This document shows, in pieces, positions 1-64,000 of a stretch of 64,000 nucleotides of DNA. The notes beneath the pieces were generated by a model. It searched no databases, was not told the DNA's origin, and was given only the letters and a program-made list of their open reading frames with translations. The translations under genes and the position numbers were made by a program. Each line of letters opens with the position of its first letter. Positions within the stretch are counted from its first letter, which is position 1. Source of the DNA: Chrysophaeum taylorii. Taxonomy: Eukaryota; Sar; Pelagophyceae; Pelagomonadales; Pelagomonadaceae. The DNA is taken from assembly GCA_029834535.1 (NCBI GenBank), contig JAQMWT010000157.1, forward strand, positions 124,001 through 188,000, in the 5' to 3' direction.

Positions 1-2512
1 CGAGGTGAACGAGCTCAAGACGTTGCTGCGCGACCCCGGCGTGGAGCGCGACCCGAAGCGTAAGCGCGACGTGATCAAGAAAGTGATCGCGTACATGACG
101 CTCGGGATCGACGTGTCGCGGCTCTTTACGGAGATGGTGATGTCGATCGAGACGCGGGACCTGGTCGTGAAGAAGATGGTGTACCACTACCTGAGCACGT
201 ACGCCCACGAAAAGCCGGAGATGGGGCTGATGTGCATCAACACGCTTCAGCGCGACTGTTCGAACGAGGACCCCATGGTCCGCGGGCTCGCGCTCCGGTC
301 GCTCTGCTCGCTCCGGCTCCCGTCGGTCTTGGAATACATTTCGGCGCCACTCCGCGCGAGCCTGACGGACCCCCACAGCTACGTGCGCAAGACGGGGGTC
401 ATGGGGATCCTCAAGGTGTACCACCTCGATCGCGACCTCGTCCGGTCGGGCGACTTCGTGGACGTGCTCTACAACATGCTCCGGGACGTCGACGGCACGG
501 TCGTGACCAACTGCATCGTCGCGCTCGACGAGATCATGCTCGAGGAGGGCGGGATCGCGATCAACACGGCGATCGTCCACCACTTGTTGGGCCGCCTCAA
601 CGACTTTAACGAGTGGGGCCTGGGGGCGGTATTGCGACTCGTCGCGCGCTACGAGCCCGAGTCGGACGAGGAGACGTTCGGCATTATGAACGTCCTCGAC
701 CCCGTGCTCCGGACGTCCAACTCGGGCGTCGTGCTCGAGGCCATCGGCTGCTTCGTCCGGCTCACAGAAAACCTGCCCGAGCTCCACGCCCAAGTCTACG
801 AGCGCCTGAAGGCCCCGCTGCTGACGCTCATGGCGGGCGGCGGCGCGGCGGGCGGCAACTTCGAGCTTCTCTACTGCCTCCTCAAGCACGCCGAGCTCCT
901 CGTGAGCCGGTGCCGCGAGGCCTTCGCGTCCGAGTACCGCAACTTCTACATTCGGTACGACGAGCCCTCGCCCGTCAAGCACGTCAAGGTCGCCGTCCTC
1001 GCCGAGCTCGCCAGCGACGAGTCGGCAGACGACGTGATGGCCGAGCTCAAGGAATACGCGGCCGACGTCGACGCCGAGCTCGCCAAGGTGGCGATCCGCG
1101 CGATTGGCGCCATCGCCGCGCGCCTCCGCTCCAAGGCCCGCGAGGGCTGCGCACTTCTGGTCGATTTCCTCGAGATCGGCGCGCCCTACGTCAAGGCCGA
1201 GGCCCTCCTCGTCGCGAAGGACGTCCTCCGCCGCTACCCCGAACGTCGCGGCGACGTCCTCCCGTCGCTCGCGCGCTACCTCCGCGAGCTCGAGGCCTCG
1301 GCCCCGCGCGGCCGCGCCGCCGCCGTCTGGATCGTCGGCCGCTGGGGCGACGAGATCCTCAACGCCCCCTACATGCTCGAGCCGCTCATCGACGGCTACG
1401 CCGACGAGTCGGCTCCCGAGGTCAAGCTCGCGCTCCTCACGGCGGCGACGAGACTTTTCTTCAAGCGCCCGCCCGAGATGCAGGCGATGCTCGGCCGACT
1501 CTTTCAGGCGGCGCTCGACGACGCGGCCAACGCCGACGTCCGCGACCGCGCGCTCCTCTACTTCCGCCTCCTCCGCCGCGACGTCAAGATCGCCAAAACC
1601 GTCGTCGACGCCCGCGACCCCTGCGCCATCGTCGGCGCGTTCGCCGAGGAGACGGGAGAGCTCTTCGACCGCCTCTTTGACTACTTCAACACGCTCGCCG
1701 TCGTCTACGGACAGACCCCCGACCAGTTCGTCGCGCCCGCCAAGCGGCCCAAGGACGAGCACGTCGCCTCGTCGCGACGCAAGACGCGCGCCGCCGCCGA
1801 GACCACTACTAACGGCCACGACGAGGTTGTCCAACACTACGCCGACGACAATGCCGCCAATGTGCACGCTGGGGTCGCCCCGAAGAAGAAGAAGAAGAAG
1901 AAGAAGAAGAAGACACCCCCCCCAATATTCTTCTTGGCGAAACGCGTGTCGATGACGGTCACCATCCTTTCGCGAACCACGATCTGCTCGGCGGCGAGGT
2001 TGCTGACGACGACGAGCCCGCGGCACAAGCGCCGGTCGTCCTCGATCCCTTCGACTTGCTCGACGGCGGCGGCCTCGTGGACCCCCCCGTTTCCGCCCCC
2101 GCCAAATCCCTCGTCGAGGCTGCCAACACCGTCGATCCGGCCACCTTCCAGGCCAAGTGGGCGGAGATCGGCCGCGACGACACCTTCGAAATCTCGCTGA
2201 GCGTGCTCCCGGCGGACACCACCAGCGTCGAGACTGTTCTCGCAGACCGATGTGTCTACACGATGGCATCGGGCGCTCTAGCCGCTCAATACAAGTTCTT
2301 CTTCTACGCGCGAGACGATGCCCGAGCGCTCTACCTCGTCCAGTGCGTTATCGACAAGACCACGCGGTGAGCGACTCCTTTGCTGCTGCTGCTGCGATTT
2401 TTTATTCCTTCTTTTTCGCAGGAAAGCAGGCCTCACCGTCAAGGTCGAAGGAAGCGGGGACGCTTCTTTCGTGAGAAGCGTCATTGGCGACGGGCTCGCC
2501 GCCGCCGTCTAG
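1..2512 (+). CDS. AP4B1: AP-4 complex subunit beta (beta-4 adaptin), 5' partial
   Basis: The protein is the large beta subunit of the AP-4 clathrin-independent adaptor, which sorts cargo at the trans-Golgi network. The reading frame is open at the left edge and the first ATG lies outside the window. The armadillo-like trunk shows beta-adaptin signatures (NPMVRGLALRS-like NEDPMVRGLALRSLCSLR, then YVRKTGVMGILKVYHL), and the later NAPYMLEPLID and VRDRALLYFRLL blocks fit AP-4 better than AP-1/AP-2. The appendage domain is read in a different frame from about 1920 onward (TFQAKWAEIG), so a one-base indel in the C-run near 1914-1922 or an unrecognised intron separates trunk and appendage. A clear intron at 2367-2421 (GTGAG..GCAG) precedes the last exon, which ends with TAG at 2510-2512. 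Family call is strong; the joint at 1.9 kb is uncertain. Confidence 0.9.
1878..1922 (+). repeat. AAG trinucleotide run plus C-homopolymer at frame change
   Basis: About eleven AAG codons are followed by a run of eight C. The trunk of AP-4 beta is in one frame before this tract and the hinge/appendage continues in the next frame after it (GETRVDDGHHPF, then DPFDLLDGGG). A missing base here would join the frames. This is the likely place for an assembly error or true slippage. Confidence 0.6.
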
Positions 2513-2832
2513 TACCCAAAACACCACCGCCGGTGGCTATTAGACTCGCGCTGTTGTGTGCTCCTCGCGCGTGCTCAATCCATTCCAAAAAGTATGCCGC
2601 ACGACATCGCGGTGCCTCCACCGTTCTTCTGGCAACGTCCTCCGCTCCTGGAAGATGGCGCAGTTCGACGCAACTTGCGCGTACACCTCTGGAAACAAAC
2701 ATCCTCTCGCGCTGCTGCGCGAGTCCGACGCGTCTCCTCGGCAAAAAGATCTCTATCTTTTCGCCTCCTCGAGCGTCGTATTATAAAACGCGCCAGCGTT
2801 CTCTTGCGAGAGGGAGCCGCTTTACTTTTCAG

Positions 2833-2867
<35 letters not shown>

Positions 2868-3633
2868 TCGTGCCGCCACTAACGGCCCGCTCACCTTCTC
2901 ACCCTTCTGCCAATCCAGCGAGATCAGCTGCCCCCAAACGAACTGCTCTCTTACTGTGTTTTAGGATGTTTTATTACAGTCGACGCACGCAAGCATGTTT
3001 GGTCAACTGGATCCGCAACGTGTCTAGAGTGCGTCGGGCTTGTACCTATGGATCGATTTCGGAACGTGCGCCTAGTGTAGTCATTGCACTTGAAATCGAC
3101 GAACTTGTTATAGTGTTCGCGAGGCGATATTGATTTTCGACGCATTCCCCTCAAGAAACCAGCATCGCCAGGGCTCCTCAGACCATCAAGAGCGAGATGC
3201 CTGCCAGTTCACCGCTGTTCCTCGCCTCGCCATTCCTTTTTGGACTCACCGAGCGTCATCAATTCATCTCTCGCGACGCGACACGGGGGATAAAACAAAA
3301 AATGTCCACTGCTTGCTGAGTCGTTCGTCCTGCTCGACGAATTTGTGTTGGTGGTAGCCTAAGCAACACGGCCTCTGAATCCGAGGAGATGTTCAACCCT
3401 CGCGCGAATCGGGGAGCGCTGTTTGCCCACAACACATACCCCCGCTGCACGTCGAAAGCGGCAGGGATTTGACTCGAACAAATCCAATGTTCTCTGTCTG
3501 TGTCATAAGTGGCATAACGAGTCCAGAACGTTATTTTTAAATATTCTGCGGCGAAAGTCGTTCTTAAGCGCAAAGAGTCGCGCTAGGGTTTTTAGTCATA
3601 GAAGGCGCCGCGCATGTTGGTGCGTCTCCGTGG
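2513..3633. other. Intergenic, AP-4 beta to PH-domain gene
   Basis: About 1.1 kb with no recognisable gene. It holds a GAC trinucleotide run near 2833-2866 that makes poly-Asp or poly-Thr in chance frames, and AT-richer sequence from 2960 to 3560. Several open frames of 60-190 codons overlap here, but none shows a domain or a consistent splice pattern. The 3' UTR of AP-4 beta and the promoter of the PH gene must lie here; no motif was recognised. Confidence 0.5.
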
Positions 3634-4825
3634 ATGAACGTCTCGAGAGAGGCGCTCTCGAGGGCGGCGCATACGAGATCGTCGTCGGCGCCCGAGTTTG
3701 AAAAGCCCGAAAGGCGGTCGCCATCACGGTCGCCCATCGCTCTGCGGCTTTCGTCCCTCGACGAGACGGACAAAGCGCCTGGCGTTCCAGAGATCGACGC
3801 CTCGGACTTCGGTGTGCGATGCGACAAACCATGTCATGCGCTTCGCAGGCCCACTCTTGGAACGCATGAGCCATTCCGACGCCAAAGCATGGATGAAGGG
3901 TTATCTCCTAAAGAAGAGCGCGAACGGCCCAAACGTATGGTTGCGGAGATACTTTGTCTTGGAGCCTCCGATGCTCTACTCCTACGACGTCAAGGGGGGC
4001 AAGCCGGTTGGTCTCATCTGTGAGCTTTCGCACTCGCCCCGTCACCCCTCGTATCAGGCGTCGAGGGGGCTTTGACCTTTCTAGTCTCGTGTGAGTAGTC
4101 TGTTCATCTTTTTTTTTTCCGACGCGCCACTCACAGGCGAAGAAGACGCCGATGCTGCGCCGTAAGAGTGCCAAAAGTCCTTCCTTCCTTTCTTCCTTCC
4201 TTCCTCACGAGACCGCAGGCCTCTCGCGGTCGAAGCTTCGGTGGAACCCATCGCCATCCTAGACCCGCAGATTCCTACGCTCTCGAGGATGTTTCGTGAG
4301 CTTTGTCGGCGTTTCATTTTGGCCAACAAATTACTTGTAGGACTTATCTCGGCCGGAGGCAAGAGCCACTGGTTCGCGGCAAAAACGCCAGACGAGGCTA
4401 CGCGATGGCGCGCCGTCCTGGATAGTGCCCAGAGCTTCGCGAGGACGTGCTCAGACCAGCAGGTGGCTCGGCTCCGAAGTAACCTCAAGTGAGGTGTTTG
4501 CTCGCGAAAACTGCTGGACCAATTTTTTTTTTTTTCGAAGGATGAGAAACGGCGAGATTGTTCGGCTCCGATCACAATCCGACGAACCCGAGCCGCGGTA
4601 GGCTCGTTGCTTCTACCCGCGCACCACCGCGTCCGCAGGCCCGTGACAAAAACTAGGATGATGGCCCGCTCGAGACGCGAAAGCGGCGCACATGTCGTTG
4701 ACGTGCAGATTGTGGAGATCCCTTCGAACTGCAGCGATATCGACGATGCTCACTGCTGCGTGTACGACGACGACTCGTCCCCGTACAACTCGCTCCCGGC
4801 ATGCTCCGAGTGCCTCCTCTCGTGA
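3634..4825 (+). CDS. Pleckstrin-homology (PH) domain protein, multi-exon
   Basis: Exon 1 (3634-3811) gives a Ser/Arg-rich N-terminus. A 37-nt intron (3812-3848) joins it in frame to a PH domain beginning WMKGYLLKKSANGPNVWLRRYFVLE. The PH domain continues over at least two more short introns (around 4030-4138 and 4165-4218) and closes with GGKSHWFAAKTPDEATRWRAV, the typical C-terminal helix with its conserved Trp. An intron at 4489-4540 bypasses an apparent stop after RSNLK, and another at 4598-4638 leads to a final exon ending at 4825. The tail is acidic and cysteine-containing (DDAHCCVYDDDSSPYNS). PH domains bind phosphoinositides or proteins at membranes; the partner is unknown. The middle exon limits are approximate, but the first and last junctions keep frame exactly. 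Confidence 0.8.
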
Positions 4826-5632
4826 CTCGCGCGCGGCCCGTCTCTGGCGACAGCGAAACTTCCAGCCATGGTCTATAAGCTGAGTCCGTGCCAACCTCGA
4901 GGATGCGCGGCGTGCTCGTCTTCTCTCGCGCGGCACCGTCGTCGCCCTCTTGCTATTACGACCGCGCCTGCTAGTAGTAACTCGTGGGCAACCGCTACAT
5001 GTTCTCACGCCGCAACCCCCAAATACGTATCTATCTCCCCGCGTCTCCTTGTCTCGATCACCTCTCGTATTCGTTTCCGATTCGTTGTCACCCGGAGTTT
5101 GTGGATCGAGGACCATGGCATCCCTCCCTGGATCCGAGGTTGCTACTCCGGCCATCTAAGGGGGATCCTCGTGTTGTGATTAGTGTCACGCTTCCTGCAA
5201 GTGTGGTTGCCCTCCTCACTCTCTACGATGCTCCAGTGCAGCTTTGTTTGTTACCGGTGGGGGTGTTTTAAGTCAGTAGAGTGTCTGTCCACAGGCGCGG
5301 TGTGCTGGAAGCGTGAAGACGGTGGAACGCAACTAGAAAAAATAAATATGACCGCTCAGTGTACGTGCCCGTTGGATGCGCGCAGGCATAGCTCGATCCG
5401 CATGGAGTGCCGAGGCTCAGCTACTGCGCGTGCACACGCCGCATCGTGTGGTGCGCTCGGGTTGCACTGGCTTGCCAGCGTTCTTCTCGATGAGCAGCTG
5501 CACCACTAGAAAAAAAATGATTGGGACCGCGCGTCGTAATAAATCAAGAAAAGGGCATCAGTTATTATAAAAAGTTCGAAAACGGCACGGGTGTCGGATT
5601 GGGTATGCCTCCGCTCTCGCGTTCGTTCGCAC
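4826..5632. other. Intergenic, PH gene to beta-helix gene
   Basis: About 0.8 kb without a supported gene. Short open frames on both strands have no domain similarity I recognise. The stretch from 5330 to 5590 is AT-richer and includes AATAAAT at 5341 and AATAAATC near 5539, which could act as poly(A) or promoter-proximal sequence. Confidence 0.45.
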
Positions 5633-7690
5633 ATGGATGGTGAGAAGGGGGGGGGTAAGCAAGGACGAAGAAGATGGGTGTGTGACGAAACCGACGGAAT
5701 GATCGTCTCGATGGATGATGCGGGGTGCACCGTTTCCGCGTCGACGGCCGAAGAATTACGCAGCGCGTGGCAGTATGCGTCGCGCCACAAAACGACGGTC
5801 ATCAACTTGGAAGAGGGCGACTACGAGCTACCAGGCCCGATAGAGCTCTTAAAGGGATGCGTTACGCTGCGCGGGCCTTCGTCGGTGTCAGTGACGCGAA
5901 GGTTGCTCCCCTGGGCGCGTCGCGCCGCGTGTACGGTGGCTGCGATGGCGGTGGGCGGTTTGAGTTGGAGGAGTCGCGTCGTCAGCCTCTCCGTCGTGCT
6001 CCTCGGGTCCGAATGGTTGTACTCGTCGAAACGCAAGCTGCCGGGCGCCCGGAAGGCTCGGATCGTGGCCCGCGATGGGGCATTCGTCGTCAGCGGTGGT
6101 GAACTGCGACTCGAATGCATCTCGCTCGCGTCGCTCGGCACCCGCGCGCTCGTGCGGTGCAGGCTCGCCGCGACGCTCCGCGCGCGCGACGCGGACCTCG
6201 GTTGCGCGGGCGGCAACGGTGCGCTTCTTCTGTCGCTATGTGATACCTCTCAGGCGTCGAGTGCGAGAACGACGCGACCGTCTTCGTGAGCGACTGCATG
6301 ATCGCGAACTGCGGTCGGTCGGGGATCGCGCTTTTGGGGGCTGGCGACTGTCGGCTGCTCGCGCGAGCGTGCTCGTTCGTGCGAAATCGTCGCTTTGGGT
6401 GCGAACTGCAGGGCGGGCGAGCGGCCGTTATCACCGGCTGCACATTCGACGACTGCGGCTCGTGCGTGTCGGATCGCGAGAAGTGGCAGCCGGATTCATT
6501 CGTCCACGTGTCGCGCTGCTTGCTTCGCGGCTGCGCGGCGTGTCTCCCAGGTATTATAAAATCGAACGTCCGAGACCAGTTGGTGGTATAAGCGCGTCGC
6601 AGGACTCTCAGTCATCGGCGACTCGGTGCCGGGCTACGAGGCACACGCACGGGATGCCGCCGACGCAGACGCGAGCGTCGCGTCGCAGCTCCGATTCGAC
6701 GAAGATGAGATGTCTACCACGGCTCGTCGCGGCTCCCCTTGGAAAACGTCGGCCGCGTCTCCGAGAAAGGTCGGCGCCGCGCGCGCGGGCGAAAGTGTGA
6801 ACGAAGATTCTGTTCTCGAGCCAGTCCCGAGGCCTATTGGTATCGTGTTCGAAGAATGCGTGGTCGAGCGTGTCAACGGCGCGGGCATCTACTTGCTCGG
6901 CCGCCACACGGTCCGCGCGCGCGCGTGCGCTATCCACGACGTCGCGATGGCCGGGATCGAGGCTCTCCGAGGCGCGCACGTGCGGGTGTCGCGGTCGAAA
7001 ATCCAACGCAACCATGGCGGTGGTATCGTGCTACACCGCGGTGCACGTGGCACCCTGAGTTCGTGCGACCTCGTCGCTAACGGAGGCGGGGGCAACTGCG
7101 GCATCATGGACGCGGCGTCGTGTCGTCTACGAAATTGCGACATCTCGCGCGCGTGCGCCATCGGCATTCAGGTTTGCAAGGCTTCTGTCTCTGTTGACGG
7201 GTGCCGCATCGAACGCTCGGGCGAGGCTGGTATCGTCGTGGGCGGCCACGACTCGCGTTCCTGCCGCGAGGCGCGCCGAGTCTCGGGCGACGTGCCGCCC
7301 CTCCTCTCGAAACTGGCGATTCGCGACTCTCGCGTGAGCGGCTCGGGCGCCGGCGCGCTCTTCGTCGCGCCCCACTCCACGATCCAGCACCATTGCTATA
7401 ACGAATCCTTCGCTTTCGACGCGGTCGAGCACACTATCGTCGCCCACGACTGCTACTTTGCCGATGCCCGTCAAGCCCTCCGCGTCGAGGTCCCCGCTCG
7501 AGGCTGTCTAGCCGGAAACGACTACGACGCTCCGGTGTCTAACGATCTCACCGCGTGGCGAGGAACCACCCGCATGCCGTGGCGCTGCGAGCGCGTCATT
7601 CACTGCGCCGCCGGCGTCGCCAGCACGTCGCCCTTCCGTCGCCTCAAGGACCCGTCCCTGCTTCGCCTCATCGTCGAATTCGCCTCGTGA
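5633..7690 (+). CDS. Parallel beta-helix (PbH1) repeat protein
   Basis: Three exons, 5633-6218, 6254-6550 and 6603-7690, sum to 1971 nt (656 aa) with introns of only 35 and 52 nt. From about residue 210 the protein has repeated units of the right-handed beta-helix type, alternating short hydrophobic strands with Cys/Asn/Gly turns: VFVSDCMIANCGRSGIALLG, VRVSRSKIQRNHGGGIVL, LRNCDISRACAIGIQVC and VSVDGCRIERSGEAGIVVGG. This arrangement is seen in FBXO11-like and carbohydrate-active proteins. No F-box, signal peptide or catalytic triad is evident, so a scaffold role is as likely as an enzymatic one. The ATG at 5633 gives MDGEKGGG; a later ATG at 5699 is also possible. Confidence 0.8.
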
Positions 7691-8354
7691 CCTTTCGATG
7701 TTCTTATCTTCTGTTGTTGTTGTTGGTGAGGACCTCGCGTCGCCTCGCATCTGTGCTGTTGTAAGCCTTCGTCCTCGCGCCCACGACCTGGCGCCTCTGT
7801 GTGTATCGCTCGAAGAAATATCGAATCTCTGAGTCAGTCAGTCAGTCAGCTCTCGGACCCGCGGCCGCTCGCCAACCGACGCACGCGTATTATGTATTTC
7901 TCTTCTTTCCCGTTGTCCGATGCCTCATCATTGTGAACTATTATCCGTGCGTCTCCAATGAAAAGACGAGCACGCTCGCGCACTTGGGGGTTTCCTTCCA
8001 CCGAGATGTCCTCCACAATCTTGCTGCTTGCGCACTCTTTTTGCTGGGACCGAGCACCCCCGCCCACATCATCGACCTTTCATCCGCACGCGCACTACCT
8101 GGGAGGTGCACTTGGAAGTGCGCGCGCCGTTGCTGGGCACGCGCTGCCGCCCGCTACTCTCTTTCCGCCCGCCCAAAGCCCGCCCGCGGAGTGTCTGCTC
8201 TCTCTCTCGTCCTTCAAAAAAATACGTACTCGAGAGACCCCCCCCCCCCATCGCTCCATAAGCTTTTCGTTGGGACGTTGAGAGTCAAGAAAACACACGA
8301 CTGGCGTCGTCGTCGATGCGCACGAGTTCGGTCGCATCTTGGTCGTAAGAGGGC
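7691..8354. other. Intergenic, beta-helix gene to NADK
   Basis: About 0.66 kb. It contains a short CAGT tetranucleotide run (7831-7850) and pyrimidine-rich tracts around 8150-8260 including a C-run at 8241-8249. No gene recognised. The sequence just upstream of 8355 presumably holds the NADK promoter. Confidence 0.45.
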
Positions 8355-9737
8355 ATGGGACGGTGGGTGGTGCTCACCTACGTCGTCGGAGTGCATGGTC
8401 TCGTGTCGTCGAGGAGTTCCTGGGTGTTTTCACTCAGCGGCGGCGGCGGTCGCGATGCGAATCTGAGCCGACGGAGCCCCAACACCAATCGTTGCGACTC
8501 CAGGCACTACGAGGTCGTCACATCCAATTCTCTCCTGAGAACACGGCGGTTCTGCCGGGTCGCGCCGCGGCATCAGGAGACTTCGCCTCTCGCAGAGGGG
8601 ACGCCGTGGATGTTTATGCCGTCGCACTCGGAGATGGCGATCAGATCTCGCGGCGAGGAGACCAGTCAATGGTACGACCTGCCGGGGACGTCGGACGTGC
8701 GGTGCGTTGCAACAGCCCAGCACCATCTCGTGTGGAGGCGCGCGCCGCGGACGGTGCTGGTGCTGGCGAAGATGCACGCGACGGAGGAGGAAGCGGGCGA
8801 CGCGGCCAACGTCGCCGCGTCGCTGGTTCGGTGCGGGGCGACGGTGTACCTGGCCCAACCGTTGTACGGGCGCATCGCCGAGCGGCTCCTCGAAAGCAAC
8901 GTGGAGCCGATCGAGCTATGGAAGGCGGCCGACGGGACGAACGACGAGTATTACGACGACTCGCCGTGCGCGACCGACCGGCCCGACGTCGTCGCGACCA
9001 TCGGTGGCGACGGGCTCCTGCTCTACGCAAATTCCCTCTTCCAAACCGTAAACCCGCCCCCGCTCATCGCATTCTCCGGCGGATCCCTCGGCTTCCTCGC
9101 GCCCTTCGACGTCGACGACGGCGCAAAACTCGACGCGACGCTTGCGCCCCTCGTCGCCGCGATCGATGCGCAGGTCCCGCCCCCCTGGCCCGTCTCGCTC
9201 CGCATGCGCCTCCGCTGCCGCGTCCTCGCCGCCAACGGCACCGAGACGGCCAGACATGAAGCGCTCAACGAAGTTGTCATCGATCGCGGAACCTCTCGCT
9301 TTCTCTCGGCCGTCGAATGCTTCTGCAACGACGAACATCTCACCACCGTGCAAGCCGACGGCCTCATCGTCGCCACGCCCACGGGATCCACCGCCTACTC
9401 CCTCGCCGCCGGCGGTCCCATGCTCCACCCCTCCGCGCCCGCCGTCGTCCTCACGCCTATTTGCGCGCACTCCCTTTCCTTCCGACCTATCGTCTTCCCC
9501 GACTCGGCCCATTTGCGCTTCCACATCCAACAGGATGCGCGCGGCCCGGCCTGGGTCACCTTCGACGGCCGCCGTCGCGTCAAAATAGGCGAGGGCGACT
9601 CCCTCGAGGTCTCCACCTCACCATTTCCTCTGCCGACCTTGCTCCGCCACGGCAACACGGCCGATTGGTTCTCCGCGCTCAAGGACGCCTTCAACTTCAA
9701 CACGCGCGCGCGGCAGAAGCCCATCGCCCAGCGCTAG
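8355..9737 (+). CDS. NADK: NAD(+) kinase
   Basis: This ATP-dependent kinase phosphorylates the 2'-hydroxyl of NAD to make NADP. The intronless 460-aa frame carries the diagnostic motifs in order: the GGDG nucleotide-binding motif (ATIGGDGLLLYANSLF, about residue 217), the FSGGSLGFLAPF segment, the NEVVIDRG motif, and the glycine-rich TPTGSTAYSLAAGGP motif. The first about 130 residues, up to the fold start (RTVLVLAKMH), are not conserved in the family and may be a targeting or regulatory extension: residues 1-25 (MGRWVVLTYVVGVHGLVSS) are hydrophobic and signal-like. Localisation to plastid or secretory system is therefore possible but unproven. An AATAAA at about 9804 may serve as poly(A) signal. 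Confidence 0.93.
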   Translation: MGRWVVLTYVVGVHGLVSSRSSWVFSLSGGGGRDANLSRRSPNTNRCDSRHYEVVTSNSLLRTRRFCRVAPRHQETSPLAEGTPWMFMPSHSEMAIRSRGEETSQWYDLPGTSDVRCVATAQHHLVWRRAPRTVLVLAKMHATEEEAGDAANVAASLVRCGATVYLAQPLYGRIAERLLESNVEPIELWKAADGTNDEYYDDSPCATDRPDVVATIGGDGLLLYANSLFQTVNPPPLIAFSGGSLGFLAPFDVDDGAKLDATLAPLVAAIDAQVPPPWPVSLRMRLRCRVLAANGTETARHEALNEVVIDRGTSRFLSAVECFCNDEHLTTVQADGLIVATPTGSTAYSLAAGGPMLHPSAPAVVLTPICAHSLSFRPIVFPDSAHLRFHIQQDARGPAWVTFDGRRRVKIGEGDSLEVSTSPFPLPTLLRHGNTADWFSALKDAFNFNTRARQKPIAQR

Positions 9738-10042
9738 CCTATATATATTTTTTTCTCTCTTTTCGCCAAACCACGGCGTCCACGCCCACGGCATCGCAAA
9801 ACGCAATAAAGGTGGGTGGCGGCGGCCAGCGGCAGCCCCCCCCCCCCCCGCAAGGCTGGGGGCGTACGGGTTGGGCCCCTGTCTTTCTTTTTTTGAGCTA
9901 CACTACCGCAATGGGCCAATCAAAAGAAGCTCAAGGGGGTATCGTATCGTACCGTACCGTACCGTACCGTACCGTAAGATGCGTTAGTACAATACCCGGC
10001 TTGTGGCGAGGAAACGTTTATTTAGTTTGAGAACACAACACA
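9738..10042. other. Intergenic with ACCGT pentanucleotide run
   Basis: About 300 bp between NADK and the coiled-coil gene. It has a C-run at 9838-9850 and about seven copies of ACCGT at 9941-9976. No gene. Such pentamers recur elsewhere in the window with other sequences (GTTCC, ATGAA). Confidence 0.6.
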
Positions 10043-11063
10043 ATGGTACAGGGTTCTCCTGTGATGCGTGATGGTCCCGAGAACGAGGTAGTGACCGAGA
10101 ACGGGGCGATGTTTGTGGCGGCGTCCTTTACGTTTTGTGTGTCTCGACGAGGTGCGTGCAGACCCGTTACGTGGCGAGACGCCGCCGCCACGTCCCAGCC
10201 AGCGGCAGGACGGGGACTTCCCACCAGGAGCGGGAGCGAGGCGTTAGCTCGCTTGTATGGCGAACTGAACGAACTTCGCAGCCAGAGGGACCATCTCGAA
10301 GTGCGGTGCACGAATCTGTCGTCGTTGCTCGAGGTACCCCGTTGCTCGCTCGTTAAGGCACGGTCTCGATCGATCGCAGGTGGCCCTCGAGCTTCGGAAC
10401 GCTGGCATCTCCGTGGACGACATCAAGAATGAGCTCATCCAACGGCAGCAAACCGCGTCGCCGCCCGAAGCTCGCAGGCGCCGTCACACGGTGACGAACA
10501 GTGCCACCGACGAGGCGGGAACTGACGAGGCGCCGGAGGAAGAGGTCCCTCGCGATAGGCGGAAATCATGCCCGGACACGGGCGAAGAGTACGCGCTCGC
10601 CCTCGCCGCGGCGCGCGCCGTCCCGGACGACGATGCCTTCGCTCTCGGACACTCGTCCTTGGTCGCGGCGTTGCCGCTGCGCGAAGCCGGCGACTTCTCG
10701 CCTTCTTCTTCCAACTCCCAGCGAACCAGCAGCTTCGTCTCGCGCCTGCCACCTCCGACGCGAGGGGCTTCCGGGACTCCACGAGGACGCTCGCCAAAGC
10801 CCCGCGGATTGATGGAATGGTTATTGGGGCTCATCGTCTGCTCCTGCGGAGACGACGATGTCCTCCTCGACTCGTTCGGCGAATCGACCGTGCAGACCCC
10901 CAGAACGAGGCGAATCATCTCGAGTCGCCCCGTCGAGTTTCCCAATCCCCTATCTTCTATGATGACCCGCAACGGCCACACGCCCGCGCAAGTGCGGACC
11001 CCCAGCGAAGAAACTTTTCGCGACTCTGCTGCCGTCCCGTCCGCTGCTCCCTCGGGTGGTTGA
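10043..11063 (+). CDS. Coiled-coil protein of unknown function
   Basis: Two exons, 10043-10333 and 10380-11063 (975 nt, 324 aa), are joined by a 46-nt intron (GTACC..GCAG). The join falls inside a predicted coiled coil: LARLYGELNELRSQRDHLEV continues into VALELRNAGISVDDIKNELIQRQQ. After that the chain is low-complexity, rich in Ser, Pro and Arg, with acidic patches and a short hydrophobic segment near residue 240 (GLMEWLLGLIVCSCGDDD) whose two cysteines could be palmitoylated. No domain recognised. The in-phase junction and preserved heptads support a real gene. Confidence 0.65.
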
Positions 11064-11160
11064 TGGCGTGCCTGTCGATGACTTACTATCTCGCGCTTCG
11101 CTTCGCGCGCGACGACATCGCCTTCCAAGATCTCGATCTCTCCACGTGTAGTCGCGGCAT

Positions 11161-11199
11161 TTCTTCTTCTTCTTCTTCTTCTTCTTCTTCTTCTTCTTC
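11161..11199. repeat. (TTC)13 microsatellite
   Basis: Uninterrupted TTC trinucleotides lie just downstream of the coiled-coil gene. On the opposite strand this is GAA. Confidence 0.95.
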
Positions 11200-11432
11200 A
11201 AAACATGCTGGCCACCCACCCGAGGGAGGGAGTGAGTGAGAGGGACCTCGAGATCATAAATATTTAGATGATGGTGATTTGGGGCTTTCAAAAAAAAAAA
11301 CAATAAATTTATTGGCGCCGCCCCCTTTTTTTAAGATGCGGAACTTAATCTTGAATCGTACGGTCAGCAGGGTAGCGGAGGAGGAGGAGTCTGTAGGAGC
11401 TCGCTCGCTGGTGGGGGTGTGGTCAGTCGAGA

Positions 11433-11501
11433 GGGAAAAACGAACAAACAAACAAACAAACAAACAAACAAACAAACAAACAAACAAACAAACAAACAAA
11501 C
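11433..11501. repeat. (AAAC)n microsatellite
   Basis: About sixteen perfect tetranucleotide units. The same tetramer family recurs at 17300, 21230 and 42957-42990 (TTTG on the plus strand). Confidence 0.95.
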
Positions 11502-12050
11502 TTCTTGGCTCGTCGCGCTGATGACTAGACTCCGAGATGGTGCCGACGCCGGCCGGCCGCCGAGAATTTTAATTCTATAAACGCGTGTCACTACTACTCA
11601 TATCACAACTTCGTTTTCCAGGCTTATCATTTCCCTTATTATTTATTTATTTATTATTACAGAGGAGGAGGAGTTGCGGCGGTCGTTGCCGAGGTGCAGC
11701 AGCAGCAGCAGCAGAACGGGTGCAAGAGCAGGCCGAAGTGTGTGTATGTGCAGGGCAGAGCATCGACCTTAATGCACCCGAGAGTTAGTTGCGACAACAA
11801 CAGCGGAGCAAAGAGCGAGGTGATTTGCCAACAGCAGAGAACACTTGGCCGTGATGCAATTTAACACGTGCAAGAGCAGGCCACAGACGACAGATAAGAA
11901 AGAAGGTGAACATCAATCAGCCTCTGATGAGAATAAGGAGAAATTGAAACCGGCGTTCCGCAGATGTGCGACCGATGTGGTGGTGGTGGTGGTTCGGGTC
12001 ATGTGTTGAAAGAATAGGCATAACGCGCAAGATTCGCGATGTGCACCACG

Positions 12051-13418
12051 TCAGTCCCAGCGGGCTCTGGCATCGGTAATGACGGCGACGTCCGCGGTGA
12101 GGACGAGGGAAACGACGGAGGCGACGAGGCAGGTGAGAAGGGTGTCGGGTCGGTTGGAGAGGGTGACCAGAACGAAGGGCGTGGCGAAAACAGTGCGCGT
12201 CGCGGCTGTGTTGATCGCCGCGGCGAGCGAGAGCGCGACGTGGGCTACGACCGTAAGACCGAGGAGTCGAGCCACGCCCGCGCCGATGGCGATTCCAGAG
12301 AACATGAAGGGAAAGATGAAGCCGCCGCGATAGCCGGCGAGAACTGTGACGAGGATCAAAACAAGCTTGACAAAGCCCGCGTAGATAAGCGCTCGAGGCG
12401 AGTCGGGAGACGGGAGGTCGACGCGCGGGAGGTCGCCCCCCAGCAGCGCGTTGATCTCGTGCTCGCCCCAGAAGAGGGTCGAGGGCGCCGTGGAGCCGAG
12501 GGCCCCGATCAGCAGTCCGCCGAGGGTCGCTTTCGAGACCGTCGGGAGCTCGAAACGCTTGAGGACTCGGAGCGCGCGAATCCAGAGCGAGCCTATCGCG
12601 CCGCCCGCGAGACCGGTCGCGACGCCGAGAAAGCAGACGTAGACCGAGGTCGTCTCGGCGGCGGGGAAGTGCCAGCAAAGCGACGGCGCTGAAGCGCGGT
12701 AGACGAGGTGGGACGCGATACTGGCAAAGATCGCGGGCACGATGGCCTCCCAAAACTCTAATCCGTGGCGGTGGACGACCTCTAGCGCGAAGAAAGCGCC
12801 GCCCACGGGGTCCCCGAAAAAGGCCCCCAGTCCGGCGGCCATACCACACAATGTTGCAACCGTCGTGTCGTCGGGGTGCCCGAGGCGTTGCCACGCGTAA
12901 GACGCCGCGCCGCCGCCCATCGAAACTAGCGGAGCCTCGGGTCCGAGCGAGCCGGCGCCCGCGATAGACAGCGTCGAGACGATGGCGATCCTGAACGTCC
13001 TGAACACCGAGCACGAGAGGTAGCCTTTGTTGGCATGGAAGTGGTGGACGAGCCCGGGAAGATTCGCCGTGGGCTGCCCCATCGCCCGTAACGAGAGACC
13101 GACGGCAAAACCAAAGGCCGTGGTGAGCATCGCTGGCGGCACCCCAGGGTACCGCCAAACAAGGAGCGCGCTTTCAAACAACAAACGGTACGCGGTACCC
13201 ATTAGGCCAGTGATCACGCCAATCAACAGTCCGAGCATGAGCCGTCGTCTGAACGCTTCGCGATACCCCTCGTCATCAACACCACGCAAAGCCTCCTCCT
13301 CCTCGACCTCTTTTTTCGGGTTGATCGGTGCCTCCTCGTTCGGCGGCGGCGGCGGGGGCTTGATGACTGGCGCCTCTTCGTCCGGAAGTATCAGCTCCAT
13401 GAGGACGACCTCGGCCAT
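12051..13418 (-). CDS. ClC-family chloride channel/transporter, no CBS domains
   Basis: The 455-aa intronless product has a short Pro- and Glu-rich cytosolic N-terminus and about ten hydrophobic segments. ClC selectivity-filter motifs are visible: GAGSLGPEAPLVSMGGG (residues about 154-170, with Glu161 at the gating position) and GYRGGFIFPFMFSG (the GxFxP element). The filter reads SLGPE rather than GKEGP, which resembles bacterial YfeO-type ion channel proteins more than animal or plant ClCs. The chain ends directly after the last membrane helices, so the C-terminal CBS pair of most eukaryotic ClCs is absent. It probably moves chloride or another anion; whether it is a channel or an exchanger cannot be told. 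The start codon lies 132 bp from the divergent aldo/keto reductase gene. Confidence 0.88.
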   Translation of the reverse strand: MAEVVLMELILPDEEAPVIKPPPPPPNEEAPINPKKEVEEEEALRGVDDEGYREAFRRRLMLGLLIGVITGLMGTAYRLLFESALLVWRYPGVPPAMLTTAFGFAVGLSLRAMGQPTANLPGLVHHFHANKGYLSCSVFRTFRIAIVSTLSIAGAGSLGPEAPLVSMGGGAASYAWQRLGHPDDTTVATLCGMAAGLGAFFGDPVGGAFFALEVVHRHGLEFWEAIVPAIFASIASHLVYRASAPSLCWHFPAAETTSVYVCFLGVATGLAGGAIGSLWIRALRVLKRFELPTVSKATLGGLLIGALGSTAPSTLFWGEHEINALLGGDLPRVDLPSPDSPRALIYAGFVKLVLILVTVLAGYRGGFIFPFMFSGIAIGAGVARLLGLTVVAHVALSLAAAINTAATRTVFATPFVLVTLSNRPDTLLTCLVASVVSLVLTADVAVITDARARWD

Positions 13419-13550
13419 CCAACGCGAACGACAACACTTCTTGAAATCCTTGGGATCCCAAACTGCTCCGAAGAAGAAGAAGAAGAACTGAGAGTATTCT
13501 TAATAACGGTCGACTTCTCCAGGAAAAAGCGGGGTAGGGTTAGGCGTACG
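13419..13550. promoter_or_regulatory. Short divergent intergenic region (ClC / aldo-keto reductase)
   Basis: Only 132 bp separate the two start codons, so both promoters must overlap here or extend into coding sequence. A GAAGAAGAAG tract sits at 13465-13485. No TATA box or known element recognised. Confidence 0.4.
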
Positions 13551-14896
13551 ATGAGCCGAAGAAGGCTGGGAATCGTCGTCGTGGTCGTCGCCATTGTCTC
13601 GAGGACGTGTCCGGCGCGCGATTCGCGCGCCGAGGCAAATCCGGTGCACCTGCTGCGCGCGTCGGATTCCAGTGTTGTTGCACGGACGGTCGTCGTCATC
13701 ACTTTTAAAGTCAGTAGAACAAAAATCCCCCCCCGCAGCGCGCCAACCCCGGCGCTGAGCGTCGTCGAGGCGTGGCGCGACGTCAACGGCACGCGCATCC
13801 CCGCTATGATATACGGGACGGCGTACAAGCGACATGGCACGGCCGATCTCGTCGAGTACGGGGGTTGATCGGATCACCCGAACTCGTTTGGTACGCGCGG
13901 CGGCGCAGGCGCGCGCTTCGCGCGGGGTTCGTGGGTGTCGACACGGCGACGGCCGAGGGCAAACGGTACAACGACAGCGGCGTTGGCGAGGTACGACGAG
14001 CGCAGTCTCGAGGAAAATAAATAAAAGGCCTCGCAGGCGTTGCTGCGAGTTTTTGCGGCGACGCCGCGGCGAGACTACTACGTCCAGCTCAAGGTCCACC
14101 ACGTGCGCCCGGGCTACAACGAGCGCGAGAAGGTGGCCGAAGGGGAGACCGCGCTGCGTGTCAAGCGAAGCGTCGCGCACGGCCTCCAAAACCTCAACCT
14201 CGAGTAAGTAAAGCGGTTCGGTCCTCGTCGACGACGGAACTCGTTTTTAGGTACGTCGACGCGTTGCTCTTGCGCGGTCCGTCGGGCGAGGCGCTGCGCA
14301 CGGGGAAGCTGAGTGCGGAGGACATCGAAGCCTGGGGGGCGATGGGCGAGATCGTCAAATCGGGGCGAGCAAAGCACCTCGGGGTCTGCAACTTTGGGCC
14401 GTCGCTCGTCGAGCAGCTCCTAGCGCTCGGCGGATCGCGGCCCGTCGTGCTTCAGGCCAGGTGCCACGCCGCGACCGGATGGTCGCGCCAGATGCGGGAT
14501 TACTGCACCAGGCACGGTATCGTGTACCAAGCGCCATCCCTCGTCACCGACAACCGCGCCGCCCTGCAGCGCGGCGGCGCCGCTCACCAGATAGCGTTCG
14601 CGCGACGAGCGACCGTCGAGCGCGTGCTGGTGCGCTTTGCCCTCCAGCTCGGGATCGTCCCCGTCCTCGGTCCTTCCTCGCAGCGACACGTTCGCGACGA
14701 CGTCGACGCCTTCGACCTCGAGCTCACCCAAAAAGAGGTTGCTGCGATCGAGCGAGACGCGCTCGCTAAAAAAATCAAAGCCGACCACCACCACGTGTCC
14801 TCGACCACAAAGAAAAATAAGGAGATGGCGGCGAGCAGCCGCCCCAAAGGTGCTGACAGCAACGAGGGTCCTGCGTCCCCCTTTGGTACTGACTGA
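13551..14896 (+). CDS. Aldo/keto reductase family protein with N-terminal signal-like segment
   Basis: Four exons, 13551-13855, 13909-13990, 14037-14203 and 14251-14896, sum to 1200 nt (399 aa) with introns of 46-53 nt. The N-terminus (RRRLGIVVVVVAIVSRTCPA) looks like a signal peptide or signal anchor. The AKR barrel follows: GTRIPAMIYGTAYK, GFVGVDTATAEGKRYND (catalytic Asp and Tyr), VQLKVHHVRPG (catalytic Lys), then SGRAKHLGVCNF and LGIVPVLGPSS near the cofactor site. Where AKRs have LVHWP with the catalytic His, this protein has LLLRGPS, so the His is replaced by Arg. Activity may be altered. The C-terminus is a low-complexity Lys/Ser tail. Substrate unknown. Confidence 0.85.
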
Positions 14897-15264
14897 TGAG
14901 CTGGACTCTGAAGATGCGATTTTTTTTGTAGTGTATTATGTGTTCCGTTCCGTTCCGTTCCGTTCCCCCAAGGTCAATTTTTCTCCCTGCGCCGGGCCGT
15001 CGGCTCCTCCTCTCTCGATCATCATCATCATCGAGGAGGCTCCAGGTGGCTGGTGGATAAACAAACACCTCCAAACTTACTTTTTGCGAAGGAGAGGTTC
15101 GGGCACACTATGGTACTAGCACTAGCACAGGGGGTGGTTGGAACGCGTGCGCCTACTCGTCGAGCCGACGGAAGAGGCCCGAGAATACTTGCCGCCCAGA
15201 TTGAGTTTCGCATCATCGAACGGTGTCACCGAAAGTGGAGGGTGAGGTCGTTTCGGTTGGTGTG
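14897..15264. other. Intergenic between convergent genes, with (GTTCC)n
   Basis: About 370 bp holding a five-unit GTTCC run (14942-14966) and an ATC run near 15020. No gene seen. Confidence 0.55.
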
Positions 15265-16101
15265 TTATGCCTTAATGACAACACCCTGCACGGTTTCGGC
15301 CCTCGGCGGAGGCGGGATCTCGACGACGGTGTTGGCCAGGGGCGGTTGGGTGCGGTGAACCCACTGGTACCCAGGGGCTCGGGGATGGAAGCAGCAGCAA
15401 CAAGCGACCATACAAATCGTGATGAGGAAAAGAACGGCGAAAACGATGCCGACGATGAATCCTGCGAGCGCGCGCGTGAGAACCGAAAATCGCACCTCGA
15501 GCCTACCTATATTCGCCGAATCGCCATTTTTTTTCTTCTTGCTGTCATCGACGACAACCCGGAATACTTCGAACGTCCCACAGTTGTCTACGACATCCGC
15601 GTCGCACTCGCCGTCGTTCTCGCAGAGGTCGCCGTCTTCGAGGTCGGGGCTGTTGCACACCGGCAGGCTCACGAGGAAGTCGTCGTCGGTTGGGCACTCC
15701 CACAAATCGAGCGGCTCGAGATCGGGACACGTCGATCCTTCCGGCGTCTTGCATCCGCCGCCCGACGTGTCTCGCGATCCGCAGTCCGTGCAGTCCGTGC
15801 CGCACTGGTGCCGGGACAGTGACGGGTGGCGATGGCCCATGACAACGACTCGGAAACCTCCGACAGTAAAAATGACGCACCGAGCACAAGCTGTACGCAG
15901 AAAGAGTGCCTCCGTCATCGCAATCGCCTAAGAATACTTGCGGTTCGCCACTCAGGTGCGCACATACCGTCCACGGCGTAGGCACACGTATCAAAACCTG
16001 CGTACCTTGCGTCAACATTATCCTTTTTTTAGTCGCCTACAGATGTTTGCCGAGACGCTCCCGGCCAGCAGCAGCACCAAGCACCCGAGGCGAGAAGCCA
16101 T
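15265..16101 (-). CDS. Secreted-type cysteine-rich single-pass membrane protein
   Basis: Four exons on the minus strand, 16101-16041, 15997-15968, 15927-15881 and 15804-15265, sum to 678 nt (225 aa). Exon 1 encodes a signal peptide (ASRLGCLVLLLAGSVSA). Exons 2-4 together build the cysteine motif FDTCAYAVDG / DCDDGGTLSAYSLC / CGTDCTDCGSRD, a pattern I know as recurrent in algal extracellular proteins. A Cys/Asp-rich ectodomain (CPTDDDF, CNSPDLEDGDLCENDGECD) is followed by a transmembrane helix (GFIVGIVFAVLFLITICMVA) with a palmitoylation-like CCCCF, then a short proline-rich cytosolic tail. It is likely a cell-surface adhesion or receptor-like protein; ligand unknown. Every exon junction preserves the cysteine motif, which supports the model. 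Confidence 0.8.
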
Positions 16102-16318
16102 AATCTAAAGACAATAATACAAATGCGTCCGGTATAAGCTCTGCCCACTAGAGTTTTCAGGGCAGCACCTTTCGGACTCAAGGTTTTCCGGTACCCACCG
16201 GTTGTCGATGACGCAAAAAAACAATTCTTTACGATATCATATCGTAGTGCGAACTTGAATTTGACGTTGCGCCTCGTCGCGTCAACCTGGCTTTCGGGAT
16301 CGCAGAAGGTTATTTATT

Positions 16319-16660
16319 ACAAGTGCAGGCCAGTAAGTTCACCTAGTCCCAATCTCTAACCCCAGTAAGTTCACCTAATCCCAGTAAGTTTCATATAAGT
16401 TCACCTGGTCAGTAAGTTCACCTAGCTCACACCAACTCCTTTGAGCTCGTCGCTCTCGCCTCCGCCAATCTCAGCTGCTTTGATCCGCACGCGCCGCCAA
16501 CCCTTGAGTTTACTCTAAAACCTTTTACTCTAAAGACCCCAGTATGTTCACCTGGTCCCAGTTTCACCTGGTCACTCAGTTCACCTAGTCCCAATCCCAA
16601 ACCCCAGCAAGTTCACGTGGTCCCAGCAAGTTCACTTATAGTGCGCGTGTAGACGCCGGG
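16319..16660. repeat. Tandem AGTAAGTTCACCTGGTCCC-type units (copy A)
   Basis: Clustered imperfect units of about 19-31 bp occur, read on the plus strand as CCAGTAAGTTCACCT followed by AGTCCCAATCTCTAACC. Similar arrays are at 17362-17690 and, inverted, at 32810-33150. They form the 3' third of each Helitron-like copy. Confidence 0.8.
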
Positions 16661-17359
16661 AGGGGGCTTATCGGTATTGCGCAGCACGTGTGGGGTAGGG
16701 TGGAGTCGTCGACCAAGAAGAGGATATCCTCGGGGTTGCCGATCGACAGAGAGCCACGTAGAGCTGGACGTGGCAGAAGACGGGCTTGTGGGCAAGAGGA
16801 CGCCGACCTCGCGGGGCGTCTGGCCCTGGCTCTTGTTGATCGTTTGGCGTCAGCGGGCCTTAAGGGATACAGGTTGGAGGAGCCTCGGTGACACGACACG
16901 ATCGATCATGTATCTGGTACCGTTGCAGTGGCCGTGCGACGGGTCGAGGTTGCGAAGACTTTAAGCTCGCGATCAAAGTCAGCATGCCGTTGGTTGTCAG
17001 GGAGTTGAAAACTCTACTGTAAAGAGCGAGGCGTCGTCTTCCGACCCAGCCTAGTCAGCCGAAAAGAACTCCGACGCCTCGTCTCCGGGAAAAAAAGGCC
17101 GCGGTCATGCGCGCGTTGTCAGCATCGACAACATCGTTTCGACGGGGCGTGAGAATGGCGCGCTGGCTAAAAGAGCCGCCGCGGGTCGTGGAAATAGTCT
17201 GCGAGGTCGCCGTAGACGGCTTCGAGGATCAATGGCTGCCTCGCGGGCCTACATGATCCTTACTCTCGCGCCTACCTGATCCTTACCCTAAATCGAGGGA
17301 CAAACAAACAAACAAACAAACAGACAGACAGACAAACATCTGTCGATTAGTAGTTAGGA
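16319..17359 (-). mobile_element. Helitron-like element copy A (decayed, PIF1 helicase remnant)
   Basis: About 1.04 kb, in tandem with copy B and about 90% like it by eye. Read on the minus strand it begins TCCTAACTACTAATCGACAG at 17359, runs through a GACA/CAAA microsatellite, then encodes a frameshifted helicase fragment. The fragment holds FQRAILTPRRNDVVDADNAR (a PIF1/RepHel-type AILTP-N-V motif), and further on TITKSQGQT-like sequence and VQLYVALCR, the C-terminal motifs of PIF1-family helicases such as those of Helitrons. The element ends in tandem AGGTGAACTTACTGGGACC units and terminates at GGCCTGCACTTGT (16319). The 5' TC fits canonical Helitrons, but the 3' end is not CTRR. Confidence 0.65.
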
Positions 17360-17361
17360 AG

Positions 17362-18409
17362 ACAAGTGCAGGCCAGTAAGTTCACCTAGTCCCAATCTCT
17401 AACCCCAGTAAGTTCACCTGGTCCCAGTAAGTTTCATATAAGTTCACCTGGTCAGTAAGTTCACCTAGCTCACACCAACTCCTTTGAGCTCGTCGCTCTC
17501 GCCTCCGCCAATCTAAGCTGCTTCGATCCGCACGCGCCGCCTACCTTTGAGTGAGTTTACTCTAAAAACCCTTTGCTCTAAAACCCCAGTATGTTCACCT
17601 GGTCCCAGTAAGTTCACCTGGTCACTATATTCACCTATCCCAATCTCTAACCCCAGTAAGTTCACCTGGTCCCAGTAAGTTCACCTACAGTGCGCGTGTA
17701 AACGCCGTGAGGGGGCTTATCGGTATTGCGCAGCACGTGTGAGGTAGGGTGGAGTCGTCGACTCAGAAGAGCATATTCTCGGGGTTGCCGATCGACAGAG
17801 AGCCACGTAGAGCTGGACGTGACAGAAGACGGGCTTGTGGGCAAGAGGACGCCGACCTCGCGGGGCGTCTGGCCCTGGCTCTTGGTGATCGTTTGGCGTC
17901 GGCGGGCCTTAAGGGATACAGGTTGGAGGAGCCTCGGTGACAACGACACGATCGATCATGTATCTGGTACCGTTGCAGTGGCCGTGCGACGGGTCGAGGT
18001 TGCGAAGACTTTAAGCTCGCGATCAAAGTCAGCATGCCGTTGGTTGTCAGGGAGTTCAAAACTCGACTGTAAAGAGCGAGGCGTCGGCTTCCGACCCAAC
18101 CTAGTCGGCCGAAAAGAACTCCGACGCCTCGTCTTCGGGAAAAAAAGGCCGCGGTCATGCGCGCGTTGTCAGCATCGACAACATCGTTTCGACGGGGCGT
18201 GAGAATGGCGCGCTGAAAGAGCCGCCGCGGGTCGTGGAAATAGTCTGCGAGGTCGCCGTAGACGGCTTGGAGGATCACTGTCTGGCTCTCGCTTCTACCT
18301 GATCCTTACTCTCGCGCCTACCTGATCCTTACCCTAAATCGAGGGACAAACAGACAGACAGACAAACAAACAGACAGACAGACAAACATCTGTCGATTAG
18401 TAGTTAGGA
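17362..18409 (-). mobile_element. Helitron-like element copy B (decayed, PIF1 helicase remnant)
   Basis: Same structure as copy A, joined to it head-to-tail with two extra bases between the 3' end of B and the 5' end of A. It begins at 18409 (TCCTAACTACTA, preceded by AATAA). It carries the same helicase fragment (LADYFHDPRRLFQRAILTP, QTITKSQGQTPREVG) with internal stops and frameshifts, and ends at GCACTTGT (17362). The outer flanks, AATAA before B and AATAAATAA after A, may be a target-site repeat or coincidence. Confidence 0.65.
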
Positions 18410-18476
18410 TTATTGAGTCCCCGACGTCGTCAGGACCGTTGTTCGAGCGCACCGGACGGACGGACGTCTGCTGGCA

Positions 18477-19562
18477 ATGACGTTGTCGTCGGCGGGATGG
18501 TCCCCGTGGGTGGCATTGATGGTGGTGGGGTCGCTGTATGTGTTCGGAGGGTCTCGCGCGAAGCGGAGCTTGAGCAGCGGTCGCGCGCAATGCGAGGCAC
18601 TGGCGGGCGCGGCGGAGTTACCGGGGCGGATGGTGGTTATCGGCGACCTACACGGGGATCGCGACGCGCTGGTGGAAATCCTGGTGGCGGCGGGGGTGAG
18701 CGACGCGAGCTGCGAGTGGCGCGGCGGGCAGGATGCCGTGGTCGTCCAGCTCGGCGATGTCGTCGACCGCGGACCAGACTCGGAGGGCGCGAACGCGTGT
18801 CTGCGTCGGTTGCAGGCGTCAGCGCCCGGCGCGGTCTTTCGACTCGCGGGGAACCACGAGGTCATTTGGGCCGAGGGCGACTTTCGCTTTGCCTCGAGGA
18901 CCGAGACGCCGGCCGTGCGCTCGCGGCTCATCAGAATGTGGCTCGACGAAGTCTCCGCCGGGAACGTCGTCGGCGCGTACGCTGCCGGTCCCGTGCTCTT
19001 TACGCACGCGGGCTTCCGGCCGGCGATGCTGGCCAAGGTCTCGCCCGACCCCTTCGCGCAAAACCCCGCGAGCGTCGCCGCGTCGCTCGCACGCCTCGTC
19101 AACTCGGAGCTCCGGAGTGCAGTCGAAAAGTGCTCGGGCATCCGCTGCGCCTTTGAAGGCGACCTCTTCTCGGCGGGTCGCGATAGGGGAGGCAACGGTG
19201 TCGGCGGGACTTTCTGGACCGACTTCGGGATCCTCCTCGACGCCGACGCCGATGCCCTCCCGGCCGGCCTCGTTCAGGTGGTCGGCCACTCGGCTGCCCG
19301 GTGCTCGGCCAGAGCCTCGCCGAAATGCGAACCCATCAGAGCGCGCCAAGACCTCGCGGCAGTATGCGTCGACGCGGGCTTGTCTGTCGCCTACGCCTCA
19401 AACCGCGCCTACCTCGAGATTCGAAACGGCACCCTCGTCACCCTCACGCGTACCGTTGGAGGCGCCTGGCGCGAGCGCGACCTCACGGCCGAGGCGTGTG
19501 CCTCCGATAATAATCCTCCCGACTCGGACGGTCGGTCTCCTCCGTTGCAGGACGCTCTGTAA
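18477..19562 (+). CDS. Shewanella-like (Shelph) metallophosphoesterase / PPP-type phosphatase
   Basis: The intronless 361-aa product has the PPP-fold metal ligands: VVIGDLHGD (about 53-61), LGDVVDRGPD (about 92-101) and LAGNHE (about 123-128), then a downstream VGHSAAR. The first 25 residues form a hydrophobic signal or anchor segment (PWVALMVVGSLYVFGG), so it probably acts in the secretory pathway, periplastid space or membrane. Architecture and length match Shelph phosphatases of plants, algae and bacteria rather than PP1/PP2A. The substrate is not predictable. It starts 68 bp downstream of Helitron-like copy B, so the element lies in its promoter region. Confidence 0.88.
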   Translation: MTLSSAGWSPWVALMVVGSLYVFGGSRAKRSLSSGRAQCEALAGAAELPGRMVVIGDLHGDRDALVEILVAAGVSDASCEWRGGQDAVVVQLGDVVDRGPDSEGANACLRRLQASAPGAVFRLAGNHEVIWAEGDFRFASRTETPAVRSRLIRMWLDEVSAGNVVGAYAAGPVLFTHAGFRPAMLAKVSPDPFAQNPASVAASLARLVNSELRSAVEKCSGIRCAFEGDLFSAGRDRGGNGVGGTFWTDFGILLDADADALPAGLVQVVGHSAARCSARASPKCEPIRARQDLAAVCVDAGLSVAYASNRAYLEIRNGTLVTLTRTVGGAWRERDLTAEACASDNNPPDSDGRSPPLQDAL

Positions 19563-19614
19563 ACAAGAACGGCTATTACTCCTCCCTAGCTGCTGCTGCT
19601 GCTGCTGCTGCCGA

Positions 19615-20712
19615 TTAGGAGGAGAATACGCGTGCCCGGATCGTGTCGATCCACGACGCGGGCTCGAGGAGCGTGAGCGTCCCGCCGGCGGTGGCGTCGA
19701 GCGTGGACGCGGCCGGCTTGCCCGAGTCGACGGCGGAATCCCAGCGCTGGGTGGAAGCTCCAGCAACGTGAATCTTGCCGGCGCCGCGTTTGTACCGCGT
19801 GGGGTCGGTGGCGGCCGACGCGAGCCGGGCGCGGAGGACGCGGTTGCCGGCAGCGGACCGGCCGTCGGCCGAGACCAGGAGCTTGGCGTCGGCGCGCGAG
19901 GTGTCGATCGCCGGCGCCTCGAGGCGGAGGGCGACGTCGTCGTCGGCGCACACTAGCACGCTCAAATCGGCTATCGCGTCGAGACGCGAGGGACGCGCGT
20001 GTTGCGAGTCGAAGCGGACGTCGACTACCCGCGCGGAGGCGTCGATGCTTCCCGAGAGACGCGCGATCGAGAGCGCGCCGTCGAGCCGCGCGCGCGCGTG
20101 GCCGTGAACCGTGTGGAGCGTCGCATCGCGCCCGGTCAGGTCGAGGTCCGCGCAATAGCTGCTCTCGACGCGCGCGTCGTCGCGCGCCGCGATCTCCGCG
20201 CGTCTCGCCTGAAGCTTCGAGACTCGCACGCGTCGCGCGCGGACCGTCGTCTCCTCGCCCTCGAGCAGCCGCGATGCCCTCGCGACGTCGCACGTCAGAT
20301 CGACCTGGTGCGCGCGCAGCGTCGACACCTCGACGACCTCGCCCGCGTCGATGCTCGCGCGCCCGCCGACTTCGAATTTTCCGTCGACGAGCGCGTCGCA
20401 AGCCGCCGACACGATTGCCCGACCAACGCGTTGCGGCACCGTCGCTTCGAGCGTCCCGTCCTCCGCGCCGATCTTCACTGTCCCCTCGTCGATCCGCGCC
20501 ACGCCATTCGACCTCGCGCATAGTCGGACCACGGGCTTCACAACCGTCGGACACACTCTCAGCGTCACGCTCCCTTGCGCGCTGCGAATCTCGACCCGAG
20601 TGTCGCTGTCGACCGTCACGGGGAGCTCCGTGCTCGCGCCGTTCCCGACGATTGTGACGCTACAACTCTTCGGGCGACTAGCAACTTGCCACGCTTGGCG
20701 CCACACTCGCAT
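19615..20712 (-). CDS. FAM185A/DUF4097-like beta-strand repeat protein
   Basis: A 365-aa frame starts at the ATG at 20712; the longer frame to 20748 begins with GTG. The N-terminus (RVWRQAWQVASRPKSC) is Arg-rich and lacks acidic residues, compatible with a mitochondrial presequence. The rest is a succession of short beta strands with alternating hydrophobics (VTLRVCPTVVKPVVRL, VEVSTLRAHQVDLTCDVARA, ADLDLTGRDATLHTVHG), as in DUF4097/adhesin-like proteins including animal FAM185A. Function of the family is unknown. It is convergent with the Shelph gene, with 52 bp between stop codons. Assignment rests on fold pattern, not on catalytic motifs. Confidence 0.6.
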   Translation of the reverse strand: MRVWRQAWQVASRPKSCSVTIVGNGASTELPVTVDSDTRVEIRSAQGSVTLRVCPTVVKPVVRLCARSNGVARIDEGTVKIGAEDGTLEATVPQRVGRAIVSAACDALVDGKFEVGGRASIDAGEVVEVSTLRAHQVDLTCDVARASRLLEGEETTVRARRVRVSKLQARRAEIAARDDARVESSYCADLDLTGRDATLHTVHGHARARLDGALSIARLSGSIDASARVVDVRFDSQHARPSRLDAIADLSVLVCADDDVALRLEAPAIDTSRADAKLLVSADGRSAAGNRVLRARLASAATDPTRYKRGAGKIHVAGASTQRWDSAVDSGKPAASTLDATAGGTLTLLEPASWIDTIRARVFSS

Positions 20713-21501
20713 TGCGGGTAATAGAATAGATACCCCCACCCTAAACACTTCCGACTAGCGCCACCCCCCCAGATCTGCCTCCACCAAGTCTTTCACTACT
20801 GCTTTTATAATGCCGCTTACCGCCACAACCCCCGCCTCTCTTCGCCTTCCCCGCGGCTTGGCGATGATCCCGCTTCGGCCTCGACCCCGATTAGGCCTTC
20901 GGATTTATCTAGCCGCTGCGCACCTTCTTGACCTACCCAGCCATTCACGTCTTCCAGACCAGACCCCCGTGCGCGCGCCACACCGCACTCCCCTCATCTA
21001 AGTCGACTCGAATAAGAAAGTTAATAATTATGACGCGACGATGCCCTCGACGCGGATAAATCGATCGAAATACGCGCTTTTGTTAGACGCGCACCCACAC
21101 TCGCAGGCGTCTTGTTTGTTTCTGCCGGCAGGGCGGGGCTGTCGCGACATCGTCACCATCATCACCACCACCGCCGATGCTGGGACGACATCGTCGTGGG
21201 GCGGCCGCGAGCTAAGACGGAGTCGACGTTGTTTGTTTGTTTGTTTGTTTAGGGGGGGGGCGGCGAAGAAGAACTATCGGAGGAGGATGGACGTTATCGG
21301 CGGAACGAAGCGATGGGTGGTTGAGTAAGACATGGGACGTGGTGTGTGTTTAAAAAGGAGGCGTCACCTGGGTAATGAGCGCAAGTGAAGATTGCGGCGC
21401 ACGCGCCAGCAGACGAAAGAGCACATCTCCCCCCCGCCATGAGGCGGTCTTGATCGTCGCATAACACAGATGCCAGCAGTAACAGCAGCAGCAGCAGCAC
21501 G
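20713..21501. other. Intergenic, FAM185A-like to DMT gene
   Basis: About 0.8 kb. It has a TTTG run (21227-21252) and a GCA/CAG run near 21485-21500 that borders the DMT stop codon. Frames of 60-95 codons show nothing recognisable. Confidence 0.45.
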
Positions 21502-22617
21502 TCATGAGACGTCAGTTTGGAGATGGTGTTTTTTGAAGGGGCTGCCGCCGTGCTCGACGTCGGAACCGCGGGGGCTCCCTCGGCGGAGGTTATTATACTG
21601 GGGGGAGTGCGAGCCGTCGGCGTAGTCGCCGTTGAGGCTGCACTCGTCTTCGGGAGTCGCGTGATCGGATTGAGGGGTCTCCCGGACGACGACGAAGAGG
21701 CCGAAGAGGACCGCGATAGCTCCGAGGTCGGATCGTTGGCCAGTCTGGAGGTTGTTGACGAGATGGAGCGCGAGGAGCGTGTAAACGAGCGCCGCGGCGG
21801 CGACGGGCTGGAGAACGTAGTAGGCAGAAACGAGGGAAGCGGGCAAGACGCGGGTCGCCCAGAGCTGGAGGGCGTAGGGCAAGACCGTCGCGAAAATTGC
21901 GACGTAGATGACCGAGCACCAAAGCAGAAAGCCGACCGGGGGTTCGAGGACGGAGACGTCGTCGTAAACCAAAGGGAGAAAGGCGAGGGCAACGGCGAAG
22001 CAGGCGCTGTTGAGTGCGAAGGTGAGTCCGGCGACGGCGAAGGGAGGGTACTCGTTGAGGAGAGGCTTGACGGCGATGATGTAGAGCGGGGTTCCCAGGG
22101 AGCAGTTGATGAACAAGCACAAGTTTCCGAGAAGTTCTTTGACGAGGGTTTTTCCGTCGCCCTGGGCCGTCTCGGCGCGTCCGAGGACCATGACAGCGCA
22201 CCCGCAGAAGGCCAAGAGAATCCCAAAAAGCTTTTTGCAACCGAGTCGCTCGTGGCCCAGAAGCGCCGTGATCGCCATCGTCCAGATCGGCTGGGACGGC
22301 TGCCAGAGGGACGCTCTGATCGAGCCGGCAAACTCGACGCCCAGGATGTAGAAGAACTCGCCGATAAAAAGACACAACGCGGCGAAGCAGAAGCGCGAGA
22401 CGTCGGTCCGACGCACGCGGAGCTTGGGCCACCACACGAGCCGCTCGTCCCATCGGAGTCCAACGAGCACAATAGTTGTGATGACGGCTCGGATAAGCCC
22501 GAAGAGAACAGCGTTGAACGAGTGGAGCCCGAGAGAACTGATCACCGACGACGCGCCAAACAATATGTTCACCGTGGCTTGCGCAAAGTTCGCCCGGACG
22601 TACTCGCTCGATGGCAT
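21502..22617 (-). CDS. EamA/DMT-superfamily transporter
   Basis: The 371-aa protein has about ten hydrophobic helices in two EamA-like halves (LFGASSVISSLGLHSFNAVLF near the start; GNLCLFINCSLGTPLYIIA opening the second half). Its diagnostic segments are SIRASLWQPSQPIWTMAITALLGHE in half one and LVSAYYVLQPVAAAALVYTLL in half two, matching WAT1/UMAMIT-like and other drug/metabolite transporters. The C-terminus is a hydrophilic Ser/Gly/His tail. Substrate could be an amino acid, metabolite or nucleotide sugar. The gene is divergent from SMARCC with 169 bp between starts. Confidence 0.85.
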   Translation of the reverse strand: MPSSEYVRANFAQATVNILFGASSVISSLGLHSFNAVLFGLIRAVITTIVLVGLRWDERLVWWPKLRVRRTDVSRFCFAALCLFIGEFFYILGVEFAGSIRASLWQPSQPIWTMAITALLGHERLGCKKLFGILLAFCGCAVMVLGRAETAQGDGKTLVKELLGNLCLFINCSLGTPLYIIAVKPLLNEYPPFAVAGLTFALNSACFAVALAFLPLVYDDVSVLEPPVGFLLWCSVIYVAIFATVLPYALQLWATRVLPASLVSAYYVLQPVAAAALVYTLLALHLVNNLQTGQRSDLGAIAVLFGLFVVVRETPQSDHATPEDECSLNGDYADGSHSPQYNNLRRGSPRGSDVEHGGSPFKKHHLQTDVS

Positions 22618-22786
22618 CCGTCGCCCCCGCCTTGCCTCAAGAGTGTAGAGGAACGAACGAACGAACTCTTTTCAAGGAGAGTGAGGCCCGTTGGGCGGAC
22701 GACGACTCATCATCATCATCGAACGGAATGCTGTGTTCTAACGGACGGACGTCTGTCTGGCGGCGAATGGAACACCGTCCAGCAAA
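22618..22786. promoter_or_regulatory. Short divergent intergenic region (DMT / SMARCC)
   Basis: This 169-bp gap contains CGAACGAACGAAC (22651-22664) and a CAT run (22708-22718). It must carry promoter elements for both genes; none was recognised. Confidence 0.35.
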
Positions 22787-25347
22787 ATGAAGAGCGCCGT
22801 GGATTGGGAGCGGCCCGAGGCGCAACGGCAGCTCGAGCAGCTCGCCAGTCGCGTCGGCGCGCCGGCGTCCGACCTCGCGCGCATGGCGGCCGGATTGGAC
22901 CGACTCAATGCAAAACTCCTCGGCCGGGACGCACAAAGGCCCCGGCCGCTCGTGCGGCTGCCCGCGCGCCTCCTGCGCGACGCCTCCCCGGGCGGCGGCC
23001 TCGAGGCGGCACTCCGCTGCTGCGTCGAGCGCCGCGCCCTCGAGATTTTCGCCGACGATTCCGACGTCGCGCGCCAAGTAAGCCTCCTCGCGGCCGCGAC
23101 CGAAGCGATGCGCGTATCCGGCGCGCTCCGCTGGCCGCGCATCGCCTGGGACGACTCGGTGCCGGCGGCCACCCGGACCGAGCTGGCACGCATCGCGCGC
23201 GCACACTCGGCCGAGATCGTCGTCTCGAAGACAGACGCGCCCACGCACGTCGTCTTCTGGGACGACGACGTCGACGGCGCCAAGGCCGACCAAAACCCGC
23301 AAGAATATCTGCGCACCCTCGTCGTCGACGAGCGCCGCCGGCTTGCGCTGGTTCACTGGTGGTACACCCCAGACTCCCGCGACGAGTGGATCGACATCGA
23401 GCGCGTCCAAGGGTCCCCAGAAAATGCCGACCTCAACGCCGATTGGTCCAGACCCCTCGCGCCCCGTGGGTTCTCTCTCATCCCGCGCCCTTCCTCACCT
23501 GCTCGCAGGCGTCGAGCCGTGGCGCGCGCGCACCAGAGTCGACGACCAGTTTCCGGTGACGATCTTCCTTTCAGGTTTGCTGCCGCTTCTTGAGAGACGT
23601 CGACGCCCACAACGAGTGGGGCTGCGAGCTCGACTACGAACTCGAGGACGACGACGACGACCTCCTCGGGAAGGGCGGACGGTCGACCAATTTGAAAAAG
23701 CGCAAGCGCGAACAGGTGAGGTGGGCGGTGGCGGCGGCGGTATCTCCTCACTGAACCTTCTCGTCGCAGGCTCTAGCCGCCGCCGGCCGCGCCGCTAACG
23801 ACAGATCCATCGGTGCGACGACGCCTTTTGTTTGCGACGACGACTTCTTTTTTTTTTTGCAACTACGTCTTCTTTTGCGGACGGTCGGACGGACACAGGT
23901 GACGTCGCGCTCTTACCTCCGTCGCGCGACGAGACGGTTCCTACCTCGGTACGTGCCGGGCGTGGTCTTTTTCGACGCGAGCGCACAGATCCGAGCAAAG
24001 CGAGACGTTGTCATCGCGACCATCGACGTCGCGTCGTCTGACGGGAAGCAGCCGCTCGTTAACGAAGGGCTCTCTTTGTCGACCAGCACGGCGCCAAGGC
24101 TCGTAGACGCCAAGCCCGTCATCCTTCCCGTCGACGCCAAGCCTATCATGCTTCCCGCCGCCGCGCACAGCAACAACAACAGCAACAACAGCGTGGTGCC
24201 AGCCGCGCCCGCGAGTCTCCCGACCCAACAAGTCCCGCCGATGCACGCCGCGTCTGCCGGAGCTCCGGCCCCGTCGACCGGGGATTCACCCAGCAAGGAC
24301 GAGACCAAGATGCCGACGGGCGGCACGCAGTTCCGCCGAAACGTCTTCGACGTGCGTCCGTCTCGACAAACGTGTTGTCAGAGTCGCGCGTCGCAGGCCG
24401 CGGGCGTCACCCCCCTCGAACGTGCCTGCTGTCCGGAATGGTTCTGCGGCGACAGCGCGAAGAGCCCCGACCACTACATCGAGGCAAGGAACTGGATGAT
24501 CGCGCAATCCAACTCGAGACCACAGAACTTGTTGACGGTGTGATTCGAGTTTTTTCGCCGCTTGACGACGCGGTTCTTGCGCAGGCAACCTTCTGCCGGC
24601 AGCGACTCGGCTTGGACGCGTGCGCGACGATTCGCCTCTTCCATTTTGTGCGGTGTCTCCACTCGCGCGCAATGACGTGTTTCGCAGGTCGACGCCTGGG
24701 GCCTCGTGAACTCGCAGGTACCGCCGTCTGCACGGCGCGTCCCCAAGCCGAGGCCCAAGCCCCCGCCATTCTTCGTGAAGGATCGCGACGATTCCAAGAC
24801 GTGGTCACCCGAGGAGATCAAGGCGCTCGTCGCCGCGGCCAAGGACATTCGCGACGATTGGAACGCTGTCGCCCGAGCAGTCAATGCCGTCAGTGGTGGC
24901 TCGTTTGATGCGTCGGACTGTGAGCAGTCCTTTCGGGCTTGCGGTCATCGATCTTTGGTAGGCGCGTCGCGCTTTGTCGAGCTCCCACTCAGAGATCCGC
25001 TTGGCGAGCTTGGCGAGCTCGACGAGGGGGCTTCGAGTGCTCCACTCCCGACATCCAATGTGAACGGCGACATCGACGTCGCCGCCGCGAGGGAGGCCCT
25101 CGATGCACTCGTCGAGGTACTTCCGCCGCCGAACTCGCACTCGCGGTTACTCGGAGCTCCCTAGGCAAGAATTTCGCGCGTAGAGCAGAGGCTACGCGAC
25201 CTTGCGCGAGCCGAAGTCGCACTGGATGCAGAGTGAGTTGACTTTTCTTACGTGTCACCAAAACCTTCCCGCAGGCGCATCGCGAGCGCGCGAGAACGTG
25301 CTCGTCTCAGATCAGAATGGGCAGATCTCTCGGCAAACTTCGACTAG
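22787..25347 (+). CDS. SMARCC: SWI/SNF complex subunit SMARCC/SWI3-like (SWIRM and SANT domains)
   Basis: This is the scaffold subunit of SWI/SNF chromatin remodellers. The first exon has the SMARCC N-terminal module, including THVVFWDDD and VHWWYTPDSRDEWID. After short introns around 23490-23575 and 23716-23770 comes an acidic/basic stretch (ELEDDDDDLLGKGGRS, NLKKRKRE) and a glutamine- and Asn-containing linker. The SWIRM domain spans introns: VTPLERACCPEWFCGDSAKS, then YIEARNWMIAQSNSRPQNLL, continued by TFCRQRLGLDACATIRLFHF. The SANT domain follows (TWSPEEIKALVAAAKDIRDDWNAVARA). The last exons form a coiled coil (ISRVEQRLRDLARAEVALDA, ending RARLRSEWADLSANFD with TAG at 25345-25347). Exon limits are approximate, but domain order matches the family. 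Confidence 0.88.
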
Positions 25348-26076
25348 CGCTCTTCTCTCTTGGTTTGCCGCGCCCGGTACCACATTTTGTTGTTGTTGTT
25401 GTTATTGTTATTGTTATTGGCGAGGGTCGCCGCCGCCGCCGCTGCCGCCGCTATGTGGCCGTCATCTGTGTGCGCGCCCGTCGTCGAATCTGAAGGTGGT
25501 TAGAGGTGGCGAGCCTCTCGTCGCAGCAGTCGGCTGGCACTGTCACGTCCCACGAAAGAGAAAGTGGGTTGCCAGAGCGATGATGATGTCAGCACGCCGT
25601 CGTCTTGTCCAGTTCGACGCACGCGTCGTTGTTCGCCTCTCACAGTCAGTGCTATATTCTTTCAAAGTGAACGCAATGCATATCCGGAATGATAAGGAAG
25701 ATGAAATAATGGTAGGTGAAGACGAAGCGCTCGCATTTTTTCATGGTGAATCGTATACTATATAACAAGCGCCGCGCCTCACATGGGCGCGGTCTGTTGT
25801 ACTCTTTGATCGATGAGAATATGAACATGGGCCCGTAGTCAGTCAGTCAATCAGTCAGTCAGTCAGTCAGTCACTCACTCACTCACTGGGCACACATACG
25901 TAGTAGTAGTCAGGGCGCGAAAACCTCTGGTTGCACGCGTAATACTACGGCGTGTCCTATTCCAAGTCACAATGTCTCGCGCGCGCGGTTGACGACGACG
26001 TACGTCTTATCCGTCCGTCGGTACGTCTATTGGGAGAATGTGTACATCAGCGGCAGCGCAGTCAGACACGCGCACG
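25348..26076. other. Intergenic with TTG and AGTC/ACTC repeats
   Basis: About 0.73 kb between convergent genes. It holds TTG/TTA trinucleotides (25388-25420), GCC repeats (25428-25450) and a CAGT-to-CACT tetranucleotide run (25836-25886). No gene supported. Confidence 0.55.
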
Positions 26077-27159
26077 TCAAAATACTGAGGATGCGGACTT
26101 GAGAGCGACGTCGAGCGCGGCGCAGGCGGCGCGCGTTGTCGCATTAAAGACTGCCTTGTTGGTGGACCAGTTGGCGACGCGGGATTCGCAGGTGGGCGAA
26201 TGGACCTCGTAGGGAGTGAAGTTGAACGCACGGCTAAGCGTAGCGTTGTCGACGTCGTGAACGTCAACAAAGGCAAAGGCGCTTCTGAGCGCCGCAAACC
26301 TGATAGAATGGTCGACGAGGGACTCGTATCTGAGGTAGTGGTACTTGGCCAAGCGCGAGAGAGCGGCGTGGGCGGCGCCAAACTCGAATTCAAGTCTGTC
26401 GATTTGACCCAAGTACGTGGAGGTAAGCGGCATCGGATGTTTCAAAGCAAAGGCACGCGATTCTTCCGCAAGCGTTTGGTTCCCCGTCGCCGCCGTGACT
26501 TTGCCGCCGTCGAGACGCTGGACGTAGTCCGAGGAAACGATCATCAATACTGCCTCGCGGACGAGGTGCACAATACGAACGGAGTGATTGGCGGCCCAGC
26601 GGCCGAAGGCACCCATGCACAAGACAAACTCTTCGCGCGAGACGCGCCTGTCCGAGCACCAGACCTGATTGTGGTGCAGTATAAAGCCGGTCGCTCGCGC
26701 GGTTCCGGTCGGTTTATAATTTCGGCGGAACGCGCTTTGAAGCTTGGACGACCAGACCGTCAAATTACCAGTTCCGGCCCGAATCTCTTCGGCCCCAACC
26801 GACAATCGTTCCTCGCTTCTGAAAAGATTCACGGTGAAGTGGCTCCCGCCGCGTTGATGGGCGAAAATTAAAAATCTCACGACTGACTCGTTCCACGGCA
26901 ACGTCTCGCTCTCGTCCACATCCATCCAGGGCCTGTGGATCGGATAGACAACGGGAGCCTCGATCACCCCACTGGGCTGTGAACTCGGGGGGGGAGTTTG
27001 AACATCTGGGACCAGATAATCATCCAATGGCTCCTCCTCCGTTCTGAGTTCCTCCACAATCCCATGGAACCGATGCCTGCCGGTGACGATCTGCAAAACG
27101 GTGATGATACCACCCGATACCAGCAAAAAAAAGATCCCAATCGCCCTCGTCTCATTCAT
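26077..27159 (-). CDS. Type II membrane sulfotransferase-like protein (Golgi)
   Basis: The 360-aa product has a short cytosolic N-terminus, one transmembrane anchor (GIFFLLVSGGIITVLQIV, residues 8-25) and a luminal domain. LIFAHQRGGSHFTVNLF corresponds to the 5'-phosphosulfate loop of sulfotransferases. RIVHLVREAVLMIVSSDYVQ corresponds to the 3'-phosphate binding region with its conserved Arg and Ser. Several N-glycosylation sequons are present (NESV, NLTV, NHSV, NQTL, NATL, NWST), consistent with a luminal orientation. It would transfer sulfate from PAPS to a glycan or protein; the acceptor is unknown. Identification rests on these two motifs and topology. Confidence 0.72.
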   Translation of the reverse strand: MNETRAIGIFFLLVSGGIITVLQIVTGRHRFHGIVEELRTEEEPLDDYLVPDVQTPPPSSQPSGVIEAPVVYPIHRPWMDVDESETLPWNESVVRFLIFAHQRGGSHFTVNLFRSEERLSVGAEEIRAGTGNLTVWSSKLQSAFRRNYKPTGTARATGFILHHNQVWCSDRRVSREEFVLCMGAFGRWAANHSVRIVHLVREAVLMIVSSDYVQRLDGGKVTAATGNQTLAEESRAFALKHPMPLTSTYLGQIDRLEFEFGAAHAALSRLAKYHYLRYESLVDHSIRFAALRSAFAFVDVHDVDNATLSRAFNFTPYEVHSPTCESRVANWSTNKAVFNATTRAACAALDVALKSASSVF

Positions 27160-27396
27160 TCCTGTCGATTCTCATCTCCTCTCAAGGGGCCCACCGTAGC
27201 GCCGTCGGATTCGGTCTTCCTAGAGAAAGAGGACCGGGAGTGTCATATGATCTTGTCGCGTGTGAGCCTCACACCCAAAAAGTGGATGATCTGAGATGCT
27301 TCAGTAGTCACCCAACGGTTCTACCAACGGTCCTCGTGCATAATCGCATTTTATCCCGTTAAACGACCCGTTGAACGAAAGCTGGTCACGTCGACA

Positions 27397-27897
27397 ATGA
27401 GAAGATACTACGCTCTCCCGCCGGGACAGTCTACGAACGACGTGCTCAAGGCAATTTTCCGACGATATGCCCCGCGCGGTAGACTCCTCGATAACGCAGG
27501 ATTCGCAAAATTGTGCCGCCAATCGCCCGGAGGCCTCTACACCGAGACCCTCACGACGACGGACGCCGACATTATTTTTGCCCACGCCGTGCCCCATGGC
27601 GAGCGCCGCATGGACTACAATCACTTTCTCGAAGGTCTCGCAGAGGTCGCGCTGCGCAAATACCCCGACGCTTCGCCCATGACCGCCTTCGCCATGCTTC
27701 TGATTTACCACATCTTTGGCCTCCTCGTAGCTGAGGATGATGGCGACAACGACGACGCGAGAGCCCTCCAGCGGGTTTTGGCCGATCTCAACGCCCCGCC
27801 GTACACACATCACCTCGTCACTTCTCTTGGCCGAACTTCCCTCGACGGACGCGACTTCCAGGGACATGGTCGGAAACTTCAAGAGTCCCTCCTCTGA
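27397..27897 (+). CDS. p25-alpha domain protein (TPPP-like)
   Basis: The 166-aa intronless product carries the p25-alpha fold: LLDNAGFAKLCRQS, followed by LTTTDADIIFAHAVPHGERR and MDYNHFLEGLAEVALRKY. These match the TPPP core (KLC..C, TDxDIIFxKxK, F..AL..lA). TPPP proteins bind and bundle microtubules, and in protists the family is associated with cilia and flagella. The C-terminal third (AMLLIYHIFGLLVAEDDGDND onward) extends beyond the core. No partial-DCX domain is present, so this is not an apicortin. A role in a motile cell stage is an inference. Confidence 0.82.
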   Translation: MRRYYALPPGQSTNDVLKAIFRRYAPRGRLLDNAGFAKLCRQSPGGLYTETLTTTDADIIFAHAVPHGERRMDYNHFLEGLAEVALRKYPDASPMTAFAMLLIYHIFGLLVAEDDGDNDDARALQRVLADLNAPPYTHHLVTSLGRTSLDGRDFQGHGRKLQESLL

Positions 27898-29633
27898 CCC
27901 AATTTACTTCGTTCATCGTGCATCTGCGCACTCGGAAAGTCGCTAGAATAGTGGGCGAGGAAACGGGGTCATCTCTTTTGCCTTCCTGGTGCGAGGATGA
28001 GGGTTAGAGCGAAAACTCGCGGCAAGGCGCCCGTGGAATGGGGGCAGATCAGAAGGGAGTGCGAAGCGAGAGGAGAGGAGAGCGAAGTGAAAAAGGGAGG
28101 GTTGACAAGAAGACGGAGACGCAGGTCGTTCGCACAGGACAAAGGAGCGCGAGCCTAGCCGTTAGAGGGCCGTTCGCTGAGGACGGGTCAGCCGAGCCTA
28201 GACGTCAGAGTGCCGGGCAGCCGGGAGATGTAGGGGCCGATGGCATTCCTCGCGATCACAGAAGTGTGCCTGCGTGCACTTGTGCTGCCGAAGGTGGGCG
28301 ATGGCGGCACCGCCCTCGACGTCCTGAAGGTCAGATAAAATGAGACGGGCCCGCTCGCGGTGCGCCGAAGCGATTGAGAGAGCGCGGCAAAAACGCCGCG
28401 TCTGTGCTGCCGTCGCTGCCGAGAGCGACGCCCCCTCTCCTAAAGGCCAATTGTTGACGCCAACCCCACGAACGATAAGATTGAGAAGACCGTGTGCGGT
28501 GACACTCCCCTTGGCGATTCAAATTGCTGACCGCAACACCCAACACTCGGGGACAAAACTCCGCGCAGCGACCTCCGGGAAGTCGCATTTCGAGGAGGCC
28601 AAGGACCGCGAAGGCCGCGAGGCCACTCATACTGTGGAGAGCTAGTCTGCGCACAGGAAGGACGCGCTGCGGACGTCGCGCGCAGGGAGAGCGCGAAGAT
28701 CCTAGTCGCTGAAAGCGGAGAGCCTCGCGTTGCCTCGTCGCCGCGCGCTGCAACTTCTAAAACGGGGCTTCAGCCGACGAGACGCCCGCGCATAGTACCG
28801 GCGCGACCAAAGGGCCCTCCTCTGGCATCCCGGCGTCCGCCTGCGAGTGGCCCCAAGCGTCACAAAAGCTCGGGCAAGCGCAGACGTTGGCAGGGACGCA
28901 GCAAGAGTCGCGAAGCGTCAGCCAAAGTTGGCCAAATCGAAAGAGTTGCGCCTCAGCAAGCGCGCGAGTGGCTCGCAGAAGCCGCGCACCGCGCAACCCA
29001 TGGCAGGAGAGCGGCTGAGCATGCGAGGGAGGACCGGTCAGGCAGCCCCGGCAAAAACCGCGTCAGCGACAACGGGGCGCGAGGGCATTCCAGCCCAAGC
29101 AAACGACCGGGTAAACGCAAGCGGCGCAGCTCGAAGGAGTCCACAGCCACTTGTCACCGGTAGGCCCGGCGCCGCGTGACAGCAGGCGAGGGCCGCGGCG
29201 TCGAAACGAGCGAGGGCCGAGCGTGTGTCGTCAAGGTAAGCATGCTTGGCTAGGTGGTCAGCGCGAGGTGCAACGTAGTAGTTCGTCAGGGCGAGGAGGG
29301 TATGTCGCGAGGTAGAGGCGAGTGTGTTTTGGACAGTTTCAATAGTATTTCACATCTTGTCAACGAACGCTCTGGCTTCCCTCTTGCCGAGCAACCGATG
29401 GTTCTCCGACCGCGACGCCGCCAAACGTCTTGCCCTCGCTCACGGCCCTCTAATGTCGAGAAGCGTTCGAAAGGAACGACCGCCCTCCGTGCGCTACTCC
29501 ACCAGATCCTTAACGGCGGGGTCGTCCAAGACGCGAAGACCCTGGCAGTAGAGCTCAACGTCAAGACGGCAATTGCTACGATACTATAGGGTAAGGATTT
29601 AGAAGTATACTCAAAGGTTAACGTAATAACGAA
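27898..29633. other. GC-rich region without recognised gene
   Basis: About 1.7 kb. Open frames of about 100-140 codons occur on both strands (28331-28753 minus, 28340-28645 plus, 28847-29179 plus, 29254-29589 plus). They are Arg/Ala-rich, have no recognised domain and lack the splice pattern of neighbouring genes. From 28000 to 28330 the sequence is purine-rich (GAGCGAGAGGAGAGGAGAG). It directly abuts a LINE fragment and may be older transposon sequence. Confidence 0.4.
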
Positions 29634-29639
29634 CTAACT

Positions 29640-30070
29640 AACTTCGGACCTCTCCCGGGCATGGGAGCCAGGCTGGGCCGGTAGTAGCCGGTCCAGGACC
29701 ACAGAGCAAAAAATCACACAGTTGGGGTAGAAGCTTGGGATGAAAGTGCATGGATGGCGAACCGCCACTGCGCGCGGTCTTGTGCGAGGTCGTGCCACGA
29801 GTTGAAGGGGATGTCGCATTTCCGGAGTGCCTTGGCGAGCGACCTCCCGTACGTCATCTGCGGAGCCCCCGGTGGGCGCTTGGAGCGGACCCAAGACGAG
29901 AGCATCTTGCGAGGGAGTCGGGAGAAGGGCATGCGGGCGACGTGACCGGCCCAGCGGAGCTGGCGGCGCGTGACGTAGACGTCGATGGACTCGAGGCCGA
30001 GGCGCCGCCGCAGGATCTCCGTTGAGATGTGGTGGGACCAGGTGTGTTTCCGGGTCACACGACACATGAC
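29640..30070 (-). mobile_element. Non-LTR retrotransposon (LINE) 3' end, truncated
   Basis: The minus-strand frame 30067-29714 encodes the tail of a LINE reverse-transcriptase ORF: RRLGLESIDVYVTRRQLRWAGHV, then RLPRKMLSSWV and NSWHDLAQDRAQWRFAIH. The RQLRWxGHVxRM..R.P block and the final DLAQDRxxWR are typical of the region after the RT domain. The 3' UTR (CCCAACTGTGTGATTTTT) continues to a TTAGTTAGTTCG end at about 29640. The 5' part, with the polymerase and endonuclease, is missing, as in a 5'-truncated insertion. A second copy lies at 33728-33910. Confidence 0.78.
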
Positions 30071-30341
30071 GCGGGCACACTGCGCGTGGAAACACCAAAG
30101 GTTAAAGGCGATGATTAAAGCAGCTTAGATTGGCGGGGGTGAGAACGCCGAGCGGAAAGGAGAGCTGGGGTGAGTGGAAGGAAGGACGTTGACGCAAGCC
30201 GATTATAGGGGACGGCAAAGCGCTAGCCTAACCGTCCGGGCGCCCCCAGGGACCCGGCGGCCGAGAGACGAGGGGGCGTGTGAGTTTCTGTAAGCTCCCT
30301 GAAATATAGGGTAATGATTAGGTGGGAGAGGCAACGGCGCT

Positions 30342-31319
30342 ATGTCTGACGACCCAGACGCGTGCGGCTTTGAAAAGTTTTTCTCGTTTTGTTGCTTGGA
30401 CCGCGAAGAGGCCTTGCAGACGTGGAAAGAGCTGCCGCCAAGGACTCGGGAGACCTTTGTCAAGCTCAGCGAGGAAGACAAGTTATTACGTTCTTCAGAC
30501 GTTACGACAGTCCCGGCGCCAATCTCAGCGGCTCCAGTACCCTGCCGGGTTGCAGAAGCCGATGCACCTAGCTTAGATGCTGTTTGCGACAGTTTGACGC
30601 AGCCCAAGAAAATGACTCGATCGAAGCAACATGGACGCTCGACAGGCACCACTCGATCGTGGCAGGAAAACTTACGAGAACACCGACTTTGCGAGAGCTT
30701 CAATCAACTCGACGAGTGGTCCCTACGCAGTGGGCCCGACGTGTCAGCCGCGGTGGTTCCTTCTTCAAAGATCTCAACAGACAAGCAACCGCTCCCATGT
30801 CCAAAAACAAACCTTGTGAAGCGGGCATATTCGGCCGAGCAGAAACTCGGGACTGCGTGGGCTCCGCAAAAGCGACGAGAAAGGCGCCGACATCAAACGA
30901 CGAGCTCGCCTCCGCCGCAACTGCCGCCTCTCAGCGAGAAAAGCGTTCAATCCCTGACGGCAAAAATGCTCGCGCTCGGTAAGCAAAATGCGACTGATGA
31001 CGCAAGCTTGATGCGCGCCGTTGATGAATGGTACGAAGAAGTAAAGCACGAGGAGCGTCAGACTACCGACGGTGTGTTAATGCGAAGATGCAGCAAGCTG
31101 CTCCACGCCGATCCCCTCGGCGGAAAGCGAGACGTGGAATCCTCTCGTGCCTTTACTCCCTTGGATGCTTTTCAAAAGAGACGACCCAATATTCGCGCCA
31201 CGGTAAGCAACACCCAAGTGCGAACCGGCACGGAGAGTGCTGCCACCGCGGTATCACCATCGCTCGGCGCGGCTCCATGCCTCGCCGACGACGCTGCTTT
31301 GGTTAAAAAAGTTTCATGA
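30342..31319 (+). CDS. Hypothetical protein, single exon
   Basis: The 325-aa product starts with ATG at 30342 (SDDPDACGFEKFFSFCCLDR). No domain recognised. The N-terminal stretch ALQTWKELPPRTRETFVKLSEEDK has a W..L....R..F..LSEEDK pattern that faintly recalls an HMG-box helix, but the rest of the box is absent. The middle is basic and Ser/Pro-rich (PQKRRERRRHQTTSS). Near residue 215 is a helical segment (SLMRAVDEWYEEVKHEERQT). It is embedded between a LINE fragment and a Helitron-like copy, and its GC content is lower than that of neighbouring genes, so it may be lineage-specific or transposon-derived. Confidence 0.5.
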   Translation: MSDDPDACGFEKFFSFCCLDREEALQTWKELPPRTRETFVKLSEEDKLLRSSDVTTVPAPISAAPVPCRVAEADAPSLDAVCDSLTQPKKMTRSKQHGRSTGTTRSWQENLREHRLCESFNQLDEWSLRSGPDVSAAVVPSSKISTDKQPLPCPKTNLVKRAYSAEQKLGTAWAPQKRRERRRHQTTSSPPPQLPPLSEKSVQSLTAKMLALGKQNATDDASLMRAVDEWYEEVKHEERQTTDGVLMRRCSKLLHADPLGGKRDVESSRAFTPLDAFQKRRPNIRATVSNTQVRTGTESAATAVSPSLGAAPCLADDAALVKKVS

Positions 31320-31948
31320 TCATGAATAGGAGGCTAATAAATTGGAGAGTGAGTGGTCGGGTGTCGTCTCTCGCTGGGCCTAGCAATCAGTTTCTGGGCA
31401 ACCCCCCCCTCTGCATTTCGGCTTTAAATTATACTCTGCGAGCACTTTCCAGCCGAGCGCTCTCAAGTCTAACCATCATAATCTTATACTCAAGAGAAAC
31501 GCCCGAGTAATAATGATACACGCGCCACGGCACTGGGATCAGCCTTCACCCCATGAACTGGGCTGGCCTCTAGTTAGGAAGATAGTTGCTTAGTACGAAA
31601 GACCTGCGTCTTTATCGCAAGCTCCCATCCAATTCGGACGTAGTGTTATGTACACCTGACCGCCAGGACTGCCCTGCGCAAGCGTGCAGCGCCAACCTCG
31701 GTCGGTGCGCGCAGCCAAACTCAATTTCCTGAGTCAAGCTGGCCCTCTGCTCCAACCTCCTGCCGCCACTTTGCCCCAGTTTAATATTTACATGCGCTTT
31801 CCCCGCCTCTGTGCGTCCCCTAGGTCTGAAACTAGGCCCTAATTTCAACTAATCTGAGTCATCGATTTGGCATGCTAACTTTTGCGTGCCGGCTCCCCGT
31901 ATCTTTTTGTGGGGAAATCCGCTTGAGCCACGTGTTCGGACGGCACAA
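31320..31948. other. Intergenic, unknown gene to Helitron-like copy C
   Basis: About 0.63 kb. The segment 31790-31858 is one arm of an inverted repeat whose partner is at 34773-34838. No gene recognised. Confidence 0.45.
31795..31858. repeat. Inverted repeat arm, left (partner at 34773-34838)
   Basis: The reverse complement of this arm contains GGGCCTAGTTTCAGACCTAG and GGGACGCACAGA, matching 34809-34843 on the plus strand with few changes. The arms bracket about 3 kb that includes Helitron-like copy C and LINE copy 2. Confidence 0.75.
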
Positions 31949-31988
31949 TCCTAACTACTAATCGACAGATGTTTGTCTGTCTGTCTGT

Positions 31989-32055
31989 CTGTCTTTAAAT
32001 GTCGACTGCTAAGAGGGGGGTGTGTGTGGGGAGCATGAAGGATGTGGGTGGGTTT
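31989..32055. repeat. 65-bp dispersed unit, copy 1 (TTTAAATGTCGACTGCTAAG)
   Basis: The unit reads TTTAAATGTCGACTGCTAAG followed by a G-run, GTGTGTG and GAGCATGAAGGATGTGGG. It recurs at 33254-33320 and 33327-33372. Copy 1 sits inside Helitron-like copy C. Confidence 0.8.
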
Positions 32056-32209
32056 GTGGGGTTTGAGGGATGTGCCTGACGGGCGGAGATAAGTACGCGG
32101 GACCTAGTCGGGGTCATCGCCGAGGCGTGGGGCAGGCGAAGAGAGGACGGGCCCCGCCCGTAGGTCGTACTGTCCCTCGATTTAGGGTAAGTATCAGGTA
32201 GGCGCGAGA

Positions 32210-32790
32210 GCCAGACAGTGATCCTCCAAGGCGTCTACGGCGACCTCGCAGACTGTTTCCACGACCCGCGGCGGCTCTTTCAGCGCGCCATTCTCACGCC
32301 CCGTCGAAACGATGTTGTCGATGCTGACAACGCGCGCATGAATGACCGCGGCCTTTTTCCCCCGGAGACGAGGCGTCGAAGTTCTTTTCGGCCGACTAGG
32401 TTGGGTCGGAAGACGACGCCTCGCTCTTAACAGTCGAGTTTTCAACTCCCTGACAACCAACGACATGCTGACTTTGATCGCGAGCTTAAAGTCTTCGCAA
32501 CCTCGACCCGTCGCACGGCCACTGCAACGGTACCAGATACATGATCGATCGTGTCGTTGTCACCGAGGCTCCTCCAACCTTTATCCCTTAAGGCCCGCCG
32601 ACGCCAAACGATCACCAAGAGCCAGGGCCAGACTCCCCGCGAGGTCGGCGTCCTCTCGCCCAAGCCCGTCTTCTGTCACATCCAGCTCTACGTGGCTCTC
32701 TGTCGATCGGCAACCCCGAGGATATCCTCTTCTGAGTTGACGACTCCACCCTACCCCACACGTGCTGCGCAATACCGATAAGCCCCCTCC
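32210..32790 (+). pseudogene. PIF1-like helicase C-terminal fragment (frameshifted)
   Basis: This is the best-preserved of three helicase remnants. It contains the FQRAILTPRRNDVVDADNAR segment near 32280, then, after at least two frame changes, SQGQT (motif V region) and VQLYVALCR-type motif VI at 32680-32700. The upstream Rep and helicase N-terminal domains are absent. It cannot encode a working helicase. Confidence 0.7.
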
Positions 32791-33156
32791 CGGCGTCTAC
32801 ACGCGCACTGTAGGTGAACTTACTGGGACCAGGTGAACTTACTGGGGTTTGAGATTGGGATTAGGTGAACTGAGTGACCAGGTGAACTTACCGGGACCAG
32901 GTGAGCTTACTGGAGTTTTTTGACAACTCAAACTCAAAGGTTGGCGGCGCGTGCGGATCAAAGCAGCTTAGATTCGGAGGTGAGAGCGACGAGCTCAAAG
33001 GAGAGTGGGGTGAGTGGGTGTGAGCACGAGTGGGTTTACACCGGGATAGAGATTGGGACTAAGTGAACTAACTGAGCAGGTGGACTTACTGGGAGCAGAC
33101 CTGAACTTACTAGGGTTAGAGATTGGGACTAGGTGAACTTAATGGCGTGCACTTGT

Positions 33157-33727
33157 ATGTTCTAAATCGAACACCAACTTTGGGGCGCGAAAGCACGCGA
33201 TCGGAGCAGCGCTGATCTAACAGCACTTTGCGTCTACGGAAAGTTCACGACCTTCTCTGTCTTTAAATGTCGACTGCTAAGAGGGGGGTGTGTGTGGGGA
33301 GCATGAAGGATGTGGGTGGGCACGACCTTCTCTGTCTTTAAATGTCGACTGCTAAGAGGGGGGGGTGTGTGTGACACGACTTTCTCTGTCGGTCAGGCCA
33401 TTTTGCGGAGGGCAGGCGATGTTGTAATTGGAGTGTGCTGTGGCCGCGTCCTTATGGTAATTCCTGCATCGGCTGCGGATCAAATTTATGCGGTAGCGAC
33501 AGCATTAGACGCCGAAGGCTGGTGGGAAGTCGACATTGGCTTCGCACGACGCGTTGGTGCGAGTCTAAATCTCACTGTCGACTACGAAATACTTAACGCA
33601 GCGCTCATTCCCGGGCTGGCCAGGTAGCACCCGGAAAGTCCGCGTTGGGATGGGGTTCGCTCGGTTGGGCAGAACGCGACGGACAGGTCGATTGTTCGTG
33701 GACCAACACGTTCGCGGCCTGCGACGC
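33157..33727. other. Repeat-derived spacer with a short coding-like frame
   Basis: Contains the tandem 65-bp units, and from about 33390 to 33627 a plus-strand frame (VGQAILRRAGDVVIGVCCGR, ALDAEGWWEVDIGFARRVGA) that looks protein-like in composition but matches no family I know. It ends just before LINE copy 2. Confidence 0.4.
33249..33380. repeat. 65-bp dispersed unit, copies 2 and 3 in tandem
   Basis: Two head-to-tail copies, both preceded by GACCTTCTCTGTC; the second is truncated after the GT run. A further CGACTTTCTCTGTC follows at 33377, suggesting a third degraded junction. Confidence 0.8.
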
Positions 33728-33910
33728 TTTTGCACGACCTCGCACTAGACCGCGCGCTGTGGCGGTCCGCCATCAACCAGTCCTCGTCCCTCGCCTTTGC
33801 CCCAACTGCGTGATTTTCCTCTGTGATTCCGGATCGGCTCCTGCCGGTCCGGCCTGGCTCCCATGCTCTGGCTCCCATGCCTCGGGAGAGGTCTGGAGTT
33901 AGTTAAGTTA
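33728..33910 (+). mobile_element. LINE 3' end, second copy
   Basis: The plus-strand sequence encodes HDLALDRALWRSAIN and shares the 3' UTR (CCAACTGCGTGATTTTCCTC, then CTCCCATGC and GGGAGAGGTCTGGAGTTAGT) with the copy at 29640-30070. It is shorter and more diverged, with an internal duplication of GCTCCCATGC. Only the last few dozen codons and the UTR remain. Confidence 0.72.
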
Positions 33911-33926
33911 CCGCTCACTGGAGATC

Positions 33927-34738
33927 TTGGTCCGACTCTTCGAAGGCACCACCACCGCGAAGATGCGGCTGGCCGGAGGCACTAGTCGTACGGCAGTAAC
34001 CCGACGAAGTTCACGGGCACCCCCCCCCCCCGCCGTATTCATTGCCTATGCGGCGCAGGCGGAAGCCGCGAGACTAGCCACCTGCCCACCTGTCCGGCCT
34101 GGGACTGGCCGAATACAACGACGTTGGCCATCCTCTCGGAGTTCGGCGCCGGCGCCGGCGGCTATCCCAAGCCGCGTGCTGTGGGGGCCCCAGTCCCCGC
34201 CGCGGTCCCCGACTTCGCCACGGCCCTGGCCTCCACCGAGACCCAATGCCGAGTACGAACAAGACGCGGGCTCAGTCGACGCCGAGCAAAGCACCGCCAA
34301 AGTCGGGCAAGGAGTACGACGACACGCCGTCGCCAGCCCCGTACCGGCAACCCGAGGCCATCGTGGCAAAGCTAAACCTCGAAGCCTAGGATCACTCAAC
34401 GGAGATCGCGAGGCTGAGAGCGCGCGTCAGGCACCTCGAGTACGAGAAAGAGGATGTTAAGAAGACCAACAACTGCAGCAGAGCTAGCCGCCTACCACCA
34501 GGTCGACGATCTTCAAGTCGAAGTACTACGCCGGCATCGAGAGCTCGTGACCTTCAACGCCAGCACGATAAAGAAGCAGGAGTGCGAGCTCGAGGCGCTG
34601 TGTCGAGCTGCTGATGGAGCTCGACGCCGAGTCGAGATTTTGTCAGAGGTGCGCGTCCGGGATGCCGATGCCCGCGCCTCGGAGGCGGAGGTGCGCGATG
34701 AGATTATCGGGGGGGGTCGAGGGGGAACTGAGTGAAGG
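33927..34738 (+). pseudogene. Broken coiled-coil reading frames, possible transposon gag-like remnant
   Basis: The frame 33927-34460 is Pro/Ser/Arg-rich. Near 34393-34460 a different frame reads HSTEIARLRARVRHLEYEKEDV, and a third (34454-34735) reads ELAAYHQVDDLQVEVLRRHRE and RRVEILSEVRVRDADARASE. Together they make one long coiled coil only if frames are changed. The position between LINE copy 2 and the right inverted-repeat arm suggests a decayed mobile-element protein. No catalytic domain seen. Confidence 0.4.
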
Positions 34739-34772
34739 ATATATACTGACCTTGTACACTTAAGCTTTTCAG

Positions 34773-34843
34773 TGACGCTCGTCGGGAACCGAGTCAGAAC
34801 TTCAAATATAGGGCCTAGTTTCAGACCTAGGGGACGCACAGAC
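34773..34843. repeat. Inverted repeat arm, right (partner at 31795-31858)
   Basis: Carries GGGCCTAGTTTCAGACCTAG and GGGGACGCACAGACTC, the reverse complement of the left arm. A local direct repeat with ATCTCCTGG follows at 34874-34912. Confidence 0.75.
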
Positions 34844-34984
34844 TCGCCCGCCTTTTTCGGGAGGAAGACCATCATCTCCTGGTCCATGCGTAGGCCTCAG
34901 GACGACCATCTCCTGGCCCATGCGCAGTCCTCGTCGTTGTCGCCAAAGGGCAGCCAGGGTCCGTCAGGACTGTGATCCCCGTTT

Positions 34985-35352
34985 ATTTATTTTTGGCTCG
35001 AAACGAACACGTAGTTGTAGAGCTCGTGTCTTCGCTTAAGCCCTTTACACCTGGTCAATTCGGTCCTAAAATAAAGACAGATCTATAGGCAAGTTGCCCA
35101 TGACGTGTCCAAATAAGAAAGTTGGGTATTGATGGTGACTTGCAGCAGCTAACATTGGGAGGCGTTTGCCTCGACGACGGTCGTGCTAAGGCTCTCCGAA
35201 GAAAGTGTCGAGGCGCGTAACTCGGGCTTCGTTACCGAAGGACGTGGTGAGACGGGTCGTGCCGCGGCCCGAGGACTCTCGGCGACACCACGGCGAGCAT
35301 TGAGCGCTCGCTCTCGGGGGTAAAAAGGGTTCGAAGTTGTTGTTCGTCTGCC
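34985..35352. other. Intergenic upstream of HSF
   Basis: About 370 bp, AT-richer at 34985-35120 (TTTATTTATTTTTGG). It is the presumed HSF promoter. I looked for nGAAnnTTCn heat-shock elements and saw GAACTTC-like fragments only, not a clear array. Confidence 0.4.
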
Positions 35353-37699
35353 ATGTCAGCTGGGTATCGGCGGCGTCCCGAACCAGCTTCGTTTTTGAAG
35401 AATCTTCGCAACATCCTCCTCACCGAGGATCCTCAAATCATTTCCTGGAATGAAAATGGTCGCATCACCATTTCTGACCCCGTCTCGCTCAGCAACGATG
35501 TCCTCCACAAGTATTTTAGGCATAGCCAGTTCTCCTCCTTCCAACGACAGCTCAATTATTTTGGCTACTACAAGGTGCGCTATGTCTGATATTGTTCTCG
35601 GTCGCGCCGACGAGTCGCAGACGAGGAGCGCGCGCGCGCACTCCACCCCACCCCACCCGACCGAGAAACGCAACTCGACGTCGACGCAGATTTCTGGAAA
35701 GGGCAAGCTCGAGCGCTGCGTGTATACGAATGACGCGCTGCCCACGGACGGAGATGGTGCGTTGCGCGAGGACGAGGCTCTTGTTTTGAAAAATTCGTGC
35801 AGGCGAGCCAGGAACGACGGTTGCCTGCCGGCGTCCGATAATAATCGCGCGGTTCGACGCGCGGGGGTCTCAACGCTTTGTCGCAGGCTCCGCCGTATTC
35901 GATCGACGCCTTGTGCGTGAATTGATGACACTCTTCTTCAATGTTCCGACAGCAACAAAATTGTGCTCTTGCAGGCTCAATCTCAAGCGGAAGTCGACCC
36001 ACGAACGCCCCGGGGACAAACGGTCCGGCGCGAGTAAGTGCGCGGGCGCTTTCTCGCGCGTAGTCGGTCCACCTCTCGCAGTTCTTTCCGCCGACGACGA
36101 CGAGGGCGGAGAGGCCACCAACCAGCAGCGCGCGCCTCGAACCAAGTCGCGTCAGGCTGCAGCCGCAAAACCAACTGCGAAGCCCCCTTTGTCGGCGGCG
36201 CATCCCGCCGGGTCACGACGCGAGGGCGGATCGCGCGCGGACGCGGCCTCTCAGGTGAATGACATAATGCACCATCGCCAGGTGCCTTTGCTAAAGCGAG
36301 GTCCTCTTCTTTGTTTGTTAGGCGCATCCAAGCGACAGAGAGGGATTTTCGAAGAAAGACGCGAACCTCAAGCGACCGCGGTCCGAACCGATTCTGGGTC
36401 AGCCTGAGCCAGACCTCGCGAGCACCGACGACGACGTGTTCGACTGTGCGTCTCTCGGTTCTTTTCAGCGTGACGCGCGCTGGTGCGTACAGGGGCTGAG
36501 CCGCTCGACTCACCCGAGCTTGAAGGGACCGCGGGTGAAGACGACGTGTTGCCTCGTCTCCCGAGTCGGTGTCTCTTATTTAAATAATTGCGCGGAGGAC
36601 GTCGCAGGCGACTACGTGGCGCTCCTCAGCGACGAAGCAGTCCTTGCAGCGATAACCAGCGTCCCTCACGAGCGACTTTCTAAATTTACCCTGCGTGCAG
36701 GACCTCGCGCACCCGGAGGAGCTCTCGTCAGAAGATGCGGTTGCTCCTTTCGCTGCTGCAATCCATCAGCTCTCAGCGCAGCGCGATCAGCGACTGCGGC
36801 GATTCCTTTCGTTTCCTTCAAGTAATGGCGACCGTGACGCGCTGCCCAAGCCCGAGGCGGTTCATGAACCACCCGTCGTCCCGAAAAATGCAGAGCTTTC
36901 CATCGAAGCGAGGTCGAAAGCGCTGTCTGGCGGACACTTCCTTCCTCCAGACCAGCCGCAGCGACCCGCGAGCTCGATCGCGGCGTTCGAGCCGTCGTCT
37001 TTGAGCCAGCGTCGCCGCGACGTCCGAGTCGACGGCACGCAGCACCGCGAGTGCGTACTACTGGCGCCCCCCTCGCTTGCTTGCTTGCTAATGTTGACCC
37101 CGCGCAGCTATTCTTATCTCCGACGTCAGCGCGATGTCGTCGGCGCCTCCTCCAATAAGCTGGGTGTCGTGGAACGACCGCCTCGACTGGCGAGCAGCGA
37201 TCTTACGTTCGGCGACGCGTCGCTGTTGTTTACAGAGGCGCCGACGCCGACACACGCGTCATCGTCGAAGATCACCTCCCAGGCACGCCCGACGCAGCAT
37301 CAGCAGCAGCATCATCACATCGTGCCTACGAGAAGTTCCCTCTCGGATAATACGGAGTCGTTTCGTCCGCTCCAACCACCGTTGCAGCCCAACGCCGAGC
37401 AACGGCGCCACCAGTCTAAGTCGCAGTCGACGTTGGGGGGACTTCCCTACCCACCGTTGATCCACACGCACCATCTTTACCCAGCGCACGAGTTCTTCGT
37501 TGTCAACATCCCGCGTCCGGTCGATTGCGTTGAGATTCGCCCGTATCCCCCCTCGCGAGTTGTTGTTCGCAGGGCGCTCCAAGGCCGGGCCACTGAGCTC
37601 GTCAAAGTGAGGTTGCGAGCCTCGTTGTACAAACATATGCTCGCATTTGCGCGCGGTTTTGCGCGCCGAATTGTTGCTAACTTTGCCATTCTTGAATGA
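35353..37699 (+). CDS. HSF: Heat shock factor (HSF)-type transcription factor
   Basis: Exon 1 (35353-35574) encodes most of an HSF DNA-binding domain: FLKNLRNILLTEDPQIISWN, the turn RITISDPVSLSNDVLHKYF, and the recognition helix FSSFQRQLNYFGYYK. A 115-nt intron (35575-35689) leads to ISGKGKLERCVYTNDALP, the wing and last strand as in other algal HSFs. Beyond about 35790 several short introns are likely (GCAG acceptors near 35888, 35976, 36082, 36322). The 3' frame (36695-37699) is rich in Ser, Pro, Gln and His (QHQQQHHHIV), typical of activation domains, and may be the same gene. The family call is strong; the exon structure after exon 2 and the 3' end are tentative. It binds heat-shock elements as a trimer in the nucleus. 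Confidence 0.72.
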
Positions 37700-38133
37700 A
37701 CAAATACTGGGCCAACGCACCCCCTCTCGTGATGAGTCGCCGCCGCGAATTATACGTCTGGTAGTGTCACCAAGAGAGCGGCGTCTCCGCCGAGCGACGT
37801 ATTTTATCATGTCCGATGTGTTTCCTGTGTTCACAAGCTATCACAAAATAAATGTGTACTGTTGTTGTCACAAGGCAGTCTCTTGCTGCGATAATCATAT
37901 TATTACTATGTAATGCCGCGGTCTCCATGACCCGGCCCTCCCCCGCACCCCACTTCTCAACACACCTCGGCATCATCTGCAGTCTCCCCATGCCCGAGCA
38001 ACCACCACCACCACAACAGAGACGGGCTTAAACAATCAGCGGCGTCACCTCAAGCCCGCCGCGGCTCGAAGACTTATATTTACCTACGACCCCATCGGTC
38101 GTCATTCCCTTCTCTAAGGTTGTCGTCACTATC
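37700..38133. other. Intergenic, HSF to CENP-X
   Basis: About 430 bp between convergent genes. AAATAAATG at 37847 could be a poly(A) signal for the upstream gene. Nothing else recognised. Confidence 0.45.
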
Positions 38134-38299
38134 TCAGAAGTCTGCCATGAGTTCGGCCATAATCGCCTCGACGTGTTCGGGCGCGATCGTCTCGAGGCCT
38201 TCGCTGTGCGCCTCGGCTTCTGCTCGTGCTCGAGCGGAGACAATGAAGAGCCGGCAGAGCTCGGCCGTCGCCGCGAGCGCTGTTCTTGAAATTCTCAAC

Positions 38300-38333
<34 letters not shown>

Positions 38334-38421
38334 TGCCAGCTTGATTCTGGTCGCTCCGAGCGTCCTGCAGCAGCATCAGGATGAGGTTCGGGTTCAACTG
38401 GAAGATTGGTTCCGTGTCCAT
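38134..38421 (-). CDS. CENPX: Centromere protein X (MHF2) homologue
   Basis: A histone-fold protein of 95 aa. With CENP-S (MHF1) the family forms a DNA-binding tetramer acting at kinetochores and with FANCM in DNA repair. The C-terminal half matches CENP-X closely in pattern: ALAATAELCRLFIVSARARA, then GLETIAPEHVEAIMAELMADF, ending in the family's L..DF. The N-terminus has NPNLILMLLQDA for the first helix. The loop between is expanded by a poly-Ser tract of eleven residues encoded by an ATC/GAT microsatellite (38303-38330). Length without the insertion fits the family (about 80 aa). Confidence 0.82.
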
Positions 38422-38747
38422 CGCTTCGGCAGTTTTTTTTCGTTCATTTAAAACCGGCGAATTCTGACTTACCCTCCTAGTAGAACACCACCTTCGTGAC
38501 TGACTTGGCCACCAGCCAGCACTGAGGAGAGCGACGTAAACGCGATTGCAAGTAGTGCGCCCCGACTCGTCGCAACATACTTCTCCTCCTCCTTTTTCTT
38601 CAGATACTGCCTTTCTGGCGCGTGTAAGGTTGGGTAAACGCGGCGGGCAATGGGGACGGGACCGACATTAGGGAATATTATGATGTGGGACTTGGTGGTG
38701 CGGAGGCGACCGTCATCATGGTAACAAAACGAATGGATAAATGGTAA
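38422..38747. other. Intergenic, CENP-X to ABC ATPase
   Basis: About 330 bp, both genes on the minus strand, so this holds the CENP-X promoter and the ABC gene 3' UTR. TTTAAA at 38448-38453 is the only AT-rich hexamer near the CENP-X start. Nothing else recognised. Confidence 0.4.
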
Positions 38748-40373
38748 CTACGACATCTTGCGCTTGCCGGCGGGGATGAGGGAGTAAGCGTAGTCCCGCA
38801 GACGAGCGAGGAGCCGAGGACCGGTCGTCGTTGCGACCTGCCCCCCCTCCTCCTCGAGGCGGACCAAATTCGCTCGCCGGACGGCGAGGGTCCTACGAGG
38901 AAGTCAGGCTGCGAGGTCTGACGCAAGGGCTGTCCGCACTGTGAGTCGCGCAGTCGCACTTTGTAGCGGAACGGATCTCCCTCGACGCGGCTCAACACGA
39001 CGGCAGCTTTGCCCTGAGGAAGGAAGCAAATCAATTGGCGCGAGAAAGCCAACGCACATTGTAGCGGCGCTGCGAGGTGAGGCCGACGATGCGGACGGCA
39101 TTTCCGCGCTCGAGGAGCGCAGCGTCCTGGCATACGGTTTCTTTCTTTCTTTCTTTCTCCGTCGAACGTACCCAGGGAGGACCGAGAAAGTGGATCTCGG
39201 GGAGGTCGTCTGCGCGGCATGCTTCCAAAAAAGCAAGTGCGGGGTCGTACCGATGGCGGCTTGGATCTCTGCGCCGCAGGGGGGGAGATCGGCGCTCTTG
39301 CCGGTGGCGAGCTTCATGTCGCGTTCGAGAGACCAGAACGCGTCGACGTAGCGGTCCGTTTCGGGATGGCGGGGTCGCTCTCGGGCAGCACCGTGGCGGA
39401 TCATGCGCATCGCGTCGTCGTCTCGATCGACGATCGCGCCGTCGTGCACGAAGACGGCTTGGTCGCAGAGCACGCCGACCTCGTGGAGAACCTGGTCAAC
39501 GACGATCGCGGCGACGCCGCCGCGAGCGATCGCGCGGCGCGCGAGCCGGAGCGCGCGCGGGCGAACCTCCGCGTCGAGACAGTTGAATGCCTCGTCGAGG
39601 ATCAAGACGTCGACGCGCGGTGTCCAGCGGCGGCCGAGGTCCGCGACGAAAACGGGCGCGAGGGCGCGCAGCAAGTAGACGAGGTGGCGCTGACCGCCGG
39701 AGAGCGTTCCGCAGACGACAGACTTATCGAGGACGCAGGTCGCGGCGTCCCGCGTCTCGTCGTCGCCTTGCGTGAACATCCGGAACCCCGCCCACGCCAG
39801 CAACCGCTCGGCGAGGGCCTCGCGCTCCTCGGCGCTCAGAGCCCACCGGAGATGTCCGCAAACGGCCCGCGCGAGCGTCCACGAGTCCTTTAGAGCGATC
39901 TTGGCCATGTCGTTCTCGGTCGTGACGTAGACGACGCGCGAGCGATAGCGCGCGTCGCGGAGGCGGCGGCGCAGGTGCTCGGTCGTGGACACGAAGAGAG
40001 CGCCGACGATCAGAAACGCGGCCGTCGTCGCCGCCGAGCCGCGCGCCCAGCGGTCGCCGACGAGCGCGACGATCGCCGTCACGATTAGGGCCGAACTCGC
40101 GATCGTCGAGGCGTAGGGGTCGACGCGTTCGTACGAGTTTCGCGGGTAGTAAAACACCCGGCCCGACCGCGGCTTTCGCGCTGGCGTGTGGGGCAGCGCG
40201 ACTTTCCCGAGCACGCGGCACAACGTGCTCTTGCCCTGCGCGTTGAAGCCGACCAGGGCGACGCACCTCCCCGCGCGCACCTCCACGTCGACGTCGCGCA
40301 GCCCAAACCCATCGCGGTCGGGGTACCTGAAATCGACACCTCGCGCTTCGAGGACCACCTTTGTTGCCATCAT
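38748..40373 (-). CDS. ABC ATPase with inserted hydrophobic hairpin and SH3-like tail
   Basis: Five exons on the minus strand, 40373-39251, 39209-39172, 39126-39058, 39013-38940 and 38892-38748, sum to exactly 1449 nt (482 aa). The ATPase has Walker A GFNAQGKST (42-50), signature LSGGQ (224-228), Walker B VDVLILDEA (254-262) and D-loop NCLD. Between Walker A and the Q-loop region are two hydrophobic segments (IASSALIVTAIVALVG and ATTAAFLIVGALFVS, about 88-131), which soluble ABC domains lack. The usual Q-loop Gln and H-loop His are not seen (VYVTTEND and VVDQVLHEV). The small exons build a second domain: GNAVRIVGLTSQRRYNGKAA, then YKVRLRDSQTLAVRRANLV, an SH3-like fold often written as GL..xxNG..G.V..RY.VRL. 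The closest relatives may be CAF16/ABCI-type soluble ABC proteins. Function unknown. Confidence 0.8.
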
Positions 40374-40448
40374 CGACCTTAACGGACCCCTGGAACGGAA
40401 GCTTGTACCAACATGGCAGTCAAGCATTAGGGCCCAGAGAACGCCATC
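40374..40448. promoter_or_regulatory. 75-bp divergent intergenic region (ABC ATPase / SUMO-like)
   Basis: Only 75 bp separate the two ATGs. The two transcripts must start within this gap or overlap. No core promoter motif recognised. Confidence 0.4.
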
Positions 40449-40736
40449 ATGCCCACCTACACCATTCGGGCAACCGACAAGGAGACTGGCGAGGTGCGGC
40501 TGATGAAAGTTCAAGCGGGCACGCCCATGACCGAGGTCATTAAGCAATACGCCCAGCTCACGGGCATCGACGAATCCGAGTGCCGCTTTCTCGTCGGAGG
40601 AAAGGCGCTGCGTACCGACAAACCCCTCGACGAACTCGTCGCGATCTCAAACACCGAGGCGCAGCCCAGCCCCGACGCCGCCGAAACCGGCGAGTACGAT
40701 TGCTCCTCCTGCTCCTGTATGCCCAACATGCACTGA
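40449..40736 (+). CDS. SUMO/Rad60-type ubiquitin-like protein with Cys-rich tail
   Basis: The 95-aa single-exon product has a beta-grasp pattern: YTIRATDKETGEVRLMKVQA, TPMTEVIKQYAQLTGIDESE, then CRFLVGGKALRTDKPLDEL. This resembles SUMO (the RFLF-G-R-..D.P..L pattern). It ends in YDCSSCSCMPNMH rather than a diglycine, and no Gly-Gly lies near the C-terminus, so it cannot be conjugated in the usual way unless a different terminus is used. The three closely spaced cysteines could bind metal or be lipidated. It is divergent from the ABC ATPase gene. Confidence 0.72.
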   Translation: MPTYTIRATDKETGEVRLMKVQAGTPMTEVIKQYAQLTGIDESECRFLVGGKALRTDKPLDELVAISNTEAQPSPDAAETGEYDCSSCSCMPNMH

Positions 40737-41174
40737 CTTCCCCTCCCGACGGCGGCGTCGCGTTTTGTTGTTGATCGGCACCCTCGTGGTGTGTGTGTTT
40801 GTGCGTGTGTCTGTGTCTTCCCCGCGACGCCCCGTGCCCGAGGAGAGAGGGAGGGTGGGATCGCACAGCGTGGTACCGTTTGTTGTTGTCGTCGTCGTCG
40901 TCGTCGTCGTCGTCGAGATTGTATTTTGAATAATATAGCTGCGAGGTCACTCACTCACCTCTCACCCCACTTCACATTACTTCAGTCAGAACACTCCCGT
41001 TTCGTGCGTGCCTGCAGCAGCAAAACTACTCGGAGGTAGCGCCGGCAACGCCCGACGTACGTGGGAGAAGCAGGCGCCTGCGCGCGCCCGCGAAAAAAAG
41101 ATTTCTTGGAGTCCCGGCGGGCGCGCCCACCCCAACGGCACCAGAGAACAAAATTATTACGTAAGCAGGACAAC
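40737..41174. other. Intergenic, SUMO-like to lipase
   Basis: About 440 bp with a TG-rich stretch (40789-40815) and a GTC run (40885-40915). A possible 5' UTR intron acceptor (AAGCAG) lies at 41163-41168 just before the lipase ATG. No gene. Confidence 0.45.
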
Positions 41175-42587
41175 ATGCCCACAAGTCTGCAGGTGGTACG
41201 CACCGTGACCGTGGGCGTGGTGCTCGTCGGGCAGGGGACGTGGGCCTCAGCCGAGAGAAGCGTCTCGTCGTTCCCGTGGTCGGAGCGCGCTTTGCGGCGG
41301 CTCATGCCGACCGAGGCGCTGGACGCGATGGAAAAGATCAACGAGGCGTTGCTGCAGCTCCGCGGCGCGCGTGGCTGCACCGAAGGTCGGCGGGCGTCCG
41401 AGCTGCTGGACGTGCTGGTGCTCCACGAGTACGAACGGTGCTCGGAGGAGGCCTCGTCCTCGACCGCACCACAGAAGAAAGCGGATAGTCTAGACGCGTC
41501 GTTCGTGCGATGGTGCTGGCGCTGCGCGTCGGCCGCTTACGGTTTCGCAGTGTTGAAGGGTCTCGGACTGTTGCCCGGGGCGGGACCCGCGTCGATGGGC
41601 GACGTCCTGCAGCTCGACGACATTGCCGTGCAGCACCGGTGCGGGGACGCGGTCGTGGTGAAAAAGTCGAACCCAAAAAAACCCGCGACCAGAGCGCCGG
41701 CATTTTTCGTGGCGTACTCGCCCTCGCGGCGCGCCGTGGTCGTGAGCGTCCGGGGGACGGCCGACGTCGGGGACGCGCTAACGGATCTCGTGTGCGGCGC
41801 GAAGCCCCTCGCCGGCGATCCGAGTCGGCTCGCGCACGCGGGCATCGCGGACGCGGCGACCGCCGTGTTGCGCGAGGTCGACGACGCCGCGGCCGAGGCC
41901 CTCGCCGGCGCCCCCCCCGGTACCCCTCTGGTCTTCACGGGGCACTCCCTCGGCGGGGGCGTCGCCCTCGTCGCGGCCGTCCTCGCGTCTGAACGCGCGG
42001 GCCTCGCGCCTCGACTCGAGGCGCGTCTCGGCGACCGGGAAGTTCGCGCCGTCGCCTTTTCCCCGCCCCCCGTCGTTACGCCCGGCGCCGACCGCGCAAA
42101 CCTCGTGTCGCTCTTCGTCGGCGACGACGTCGTCCCCTCGCTCTCCCTCCGCTCTGTCTCCGTGCTCCTCCGAGAGCTCGACGTCCTCGACGAGTCTCTT
42201 TCGAGGCGCGCGCGCCTCGAGCTCCTCCTCGCCTCCAAGCTCGCTTCCAACGGCGTCGTCAACGCCCTCGTCGGCGACAACGACGACTGGCTCCACAGAC
42301 AGCGACGCAACCTCCGCCGCGCCGTCGACGATGCCGCAGTCGCCGCGCGACGCGACTTTGCCCCGGACGACGACGCCCCCGCGCTACGCGTTCCGGGCCG
42401 CGTCTTCCGCCTTGCCCGCGACGGCGCCTGCACCACCGTCGACACCGACCACGCGGAGCCAAGGATCCGGATACGCGACCGCCTCCTCGTCGACCACATC
42501 CCCCCCACCTTGGAAGCTGCGATCGACGCGCTCGCGCGACGCTGCGACGACGACGACTTTCCTTCCCCGTCGTCGTCGTCGTCGTAG
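41175..42587 (+). CDS. Class 3 lipase (alpha/beta hydrolase), DAG lipase-like
   Basis: A 470-aa product from the ATG at 41175. The N-terminus (LQVVRTVTVGVVLVGQGTWA) is hydrophobic and signal-like. The lipase core includes VVVSVRGTADVGDALTDLVC (oxyanion-region RGT), HAGI, the nucleophile elbow FTGHSLGGGVA (about residue 255), VAFSPPPVV, the Asp in LVSLFVGDDVVPSLS, and a catalytic-His candidate in LLVDHIPPTLEAA near the C-terminus. This motif order is that of Lipase_3 proteins such as sn-1 diacylglycerol lipases. A multi-pass N-terminal membrane domain like that of animal DAGLs is absent. It probably hydrolyses glycerolipids at a membrane or in the secretory system. Confidence 0.87.
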   Translation: MPTSLQVVRTVTVGVVLVGQGTWASAERSVSSFPWSERALRRLMPTEALDAMEKINEALLQLRGARGCTEGRRASELLDVLVLHEYERCSEEASSSTAPQKKADSLDASFVRWCWRCASAAYGFAVLKGLGLLPGAGPASMGDVLQLDDIAVQHRCGDAVVVKKSNPKKPATRAPAFFVAYSPSRRAVVVSVRGTADVGDALTDLVCGAKPLAGDPSRLAHAGIADAATAVLREVDDAAAEALAGAPPGTPLVFTGHSLGGGVALVAAVLASERAGLAPRLEARLGDREVRAVAFSPPPVVTPGADRANLVSLFVGDDVVPSLSLRSVSVLLRELDVLDESLSRRARLELLLASKLASNGVVNALVGDNDDWLHRQRRNLRRAVDDAAVAARRDFAPDDDAPALRVPGRVFRLARDGACTTVDTDHAEPRIRIRDRLLVDHIPPTLEAAIDALARRCDDDDFPSPSSSSS

Positions 42588-43699
42588 TTTGGCGTGTTTT
42601 TTTTTTCCCGTGTACACTACGCTTCACTTCCCGCGCGGTCTGCTGCTTTTGCGCACCCGACACTTTTACTTCTCTCTGGTGGTGCGACTTTTAGTTCTCT
42701 CTATCTCTGGATCTGTCTTTCTGTCCTTCCGCGAGACGGCCACGTCCCCCCTCCGCATCCAGCCGCGATCACATCACGCGCACGCCCGCACTTTGTTGGG
42801 CAGGCAACCCGACGACACATATATGCGCGGTCGGTCGGTCACTGCGACGACGGGGTCGCGCCGATCTCATACTCCAGCGACGATTCTAGCTTCGCTGCGC
42901 TTCACCCACCACAAACCGGTCCGCGTCGGGCTTCTCGTCGACGTCATTGTTTGTTTTCGTTTGTTTGTTTGTTCGTTTGTTTGTTTTGGCTGAAACCCCC
43001 ACCACGCCAGTATTTCCATCCTTTAACATATCTGCTTTCACGACGACGATAACAACATTGACGACGCTGTCGTCTCCGATTGTTTTTTTTCGACAAACAA
43101 ACAAAACCTTTTTGATTGACGGACTGAGTGGTTGATTCTTTTCTTTTTTTTTTGCGCGTGCCGGCGATGCCCGCGCTATACTGTGATAGACAACGACGTC
43201 CGCGCATCCATCCCTACTCTCTGTGGAATATAGCAAGGGCCACGGTTTGTGATTGCAAGCTTAAGAGGGGCCACTTGCACATCGTCTCATTGGAGCATGA
43301 AAAAGCGCCGGGATGTGGATGTAAGCCTCCCCACAAACACCAATGTCGTCTTGTGGTGGTTCGGGGTCCTTCAACGCCCAGGGGTCCCGGCCACCACAGC
43401 GAGTGGCTGTCGTGAATCCCGGCCTTACAGAGCTTCTCCGGTTGCTACTCCCGCCAGCGGTGACCCCATGACATGTAGCGGGAGTGTGTGGGAATGTTTA
43501 CGACGAGTCTCCGCCTTCATGACCATAGCTACGGAACTTCACAAAAATGGGAGTAAGTGTCGGCCACCTTGTCGTTTGGCCGTACAACGGCAGATTCGCT
43601 TGTATTGAAGTCCGGAGTCACCGGTGAGGACGCGCGCCAGGCAACAAGGGAGATGAAGAAACTTTGGAGACAGTGAGGTCGTCGAAAGATCGGCGCCGC
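42588..43699. other. Intergenic, lipase to CS-domain gene
   Basis: About 1.1 kb. It has a TTTG run (42950-42990), homopolymers at 43082-43090 and 43140-43152, and open frames up to 119 codons (43249-43608) with no domain. The 43180-43620 part is denser in sense codons and may be a decayed gene or transposon; I cannot assign it. Confidence 0.45.
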
Positions 43700-44482
43700 C
43701 TAGTTGGCCTTGGCAGGAGACGTATCCGTAACGTCCTCGACAGGAGGCGCGTCCGTAACGTCCTCGACAGGAGGCGCGTCCGTAACGTCCTCGGCAGGAG
43801 GCGCGTCCGTAACGTCCTCGGCAGGAGGCGCGTCGTCGTCCTGGAAGTCTAACGGAGGTTCACCTTGAGGCATGGGCATGTCGGTGTTGAAGTCTTCCGT
43901 GCTGTCCATGGGCTCGTCGTCGTCGTCATCAAAGTCGTAATCGTCCGAGACGTTCGACTTGCCGGTGAGGGAGTACCAGGGTGCGACCTTTTTCTTCGTG
44001 AGCTTGACGACGACTTGGTTCTTGCCCTTCTTTCGCAAGAGCTTAGCGGCGTCGACATCTGCTGTGATGTCTTTGATTTCGAGGATGCGCTTGGTTGTCG
44101 CGAAGGTGATGATGAGTTCGATCGCTCGAGCGGAGACGAGCTTGAGCTCGATGGCGTCATCGGGAAGCTCGTCGAGGCCGTCGAGAGACACGTAAATCGA
44201 GGCTTTCTTCTCGCCGTCGCCCCATGCGTAGTCGCTGATCTTCGACCCGAGCACGTCGTTGGCAGCCTTGGTCGTCTTCTCGCCGTCCACCGACCAGGCG
44301 TACTTGCCCTTCTCGTAGCCCGCGTTGGGATCCACGTCGGCCAGTGGCTTCTTAGGTTCTTCCGTCTCCCCCGTGCTCGTCGCCTCCGTCATCGGCTCGT
44401 CCTAAGAGGGGGTCAGTTCGATCGACGACGTGCCTCGCACCTCCATGGCAACGTCGGGGCCGGTCTCCTCGAAGTCGGACAT
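43700..44482 (-). CDS. CS-domain (p23/SGT1/CacyBP-like) protein with repeat tail
   Basis: Two exons, 44482-44441 (SDFEETGPDVAME) and 44401-43700, make 744 nt (247 aa) with a 39-nt intron. A CS domain fills residues about 60-140: ISDYAWGDGEKKASIYVSL, ELKLVSARAIELIITF, and QVVVKLTKKKVAPWYSL. It resembles that of CacyBP/SIP, an HSP90 or ubiquitin-ligase adaptor. The C-terminus is acidic (YDFDDDDDEPMDSTEDF) and ends in four tandem nonapeptides of the form APPAEDVTD / APPVEDVTD. Likely a soluble co-chaperone or adaptor; the SGS domain of SGT1 is absent. Confidence 0.82.
43714..43838. repeat. 27-bp minisatellite, about 4 units, in coding sequence
   Basis: Units of GCGTCCGTAACGTCCTCG plus nine bases repeat with very few changes and encode the nonapeptide repeats of the CS-domain protein. 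The unit length is a multiple of three, so copy-number changes keep the frame. Confidence 0.9.
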
Positions 44483-44974
44483 CGCGTCGTCGCGTTAATA
44501 TTGGGAGTGTTGTTGTGTTCAAAGCTTTTTTTTTCGCAACGAAGAATCGAAAAGTAAGCTGAGGCTGATTACTTGCCCGCGTTTATGACTTCGGGATGTG
44601 AAGAAACGGCGGGGGGGTGATGCCATATGGCTGACACGTGTGTAAGGAAGGCATGGGGGCCAGCGGAGAGCAATCCGGCGGGAGATCGCTGCACAGTCGT
44701 TCGCTCCTTCGAAGCCAGCCGGGGGGACTCCAAAGGCGAAGGTCGCGGCGGGGGTACATACGGGAGGGAAGGTTGACGGTAGGGAGGAAGGGGGGAACAG
44801 GGGTAGCAGAGGTGCGTACAGGTGTGGGCGCGTTGGCTCGAGGTGCGCGCTCGCGCACACTCGAGGAACTCGCAAAAGGGTTTCGTTGTCTCGCGGGAGG
44901 CGCTGCCCCGGACGGACGGACAGATGGAGATCGGACCGACGACATTGTCGCGTGCGACCAGCGTGGCGAGACGA
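44483..44974. other. Intergenic, CS-domain gene to TAPT1
   Basis: About 490 bp, GC-rich, with both genes on the minus strand. Open frames on both strands are Arg/Pro-rich and look like chance. No motif recognised. Confidence 0.4.
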
Positions 44975-47092
44975 TTATTTGCGTTTTCTGACGGGGCGGG
45001 AGGAGGACGACTCGCCGCGCGAATCATCCCTAGAGACGATCGCGGCCTGGCGGCACGTCGCGCCCTTGTCAGTAGGTTTGCTGGAAATGTGTGGCGGCGC
45101 TGACTCTGGGAGGGTCGCGGGGGGAGGATTGCGCGTAGTATCGTCGGGTTTCTTCGACGAGGGCGCCGCGGTCTCGCAAAGCGACGACGACGAGGAAGGC
45201 GAACGGCGCATCGCGGACGCGACGTCGAGCACGGTCGTGACCGAGCGCGGACACGGCGTATCCGGCGAGGGCGCACGACTTCCAACCTTGGCGTGGATGA
45301 GCCGCTGGTCGTCGAAGGACATGCGGCTAGTCCTCGAGCTCGAGGGGGGGGCGTCGCTTCGCGCGTCTTCTCGGTCGCGCGTCTTCGCGAGCTCGTAGTC
45401 GCGATGCAAGCCTACCGAGACACCGGCGAGGCAGATCGAGGTGAGCATCTTGAGCTCGAAGATGCACACGGCGAAAGCGGCGACCACAAGGATGGTCGCG
45501 ATGCTCGAGAGCTGCAGGGAGATTCGGAGCCAACCGGCGGCGATAGTGAGATAGCGCGCGGCGACGCACGCGAGCGGGAGGACGGCGAGACCGAGACGGC
45601 GCGTGACGGCGTGCGTGTGGTCGAGCGCCAGGCCGCCGCCGCGGCCGGTGACGACGTCCCTGGCGAGGCGGTCGGCGTACTCGTCGTAAACCTTGGCGTC
45701 GAGTTTGTTGAACTTTGCCATAAAGGCGTGCTTGAGCCAGTCGGCGACGAGCTCGAACGACAGGACGACGACCGCCTGCGTGACGACGGTGTGGAGGCCA
45801 TCGGCGCGCCGAGGGTCGGCAGCGCCGGCGACCTGCGACCACGCGAGGAGGGCGAGCAAGCTGAGGAAGAGGACGAGTTTGAATCGCTCGCAGACGTCGG
45901 CGCACGCGACCTCGAGCAAATTTTGCTTGTTGTACTTCTTGAACACGAAGCTCTTGATCTCGCTGAAGTTGTTCGAGACGAGGAGCGCGACGATCGCCGA
46001 GTCCTCCGAGGCGTTGACGACGACGTTGAGGGTCGTGATGTGGACGTAGAGCAGGCCGGCGTGGAGGAGCACGACGCCGTTGACGACGATGAGAAACAGA
46101 AGGACGCGCTTGGCGTCGTTCGCCGTCTCGCACCGCCGCGTCGTTAGGTAGAACGAGTCGAGCGCGTCCTGGCCGAACGCGCACGCGAGACGATCAAACA
46201 CCTCCATGATGCCAACGATCACGTAGAGCTTGATGGTGTTCTGCCCGCGGATCCAGTGGTACGTCCGACTCATCGGCACGAGCTTGAGCGCCTCGTTGCA
46301 CAGCAGTACCGTCGTGAATCGCATGAGGTCGTACGCGCGCGCGCGGTTGAAGCTCGGACCCTTGGACGTCACGACCGCGACCCATGCCGCGTTGAGCCAC
46401 CGCCGCAGCCGGCTACTTCCCTTCTTGGCGGTGGCCGTCGTGGTGGTCCCCTGCGGGCGCCGCGGCGGCGACGCCCCGCGACGCGCGCGCCAAGCGCTTA
46501 AGCGCCTCGCGCCGCGAAAGACGAGCGCGACGGCGGCGACGAGCGCGCGGAGCGGAAGGAAGGTCACGGCGTCGAGGAAGGTATCGAGCGACACCAAAAG
46601 ACCAAGAGCCATGAAGCGCTCGAAGCGCGCCGGCACTGCCAAAAAGTTGTCGATGGCCTGCGGCACCGAATCGTCGAGCCCCGTGCTGTGTCGCTCGCCG
46701 AACGCCTCGACCGCGACAAACGCCCACAGCGAGAACGGTCCCTCGCGGTCGTCGATGCTGACGCCACGACCCCGGTGCGTCGGCGACCGCGACACCCGAG
46801 GGTCGCTGCCGAACGGATCGTATCCGGCGCGCAGGATGCCGACGCGCGGAGACAGCCTCTCGTTGTCGACCATGAAGCTCGTCGGCTTATTATTCGCAAG
46901 CTCGTCCTCCACTGAGATCTCAAGGTTGGCCAGTTCTTCCTTGGCTTCCTCCTCCATGGCGTCGATGGCAATCTTCGGATCATCCGACGACGCGCTCGCT
47001 GTCTCCTGCCCGTCGTCGTCCGTCTTCGCGTCCTTGTTATCCGTCTTCGACGTCGCGACCGAGAGCGTGGGGTGCGAGTTACCGCGCAACAT
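44975..47092 (-). CDS. TAPT1: TAPT1-family multi-pass membrane protein
   Basis: A 705-aa intronless frame from the ATG at 47092 (the open frame extends to 47191 with a GTG). An acidic N-terminus precedes the TAPT1 domain: VPARFERFMALGLLVSLDTFL and VTFLPLRALVAAVAL, then FNRARAYDLMRFTTVLLCNE, SRTYHWIRGQNTIKLYVIVG and FDRLACAFGQDALDSFYL, which match TAPT1/DUF747 (Emp65) very well. About seven hydrophobic helices follow the family plan, including VVVNASEDSAIVALLVSNNF and SFVFKKYNKQNLLEV. TAPT1 proteins act at the ER/ciliary base in animals and in ER protein quality control in yeast (Emp65). The C-terminal 130 residues are Ser/Pro-rich and unconserved. Confidence 0.92.
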   Translation of the reverse strand: MLRGNSHPTLSVATSKTDNKDAKTDDDGQETASASSDDPKIAIDAMEEEAKEELANLEISVEDELANNKPTSFMVDNERLSPRVGILRAGYDPFGSDPRVSRSPTHRGRGVSIDDREGPFSLWAFVAVEAFGERHSTGLDDSVPQAIDNFLAVPARFERFMALGLLVSLDTFLDAVTFLPLRALVAAVALVFRGARRLSAWRARRGASPPRRPQGTTTTATAKKGSSRLRRWLNAAWVAVVTSKGPSFNRARAYDLMRFTTVLLCNEALKLVPMSRTYHWIRGQNTIKLYVIVGIMEVFDRLACAFGQDALDSFYLTTRRCETANDAKRVLLFLIVVNGVVLLHAGLLYVHITTLNVVVNASEDSAIVALLVSNNFSEIKSFVFKKYNKQNLLEVACADVCERFKLVLFLSLLALLAWSQVAGAADPRRADGLHTVVTQAVVVLSFELVADWLKHAFMAKFNKLDAKVYDEYADRLARDVVTGRGGGLALDHTHAVTRRLGLAVLPLACVAARYLTIAAGWLRISLQLSSIATILVVAAFAVCIFELKMLTSICLAGVSVGLHRDYELAKTRDREDARSDAPPSSSRTSRMSFDDQRLIHAKVGSRAPSPDTPCPRSVTTVLDVASAMRRSPSSSSSLCETAAPSSKKPDDTTRNPPPATLPESAPPHISSKPTDKGATCRQAAIVSRDDSRGESSSSRPVRKRK

Positions 47093-47930
47093 TGCCGGCC
47101 GCAACCGCCAACTCGGAGGATCGCTTCCTTTTCGCTTCGACCCTCCGCCGGGCACCGCCAGCGTCCCTGTGAACACTTTCCCTACGGGCACACGACCTCA
47201 ATCTTCTTCAACTCGTGTACGACTCACGCACCGATATCACCAAGGGTATCCAAGTGCCCAACCGTCGTTTCTGCAGTCATCTCCGAAGCCTTCACGCTCC
47301 TCTCCAAACGATAAGCGTCACACACCACCTCTGCGGGTTAATAACCTAGCGAGATGTGAGGCGCGTCCTGTCGGGCGCATCGATTGCCTTTTGTTCCGAT
47401 TGGGAAGCCCTCGGCCAAGACGTCCGTTTGAGGCGACCTAACGGACTTCGCACGGTCAGGGTGTGGAGGCGGACTGTGCGTGCGCGTGCTGCTTGATCCA
47501 TCCACTCTCGCTCGATAATATGGAAACCAAACGAGACTGGCCTAGTCCGCTCGCTCTGCCGACGCTTCACCCGCTAAACTGGGAGCGCTAGACACTTATT
47601 GCTGGACTAGAGCGAAATGCCCTCCGACCCCCTGCTGGCCTTGATTTTTTTTTGTGCTCCCACCAACCTAGTGCTGCTGCTGACTCAGTAGGCAACTTCT
47701 GCGTATCCAAAGCGAAGCGTTGTGCTCGCAATAATTAATTAATTAATTAATTACTTCGCGTTATGTCGACCGAAGAACATGCAGCTTGTCTCTCCTTATG
47801 TACTACTAAGGCGTCGGCCCACAAGTGTCCGACGTGCGACTCGCCACAGCGAAAAATCGTCTGAAGATAATATCTGGAGCCAACTCGAGACAACGCCGCA
47901 AACGTTCGTTCGGCTTGAACACAATTGTTT
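47093..47930. other. Intergenic, TAPT1 to histidine phosphatase
   Basis: About 0.84 kb with divergent genes on each side, so it holds both promoters. A TTAA-type run (TAATTAATTAATTAATTAAT, 47732-47752) is the main feature; the region is more AT-rich than average. No gene supported. Confidence 0.5.
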
Positions 47931-49313
47931 ATGGGAAATAGCGCGTCTTGCGCTGCAACCAAAGAAACCAACGAGGAGGTATCTGGGGGCTCACAATACG
48001 TCCTCCTCCTGCTCTTGACGGCACAGCGGCCACTCGTGCGGGCTTGCGTGCAATCGGCAGACGGCGCTGTCCGCTCGGACTACGCTCGATGGACCCATCG
48101 CAACACTTGCAGTAGCCACCCATGGCGCGAACTCGACATGACGCCAGACTCCATGTCGTTGCGTATAGATTTCTTCGAGAGTGAAACCGAGGTATCGTGT
48201 TCCGGGAGCCTCTTAATTCCTCTCGACGAACTCCTCGCGTCCAAAGAGCCGACGACGACGACGACAAAGGGCTGGGGACCAACTGTCGACAGCAAGTGGA
48301 ACGTTACGCTCAACGACAGCAATACATGCACCTTTTGTCTCCGCGCTCGGCGCCTCGAACCAAGCGTGGCATTCAACACGCCCCGTGTCGTCTTCGCCGT
48401 CCGTCACGCGGAGTCGCGCTGGAACCAAGCCGTTTCCAGAGGCAATGTAGTCACGATGCTGACCCAAGTCGACCACGGGCTCTCAAGCAAGGGCGTGTGT
48501 CAAGCCCTCGAGCTCTCGAGCGTCTTCCGACAGCGACCGCGTCGTGCTCCAAAAGCAATAGAGGACGCACGGACTGTCGAGGACTTTGAACAGTTATTCC
48601 TCTCGGCGCCGGTTTTATCTTGCTCGCCACTCAAACGAGCGGTGCAAACTGCTCTTCTCGCGCTGCAAGGTCACCCCGCGACGTCCGCGTCCGGCATTCG
48701 GTTGCTGCCATTCGTTCGCGAGGTCCGGAATGCCTACGGGCGAGACAATATCGCCTGCGCGCGCGGCGACGACATCAAAGAGACCGCAGTTCGTGATCTT
48801 CGGAGGGCCAGAAACACAGTGAGCGCCATAGTCCGCCATTCCGGCAGCAGCAACTGTAGTGGACTAGCGAGCTTCTGTTCTGGCATTTCGGAATGGAGTC
48901 GCGACTCGTATACGCGAGGGCATCGTGAAATTAAGTCCCAGGACTCGGAACGCGCGGTCCTGACGAGCATCAACGTCGATACAGCAGACACTCTAGATGA
49001 GTGGTGGTCGCCGGGCGCGGAGGACGCTGGCCAAATCAGGCAGCGCGCGCGAGATTTCTTGACCTTCGTCAAGCTCCTGGACGCAGCGACGTGCGTCGTT
49101 GTCACGCACTCCAATTTTCTGCGTCACCTCTTTCGCGCCCATTGCTCGGGGGATCACGACCTCTCGAGGTTCAAAGTTGCCAACTGCGCCGTTCTCGCGG
49201 TTATACTGGACTTTGCTCGACAGAAGGGGTCCGAAATCGCGGATGCGAAGTTTCTCTTCGGATCCGGGTTGGAAGCGCGCGGCGAGCGCCATCTCGAGCA
49301 CCTCGGTGCGTAG
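47931..49313 (+). CDS. Histidine phosphatase (PGAM-like) with C2-like N-domain, N-myristoylated
   Basis: A 460-aa intronless product. The start MGNSASCAATK fits N-myristoylation at Gly2 with a palmitoylatable Cys, so the protein is probably on a membrane. Residues about 25-145 look like a C2 domain: VLLLLLTAQR, SLRIDFFESETEVSCSGSLL and IPLDELL, then KWNVTLND. The phosphatase domain starts with FAVRHAESRWNQA (catalytic RH, about residue 158), continues with LSCSPLKRAVQTALLAL, and ends with CVVVTHSNFLRHLFRAHC (second catalytic His). The order is that of phosphoglycerate-mutase-like phosphatases. The substrate is unknown; the C2 call is an inference from strand pattern. Confidence 0.78.
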   Translation: MGNSASCAATKETNEEVSGGSQYVLLLLLTAQRPLVRACVQSADGAVRSDYARWTHRNTCSSHPWRELDMTPDSMSLRIDFFESETEVSCSGSLLIPLDELLASKEPTTTTTKGWGPTVDSKWNVTLNDSNTCTFCLRARRLEPSVAFNTPRVVFAVRHAESRWNQAVSRGNVVTMLTQVDHGLSSKGVCQALELSSVFRQRPRRAPKAIEDARTVEDFEQLFLSAPVLSCSPLKRAVQTALLALQGHPATSASGIRLLPFVREVRNAYGRDNIACARGDDIKETAVRDLRRARNTVSAIVRHSGSSNCSGLASFCSGISEWSRDSYTRGHREIKSQDSERAVLTSINVDTADTLDEWWSPGAEDAGQIRQRARDFLTFVKLLDAATCVVVTHSNFLRHLFRAHCSGDHDLSRFKVANCAVLAVILDFARQKGSEIADAKFLFGSGLEARGERHLEHLGA

Positions 49314-49711
49314 TCGGCTACGCCCTCCCTAACGCAGTCACCAGAGGGTTTTTTATTTAGGGTCGACCGCTGAGAGATGGGGTGTGCGAACGTGAGGACG
49401 AAGGTGCGCGGCGGGTTTTGGGAAATATGCGGAGGAGATAAGAGTGGTGCTTCCCGAGGCCGACTCGGGGGCATCCCCGACCTCGAGGCAAGCGAATAGA
49501 GGAGGGGTGGTGGTTTAATTAAAGGGCGGTCGATTGCGGTGATGGAGGGGGTGCGGAAGTGAGGACGCAGGTCGTGTGCGGTTTGGGAATATGGTGGTGG
49601 GCTCAGGTGATGCTAAGACTCGTAAGAGCGGGGGTTAAGGACGTCTGCGTTCATCATCGTGCCGGGTACATGAGGGTTTAGTTTGATGTCATAGCTTCGC
49701 AAACGTCGCGA
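49314..49711. other. Intergenic with imperfect direct repeat
   Basis: About 400 bp. A 60-70 bp block near 49372-49440 (GTGAGGACGAAGGTGCGCGG) recurs with changes at 49540-49605 (GTGAGGACGCAGGTCGTGTG). No gene. Confidence 0.5.
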
Positions 49712-51047
49712 ATGATGCGCGCGGCGGCGCTACTCCGCCTTCGCTTGGCCAGCTTGGTGCGGCGATTCCGTCCCGAGACCTTCGGCACAGGCGCGAAACT
49801 ACTAATCATGGTGGTGTCATGGCTGCTGACAGGCCGCAGGACGAGACGGGGTGTGTTGGTTGTCGTGGGCGCTGCCGGCGCGACTGCCACATTGGCAACC
49901 TTTGCGCAAGCGAACGAGGAGGATGAGATGCCGGACCCGCTCCCCAATGTGAAACCGTACGATGCAGGCATTCACCTCGTCGAGTTGTGTCGCAGCTTCG
50001 TTGCTCTGTTTCTCGACGACGACTCTCGCGCGCGATTGCGGGCGCGCGCTCTTCTATAGCGAGGGTAACGGCCTTTGCAGGAACGCTGGCCGCAAACCGA
50101 CGGAGCTCGCTCGGCCGACTACGTGCTGCTCGAGCCGACGCATGTGACTTCGGACGTGACTCGCCCCGACATGTACGCTCCGCTCATGGGCGAGCCCGCG
50201 ACGGCGAAGATCACTCGCGAGTGCCTCCGATCGAACGGCGTTTCGACACTGCGCGCGGAAGTTACTGTCTCCGGTCCGTCGAAAACGTGGCCGTCGCGTC
50301 ATTCTCGAGCAGGCACGAAAGTCGAGGGTATCGGAGGCTGCGTGCCAAGCATATCGTGGGGCGAGGCGAGCGACGACGCGCGCTTCCGGCGTATCCCTTT
50401 CTTTCAGTTCGCGACCTGGCTCGCAGGACATCGCACACGTCGGCGCCAGGGAGGGCGACGACTGTTTCAAGCTCCTGAGCTTTCCTCAGCTCGAGCTCGG
50501 TGGCACGATCTGTCGCGCCGAATATTGGCACGGTGCGTCGCGTCGCGAGGCTTAAAGGTCACTGCTGCGAAAGCAGAATCCAAGTGCCATCTTAAACCGC
50601 TCCTCGAGTGTCCGCTCTGCACGTACATGAAGCAATCGCCCTGCCGAGAGCCCTTCATCGCGTGGGAAGATTGTGTGAATGGTGATATGCTCCCGAACCC
50701 CGGCCGCCAGCCTCTCAATCTGCCTTACCCGCGCAGCTTGCGAGGCGAGGGGCGGGACGGACGACGAGCGGCAGGCTCGCTTTATAGGTGCGGCGACGAC
50801 GGTCTCACAACTTTCCCATCGTGTTTTTCGTTCCCTCGCAGCTGAATGCGCGACGCAAACACTCGCTCTCAAGGAGTGCGTTGACAAGTACCCCGAGTTT
50901 TTCGGTGCGATGTTCGGAGGAGGAGGAGGAGGGGGAGGATCATCGCCGGCGGACGACGCCGAGGCGACGGGGGACCATCCTGCGTCAGCACACACCGACG
51001 AACACCCTCAGGCAACACCACCTGCGGAGGGTGCAGCCGCGAGGTGA
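49712..51047 (+). CDS. GCK-domain protein with N-terminal membrane/targeting segment
   Basis: The multi-exon gene starts at 49712 (MRAAALLRLRLASLVRRFRP), an Arg/Leu-rich presequence-like N-terminus followed by a hydrophobic segment (VLVVVGAAGATATLATFA). Joined across probable introns are ERWPQTDGARSADYVLLEPT, DIAHVGAREGDDCFKLLSF and ELGGTICRAEYWHG. The GCK domain then reads ECPLCTYMKQSPCREPFIAW with EDCV, and closes across an intron (about 50787-50841) with CATQTLALKECVDKYPEFFG. The paired CxxC and C..C residues are the GCK signature, a small Cys-rich helical domain of unknown function in plants, algae and ciliates. The tail is poly-Gly and Pro-rich. A mitochondrial location is plausible. Middle exon limits are approximate. 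Confidence 0.7.
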
Positions 51048-51419
51048 TCGAGCGACCCCACGTCATACGGCATAGCTCCAACATCCTCTTTTAGGTAGGT
51101 AGCCTCAGCTTTCTTTCTCGAAGGGGACGAACGGGCCCACCATATCGATCGACGAAAGATTACCACGGTGCCATTGAAGACGACGACGACGACGACGGGC
51201 TCCTGGATCCGTGCATGTAGCGTATCGTGAGACGAGAGATGTAGGGAGAGGACGGCACCTGTTCGAAACCAACTTGGGTTATATACTAGCTATAATATCA
51301 AAGAGGGTCTCTGAAATGAAATGAAATGAAATGAAATGAAATGAAATGAAATGAAATGAAATGAAATGAAATGAAATGAAATGAAATGAAATGAAATGAA
51401 ATGAAATCCTCCTCCTCAT

Positions 51420-51450
<31 letters not shown>

Positions 51451-51665
51451 GGAAGCAACCGACGGTAGGTATTAATTTAATTAATTATTATGTCAAGATA
51501 AAAAAAAGTGCGCGGAAACAAACGCAAACATAAATCTTCTTGTGGTGTAAGTATAGGTGGTGGGCGCGCGTTGTTGATAGTAGTGGTCTGGGTTGATGCG
51601 GCAGCAGACGGAGTTGGGGCGTTAGAAACGAGATAAGAAAAGTGGTCGAAGAGGTCGACGAGACG
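51048..51665. other. Intergenic with long ATGAA microsatellite
   Basis: About 620 bp between convergent genes, dominated by the ATGAA run (51313-51406), an ATC run (51415-51438) and an AGC run (51438-51453). No gene. Confidence 0.6.
51313..51406. repeat. (ATGAA)19 pentanucleotide microsatellite
   Basis: About nineteen perfect units. On the other strand the unit is TTCAT. Confidence 0.97.
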
Positions 51666-53327
51666 TTAGACGAGGAAGAGGGAGACGGCGAGGGCCGCGG
51701 AAGAGGCGACGAGGGCGACGAGGTCGCGGGTTGGGCCGTCGGGCTTGTCGGCGGCGTCGAGGGCATCGGGTAAAAGCTCGGAAAAGGCAATCCAGAGCAT
51801 CATGGCTGCTGCAAAGCCAACAAAGAGACCCGATAGGTCGGCGAATATACCGGCCGAGGCCGAAGCGATGATGGCGCCGATGGTCTGGGGTGCCGCCGCG
51901 GCGTAGGCGCAAAGGGCGGCAAAGGCGGGGGAGCGGCCGCGACCGACGAGGACGGTTGCCGTCGCGAGGCCCTCGGGCACATTGTGGACAAGTATCGAGA
52001 GCGCGGCCGCGCGGCCTCTCGCGTAGGAGTGCGCGTATGCCGCGCCGAGGGCGAGCCCCTCTGCGGTCGAGTGGCTCGCGAGCGCGACGGCGAGCGCGGA
52101 GACGGGCGAGGCGCCATTATTCACCTCGTGGTTTTTTTGGTCGTCGTCGTCGGAGGCGAAGAATACGCGGGCGATGGCCGAGGCGAGGCCGAGGAGAAAG
52201 CCAAAGCCAGCGAGGCTGCGTCCATCGCGGACGGCGTCAGCGGCGAGCGCGAGGCTGATGGAGGCGACGGCACCGCCCGCGAAGGCGTTGGAGAGACCCA
52301 CGAAGCCGTTCGGAAGCTCTTTTCGACCCGAAAGGTAGAAGGTCGGGAGGGCGCCGACGACGGCAAAGAGCGAGGCGACGCCCGTCTCCAACGCGACGAC
52401 CGAGACCGACGATTCCGACGACGCGGGTTCCGAGAGGACGAAGGGTCTGCCCGTCGCGGCGAGGTCGTGCCAACCTTCGAAGTCCTCGAAAATCCTGCCG
52501 ACCGAAAATGCGGCGATCGCTGCCGCGCCGCCGTTGACGACCATGCCGACCGCCGACTCGAGGATAGGCTGGTTGGTGAGGCGGGCCTTCGCCGCGCCCA
52601 GCGCGAGGAGGGTCGTCGTCGTGACCACGCAGCTCGCCGTAAACATGAGCTCGGGAAGCGGCCGTCGCGAGAGGGTTACCGTCGCGTAGTAAGCGGCGAG
52701 CGGCGTCGCGCCAAACGCGACGAAGGCCCCCGCCGTTGTCGCCCCCTTCTTTGCCGCCATCCACACCGCTCCCCCCGACACCGCCGACGTCGGACACCGC
52801 CAGTTCCCCGGCGCGAGCAGCTCGAGCCGCATGAGCATCGAGTGCGCGACGAAGACGTCGTCGACCGTCGCCACCGCCTCGACTGCCGCTTGCGCCGCGG
52901 CGGGTTCGAGCCCCGCGCGCACGTACGACGCCTCGAGCTGCCGTTTTTTCCATTCCCGCGTCTGGCGGAGCTCGACAATTTCGCGACGGTATTCGCCCTC
53001 GACGTACTCGTCTTCCGCTCTTTCGCTAAGAAAGTCGCCGATTCCCATCGACAGCGCGTCCGCGATCAGGTTCGCCACCCCCATCAGGAGCACGAGCCCG
53101 GCGTGCGCGCGCGCCCCCGCGACCGTCGCCACGATCGCGAACGTCGTGATGATCCCGTCGAGCCCGCCGAACACCAACGACTTGACGAGAGCACCGCCCT
53201 CCTCGGCCTCGTTTCGACTCGATTCGGGAACCTTTTTTGTCCCGCCGGTCATATTCGCCTTGCAAATCCCACGATTTCGACCACCACCAACTTCGAGGTC
53301 ACTGTACCCAACGAGTCCAATGCTCAT
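51666..53327 (-). CDS. VIT/CCC1-ZIP fusion metal transporter
   Basis: One uninterrupted 553-aa frame joins two metal-transporter families. Residues about 48-290 are a vacuolar iron transporter domain: LVFGGLDGIITTFAIVATV, ANLIADALSMGIGDFLSERA, the Glu/Arg-rich cytosolic metal-binding helix (YVEGEYRREIVELRQTREWK), and LESAVGMVVNGGAAAIAAFS. Residues about 315-553 are a ZIP domain: ASLFAVVGALPTFYLSG, SNAFAGGAVASISLALA, a His/Asp-containing loop, ASHSTAEGLALGAAYA (HxxxEG, His about 419) and LVHNVPEGLATATVLVG (HNxPEG, His about 448). VIT proteins load Fe2+/Mn2+ into vacuoles and ZIP proteins move Zn2+/Fe2+ into the cytosol, so the two halves would normally work in opposite directions. No stop, intron or frame change separates them. 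Confidence 0.88.
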   Translation of the reverse strand: MSIGLVGYSDLEVGGGRNRGICKANMTGGTKKVPESSRNEAEEGGALVKSLVFGGLDGIITTFAIVATVAGARAHAGLVLLMGVANLIADALSMGIGDFLSERAEDEYVEGEYRREIVELRQTREWKKRQLEASYVRAGLEPAAAQAAVEAVATVDDVFVAHSMLMRLELLAPGNWRCPTSAVSGGAVWMAAKKGATTAGAFVAFGATPLAAYYATVTLSRRPLPELMFTASCVVTTTTLLALGAAKARLTNQPILESAVGMVVNGGAAAIAAFSVGRIFEDFEGWHDLAATGRPFVLSEPASSESSVSVVALETGVASLFAVVGALPTFYLSGRKELPNGFVGLSNAFAGGAVASISLALAADAVRDGRSLAGFGFLLGLASAIARVFFASDDDDQKNHEVNNGASPVSALAVALASHSTAEGLALGAAYAHSYARGRAAALSILVHNVPEGLATATVLVGRGRSPAFAALCAYAAAAPQTIGAIIASASAGIFADLSGLFVGFAAAMMLWIAFSELLPDALDAADKPDGPTRDLVALVASSAALAVSLFLV

Positions 53328-53785
53328 ATGCGAATGCGATCAGCACCCATCTCTCTTGGTGGGACTTTTTGCACGAGCTTCTTACCCACATTATTGAGTG
53401 GTTCGAAAGGAGGGGTTTTTTAAAGTCAGTCAGTCGAGTGTGCGAACGCGCGGAGCTCGGGGGGTTGGCGGGATTGTGTGGAGACGTGTGGTGGGATAAT
53501 ACCTTTTCTTTCTATCGCAGCCGACGTGGGCTTGTAATAAAAAGCGGAGATCGATCATGGGCTGATTACGCACTACCCCTACGCATATTATTGGGAGCAG
53601 ACACTGTACGCCTCTAAGGTGGTCCCGCGAGTCCATGGTTTATTTTTCGCAGCGGGTGTGGTGGATGGAACTACTCCGAGTCTTTGTCGTGCGCATCCCG
53701 CGTTATTAGAGTAAATGAGATAATATTATGGGTCTCAACTCTCTTCAGATGTGCGGCGGTGTTGTTTAAGGAAAAAAAAAACCAT

Positions 53786-53817
<32 letters not shown>

Positions 53818-53918
53818 TATGCAGTAGTACACTTTGGCTGCCTGGGTCGCCGGCCTACTTCTTGAGGCTCGCACGCTAGTAAATTCGCCAAAGATTGGGT
53901 TGGCGGCGGCGGCGGCGG
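53328..53918. other. Intergenic, VIT-ZIP to ABCG
   Basis: About 590 bp, with an A-run (53772-53780) followed by GGC x11 (53786-53818) shortly downstream of the ABCG stop codon. No gene. Confidence 0.5.
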
Positions 53919-56900
53919 TTAGGTCTTCTGGTAAGAAACGAGTCGCATCGCGAGGAGCGCGAGGACGTGGAAGACACTGACTTGGAGGACGAAGACGGCG
54001 AAAACGCGGTACTTATTGGCGCCGTTGAAATTCCAATACTTGAGCCAGTATTCGGCACCTGAACCGGAGGGGGTGGGGCAACGAGCACAAAAGACGAGTC
54101 GTACCTGCTCCGTCGTCGTCGTCGTCGATACCGTCGAACTCGTTGAGGATTAGGGCTTCGAACGACCACCTCGCGAAGGAGAATTTTGGGGCCCAGGACC
54201 AGTAAGTCGGGACTTGGTCGATCGGGATCGCGTAGCCACAGAAGAACATAGAAAACTGGAATAAAGCCGAGTAGAGGTTGAGCGCCGACTGCTGATTGGG
54301 CGTGATGGCGGCGATAAAGTTCGAAAACGAATAGCCAGCGAGACTGAGGCCGAACATAACCATGTAAAAAAAGACGAAGTGAAGGGAGAAGAGGCCCCCG
54401 CGCATGTTGACCATGGGGTAGGTGATGACGCAGTACACCAACACGAGAGGAATCTGGACGATGGCGTTGAGCGCGCATCGTGCAGCGAGGTACGGTAAGA
54501 CGGTGTAGAAACCGGCCGAGACCTCGCGGTACAGCAGCGGTCGTTCGGTGAACATCGTCGGGATGGCTTGGAGGTTGGACATCGTGATGAACTGCTGGGA
54601 AAAGTAGTTGACAGAGGCGAGAGAGTGCATGTTGGTTTGGTCGTCGTAGACGACGCCGTACCAGACGGCGACGCAGATGTTGCGCAGGAGCGCAATGAAG
54701 ATGGCCTGGCGCGAGTGAGAGAGGACGAGCAAGTTTCTTAGCAGGTGGACGCGAAAGTGGTAGAATTGGCGCAGAAGCCCGCCGCCGCCAAACACGCTCT
54801 CGCACGAGGTATCCTCGTCGTCGCCGCCGCCAAAGCAGCCGGTGGCGCCCCCGAGCGGACGGTCGAGGTCGAACCCGTCCGCGACAGGCTCGAGCAACCC
54901 ATCTTGCCTTTCGATGACGTCGCGTTTCGAACGCCCGGCAGCCGCGGCGGCGTCGAGGAGCCACTCGGCAGCGTTGCGCGTCGTTTGCCCCGCGCGCTCC
55001 GGCATCTCTTGCATCATGCGCGCCGCCGCCTCGGCGGGCGTGCCGCTAAACACCGCCCGACCGTCGCCGATAACGAGCACCTTGGGAAAGAGGCGAAAAA
55101 TTGGCTCGCTGGGCTGGTGGATCGTACAGACGAGGGTCGCCCGGCGCTCGACGAGCCGCATCATCGCCCGCACGAAGTCGAGGCTCATCTTCGAGTCGAG
55201 GCCGCTGGTTGGTTCGTCGAGATACATGACCGACGGGAGGTGGACCATCTCGACGGCGGCGGCGCACAGGCGACGCTCGCCGGTCGCGAGCCCGCGGACG
55301 AGCGTCGCGGCGCAGCCGTCGAGGCCGAGCATGGCGATGACGCCCGACGCGCGTTCGGCGACGCGCGCGGACGCGGGGGCGTCGAGGCGCAACATGCTCG
55401 CGATGCGGACCGTCTCGGCGACCGTCAAGTTGGGGATGAGTACGTCGTGCTGCATGACGTAGCACTGCAGCTTGTGGCGCTGGAGGCGCGTCGGCGTCGC
55501 GCCGTTGTACGCGACCGAGCCGCGGCCAAAGCCCGTCGTCTTGCGACCGCTGATCACGTCGAGGAATGTCGACTTGCCCGCGCCTGCACGCGATAATCAA
55601 GCGAGGGAGAACACAACATCATCAACGTACCGGACGGACCCATGACGGCGAGGAGCTCGCCCGGGGCGACGGTCGCGCCGACGCCAAAGAGCAACGGCTT
55701 GACGGTCTTCTCGCCGTTGGCGTCGACGACTCGCACCGAGTACCAGAGTGGATGGACGTCGACGCGGACCTCCTCGAAAAGCTTGTCGTCCGATTTGTTG
55801 AATTCCACGGCGTCGGACGCGATGGCGATGGCGACCGAGGCGGCCTTGCCGACGGTTTCGGCAAAGTCGGGCGCCATCTTCTCGAGATCGTGGCTGGTGG
55901 AAGCGAATCGGAGCTTCGGGCGAGTTCCGCGGAGCGGCGGATAGGTGACGAAGCGGATGATGAATATAAACAGGATGATCGGCATCAACAGGAACCAGAG
56001 CGACGAGGTCGTGGGGTACCCGAACTCGGAGAGGACGTCGTGGCGCGAGAGCGTTCCCCACCCGGCGTGGAAGAAGCCGACGACGATGGCCTCGTAGGCC
56101 CAGCGCGTGAACGAGACGAACATCAGCCAGTAGGCGGGGTTGGTGTGCGAGATGACGGGGAGCTTGATGGGGTACCCCGAGGTCTGGGCCCAGATGTAGA
56201 CGCCCGGCTGCCACACCGACATGGCGACCTGCGGGGACGAGGTCCACGCCGCGAGCATCTGCGCCCACGCGAAGCCGACCAGATTGGTGAATTGCGTGAC
56301 CAGGAGGTACCAGGCCCATACCCACAAGGTCCCCTGCACCTTGGCGCCGCCGACGCTGAAAAAGACGAGGGTCGAGAAGAGGACGTTGACGAAAATAAGC
56401 CACGGGACTTGCGCGACGCTCGCGACAAACCAGTAAACGAACGGAGAGTAGGCGCCGTTGGCGCGCTCGTGCTCGAATAGCGCGCGTTCGTCGAAGAGCG
56501 TCACGATGCCGCGGAGATTACCAAGGATGCCGAACATGAGGGCAAAGTAGAAACACGATTCGAGGTTGGCGGCGCCCTCCGCGTTCTTTGGTTGATCCTT
56601 GAACGTGGTCGAGTACAAGAAGCCGATCCACGCCATCTTGAACAGCGACGTCAGCCAGATGGACCTCGAGCGCGCGAATTGCGTCACTGAACGCCACAGC
56701 AACGCCCGCACTTGGCGAATGGCGTCGGCGTGGGAAACCTCGGGATCGGGCGGCCGGGGGCCCGGCGCGCCCTGGGCGGTCGCGACGGCCCGAAGCGAGG
56801 CTTGGCCGGCGTTACTCTTCGCGAACGCGGCCGCGAGGCGTCGCGAGGCGCCGGGTGCCGACGCGACCGCGAGCACCGCGTCGGCGGGATTCGACACGAG

Positions 56901-57683
56901 ACCTCCGTCGTCGGCATCGACCACCGTCGGCACGACGCCGCGCAAATGCGCAATTACGTCGGCGGCCGGGCCGGCCCAAGCGACGCGGCCGGCCGTCGTG
57001 ACGAGCAACAGCTTGTCGCACCGCGCGAAGACGTCGGCCGAGGGCGTGTGGAGCGTCGCGACAACCGTCCGTCCCTGATTGTGCGCGACTGAATCGTGCA
57101 CGTGCCGCATGACGTCGAGCGCCGTGGTCGAATCGAGGCCGGTCGTAGGCTCGTTGAGGAGAACGAGCCGCGGCTGAGCCACGAGCCCGAGCGCGATAGC
57201 GAGACGCTTCTTCTCGCCCCCCGAAATACCGCGGATCGTCTCCGAGCCTATCCGGACGTGCGCGCACTTGCGAAGCCCCAGAAGGTCGATCGTCTCGTCG
57301 ACGAGCGCCTCCGACGCGTTCCGCAGCCGCGCGCTCACCGCGACGATCTCTCGCACCGTGAGCGCCGAGACGCAGCTGAAGTGGTTCTCGCGAGACACGA
57401 GCGTCGCGACGTGGCGCGTCCGCGCCGTCGCCGCGTACCCGTCGTACGTGATGCGCCCGCTCATCCACCCCTCGCTCCGCTGCACCGCGAGCAGCTCCAT
57501 CAAGCTGGTCATCCACGGCCCGCTCCGCCCCATGCAGCCCCAGACCTCGCCGGGCCGCGCGACGAGGTTGATGCCGCACAGCTCAATGTGCCACGCCTTG
57601 CGCACGCTGCGCGCGTACCACAAGTCCTCGACGCACACCACGGCCCCATTCTTCGACCCCGCCAGCAGAGGCTTTGCCTCCAT
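53919..57683 (-). CDS. Full-size ABCG (PDR-type) transporter with asymmetric ATP sites
   Basis: Three exons, 57683-55631, 55583-54105 and 54058-53919, sum to 3672 nt (1223 aa); the first intron splits the second Walker A. The order is NBD-TMD-NBD-TMD. NBD1 has an intact signature (GISGGEKKRLAIALGL) and H-loop (ATLHTPS). Its Walker A reads GRSGPWMTS, with Met58 in place of Lys, and its Walker B reads LVLLNEPTTGLDS with Asn177 for Asp. NBD2 has an intact Walker A (GPSGAGKST), Walker B (VMYLDEPTSGLDS) and H-loop (CTIHQPS), but the signature is LATGE. One composite ATP site is therefore degenerate and the other canonical. Each TMD has about six helices, ending in a short LVSYQKT tail. It is probably an exporter of lipids or hydrophobic compounds; membrane unknown. 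Confidence 0.9.
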
Positions 57684-57765
57684 AATAATATACTCGGGAC
57701 GTGCGTTTGCGAATATTGTGGGCCACGTCGAAGTGCAACATCCATCCATTCTGCGAGATAGATAG
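57684..57765. promoter_or_regulatory. 82-bp divergent intergenic region (ABCG / TPR protein)
   Basis: Only 82 bp separate the ABCG and TPR start codons. ATAATAATATAC at 57683-57694 is the sole AT-rich element. A shared promoter is likely. Confidence 0.4.
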
Positions 57766-58830
57766 ATGATGCGCGCGGTGTCGTTGTTGTTGCGTCGTCG
57801 GGGCGCAACACCGACGGTCGTCCGGGTCGCGTCGCGGGGCTACGTCGCGCCAAAAGACGGGTTCGATGCCGCCGAGACGGAGAAGGCGATCGGTGCTCTC
57901 CAGCGACTTCTGCGGAACGAGCTGTCTGAGCAAAGTTTCGACGACGCTCTCAACACGGCCGAGGAGCTGCGGTCGCTCGCCAGGGACGCCTACGGGTCGA
58001 CCGGCAACACGATTCTCGCGGCTGCGCTCAACGACTCGGCCCTCGTCCACAAGGGCCGCCGCGAGTTCGAGACGGCCGTCGAGCTGCTCGTCGAAGTGAG
58101 AAACTGAAAGCGTCAAAAAAAATTCTTCCACGACGCGACCGCAGGCGGTGCGGCAGTACGACTCGTGCGGGCTCCGGAACCACCCGTCCTCGGCGACGGC
58201 GCTCCACAACATGGGCGTCGCCTACAAAGAGCACGCACAAGCCCCCGAGACTGGCGCGCTCGAGCGCGTCTCGCTCCTCGACCGCGCCGCCGAGTGCCTG
58301 GTCGAGGCGAACGAGCGCCGGGCGGCGCGAACCGACGACGACACCATACGACGTGCGCTCTTGTGTTTTTCTTTCGCGCCTCCCACCACGACCGCGCAGG
58401 CGCCGTCGCGACCACGCGCGTCGTGCTCGCCTCGGTCCGCCGGCTCCAGAAGCGGATCGCCGACGCGAGGGACGAGATCGACGAAGCGCTCGCTGTGCTC
58501 CGCGTTGTCGACACGACGATCGCCTCGCGCACCGCGCTGGCCACGGCCCTGAACAACGCCGCCTATTTTGAAAAGCAAGACGGCAACGACGCGGACGCGT
58601 CCAAACTCTACCACGAGGCTCTCGACCTCCGAGAAACCGTGCTCGGCCCGGAACACCCGCAAACGATCGCGACCCTCCACAACATCGCCGAGCTACACGA
58701 GGCCTTCGGAAGGCTCGACCAAGCCAACGCGGTCCGTCGCAATATTCTCCGTAGACTCGGCGTCGAAGGAGACGACCGCGACGACGCAACCACCACCACA
58801 CCGCCGGCGATCCCCACGCCCCAAGGCTGA
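57766..58830 (+). CDS. TPR-repeat protein, possible mitochondrial (TTC19/KLC-like)
   Basis: Exons 57766-58095, 58145-58352 and 58400-58830 sum to 969 nt (322 aa), introns 47-49 nt. The N-terminus RAVSLLLRRRGATPTVVRVA has Arg and no acidic residues, as in mitochondrial presequences. TPR units follow: ALNDSALVHKGRREFETAVE, SATALHNMGVAYKEHAQ, TALATALNNAAYFEKQDGND and TIATLHNIAELHEAFGRLDQ. The LGPEHPQT element between units is typical of kinesin-light-chain-type TPRs. Mitochondrial TTC19, a complex III assembly factor, has similar spacing, but this is only a suggestion. Confidence 0.78.
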
Positions 58831-59009
58831 GGGCAACAGCGCGCGACTACCCGGGAGATGTGGTGTCTGTTTTTTGCTCGAGGCCGGCCGGCTGGCGGGC
58901 CGCAGTGAGAGGAGGAGGACCCGGAGCGAGGAGACACACACACGAACGAAAGAAAGAAAGAATGCGCGGTTTTAGTTAACTTAACTTAACCGCGCGATTA
59001 TTTTTTTTT

Positions 59010-60187
59010 TCAAAGCAGCAGAGATACGTCGTGATGATGATCGGCCACGTCAATTTCCTGGTCCGTAGAAGACGCGCAGCGCGTAAAAACAACGAAGTCG
59101 GCGAGGTTTGCCAGGCTACGATCGTGTCGGAGATCGTGCCATCCCCTCTTCGCTTGGTCGCGGAAGGTGGCCTCGGTCAGCGGGATGCACACGAGAATGC
59201 GGAACTCGTCGCGTTCGAGATCGACGTCGGAGAAGGCGGCGTCGGTGTCGAGCATGTGTTCGACTTGGTCGCAGACACCTGTTGAAGAAGAATAAGAAGC
59301 AACGCGCGATGCATGGCTGATCTGATCTGATCTGACTCGCGCGCGGGTAACATACATAAATAAAGGCGGAAATCGCTCGCTCGCTCGCTCGCTCGCTCAC
59401 CTAGATAATACTCGACGTGGAAGCGGCCCAAGACGAGCATGATGGCCTCGGCGGGGTGGGCTCTGAGGTGGTCGAGGGCGGCGTAGGCCATGGCCGTGTC
59501 CCAGAGACATTGGGCTGCGACGAGGCGACTGCGGCGCTCTTCCGAACCCGTCGGCCAGACGTCTCTGAGGCGCTCGTGGTAGGCGCGGGTGATGGGGGTC
59601 GCGGCGTAGACGCGGAGGGGGGGCAGGAGCGCGAGGTCGTCGGGCGGGAGGGAGTCGAGAGCGGCGGCGCCGTTTCGCGAGACGGTCGAGACGAGCCGGC
59701 GCGGGGCGTTCGCGGCAACAATCGCGTTGCGCGACGCCTTGGCGAGACAGACGAGCGGGCCGTATCTCGTAGCATCTTCCCTGATCCGAAAGAGCTCGGC
59801 GACGTCGGCCAGCTCGTCGCTGACGAAATCGCGCACCGCGTCTCGCTTGTCGGTTTCGATGGACTCGAGGCCGAGAGCGACGCGGCGCCCGCGACAGGTC
59901 ATGCGCTCGTACAAGACGCGCTCGAGCTCCTGCGCGGCCTGGTCGGTGTGGGTTTCGCCGAAGAGGACGAGCCTTAGCCTGGGACTCGCCACCTCGTCGA
60001 GGAGCTCTTCGAGGCTTATGTGCACGAGCGGGCGGTTGGTGTGCTGGCGCTCGAGAATGCACAAGTTCTCGGCGAGAAGCGTCCCTCGACGTTCTTCTTC
60101 TTTTTGTTTTTGTTTGCGTCGGTCGCAGTGCACCACCAGTCCCACGACCGAGGTCGTCTGCCCGAAAACGAGCGCGCGCCGCCACAT
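59010..60187 (-). CDS. ChaN/DUF399-like haem-binding uptake family protein
   Basis: Two exons, 60187-59401 and 59278-59010, sum to 1056 nt (351 aa). The family signature is clear: LRLVLFGETHTDQAAQELER (about residues 71-90), VALGLESIE, AQCLWDTAMAYAALDHLRA, and VLGRFHVEYYLGVCDQVEHM across the intron. ChaN in bacteria is an iron-regulated lipoprotein that binds haem, and the fold relates to the Tiki/TraB peptidase group. In algae and plants homologues are often plastid-located, but the N-terminus here gives no clear target peptide. The 122-nt intron contains a CGCT tetranucleotide run and GATCT repeats. Function in this organism is unknown. Confidence 0.8.
59375..59400. repeat. (CGCT)n run at splice donor
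   Basis: Five to six CGCT units lie directly inside the ChaN-like intron, and the last unit forms the donor GTGAGCGAGC on the minus strand. Confidence 0.85.
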
Positions 60188-62031
60188 CACAGGATGAGGG
60201 GGATCTCGATCCACCACTCCATCAACGCAGGCGCCTTCTTCTGATGGCCTGCACTATTATACATCATCAACGTACCTGTAAAGATGACACGAGCAAGATT
60301 ATGCGCGCCCCGTGTCTTCGCGGCGCACCTGCTCTCAGACGCGTTCGTCTCGGCGGTTTCCACGCTCCGACGCAGTCGCAGGCGGCGGCGCGTCGGGCCC
60401 CTAACGGCGAGGACCGGCGATGGCGGCACGCGGGCGATTTTCTGGCCGAAACGTGGTTGCGGGCGTGCGACGCCGAGGACGTCCTCCCCGTCGATGGCAA
60501 CAACACGGTGCGGACGCCACGAAGCCAGCCAAGCGCGGCGGCGAGATGACGCAGTCGAGCACCCGGAATAACGCGGACGAGCGTCCGACCGACGTGCCGA
60601 ACCGCGAGCAGCTCGGCGCTCACAAAAAAAAAACCTCGTTTGGGCGACCCGCTCGAGTTGTCGCCAGTGTCGTCGAATCCCGATGGAACCGTAGCCTTCG
60701 AACGGACGCCGAGCCTCGAGGATCCGCTTTTCTCCAGGTTGGAGGCGCTTCGCTTCGAGGCAATTGTTGACGTTTTTACGAGGCAATTGTTGACGTTTTT
60801 ACGAGGCAATTGTTGACGTTTTTACTCGTCGCCTGCTCTCGACGCGGAAGCGCGCCGCGACATCCTCGCCGCGCTCTAGGGCCACGCGACAGCCCGCGGG
60901 GCTCGCGAGGAGGACCAAAAGCACAAAGTTGGCCTCCTCGTAGATCGCGACATGGCCCGGGCGGTCGCCGACGCCGCCGAGAAGGCGAGCAACGAGGCGA
61001 GCGATCGTCGTGATCGTTGAGGTCGCCATGAAATACCACACGTCGGCAACTCGAGACGAACTCGTCAAACGACGACCGCTTGACGACCGACCCCAGACGA
61101 CGAGCGCCTCGTCGTCAGTCGAGGACGAGCCCTCGGTCGAAGACAGCTTCGACGACGACCTCCCCCGACCGGCCGCAGGGTATCGAGGTACCGACTGTAG
61201 TCCGCGCGACTTGTTTGTCTGCGGACTATCTCTGTCCGCCGCCAAGTCAAGCCGCCGCTCGAATCGCGCCTCGAACGCGCGCTCGTGTAACGCGCAGCTT
61301 CGGAGTGCCCAACCTGATTCAACAAACCCCACAATGCTCTAACCCGACGTCGATTCTGGCGTCCGTTAGTCTCTATTGCGCGAATAAAATTAGTGGGAAT
61401 GAATGTGTCTTCCTTTTTTTTTTTGCTGCGATATCCGAGCCTCACTTGGACTAAGCGGCGCGCGCCCTCCCGAGACTCGGCGAGGTAGGAAGAAAGAAGA
61501 TTTCTTGCGTCTGCCGCCCGCGCCTCTTGATGCGGAGGGCGATTTCTGCGCCGAGCCGCACGGCGAGCGTGATATCAGCATCCTTTGAAAATAGCGTCCT
61601 TGGTGCGTCCTCCGACGCATCCAAGCACCTAACGCTCCTGGCAGTCGTCCACAAATCGCTGCAGATAGCGTACCACGCCTTACTATAACGTCCCACTTCC
61701 GATTGCGCACCACGAGTGACACCATCCACAGTTTTTCTTATTATTGTTATCGGGAGCGAGGCGAACCCCACATTTCTACTCTCGACGAGCGTCCTTCCTA
61801 GGTCGGTATTTTCACGGGGGGGGACGCAGGATAAAATGGTGCCGTGACGAGGGATATTCGCTGCTCCACATCATCATCATCATCATCAACATCAACATCA
61901 TTGGAGTCAAAATGGTGGCCGACGCCACACGCAGAGCTGAGGCGGCGGCGGCGGCGGCGGCGGCGGTGCTCTTCTCGCCGAAGACGCTAGGATTCAAAAT
62001 TCACAGCTTGGATTCAAGAGTCATAGCGATG
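60188..62031. other. Region with unassigned minus-strand coding-like sequence
   Basis: About 1.8 kb. Minus-strand frames at 61332-60830 (ARLVARLLGGVGDRPGHVAI, EANFVLLVLLASPAGCRVAL) and 61771-61451 (SKAWYAICSDLWTTARSVRC, DADITLAVRLGAEIALRIKR) have a real-protein look. A further frame (60786-60187, VVAIDGEDVLGVARPQPRFG) ends next to the ChaN-like start. I could not join them into one convincing gene or recognise a domain. ATC (61869-61890) and GGC (61934-61966) runs lie near 61.9 kb. Confidence 0.4.
60756..60828. repeat. 23-bp tandem repeat, three units
   Basis: Three perfect head-to-tail copies of a 23-bp unit beginning GAGGCAATTGTTGACGTTTT. Read on the minus strand each unit contains GTAAAAACG, a possible splice donor. 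Confidence 0.95.
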
Positions 62032-62889
62032 TTATTGTAGGCGGAGGTCCTTAAGAAGGTCGACGGGGTCCATGCCCTGCTGCCGGATCTCAAAAAACGT
62101 TGGCATGAAATGGTCCTCGAGAGGATGACCGAGGTTGATTTGGATGCCTCCGACCAAGACGAGCTTCCCGTTCCCAAACTTCGTGTGGACGACTTCTTCG
62201 ATGCTAGCCTTGATGATGTCGAAGGCGGTCATGGCGAGCTTGGCGTTGGTGTTTCGAGCCGTGACGACCTCGTCGACCCGAGGTGCGATCTGGTCGCGAA
62301 GCCAGCTCTGCTGGACGTCGTGGGCGTCGAAGAACGACGGGCCGTGCTTGCCCTCGCAGCATTGTTGAAAGGCCGCGCTGACTGCCCCGCAGGCCGTTGA
62401 TTCGTGCCTCTGGCCATCGCGGTGATATTTGCCGATCTCGCCCGCGTTTGATATGCCGACGTGCGGCCCGAAGAACACAACAACGTGACCGCCGTCGGGA
62501 ACGTGATGAGAGAAGGCGTGGAAGCCCGTCCTGCCCACGAACGGCGCTCCCCCAATCCCGCCCATCGTAAACACCTGACCAAAGTACGCGCGCAACTGGT
62601 CCGCCATGTCGCCGGCTTCGTTGTTTATCTCGTCGGAGCAGATCGACGTCCCCAGGATCGAGTTTCCAGGGACCACGCCGTGGGAGCGCAAAACCGACGC
62701 CAGCCGGGCCGTCAGCGCCGACCCAGGGACAGCTCCTGGGAAGTGCGTCTCGAGAGCTCTCGCAACCGGCGAATCTTTTTGCGGAGACCACCCGAGCCAC
62801 TCAAACGCAGCTTTCATTTCTGGGGCGGCGAGTGGCGGCGAGAGCCCGACGGAAACGCGCTTGCGTCCTTTACCTCGTCCCTTCCCCAT
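62032..62889 (-). CDS. LCIB: LCIB-family theta-type carbonic anhydrase
   Basis: The 285-aa intronless product matches the low-CO2-inducible protein B family. Conserved blocks are ICSDEINNEAGDMADQL (Cys84 and Asp86), FTMGGIGGAPFVGRTGF, FHAFSHHVPDGGHVVVFFGP (His128/129), HVGISNAGEIGKYHRDGQ, ESTACGAVSAAF (Cys167) and KLVLVGGIQINLG. By analogy with solved LCIB proteins, the two Cys and one His would bind Zn2+. The family interconverts CO2 and bicarbonate, or serves CO2 recapture, in algal carbon-concentrating mechanisms. The N-terminus is a basic MGKGRGKGRKR stretch without a signal or plastid transit motif, so a cytosolic location is suggested. It supports a photosynthetic origin for the window. 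Confidence 0.9.
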   Translation of the reverse strand: MGKGRGKGRKRVSVGLSPPLAAPEMKAAFEWLGWSPQKDSPVARALETHFPGAVPGSALTARLASVLRSHGVVPGNSILGTSICSDEINNEAGDMADQLRAYFGQVFTMGGIGGAPFVGRTGFHAFSHHVPDGGHVVVFFGPHVGISNAGEIGKYHRDGQRHESTACGAVSAAFQQCCEGKHGPSFFDAHDVQQSWLRDQIAPRVDEVVTARNTNAKLAMTAFDIIKASIEEVVHTKFGNGKLVLVGGIQINLGHPLEDHFMPTFFEIRQQGMDPVDLLKDLRLQ

Positions 62890-64000
62890 GAGCGGCTGCA
62901 GCTATCAACTTTTAATGTCAGAGTGTGGCCGACGTGGTGTTTTCGTGCCACGTTTCGAAGAAGACTGTGCGGGATGTGACACGTACTACTTCAAGCCTGG
63001 CTTACGTCATGTTTCCGTAAATAGTGTGGCGCGTTTCGCCCTGTGCCCCCCACGCCGCGGCGGCGGTGGGATGCTCGCGATACGCCATGATATGGTACGA
63101 CTACGGATTGCCAATTAAAAAGCACGTACCCCGCCGGGTTTCTATCGTTCGTGTGCAACGTGTGTTAAGTTTGATGTATGCAATCCACGACGCCGAATGC
63201 AGGTTGTGGTGAGCACGTAATGCGCGGCATTTTTGACGTCGATCTCAGCGCACATTCTCAAAGCAGGCTCCGTTGTCACTCGCCCAAACCTACAGATTCG
63301 ACAATCTTGCGGGGCAATTGCTCGCAGCACAACAACGCGCTCGTAGGACTAAGCAGCAAATGTCGCACCACGCGCGCCCAGCCAACATTCGTTTCCTAGC
63401 GATGCTCTTCCGCCCTGCGTACTCTTTTTGAGTCGCCTATTTTTCATCCACCTTTTTTTCCTCCGCACATCTTCTCCTGACTGTCCTTTTGTTCTTTTTA
63501 TCTCTCCGAATTTCCTCCTGGGCACTACTTCCTCTCATTCTTAACTTTCCACGCCCCCTCCACTTTCCGCTTTCTTCCTATTTCTTCGCCACGGCATTTT
63601 CTTTTTCTTATTGTCAGTCTTATTTTCTGCGCCCTCCCATTCTTGCTCTTGGAGCCTGGGAGTTGCGTCAGTAAGGATTATAGCTTTTGGGGCCACCCAC
63701 AAGTCTCCGTCAGCACCTGAACTTATTCGTGTTACGGTTAGCACTCCCAGGCTCAAAGAGCCAGAAAGGATGATCGCTCAAAGGAAGAGGAACACAAAGA
63801 GTTAAAGACGACCGTAGAGAGCGGCGATGATGGAAAAAGCAAAAAAGGCAAAGCAGACGGGAGAAGGCAGGGGGAGGCGGGAGAAGGCAGGGAGAGGCGG
63901 AGCAGAGAGAAGCGTGTTGAGAACAGCAAAGAACAAGAAGTAAGGGGAGGGTGTGGACTTGGTGGTCGAGAAGAGAGAGGCTGGGACTTGGTTTAGAGGC
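62890..64000. other. Intergenic, right edge, with pyrimidine/purine asymmetry
   Basis: About 1.1 kb without a recognised gene. From 63420 to 63660 the plus strand is strongly pyrimidine-rich and from 63760 to 64000 strongly purine-rich. Between them a 12-bp inverted repeat is found (GAGCCTGGGAGT at 63652-63663, ACTCCCAGGCTC at 63743-63754). Confidence 0.55.
63652..63754. repeat. 12-bp inverted repeat with 79-bp loop
   Basis: The perfect 12-bp arms GAGCCTGGGAGT and ACTCCCAGGCTC are flanked by the pyrimidine-rich and purine-rich tracts, so a larger fold-back is possible. Confidence 0.7.

Follow-up and report, generated by a model that had tools for sequence, protein, structure and literature searches.

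The loading of iron and manganese into stores and the release of these metals are usually carried out by separate proteins. VIT transporters consist of five helices and a cytosolic metal-binding domain, and the VIT1/CCC1 family includes plant VIT1, EgVIT1, yeast CCC1 and PfVIT; the structure of EgVIT1 was reportedly determined by Kato et al. in 2019. A source available in part describes EgVIT1 E32 as the residue that is said to hand metal from the metal-binding domain to the membrane part. According to the accessible part of PMC10794610, the ligands of the metal-binding domain are E102, E105, E113, E116, M149, M150 and E153, and mutation of any of these Glu/Met residues abolishes the rescue of yeast ccc1. 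For PfVIT, the accessible part of PMC8247066 reports that Ala is tolerated at the equivalents of EgVIT1 E102, E105, E113 and E116; that M161A and E165A, at the equivalents of EgVIT1 M149 and E153, are loss-of-function mutations; that none of Leu, Cys and Glu can substitute for M161; and that Gln at E113, E116 or E127 (the last being the equivalent of EgVIT1 E116) severely impairs rescue. The VTLs have no metal-binding domain, and MtVTL4 and MtVTL8 nonetheless rescue yeast ccc1 (PMC10794610, accessible part). In MtVTL8, as far as the available text goes, a TMH2 Glu is required and, in a model, pairs with an H1 Lys, although this Lys is dispensable in planta.

On the ZIP side, H177, E181, Q207 and E211 of BbZIP coordinate zinc (PMC9278863) and N178, D208 and E240, together with M99, are further residues of the binuclear centre (PMC9873690), both sources being available in part. 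The same part of PMC9278863 states that eight-TM ZIPs have both ends outside and that an extra helix ahead of TM1 places the N-terminus of BbZIP in the cytosol. Among the matches listed, no description of a single-chain VIT-ZIP protein was found in the open-access literature, and the accessible parts of PMC7966952, PMC4460010 and PMC7676907 mention no such protein. This agrees with the initial annotation of the locus described below, to which no well-described protein of this build was known; the VIT-ZIP single chain is apparently undescribed, in the sense of not found rather than proved new.

We analysed a gene of the alga Chrysophaeum taylorii that lies in a window of 64,000 nucleotides (contig JAQMWT010000157.1, positions 124,001 to 188,000), the whole stretch of DNA to which the following coordinates refer:

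51666..53327, minus strand: VIT-ZIP fusion gene, 553 codons plus stop, with no internal stop
53250..53252, minus strand: second in-frame ATG (M26), a possible true start
52494..53186, minus strand: VIT1/CCC1 domain, residues 48-278, covering the whole Pfam profile
52773..53027, minus strand: VIT cytosolic metal-binding domain, about residues 101-185
52407..52484, minus strand: linker, residues 282-307, with 5 acidic residues and 1 basic residue
51672..52406, minus strand: ZIP half, residues 308-552, with eight predicted helices
52056..52073, minus strand: metal motif HSTAEG of ZIP helix 4, residues 419-424; H419 and E423 correspond to BbZIP H177 and E181, and S420 stands for N178
51969..51986, minus strand: metal motif HNVPEG of ZIP helix 5, residues 448-453; H448 and E452 correspond to BbZIP Q207 and E211, and N449 stands for D208
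51873..51890, minus strand: PQTIGA of ZIP helix 6; Q481 stands for BbZIP E240

The frame runs from an ATG at 53325-53327 to a stop at 51666-51668 and encodes a product of 553 aa. The initial annotation had reported one uninterrupted frame at 51666..53327, and the frame is indeed present at these coordinates, to which the minus strand, unstated there, has to be added; the Pfam search for VIT1 and Zip that it had proposed rejected neither half, both domains passing the curated cut-offs within the single frame. No in-frame ATG occurs at residues 262-509, and hence none at the VIT/ZIP junction, which leaves the ZIP half without a separate start codon in this frame. In blocks of 50 codons, third-position GC is 0.74-0.94 from residue 51 to the end, with no break at the junction. 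It is only 0.56 over residues 1-50, and because of this lower value M26 may be the true start of the protein. On these sequence data, the single polypeptide almost certainly represents a genuine fusion between a member of the VIT1/CCC1 family and a ZIP transporter. A chance or misread frame was also considered and is ruled out by the domain scores and the codon make-up.

The surroundings of the gene hold several other features. A perfect array of 19 TGAAA repeats (51312-51407) lies about 260 bases downstream of the fusion stop. Upstream, on the same strand, are two adjacent frames (54016-57839, minus strand), each with ABC_tran and ABC2_membrane domains and ABCG-like by eye, and about 6 kb from the fusion is a frame with a ChaN/Tiki haem-binding domain (59180-60253, minus strand; E 3.2e-35), a possible link to iron. 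A frame for an LCIB/C-type beta carbonic anhydrase (62035-62901, minus strand; E 2.9e-62) was also found.

The VIT half matched Pfam VIT1 from end to end (E 1.4e-44; 152.9 bits against a cut-off of 28.1; profile positions 1-214 of 214), and its nearest solved structure by sequence, over residues 44-280, was EgVIT1 6iu3. An AlphaFold2 model containing this half, built from an alignment with 34 prokaryotic VITs, had block means of 86-97 over residues 41-280, except for 61 and 72 at residues 171-190, and Foldseek matched it to 6iu3 with a TM-score of 0.88 by target. The isolated metal-binding domain 6iu5 was matched as well, with a probability of 0.97 but an E-value of 6.0, and helices 124-137, 142-152 and 156-168 of this domain were modelled at high confidence. 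Relative to EgVIT1 and to the three solo VITs encoded in the same genome, the half carries an insert before the third helix.

The translocation residues D43 and M80 of EgVIT1 are kept as D57 and M94. Only three of the seven metal-binding ligands are kept (E116, E119 and M164 for EgVIT1 E102, E105 and M150); EgVIT1 E113, E116, M149 and E153 are replaced by K127, Q130, S163 and R167, and the fusion thereby has Ser, Arg and Gln at the equivalents of PfVIT M161, E165 and E127. In a 46-row alignment, this count is below that of 42 of the 45 other rows and is undercut only by L052, L075 and L038, while each of the three solo VITs of C. taylorii has six of the seven ligands and four bacterial VITs of the type found beside ZIP genes (pair-type VITs) have all seven. 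At the position of EgVIT1 E32, the fusion has Ala, whereas the three solo VITs have Glu. The position of EgVIT1 E72 is occupied by N86; because Glu was found there only in EgVIT1 among the 46 rows, its absence is nothing special to the fusion.

Taken with the model, these residues suggest that the cytosolic fold of the VIT half is there and that its route of metal capture is eroded. The initial annotation had described a complete VIT with its cytosolic metal-binding helix, which is borne out by the whole profile and the modelled fold but is overstated with four of the seven ligands changed. With the VIT1/CCC1 family, the half shares the whole Pfam profile, the predicted EgVIT1-like fold with its cytosolic helical domain, and the D43 and M80 equivalents, whereas the replaced ligands, the insert and the C-terminal ZIP set the fusion apart. 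It differs from Group I plant-type VITs with a full metal-binding domain in having three rather than seven ligands and Asn rather than Glu at the E72 position, and from the VTLs in keeping a three-helix metal-binding domain in the model in place of a short loop. By analogy, Lys127 and Arg167 beside Glu116 and Glu119 could form an arrangement possibly like the Glu-Lys pair of MtVTL8.

The ZIP half matched Pfam Zip at residues 409-525 (E 6.2e-13; 49.1 bits against a cut-off of 35.1), a partial match to profile positions 178-298 of 323 that leaves the first three ZIP helices outside. These helices are nevertheless supported, because bacterial ZIP matches span the half (residues 301-549 in G455 and 299-530 in G611) and the model has eight helices. 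The nearest solved structures by sequence, over about residues 377-522, were BbZIP entries. A model of the half from a 7-row alignment with six relatives showed eight helices (mean pLDDT 76.7, pTM 0.75), and all nine PDB matches with E up to 0.001 were BbZIP entries with TM-scores by target of 0.52-0.67, the best being 5tsa at 0.67. The initial annotation had named an HxxxEG and an HNxPEG motif, which were found as HSTAEG and HNVPEG in a half whose Pfam Zip match is above the cut-off. In the alignment to BbZIP, the M1 site is intact in a His/Glu form (H419, E423, H448 and E452), and the M2 site is lost, BbZIP N178, D208 and E240 being replaced by S420, N449 and Q481. The half therefore shares with the ZIP/SLC39 family the eight predicted helices, the BbZIP fold, HxxxEG, HNxPEG and an intact M1 site, but not these three residues of the BbZIP binuclear centre. 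It aligned over its full length with bacterial ZIPs having HSxxEG, HNxPEGLA and PQ, and with this HSxxEG/PQ subfamily (as in L119) it has GALP, HSxxEG, HNxPEGLA and PQ in common, the PQ of helix 6 occurring in all seven aligned bacterial subfamily rows. Compared with the ZIP/SLC39 family at large, it is distinguished by a TM3-TM4 loop with DDDD and a single His, and by its position behind a VIT.

Known VIT and ZIP topologies lead us to expect the linker on the lumenal side. Given these topologies, the fifth VIT helix can replace the extra helix of BbZIP, leaving both halves in their usual orientation. By the same analogy, the VIT half of such a protein would move metal from the cytosol to the lumen and the ZIP half from the lumen to the cytosol.

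We also searched the C. taylorii genome (70.8 Mb, 697 contigs) for further VIT and ZIP genes. It contains three solo VIT genes, which share 42-43% identity with the VIT half in the matched stretches, as well as a divergent partial VIT frame. Zip was matched ten times; among these matches are the fusion itself, a gene represented by two pieces, and a match below the cut-off (L023). No other ZIP frame joined to a VIT was seen: the five VIT matches are at other places, and the ZIP frames run through Pfam held Zip alone. The genome contains no close second copy of the ZIP half, the other ZIP matches being 29-32% identical to it. The contig with the solo VIT of L004 also carries, at a distance of about 1.5 kb, a short VIT-like frame of 115 aa (L007 1444-1788, minus strand), a copy that is either broken or split into exons. 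Contig C671 holds two similar ZIP genes (L020 and L021), about 6 kb from each other, with long His/Asp/Glu repeats ahead of their Zip domains. The light-harvesting family had at least 84 matches in the genome, which together with the carbonic anhydrase frame of the window mark it as algal, and equal-score clusters of these on contigs C88, C539, C533 and C390 are probably tandem copies.

Among the matches listed for prokaryotic sets of 10, 299 (queried with the ZIP half), 296, 92, 247, 195 and 128 genomes, the last overlapping the 296- and 92-genome sets, no single-chain VIT-ZIP protein was found; a fusion, if present, should rank near the top of such lists, which is an argument and not a count. 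The long frames run through Pfam held one domain or the other, namely Zip without VIT1 in L089 and L117 of the 299-genome set and VIT1 without Zip in L189 and L190 of the 247-genome set. In L189 and L190, VIT1 occupies the C-terminal end of frames of 574-706 aa, and the roughly 350-420 preceding residues match no Pfam family. Scans of viral and genome contigs with the single protein yielded no relative, nor did a scan of viral contigs with a VIT alignment, and no relative was found in phages. Plasmids gave 241 matching records, none covering 80% of the query, and the best 20 of the 241 all fell in the VIT half. The VIT-alignment scan of genome contigs yielded 55 prokaryotic VIT loci matching the VIT half only; a ZIP-like frame of at least 80 aa stood beside the VIT, within up to 3 kb a side, in none of the 55.

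Gene neighbours of the two families were observed in three genomes of one bacterial family (G594, G607 and G615), where VIT and ZIP lie side by side on one strand and all six frames are above the Pfam cut-offs. The VIT gene of G594 ends 24 bases ahead of the ZIP gene, and 47 bases separate the VIT stop of G607 from the first ATG in its ZIP frame; G615 has the ZIP first and the VIT second, with 177 bases to the first start codon. Within the order of G594, nine of 128 genomes had a VIT match, with an adjoining ZIP in three of the nine. The three pair loci also carry frames like phosphoglucomutase and dipeptidyl peptidase IV. Eleven further genomes with both of these neighbour frames at the locus have a ZIP without a VIT, and G645 has a VIT, without a ZIP in its 4.1-kb contig, beside phosphoglucomutase-like and dipeptidyl-peptidase-like frames (L171 2175-2945, plus strand); this place can thus be taken by either gene alone or by the two together. 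Being related to one another, the three pairs are best counted as one or two events rather than three. They resemble the fusion in that a VIT adjoins, on the same strand, a ZIP of the subfamily nearest to the ZIP half, the VIT being first in two of the three, but they encode two separate proteins, their VITs belong to another clade with all seven ligands, and the order is reversed in G615.

A different neighbourhood was found in G889, from another phylum, where at L196 3218-5334 (minus strand) a ZIP lies directly ahead of, and overlaps, a frame with Pfam Rubrerythrin and VIT1, which we take to be an example of an MbfA-type protein. MbfA-type proteins (ferritin-like/rubrerythrin plus VIT) share with the fusion a VIT joined to a second metal-handling domain; their partner, however, is a soluble N-terminal domain and not a second transporter, and the ZIP of L196 is an unfused neighbour gene. 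No ferritin-like domain was matched by Pfam in the fusion up to E 1. In the phylum of G007, three loci (L197, L198 and L200) contain tandem ZIP-ZIP genes, one a ZIP of the HSxxEG/PQ subfamily and the second a divergent ZIP.

With regard to the origin of the halves, the VIT half formed one clade with the three solo VITs of C. taylorii, with support of 100/99, in a 26-row tree, from which L013 (a partial VIT frame with a very long branch) and ten other rows of the first tree had been left out. In that larger first tree (36 rows), the same four rows were together with support of only 92/0. Grouping the VIT half with the four pair-type VITs in one clade was rejected (p-AU 0.0005). The VIT half is the longest branch of the 26-row tree (1.94). 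In a 41-row tree, the ZIP half was sister to 20 bacterial HSxxEG-type rows (support 92/90, not starred), with a long branch of 4.43 and a flagged odd letter make-up. By sequence, the bacterial HSxxEG subfamily is its nearest group among the relatives searched, and 'bacterial-like' is limited to these, eukaryotic ZIP relatives lying outside the search. The trees make it more likely that a resident VIT was joined to a ZIP of a bacterial-like subfamily than that a bacterial pair was acquired whole. A history in which a VIT-ZIP gene pair was transferred from bacteria and fused afterwards is unsupported, given that the VIT half clades with the VITs of its own genome and not with the pair type, although this rejection is not final because the fusion is long-branched and support in the first tree was 92/0. 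The VIT-ZIP pairing looks to have arisen more than once, because the VIT of the alga does not group with those of the bacterial pairs.

As the best reading of its function, we tentatively propose a two-way carrier on one internal membrane. Both halves would lie in the same membrane, most likely that of the vacuole or another acidic store, in their native orientation, with a cytosolic N-terminus, five VIT helices, an acidic lumenal linker and eight ZIP helices with both ends lumenal. A divalent metal, Fe2+ or Mn2+, would be loaded into the store against protons by the VIT half, which, like the VTL branch, would manage without the customary capture site in the cytosol. The ZIP half would return a divalent metal from the store via its M1 site, and as parts of one chain the two would be equal in number and share one location. 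If both moved one metal without regulation, they would run a futile cycle; the halves would therefore have to carry different metals or act under different conditions, and this change may lie in the metal-binding domain of the VIT half, which is eroded, and in the M2 site that the ZIP half has lost. Of the functions suggested in the initial annotation, a bifunctional store-and-release carrier fits best, since both membrane cores keep key residues and both halves have their usual orientation, but its lead is only narrow; the idea that the VIT metal sensor regulates the ZIP loses ground, as the sensor keeps three of its seven ligands. Weighing against a two-way carrier are the ligand loss read with the EgVIT1 and PfVIT mutants, the change of E32 to Ala, the long branches of both halves and the rarity of the VIT-ZIP gene neighbourhood (0 of 55 other prokaryotic VIT loci).

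Close to this reading, and also held with some doubt, is one in which the ZIP half is a working transporter and the VIT half, as a scaffold, targeting or dimerisation module, loads no metal. The VIT half has three ligands where the three solo VITs, which are available for loading, have six; two of its changes are to Lys and Arg, the positions of M161 and E165, essential in PfVIT according to the accessible text, are among those altered, the E32 equivalent is lost, and its branch of 1.94 is long. Yet D57 and M94 of the translocation path are kept together with E116 and E119, and the fold is well predicted; moreover, losing ligands does not in itself imply that transport is lost, because VTLs without the whole domain still rescue yeast ccc1 in the accessible account.

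It is rather improbable that both halves transport while mechanically or allosterically coupled in a shared dimer, such that exchange or switching between load and release is obligatory. EgVIT1 and ZIPs are both dimers, according to the accessible parts of PMC10794610 and PMC9278863, and the linker is short (26 residues), but no sequence feature shows coupling, and the relative placing of the halves is not confident, the ZIP half being mostly at pLDDT < 70 in the full-length model. No better are the chances that the halves carry different cargo, with iron or manganese for the VIT half, zinc or another metal for the ZIP half, and joint placing as the only link between them; S420, N449 and Q481 in place of BbZIP N178, D208 and E240 and the changed VIT capture site would suit this, although no residue predicts the cargo with confidence. 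An artefact, whether an assembly error joining two genes or two transcripts from one open stretch, is very improbable, and a misjoin in the assembly unlikely on the sequence: the third-position GC of the first 50 codons is unlike the rest, but the join is in frame at a domain boundary, the VIT profile is complete, the ZIP is matched from its first helix (residues 301-549 and 299-530), a separate ZIP would find no ATG in this frame, the codon make-up is even across the join, and nowhere else in the genome is there a close copy of the ZIP half.

Two known transporter families are genuinely joined in this protein, an unusual fusion that keeps the membrane cores of both but has an eroded cytosolic metal site in its VIT half. 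A bolder proposal, which we consider unlikely, is that the dimeric polypeptide is a two-way metal valve, with a VIT loader driven by protons and a ZIP elevator for release that share a membrane and are under reciprocal control, and that this design, reached by fusion in the alga and by neighbouring genes in some bacteria, makes the VIT-ZIP pair a recurrent one in metal storage. If both functions reside in one chain, the steps of loading and release can be locked in number and place, and the fusion offers a direct test of coupling between opposite transporters on one store. The bacterial VIT-ZIP gene pairs provide a simple second system for the same question. If the VIT half is instead a dead scaffold, a transporter would have been turned into a carrier for another transporter. 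The fusion is a defined target in algae, whose metal storage is much discussed.
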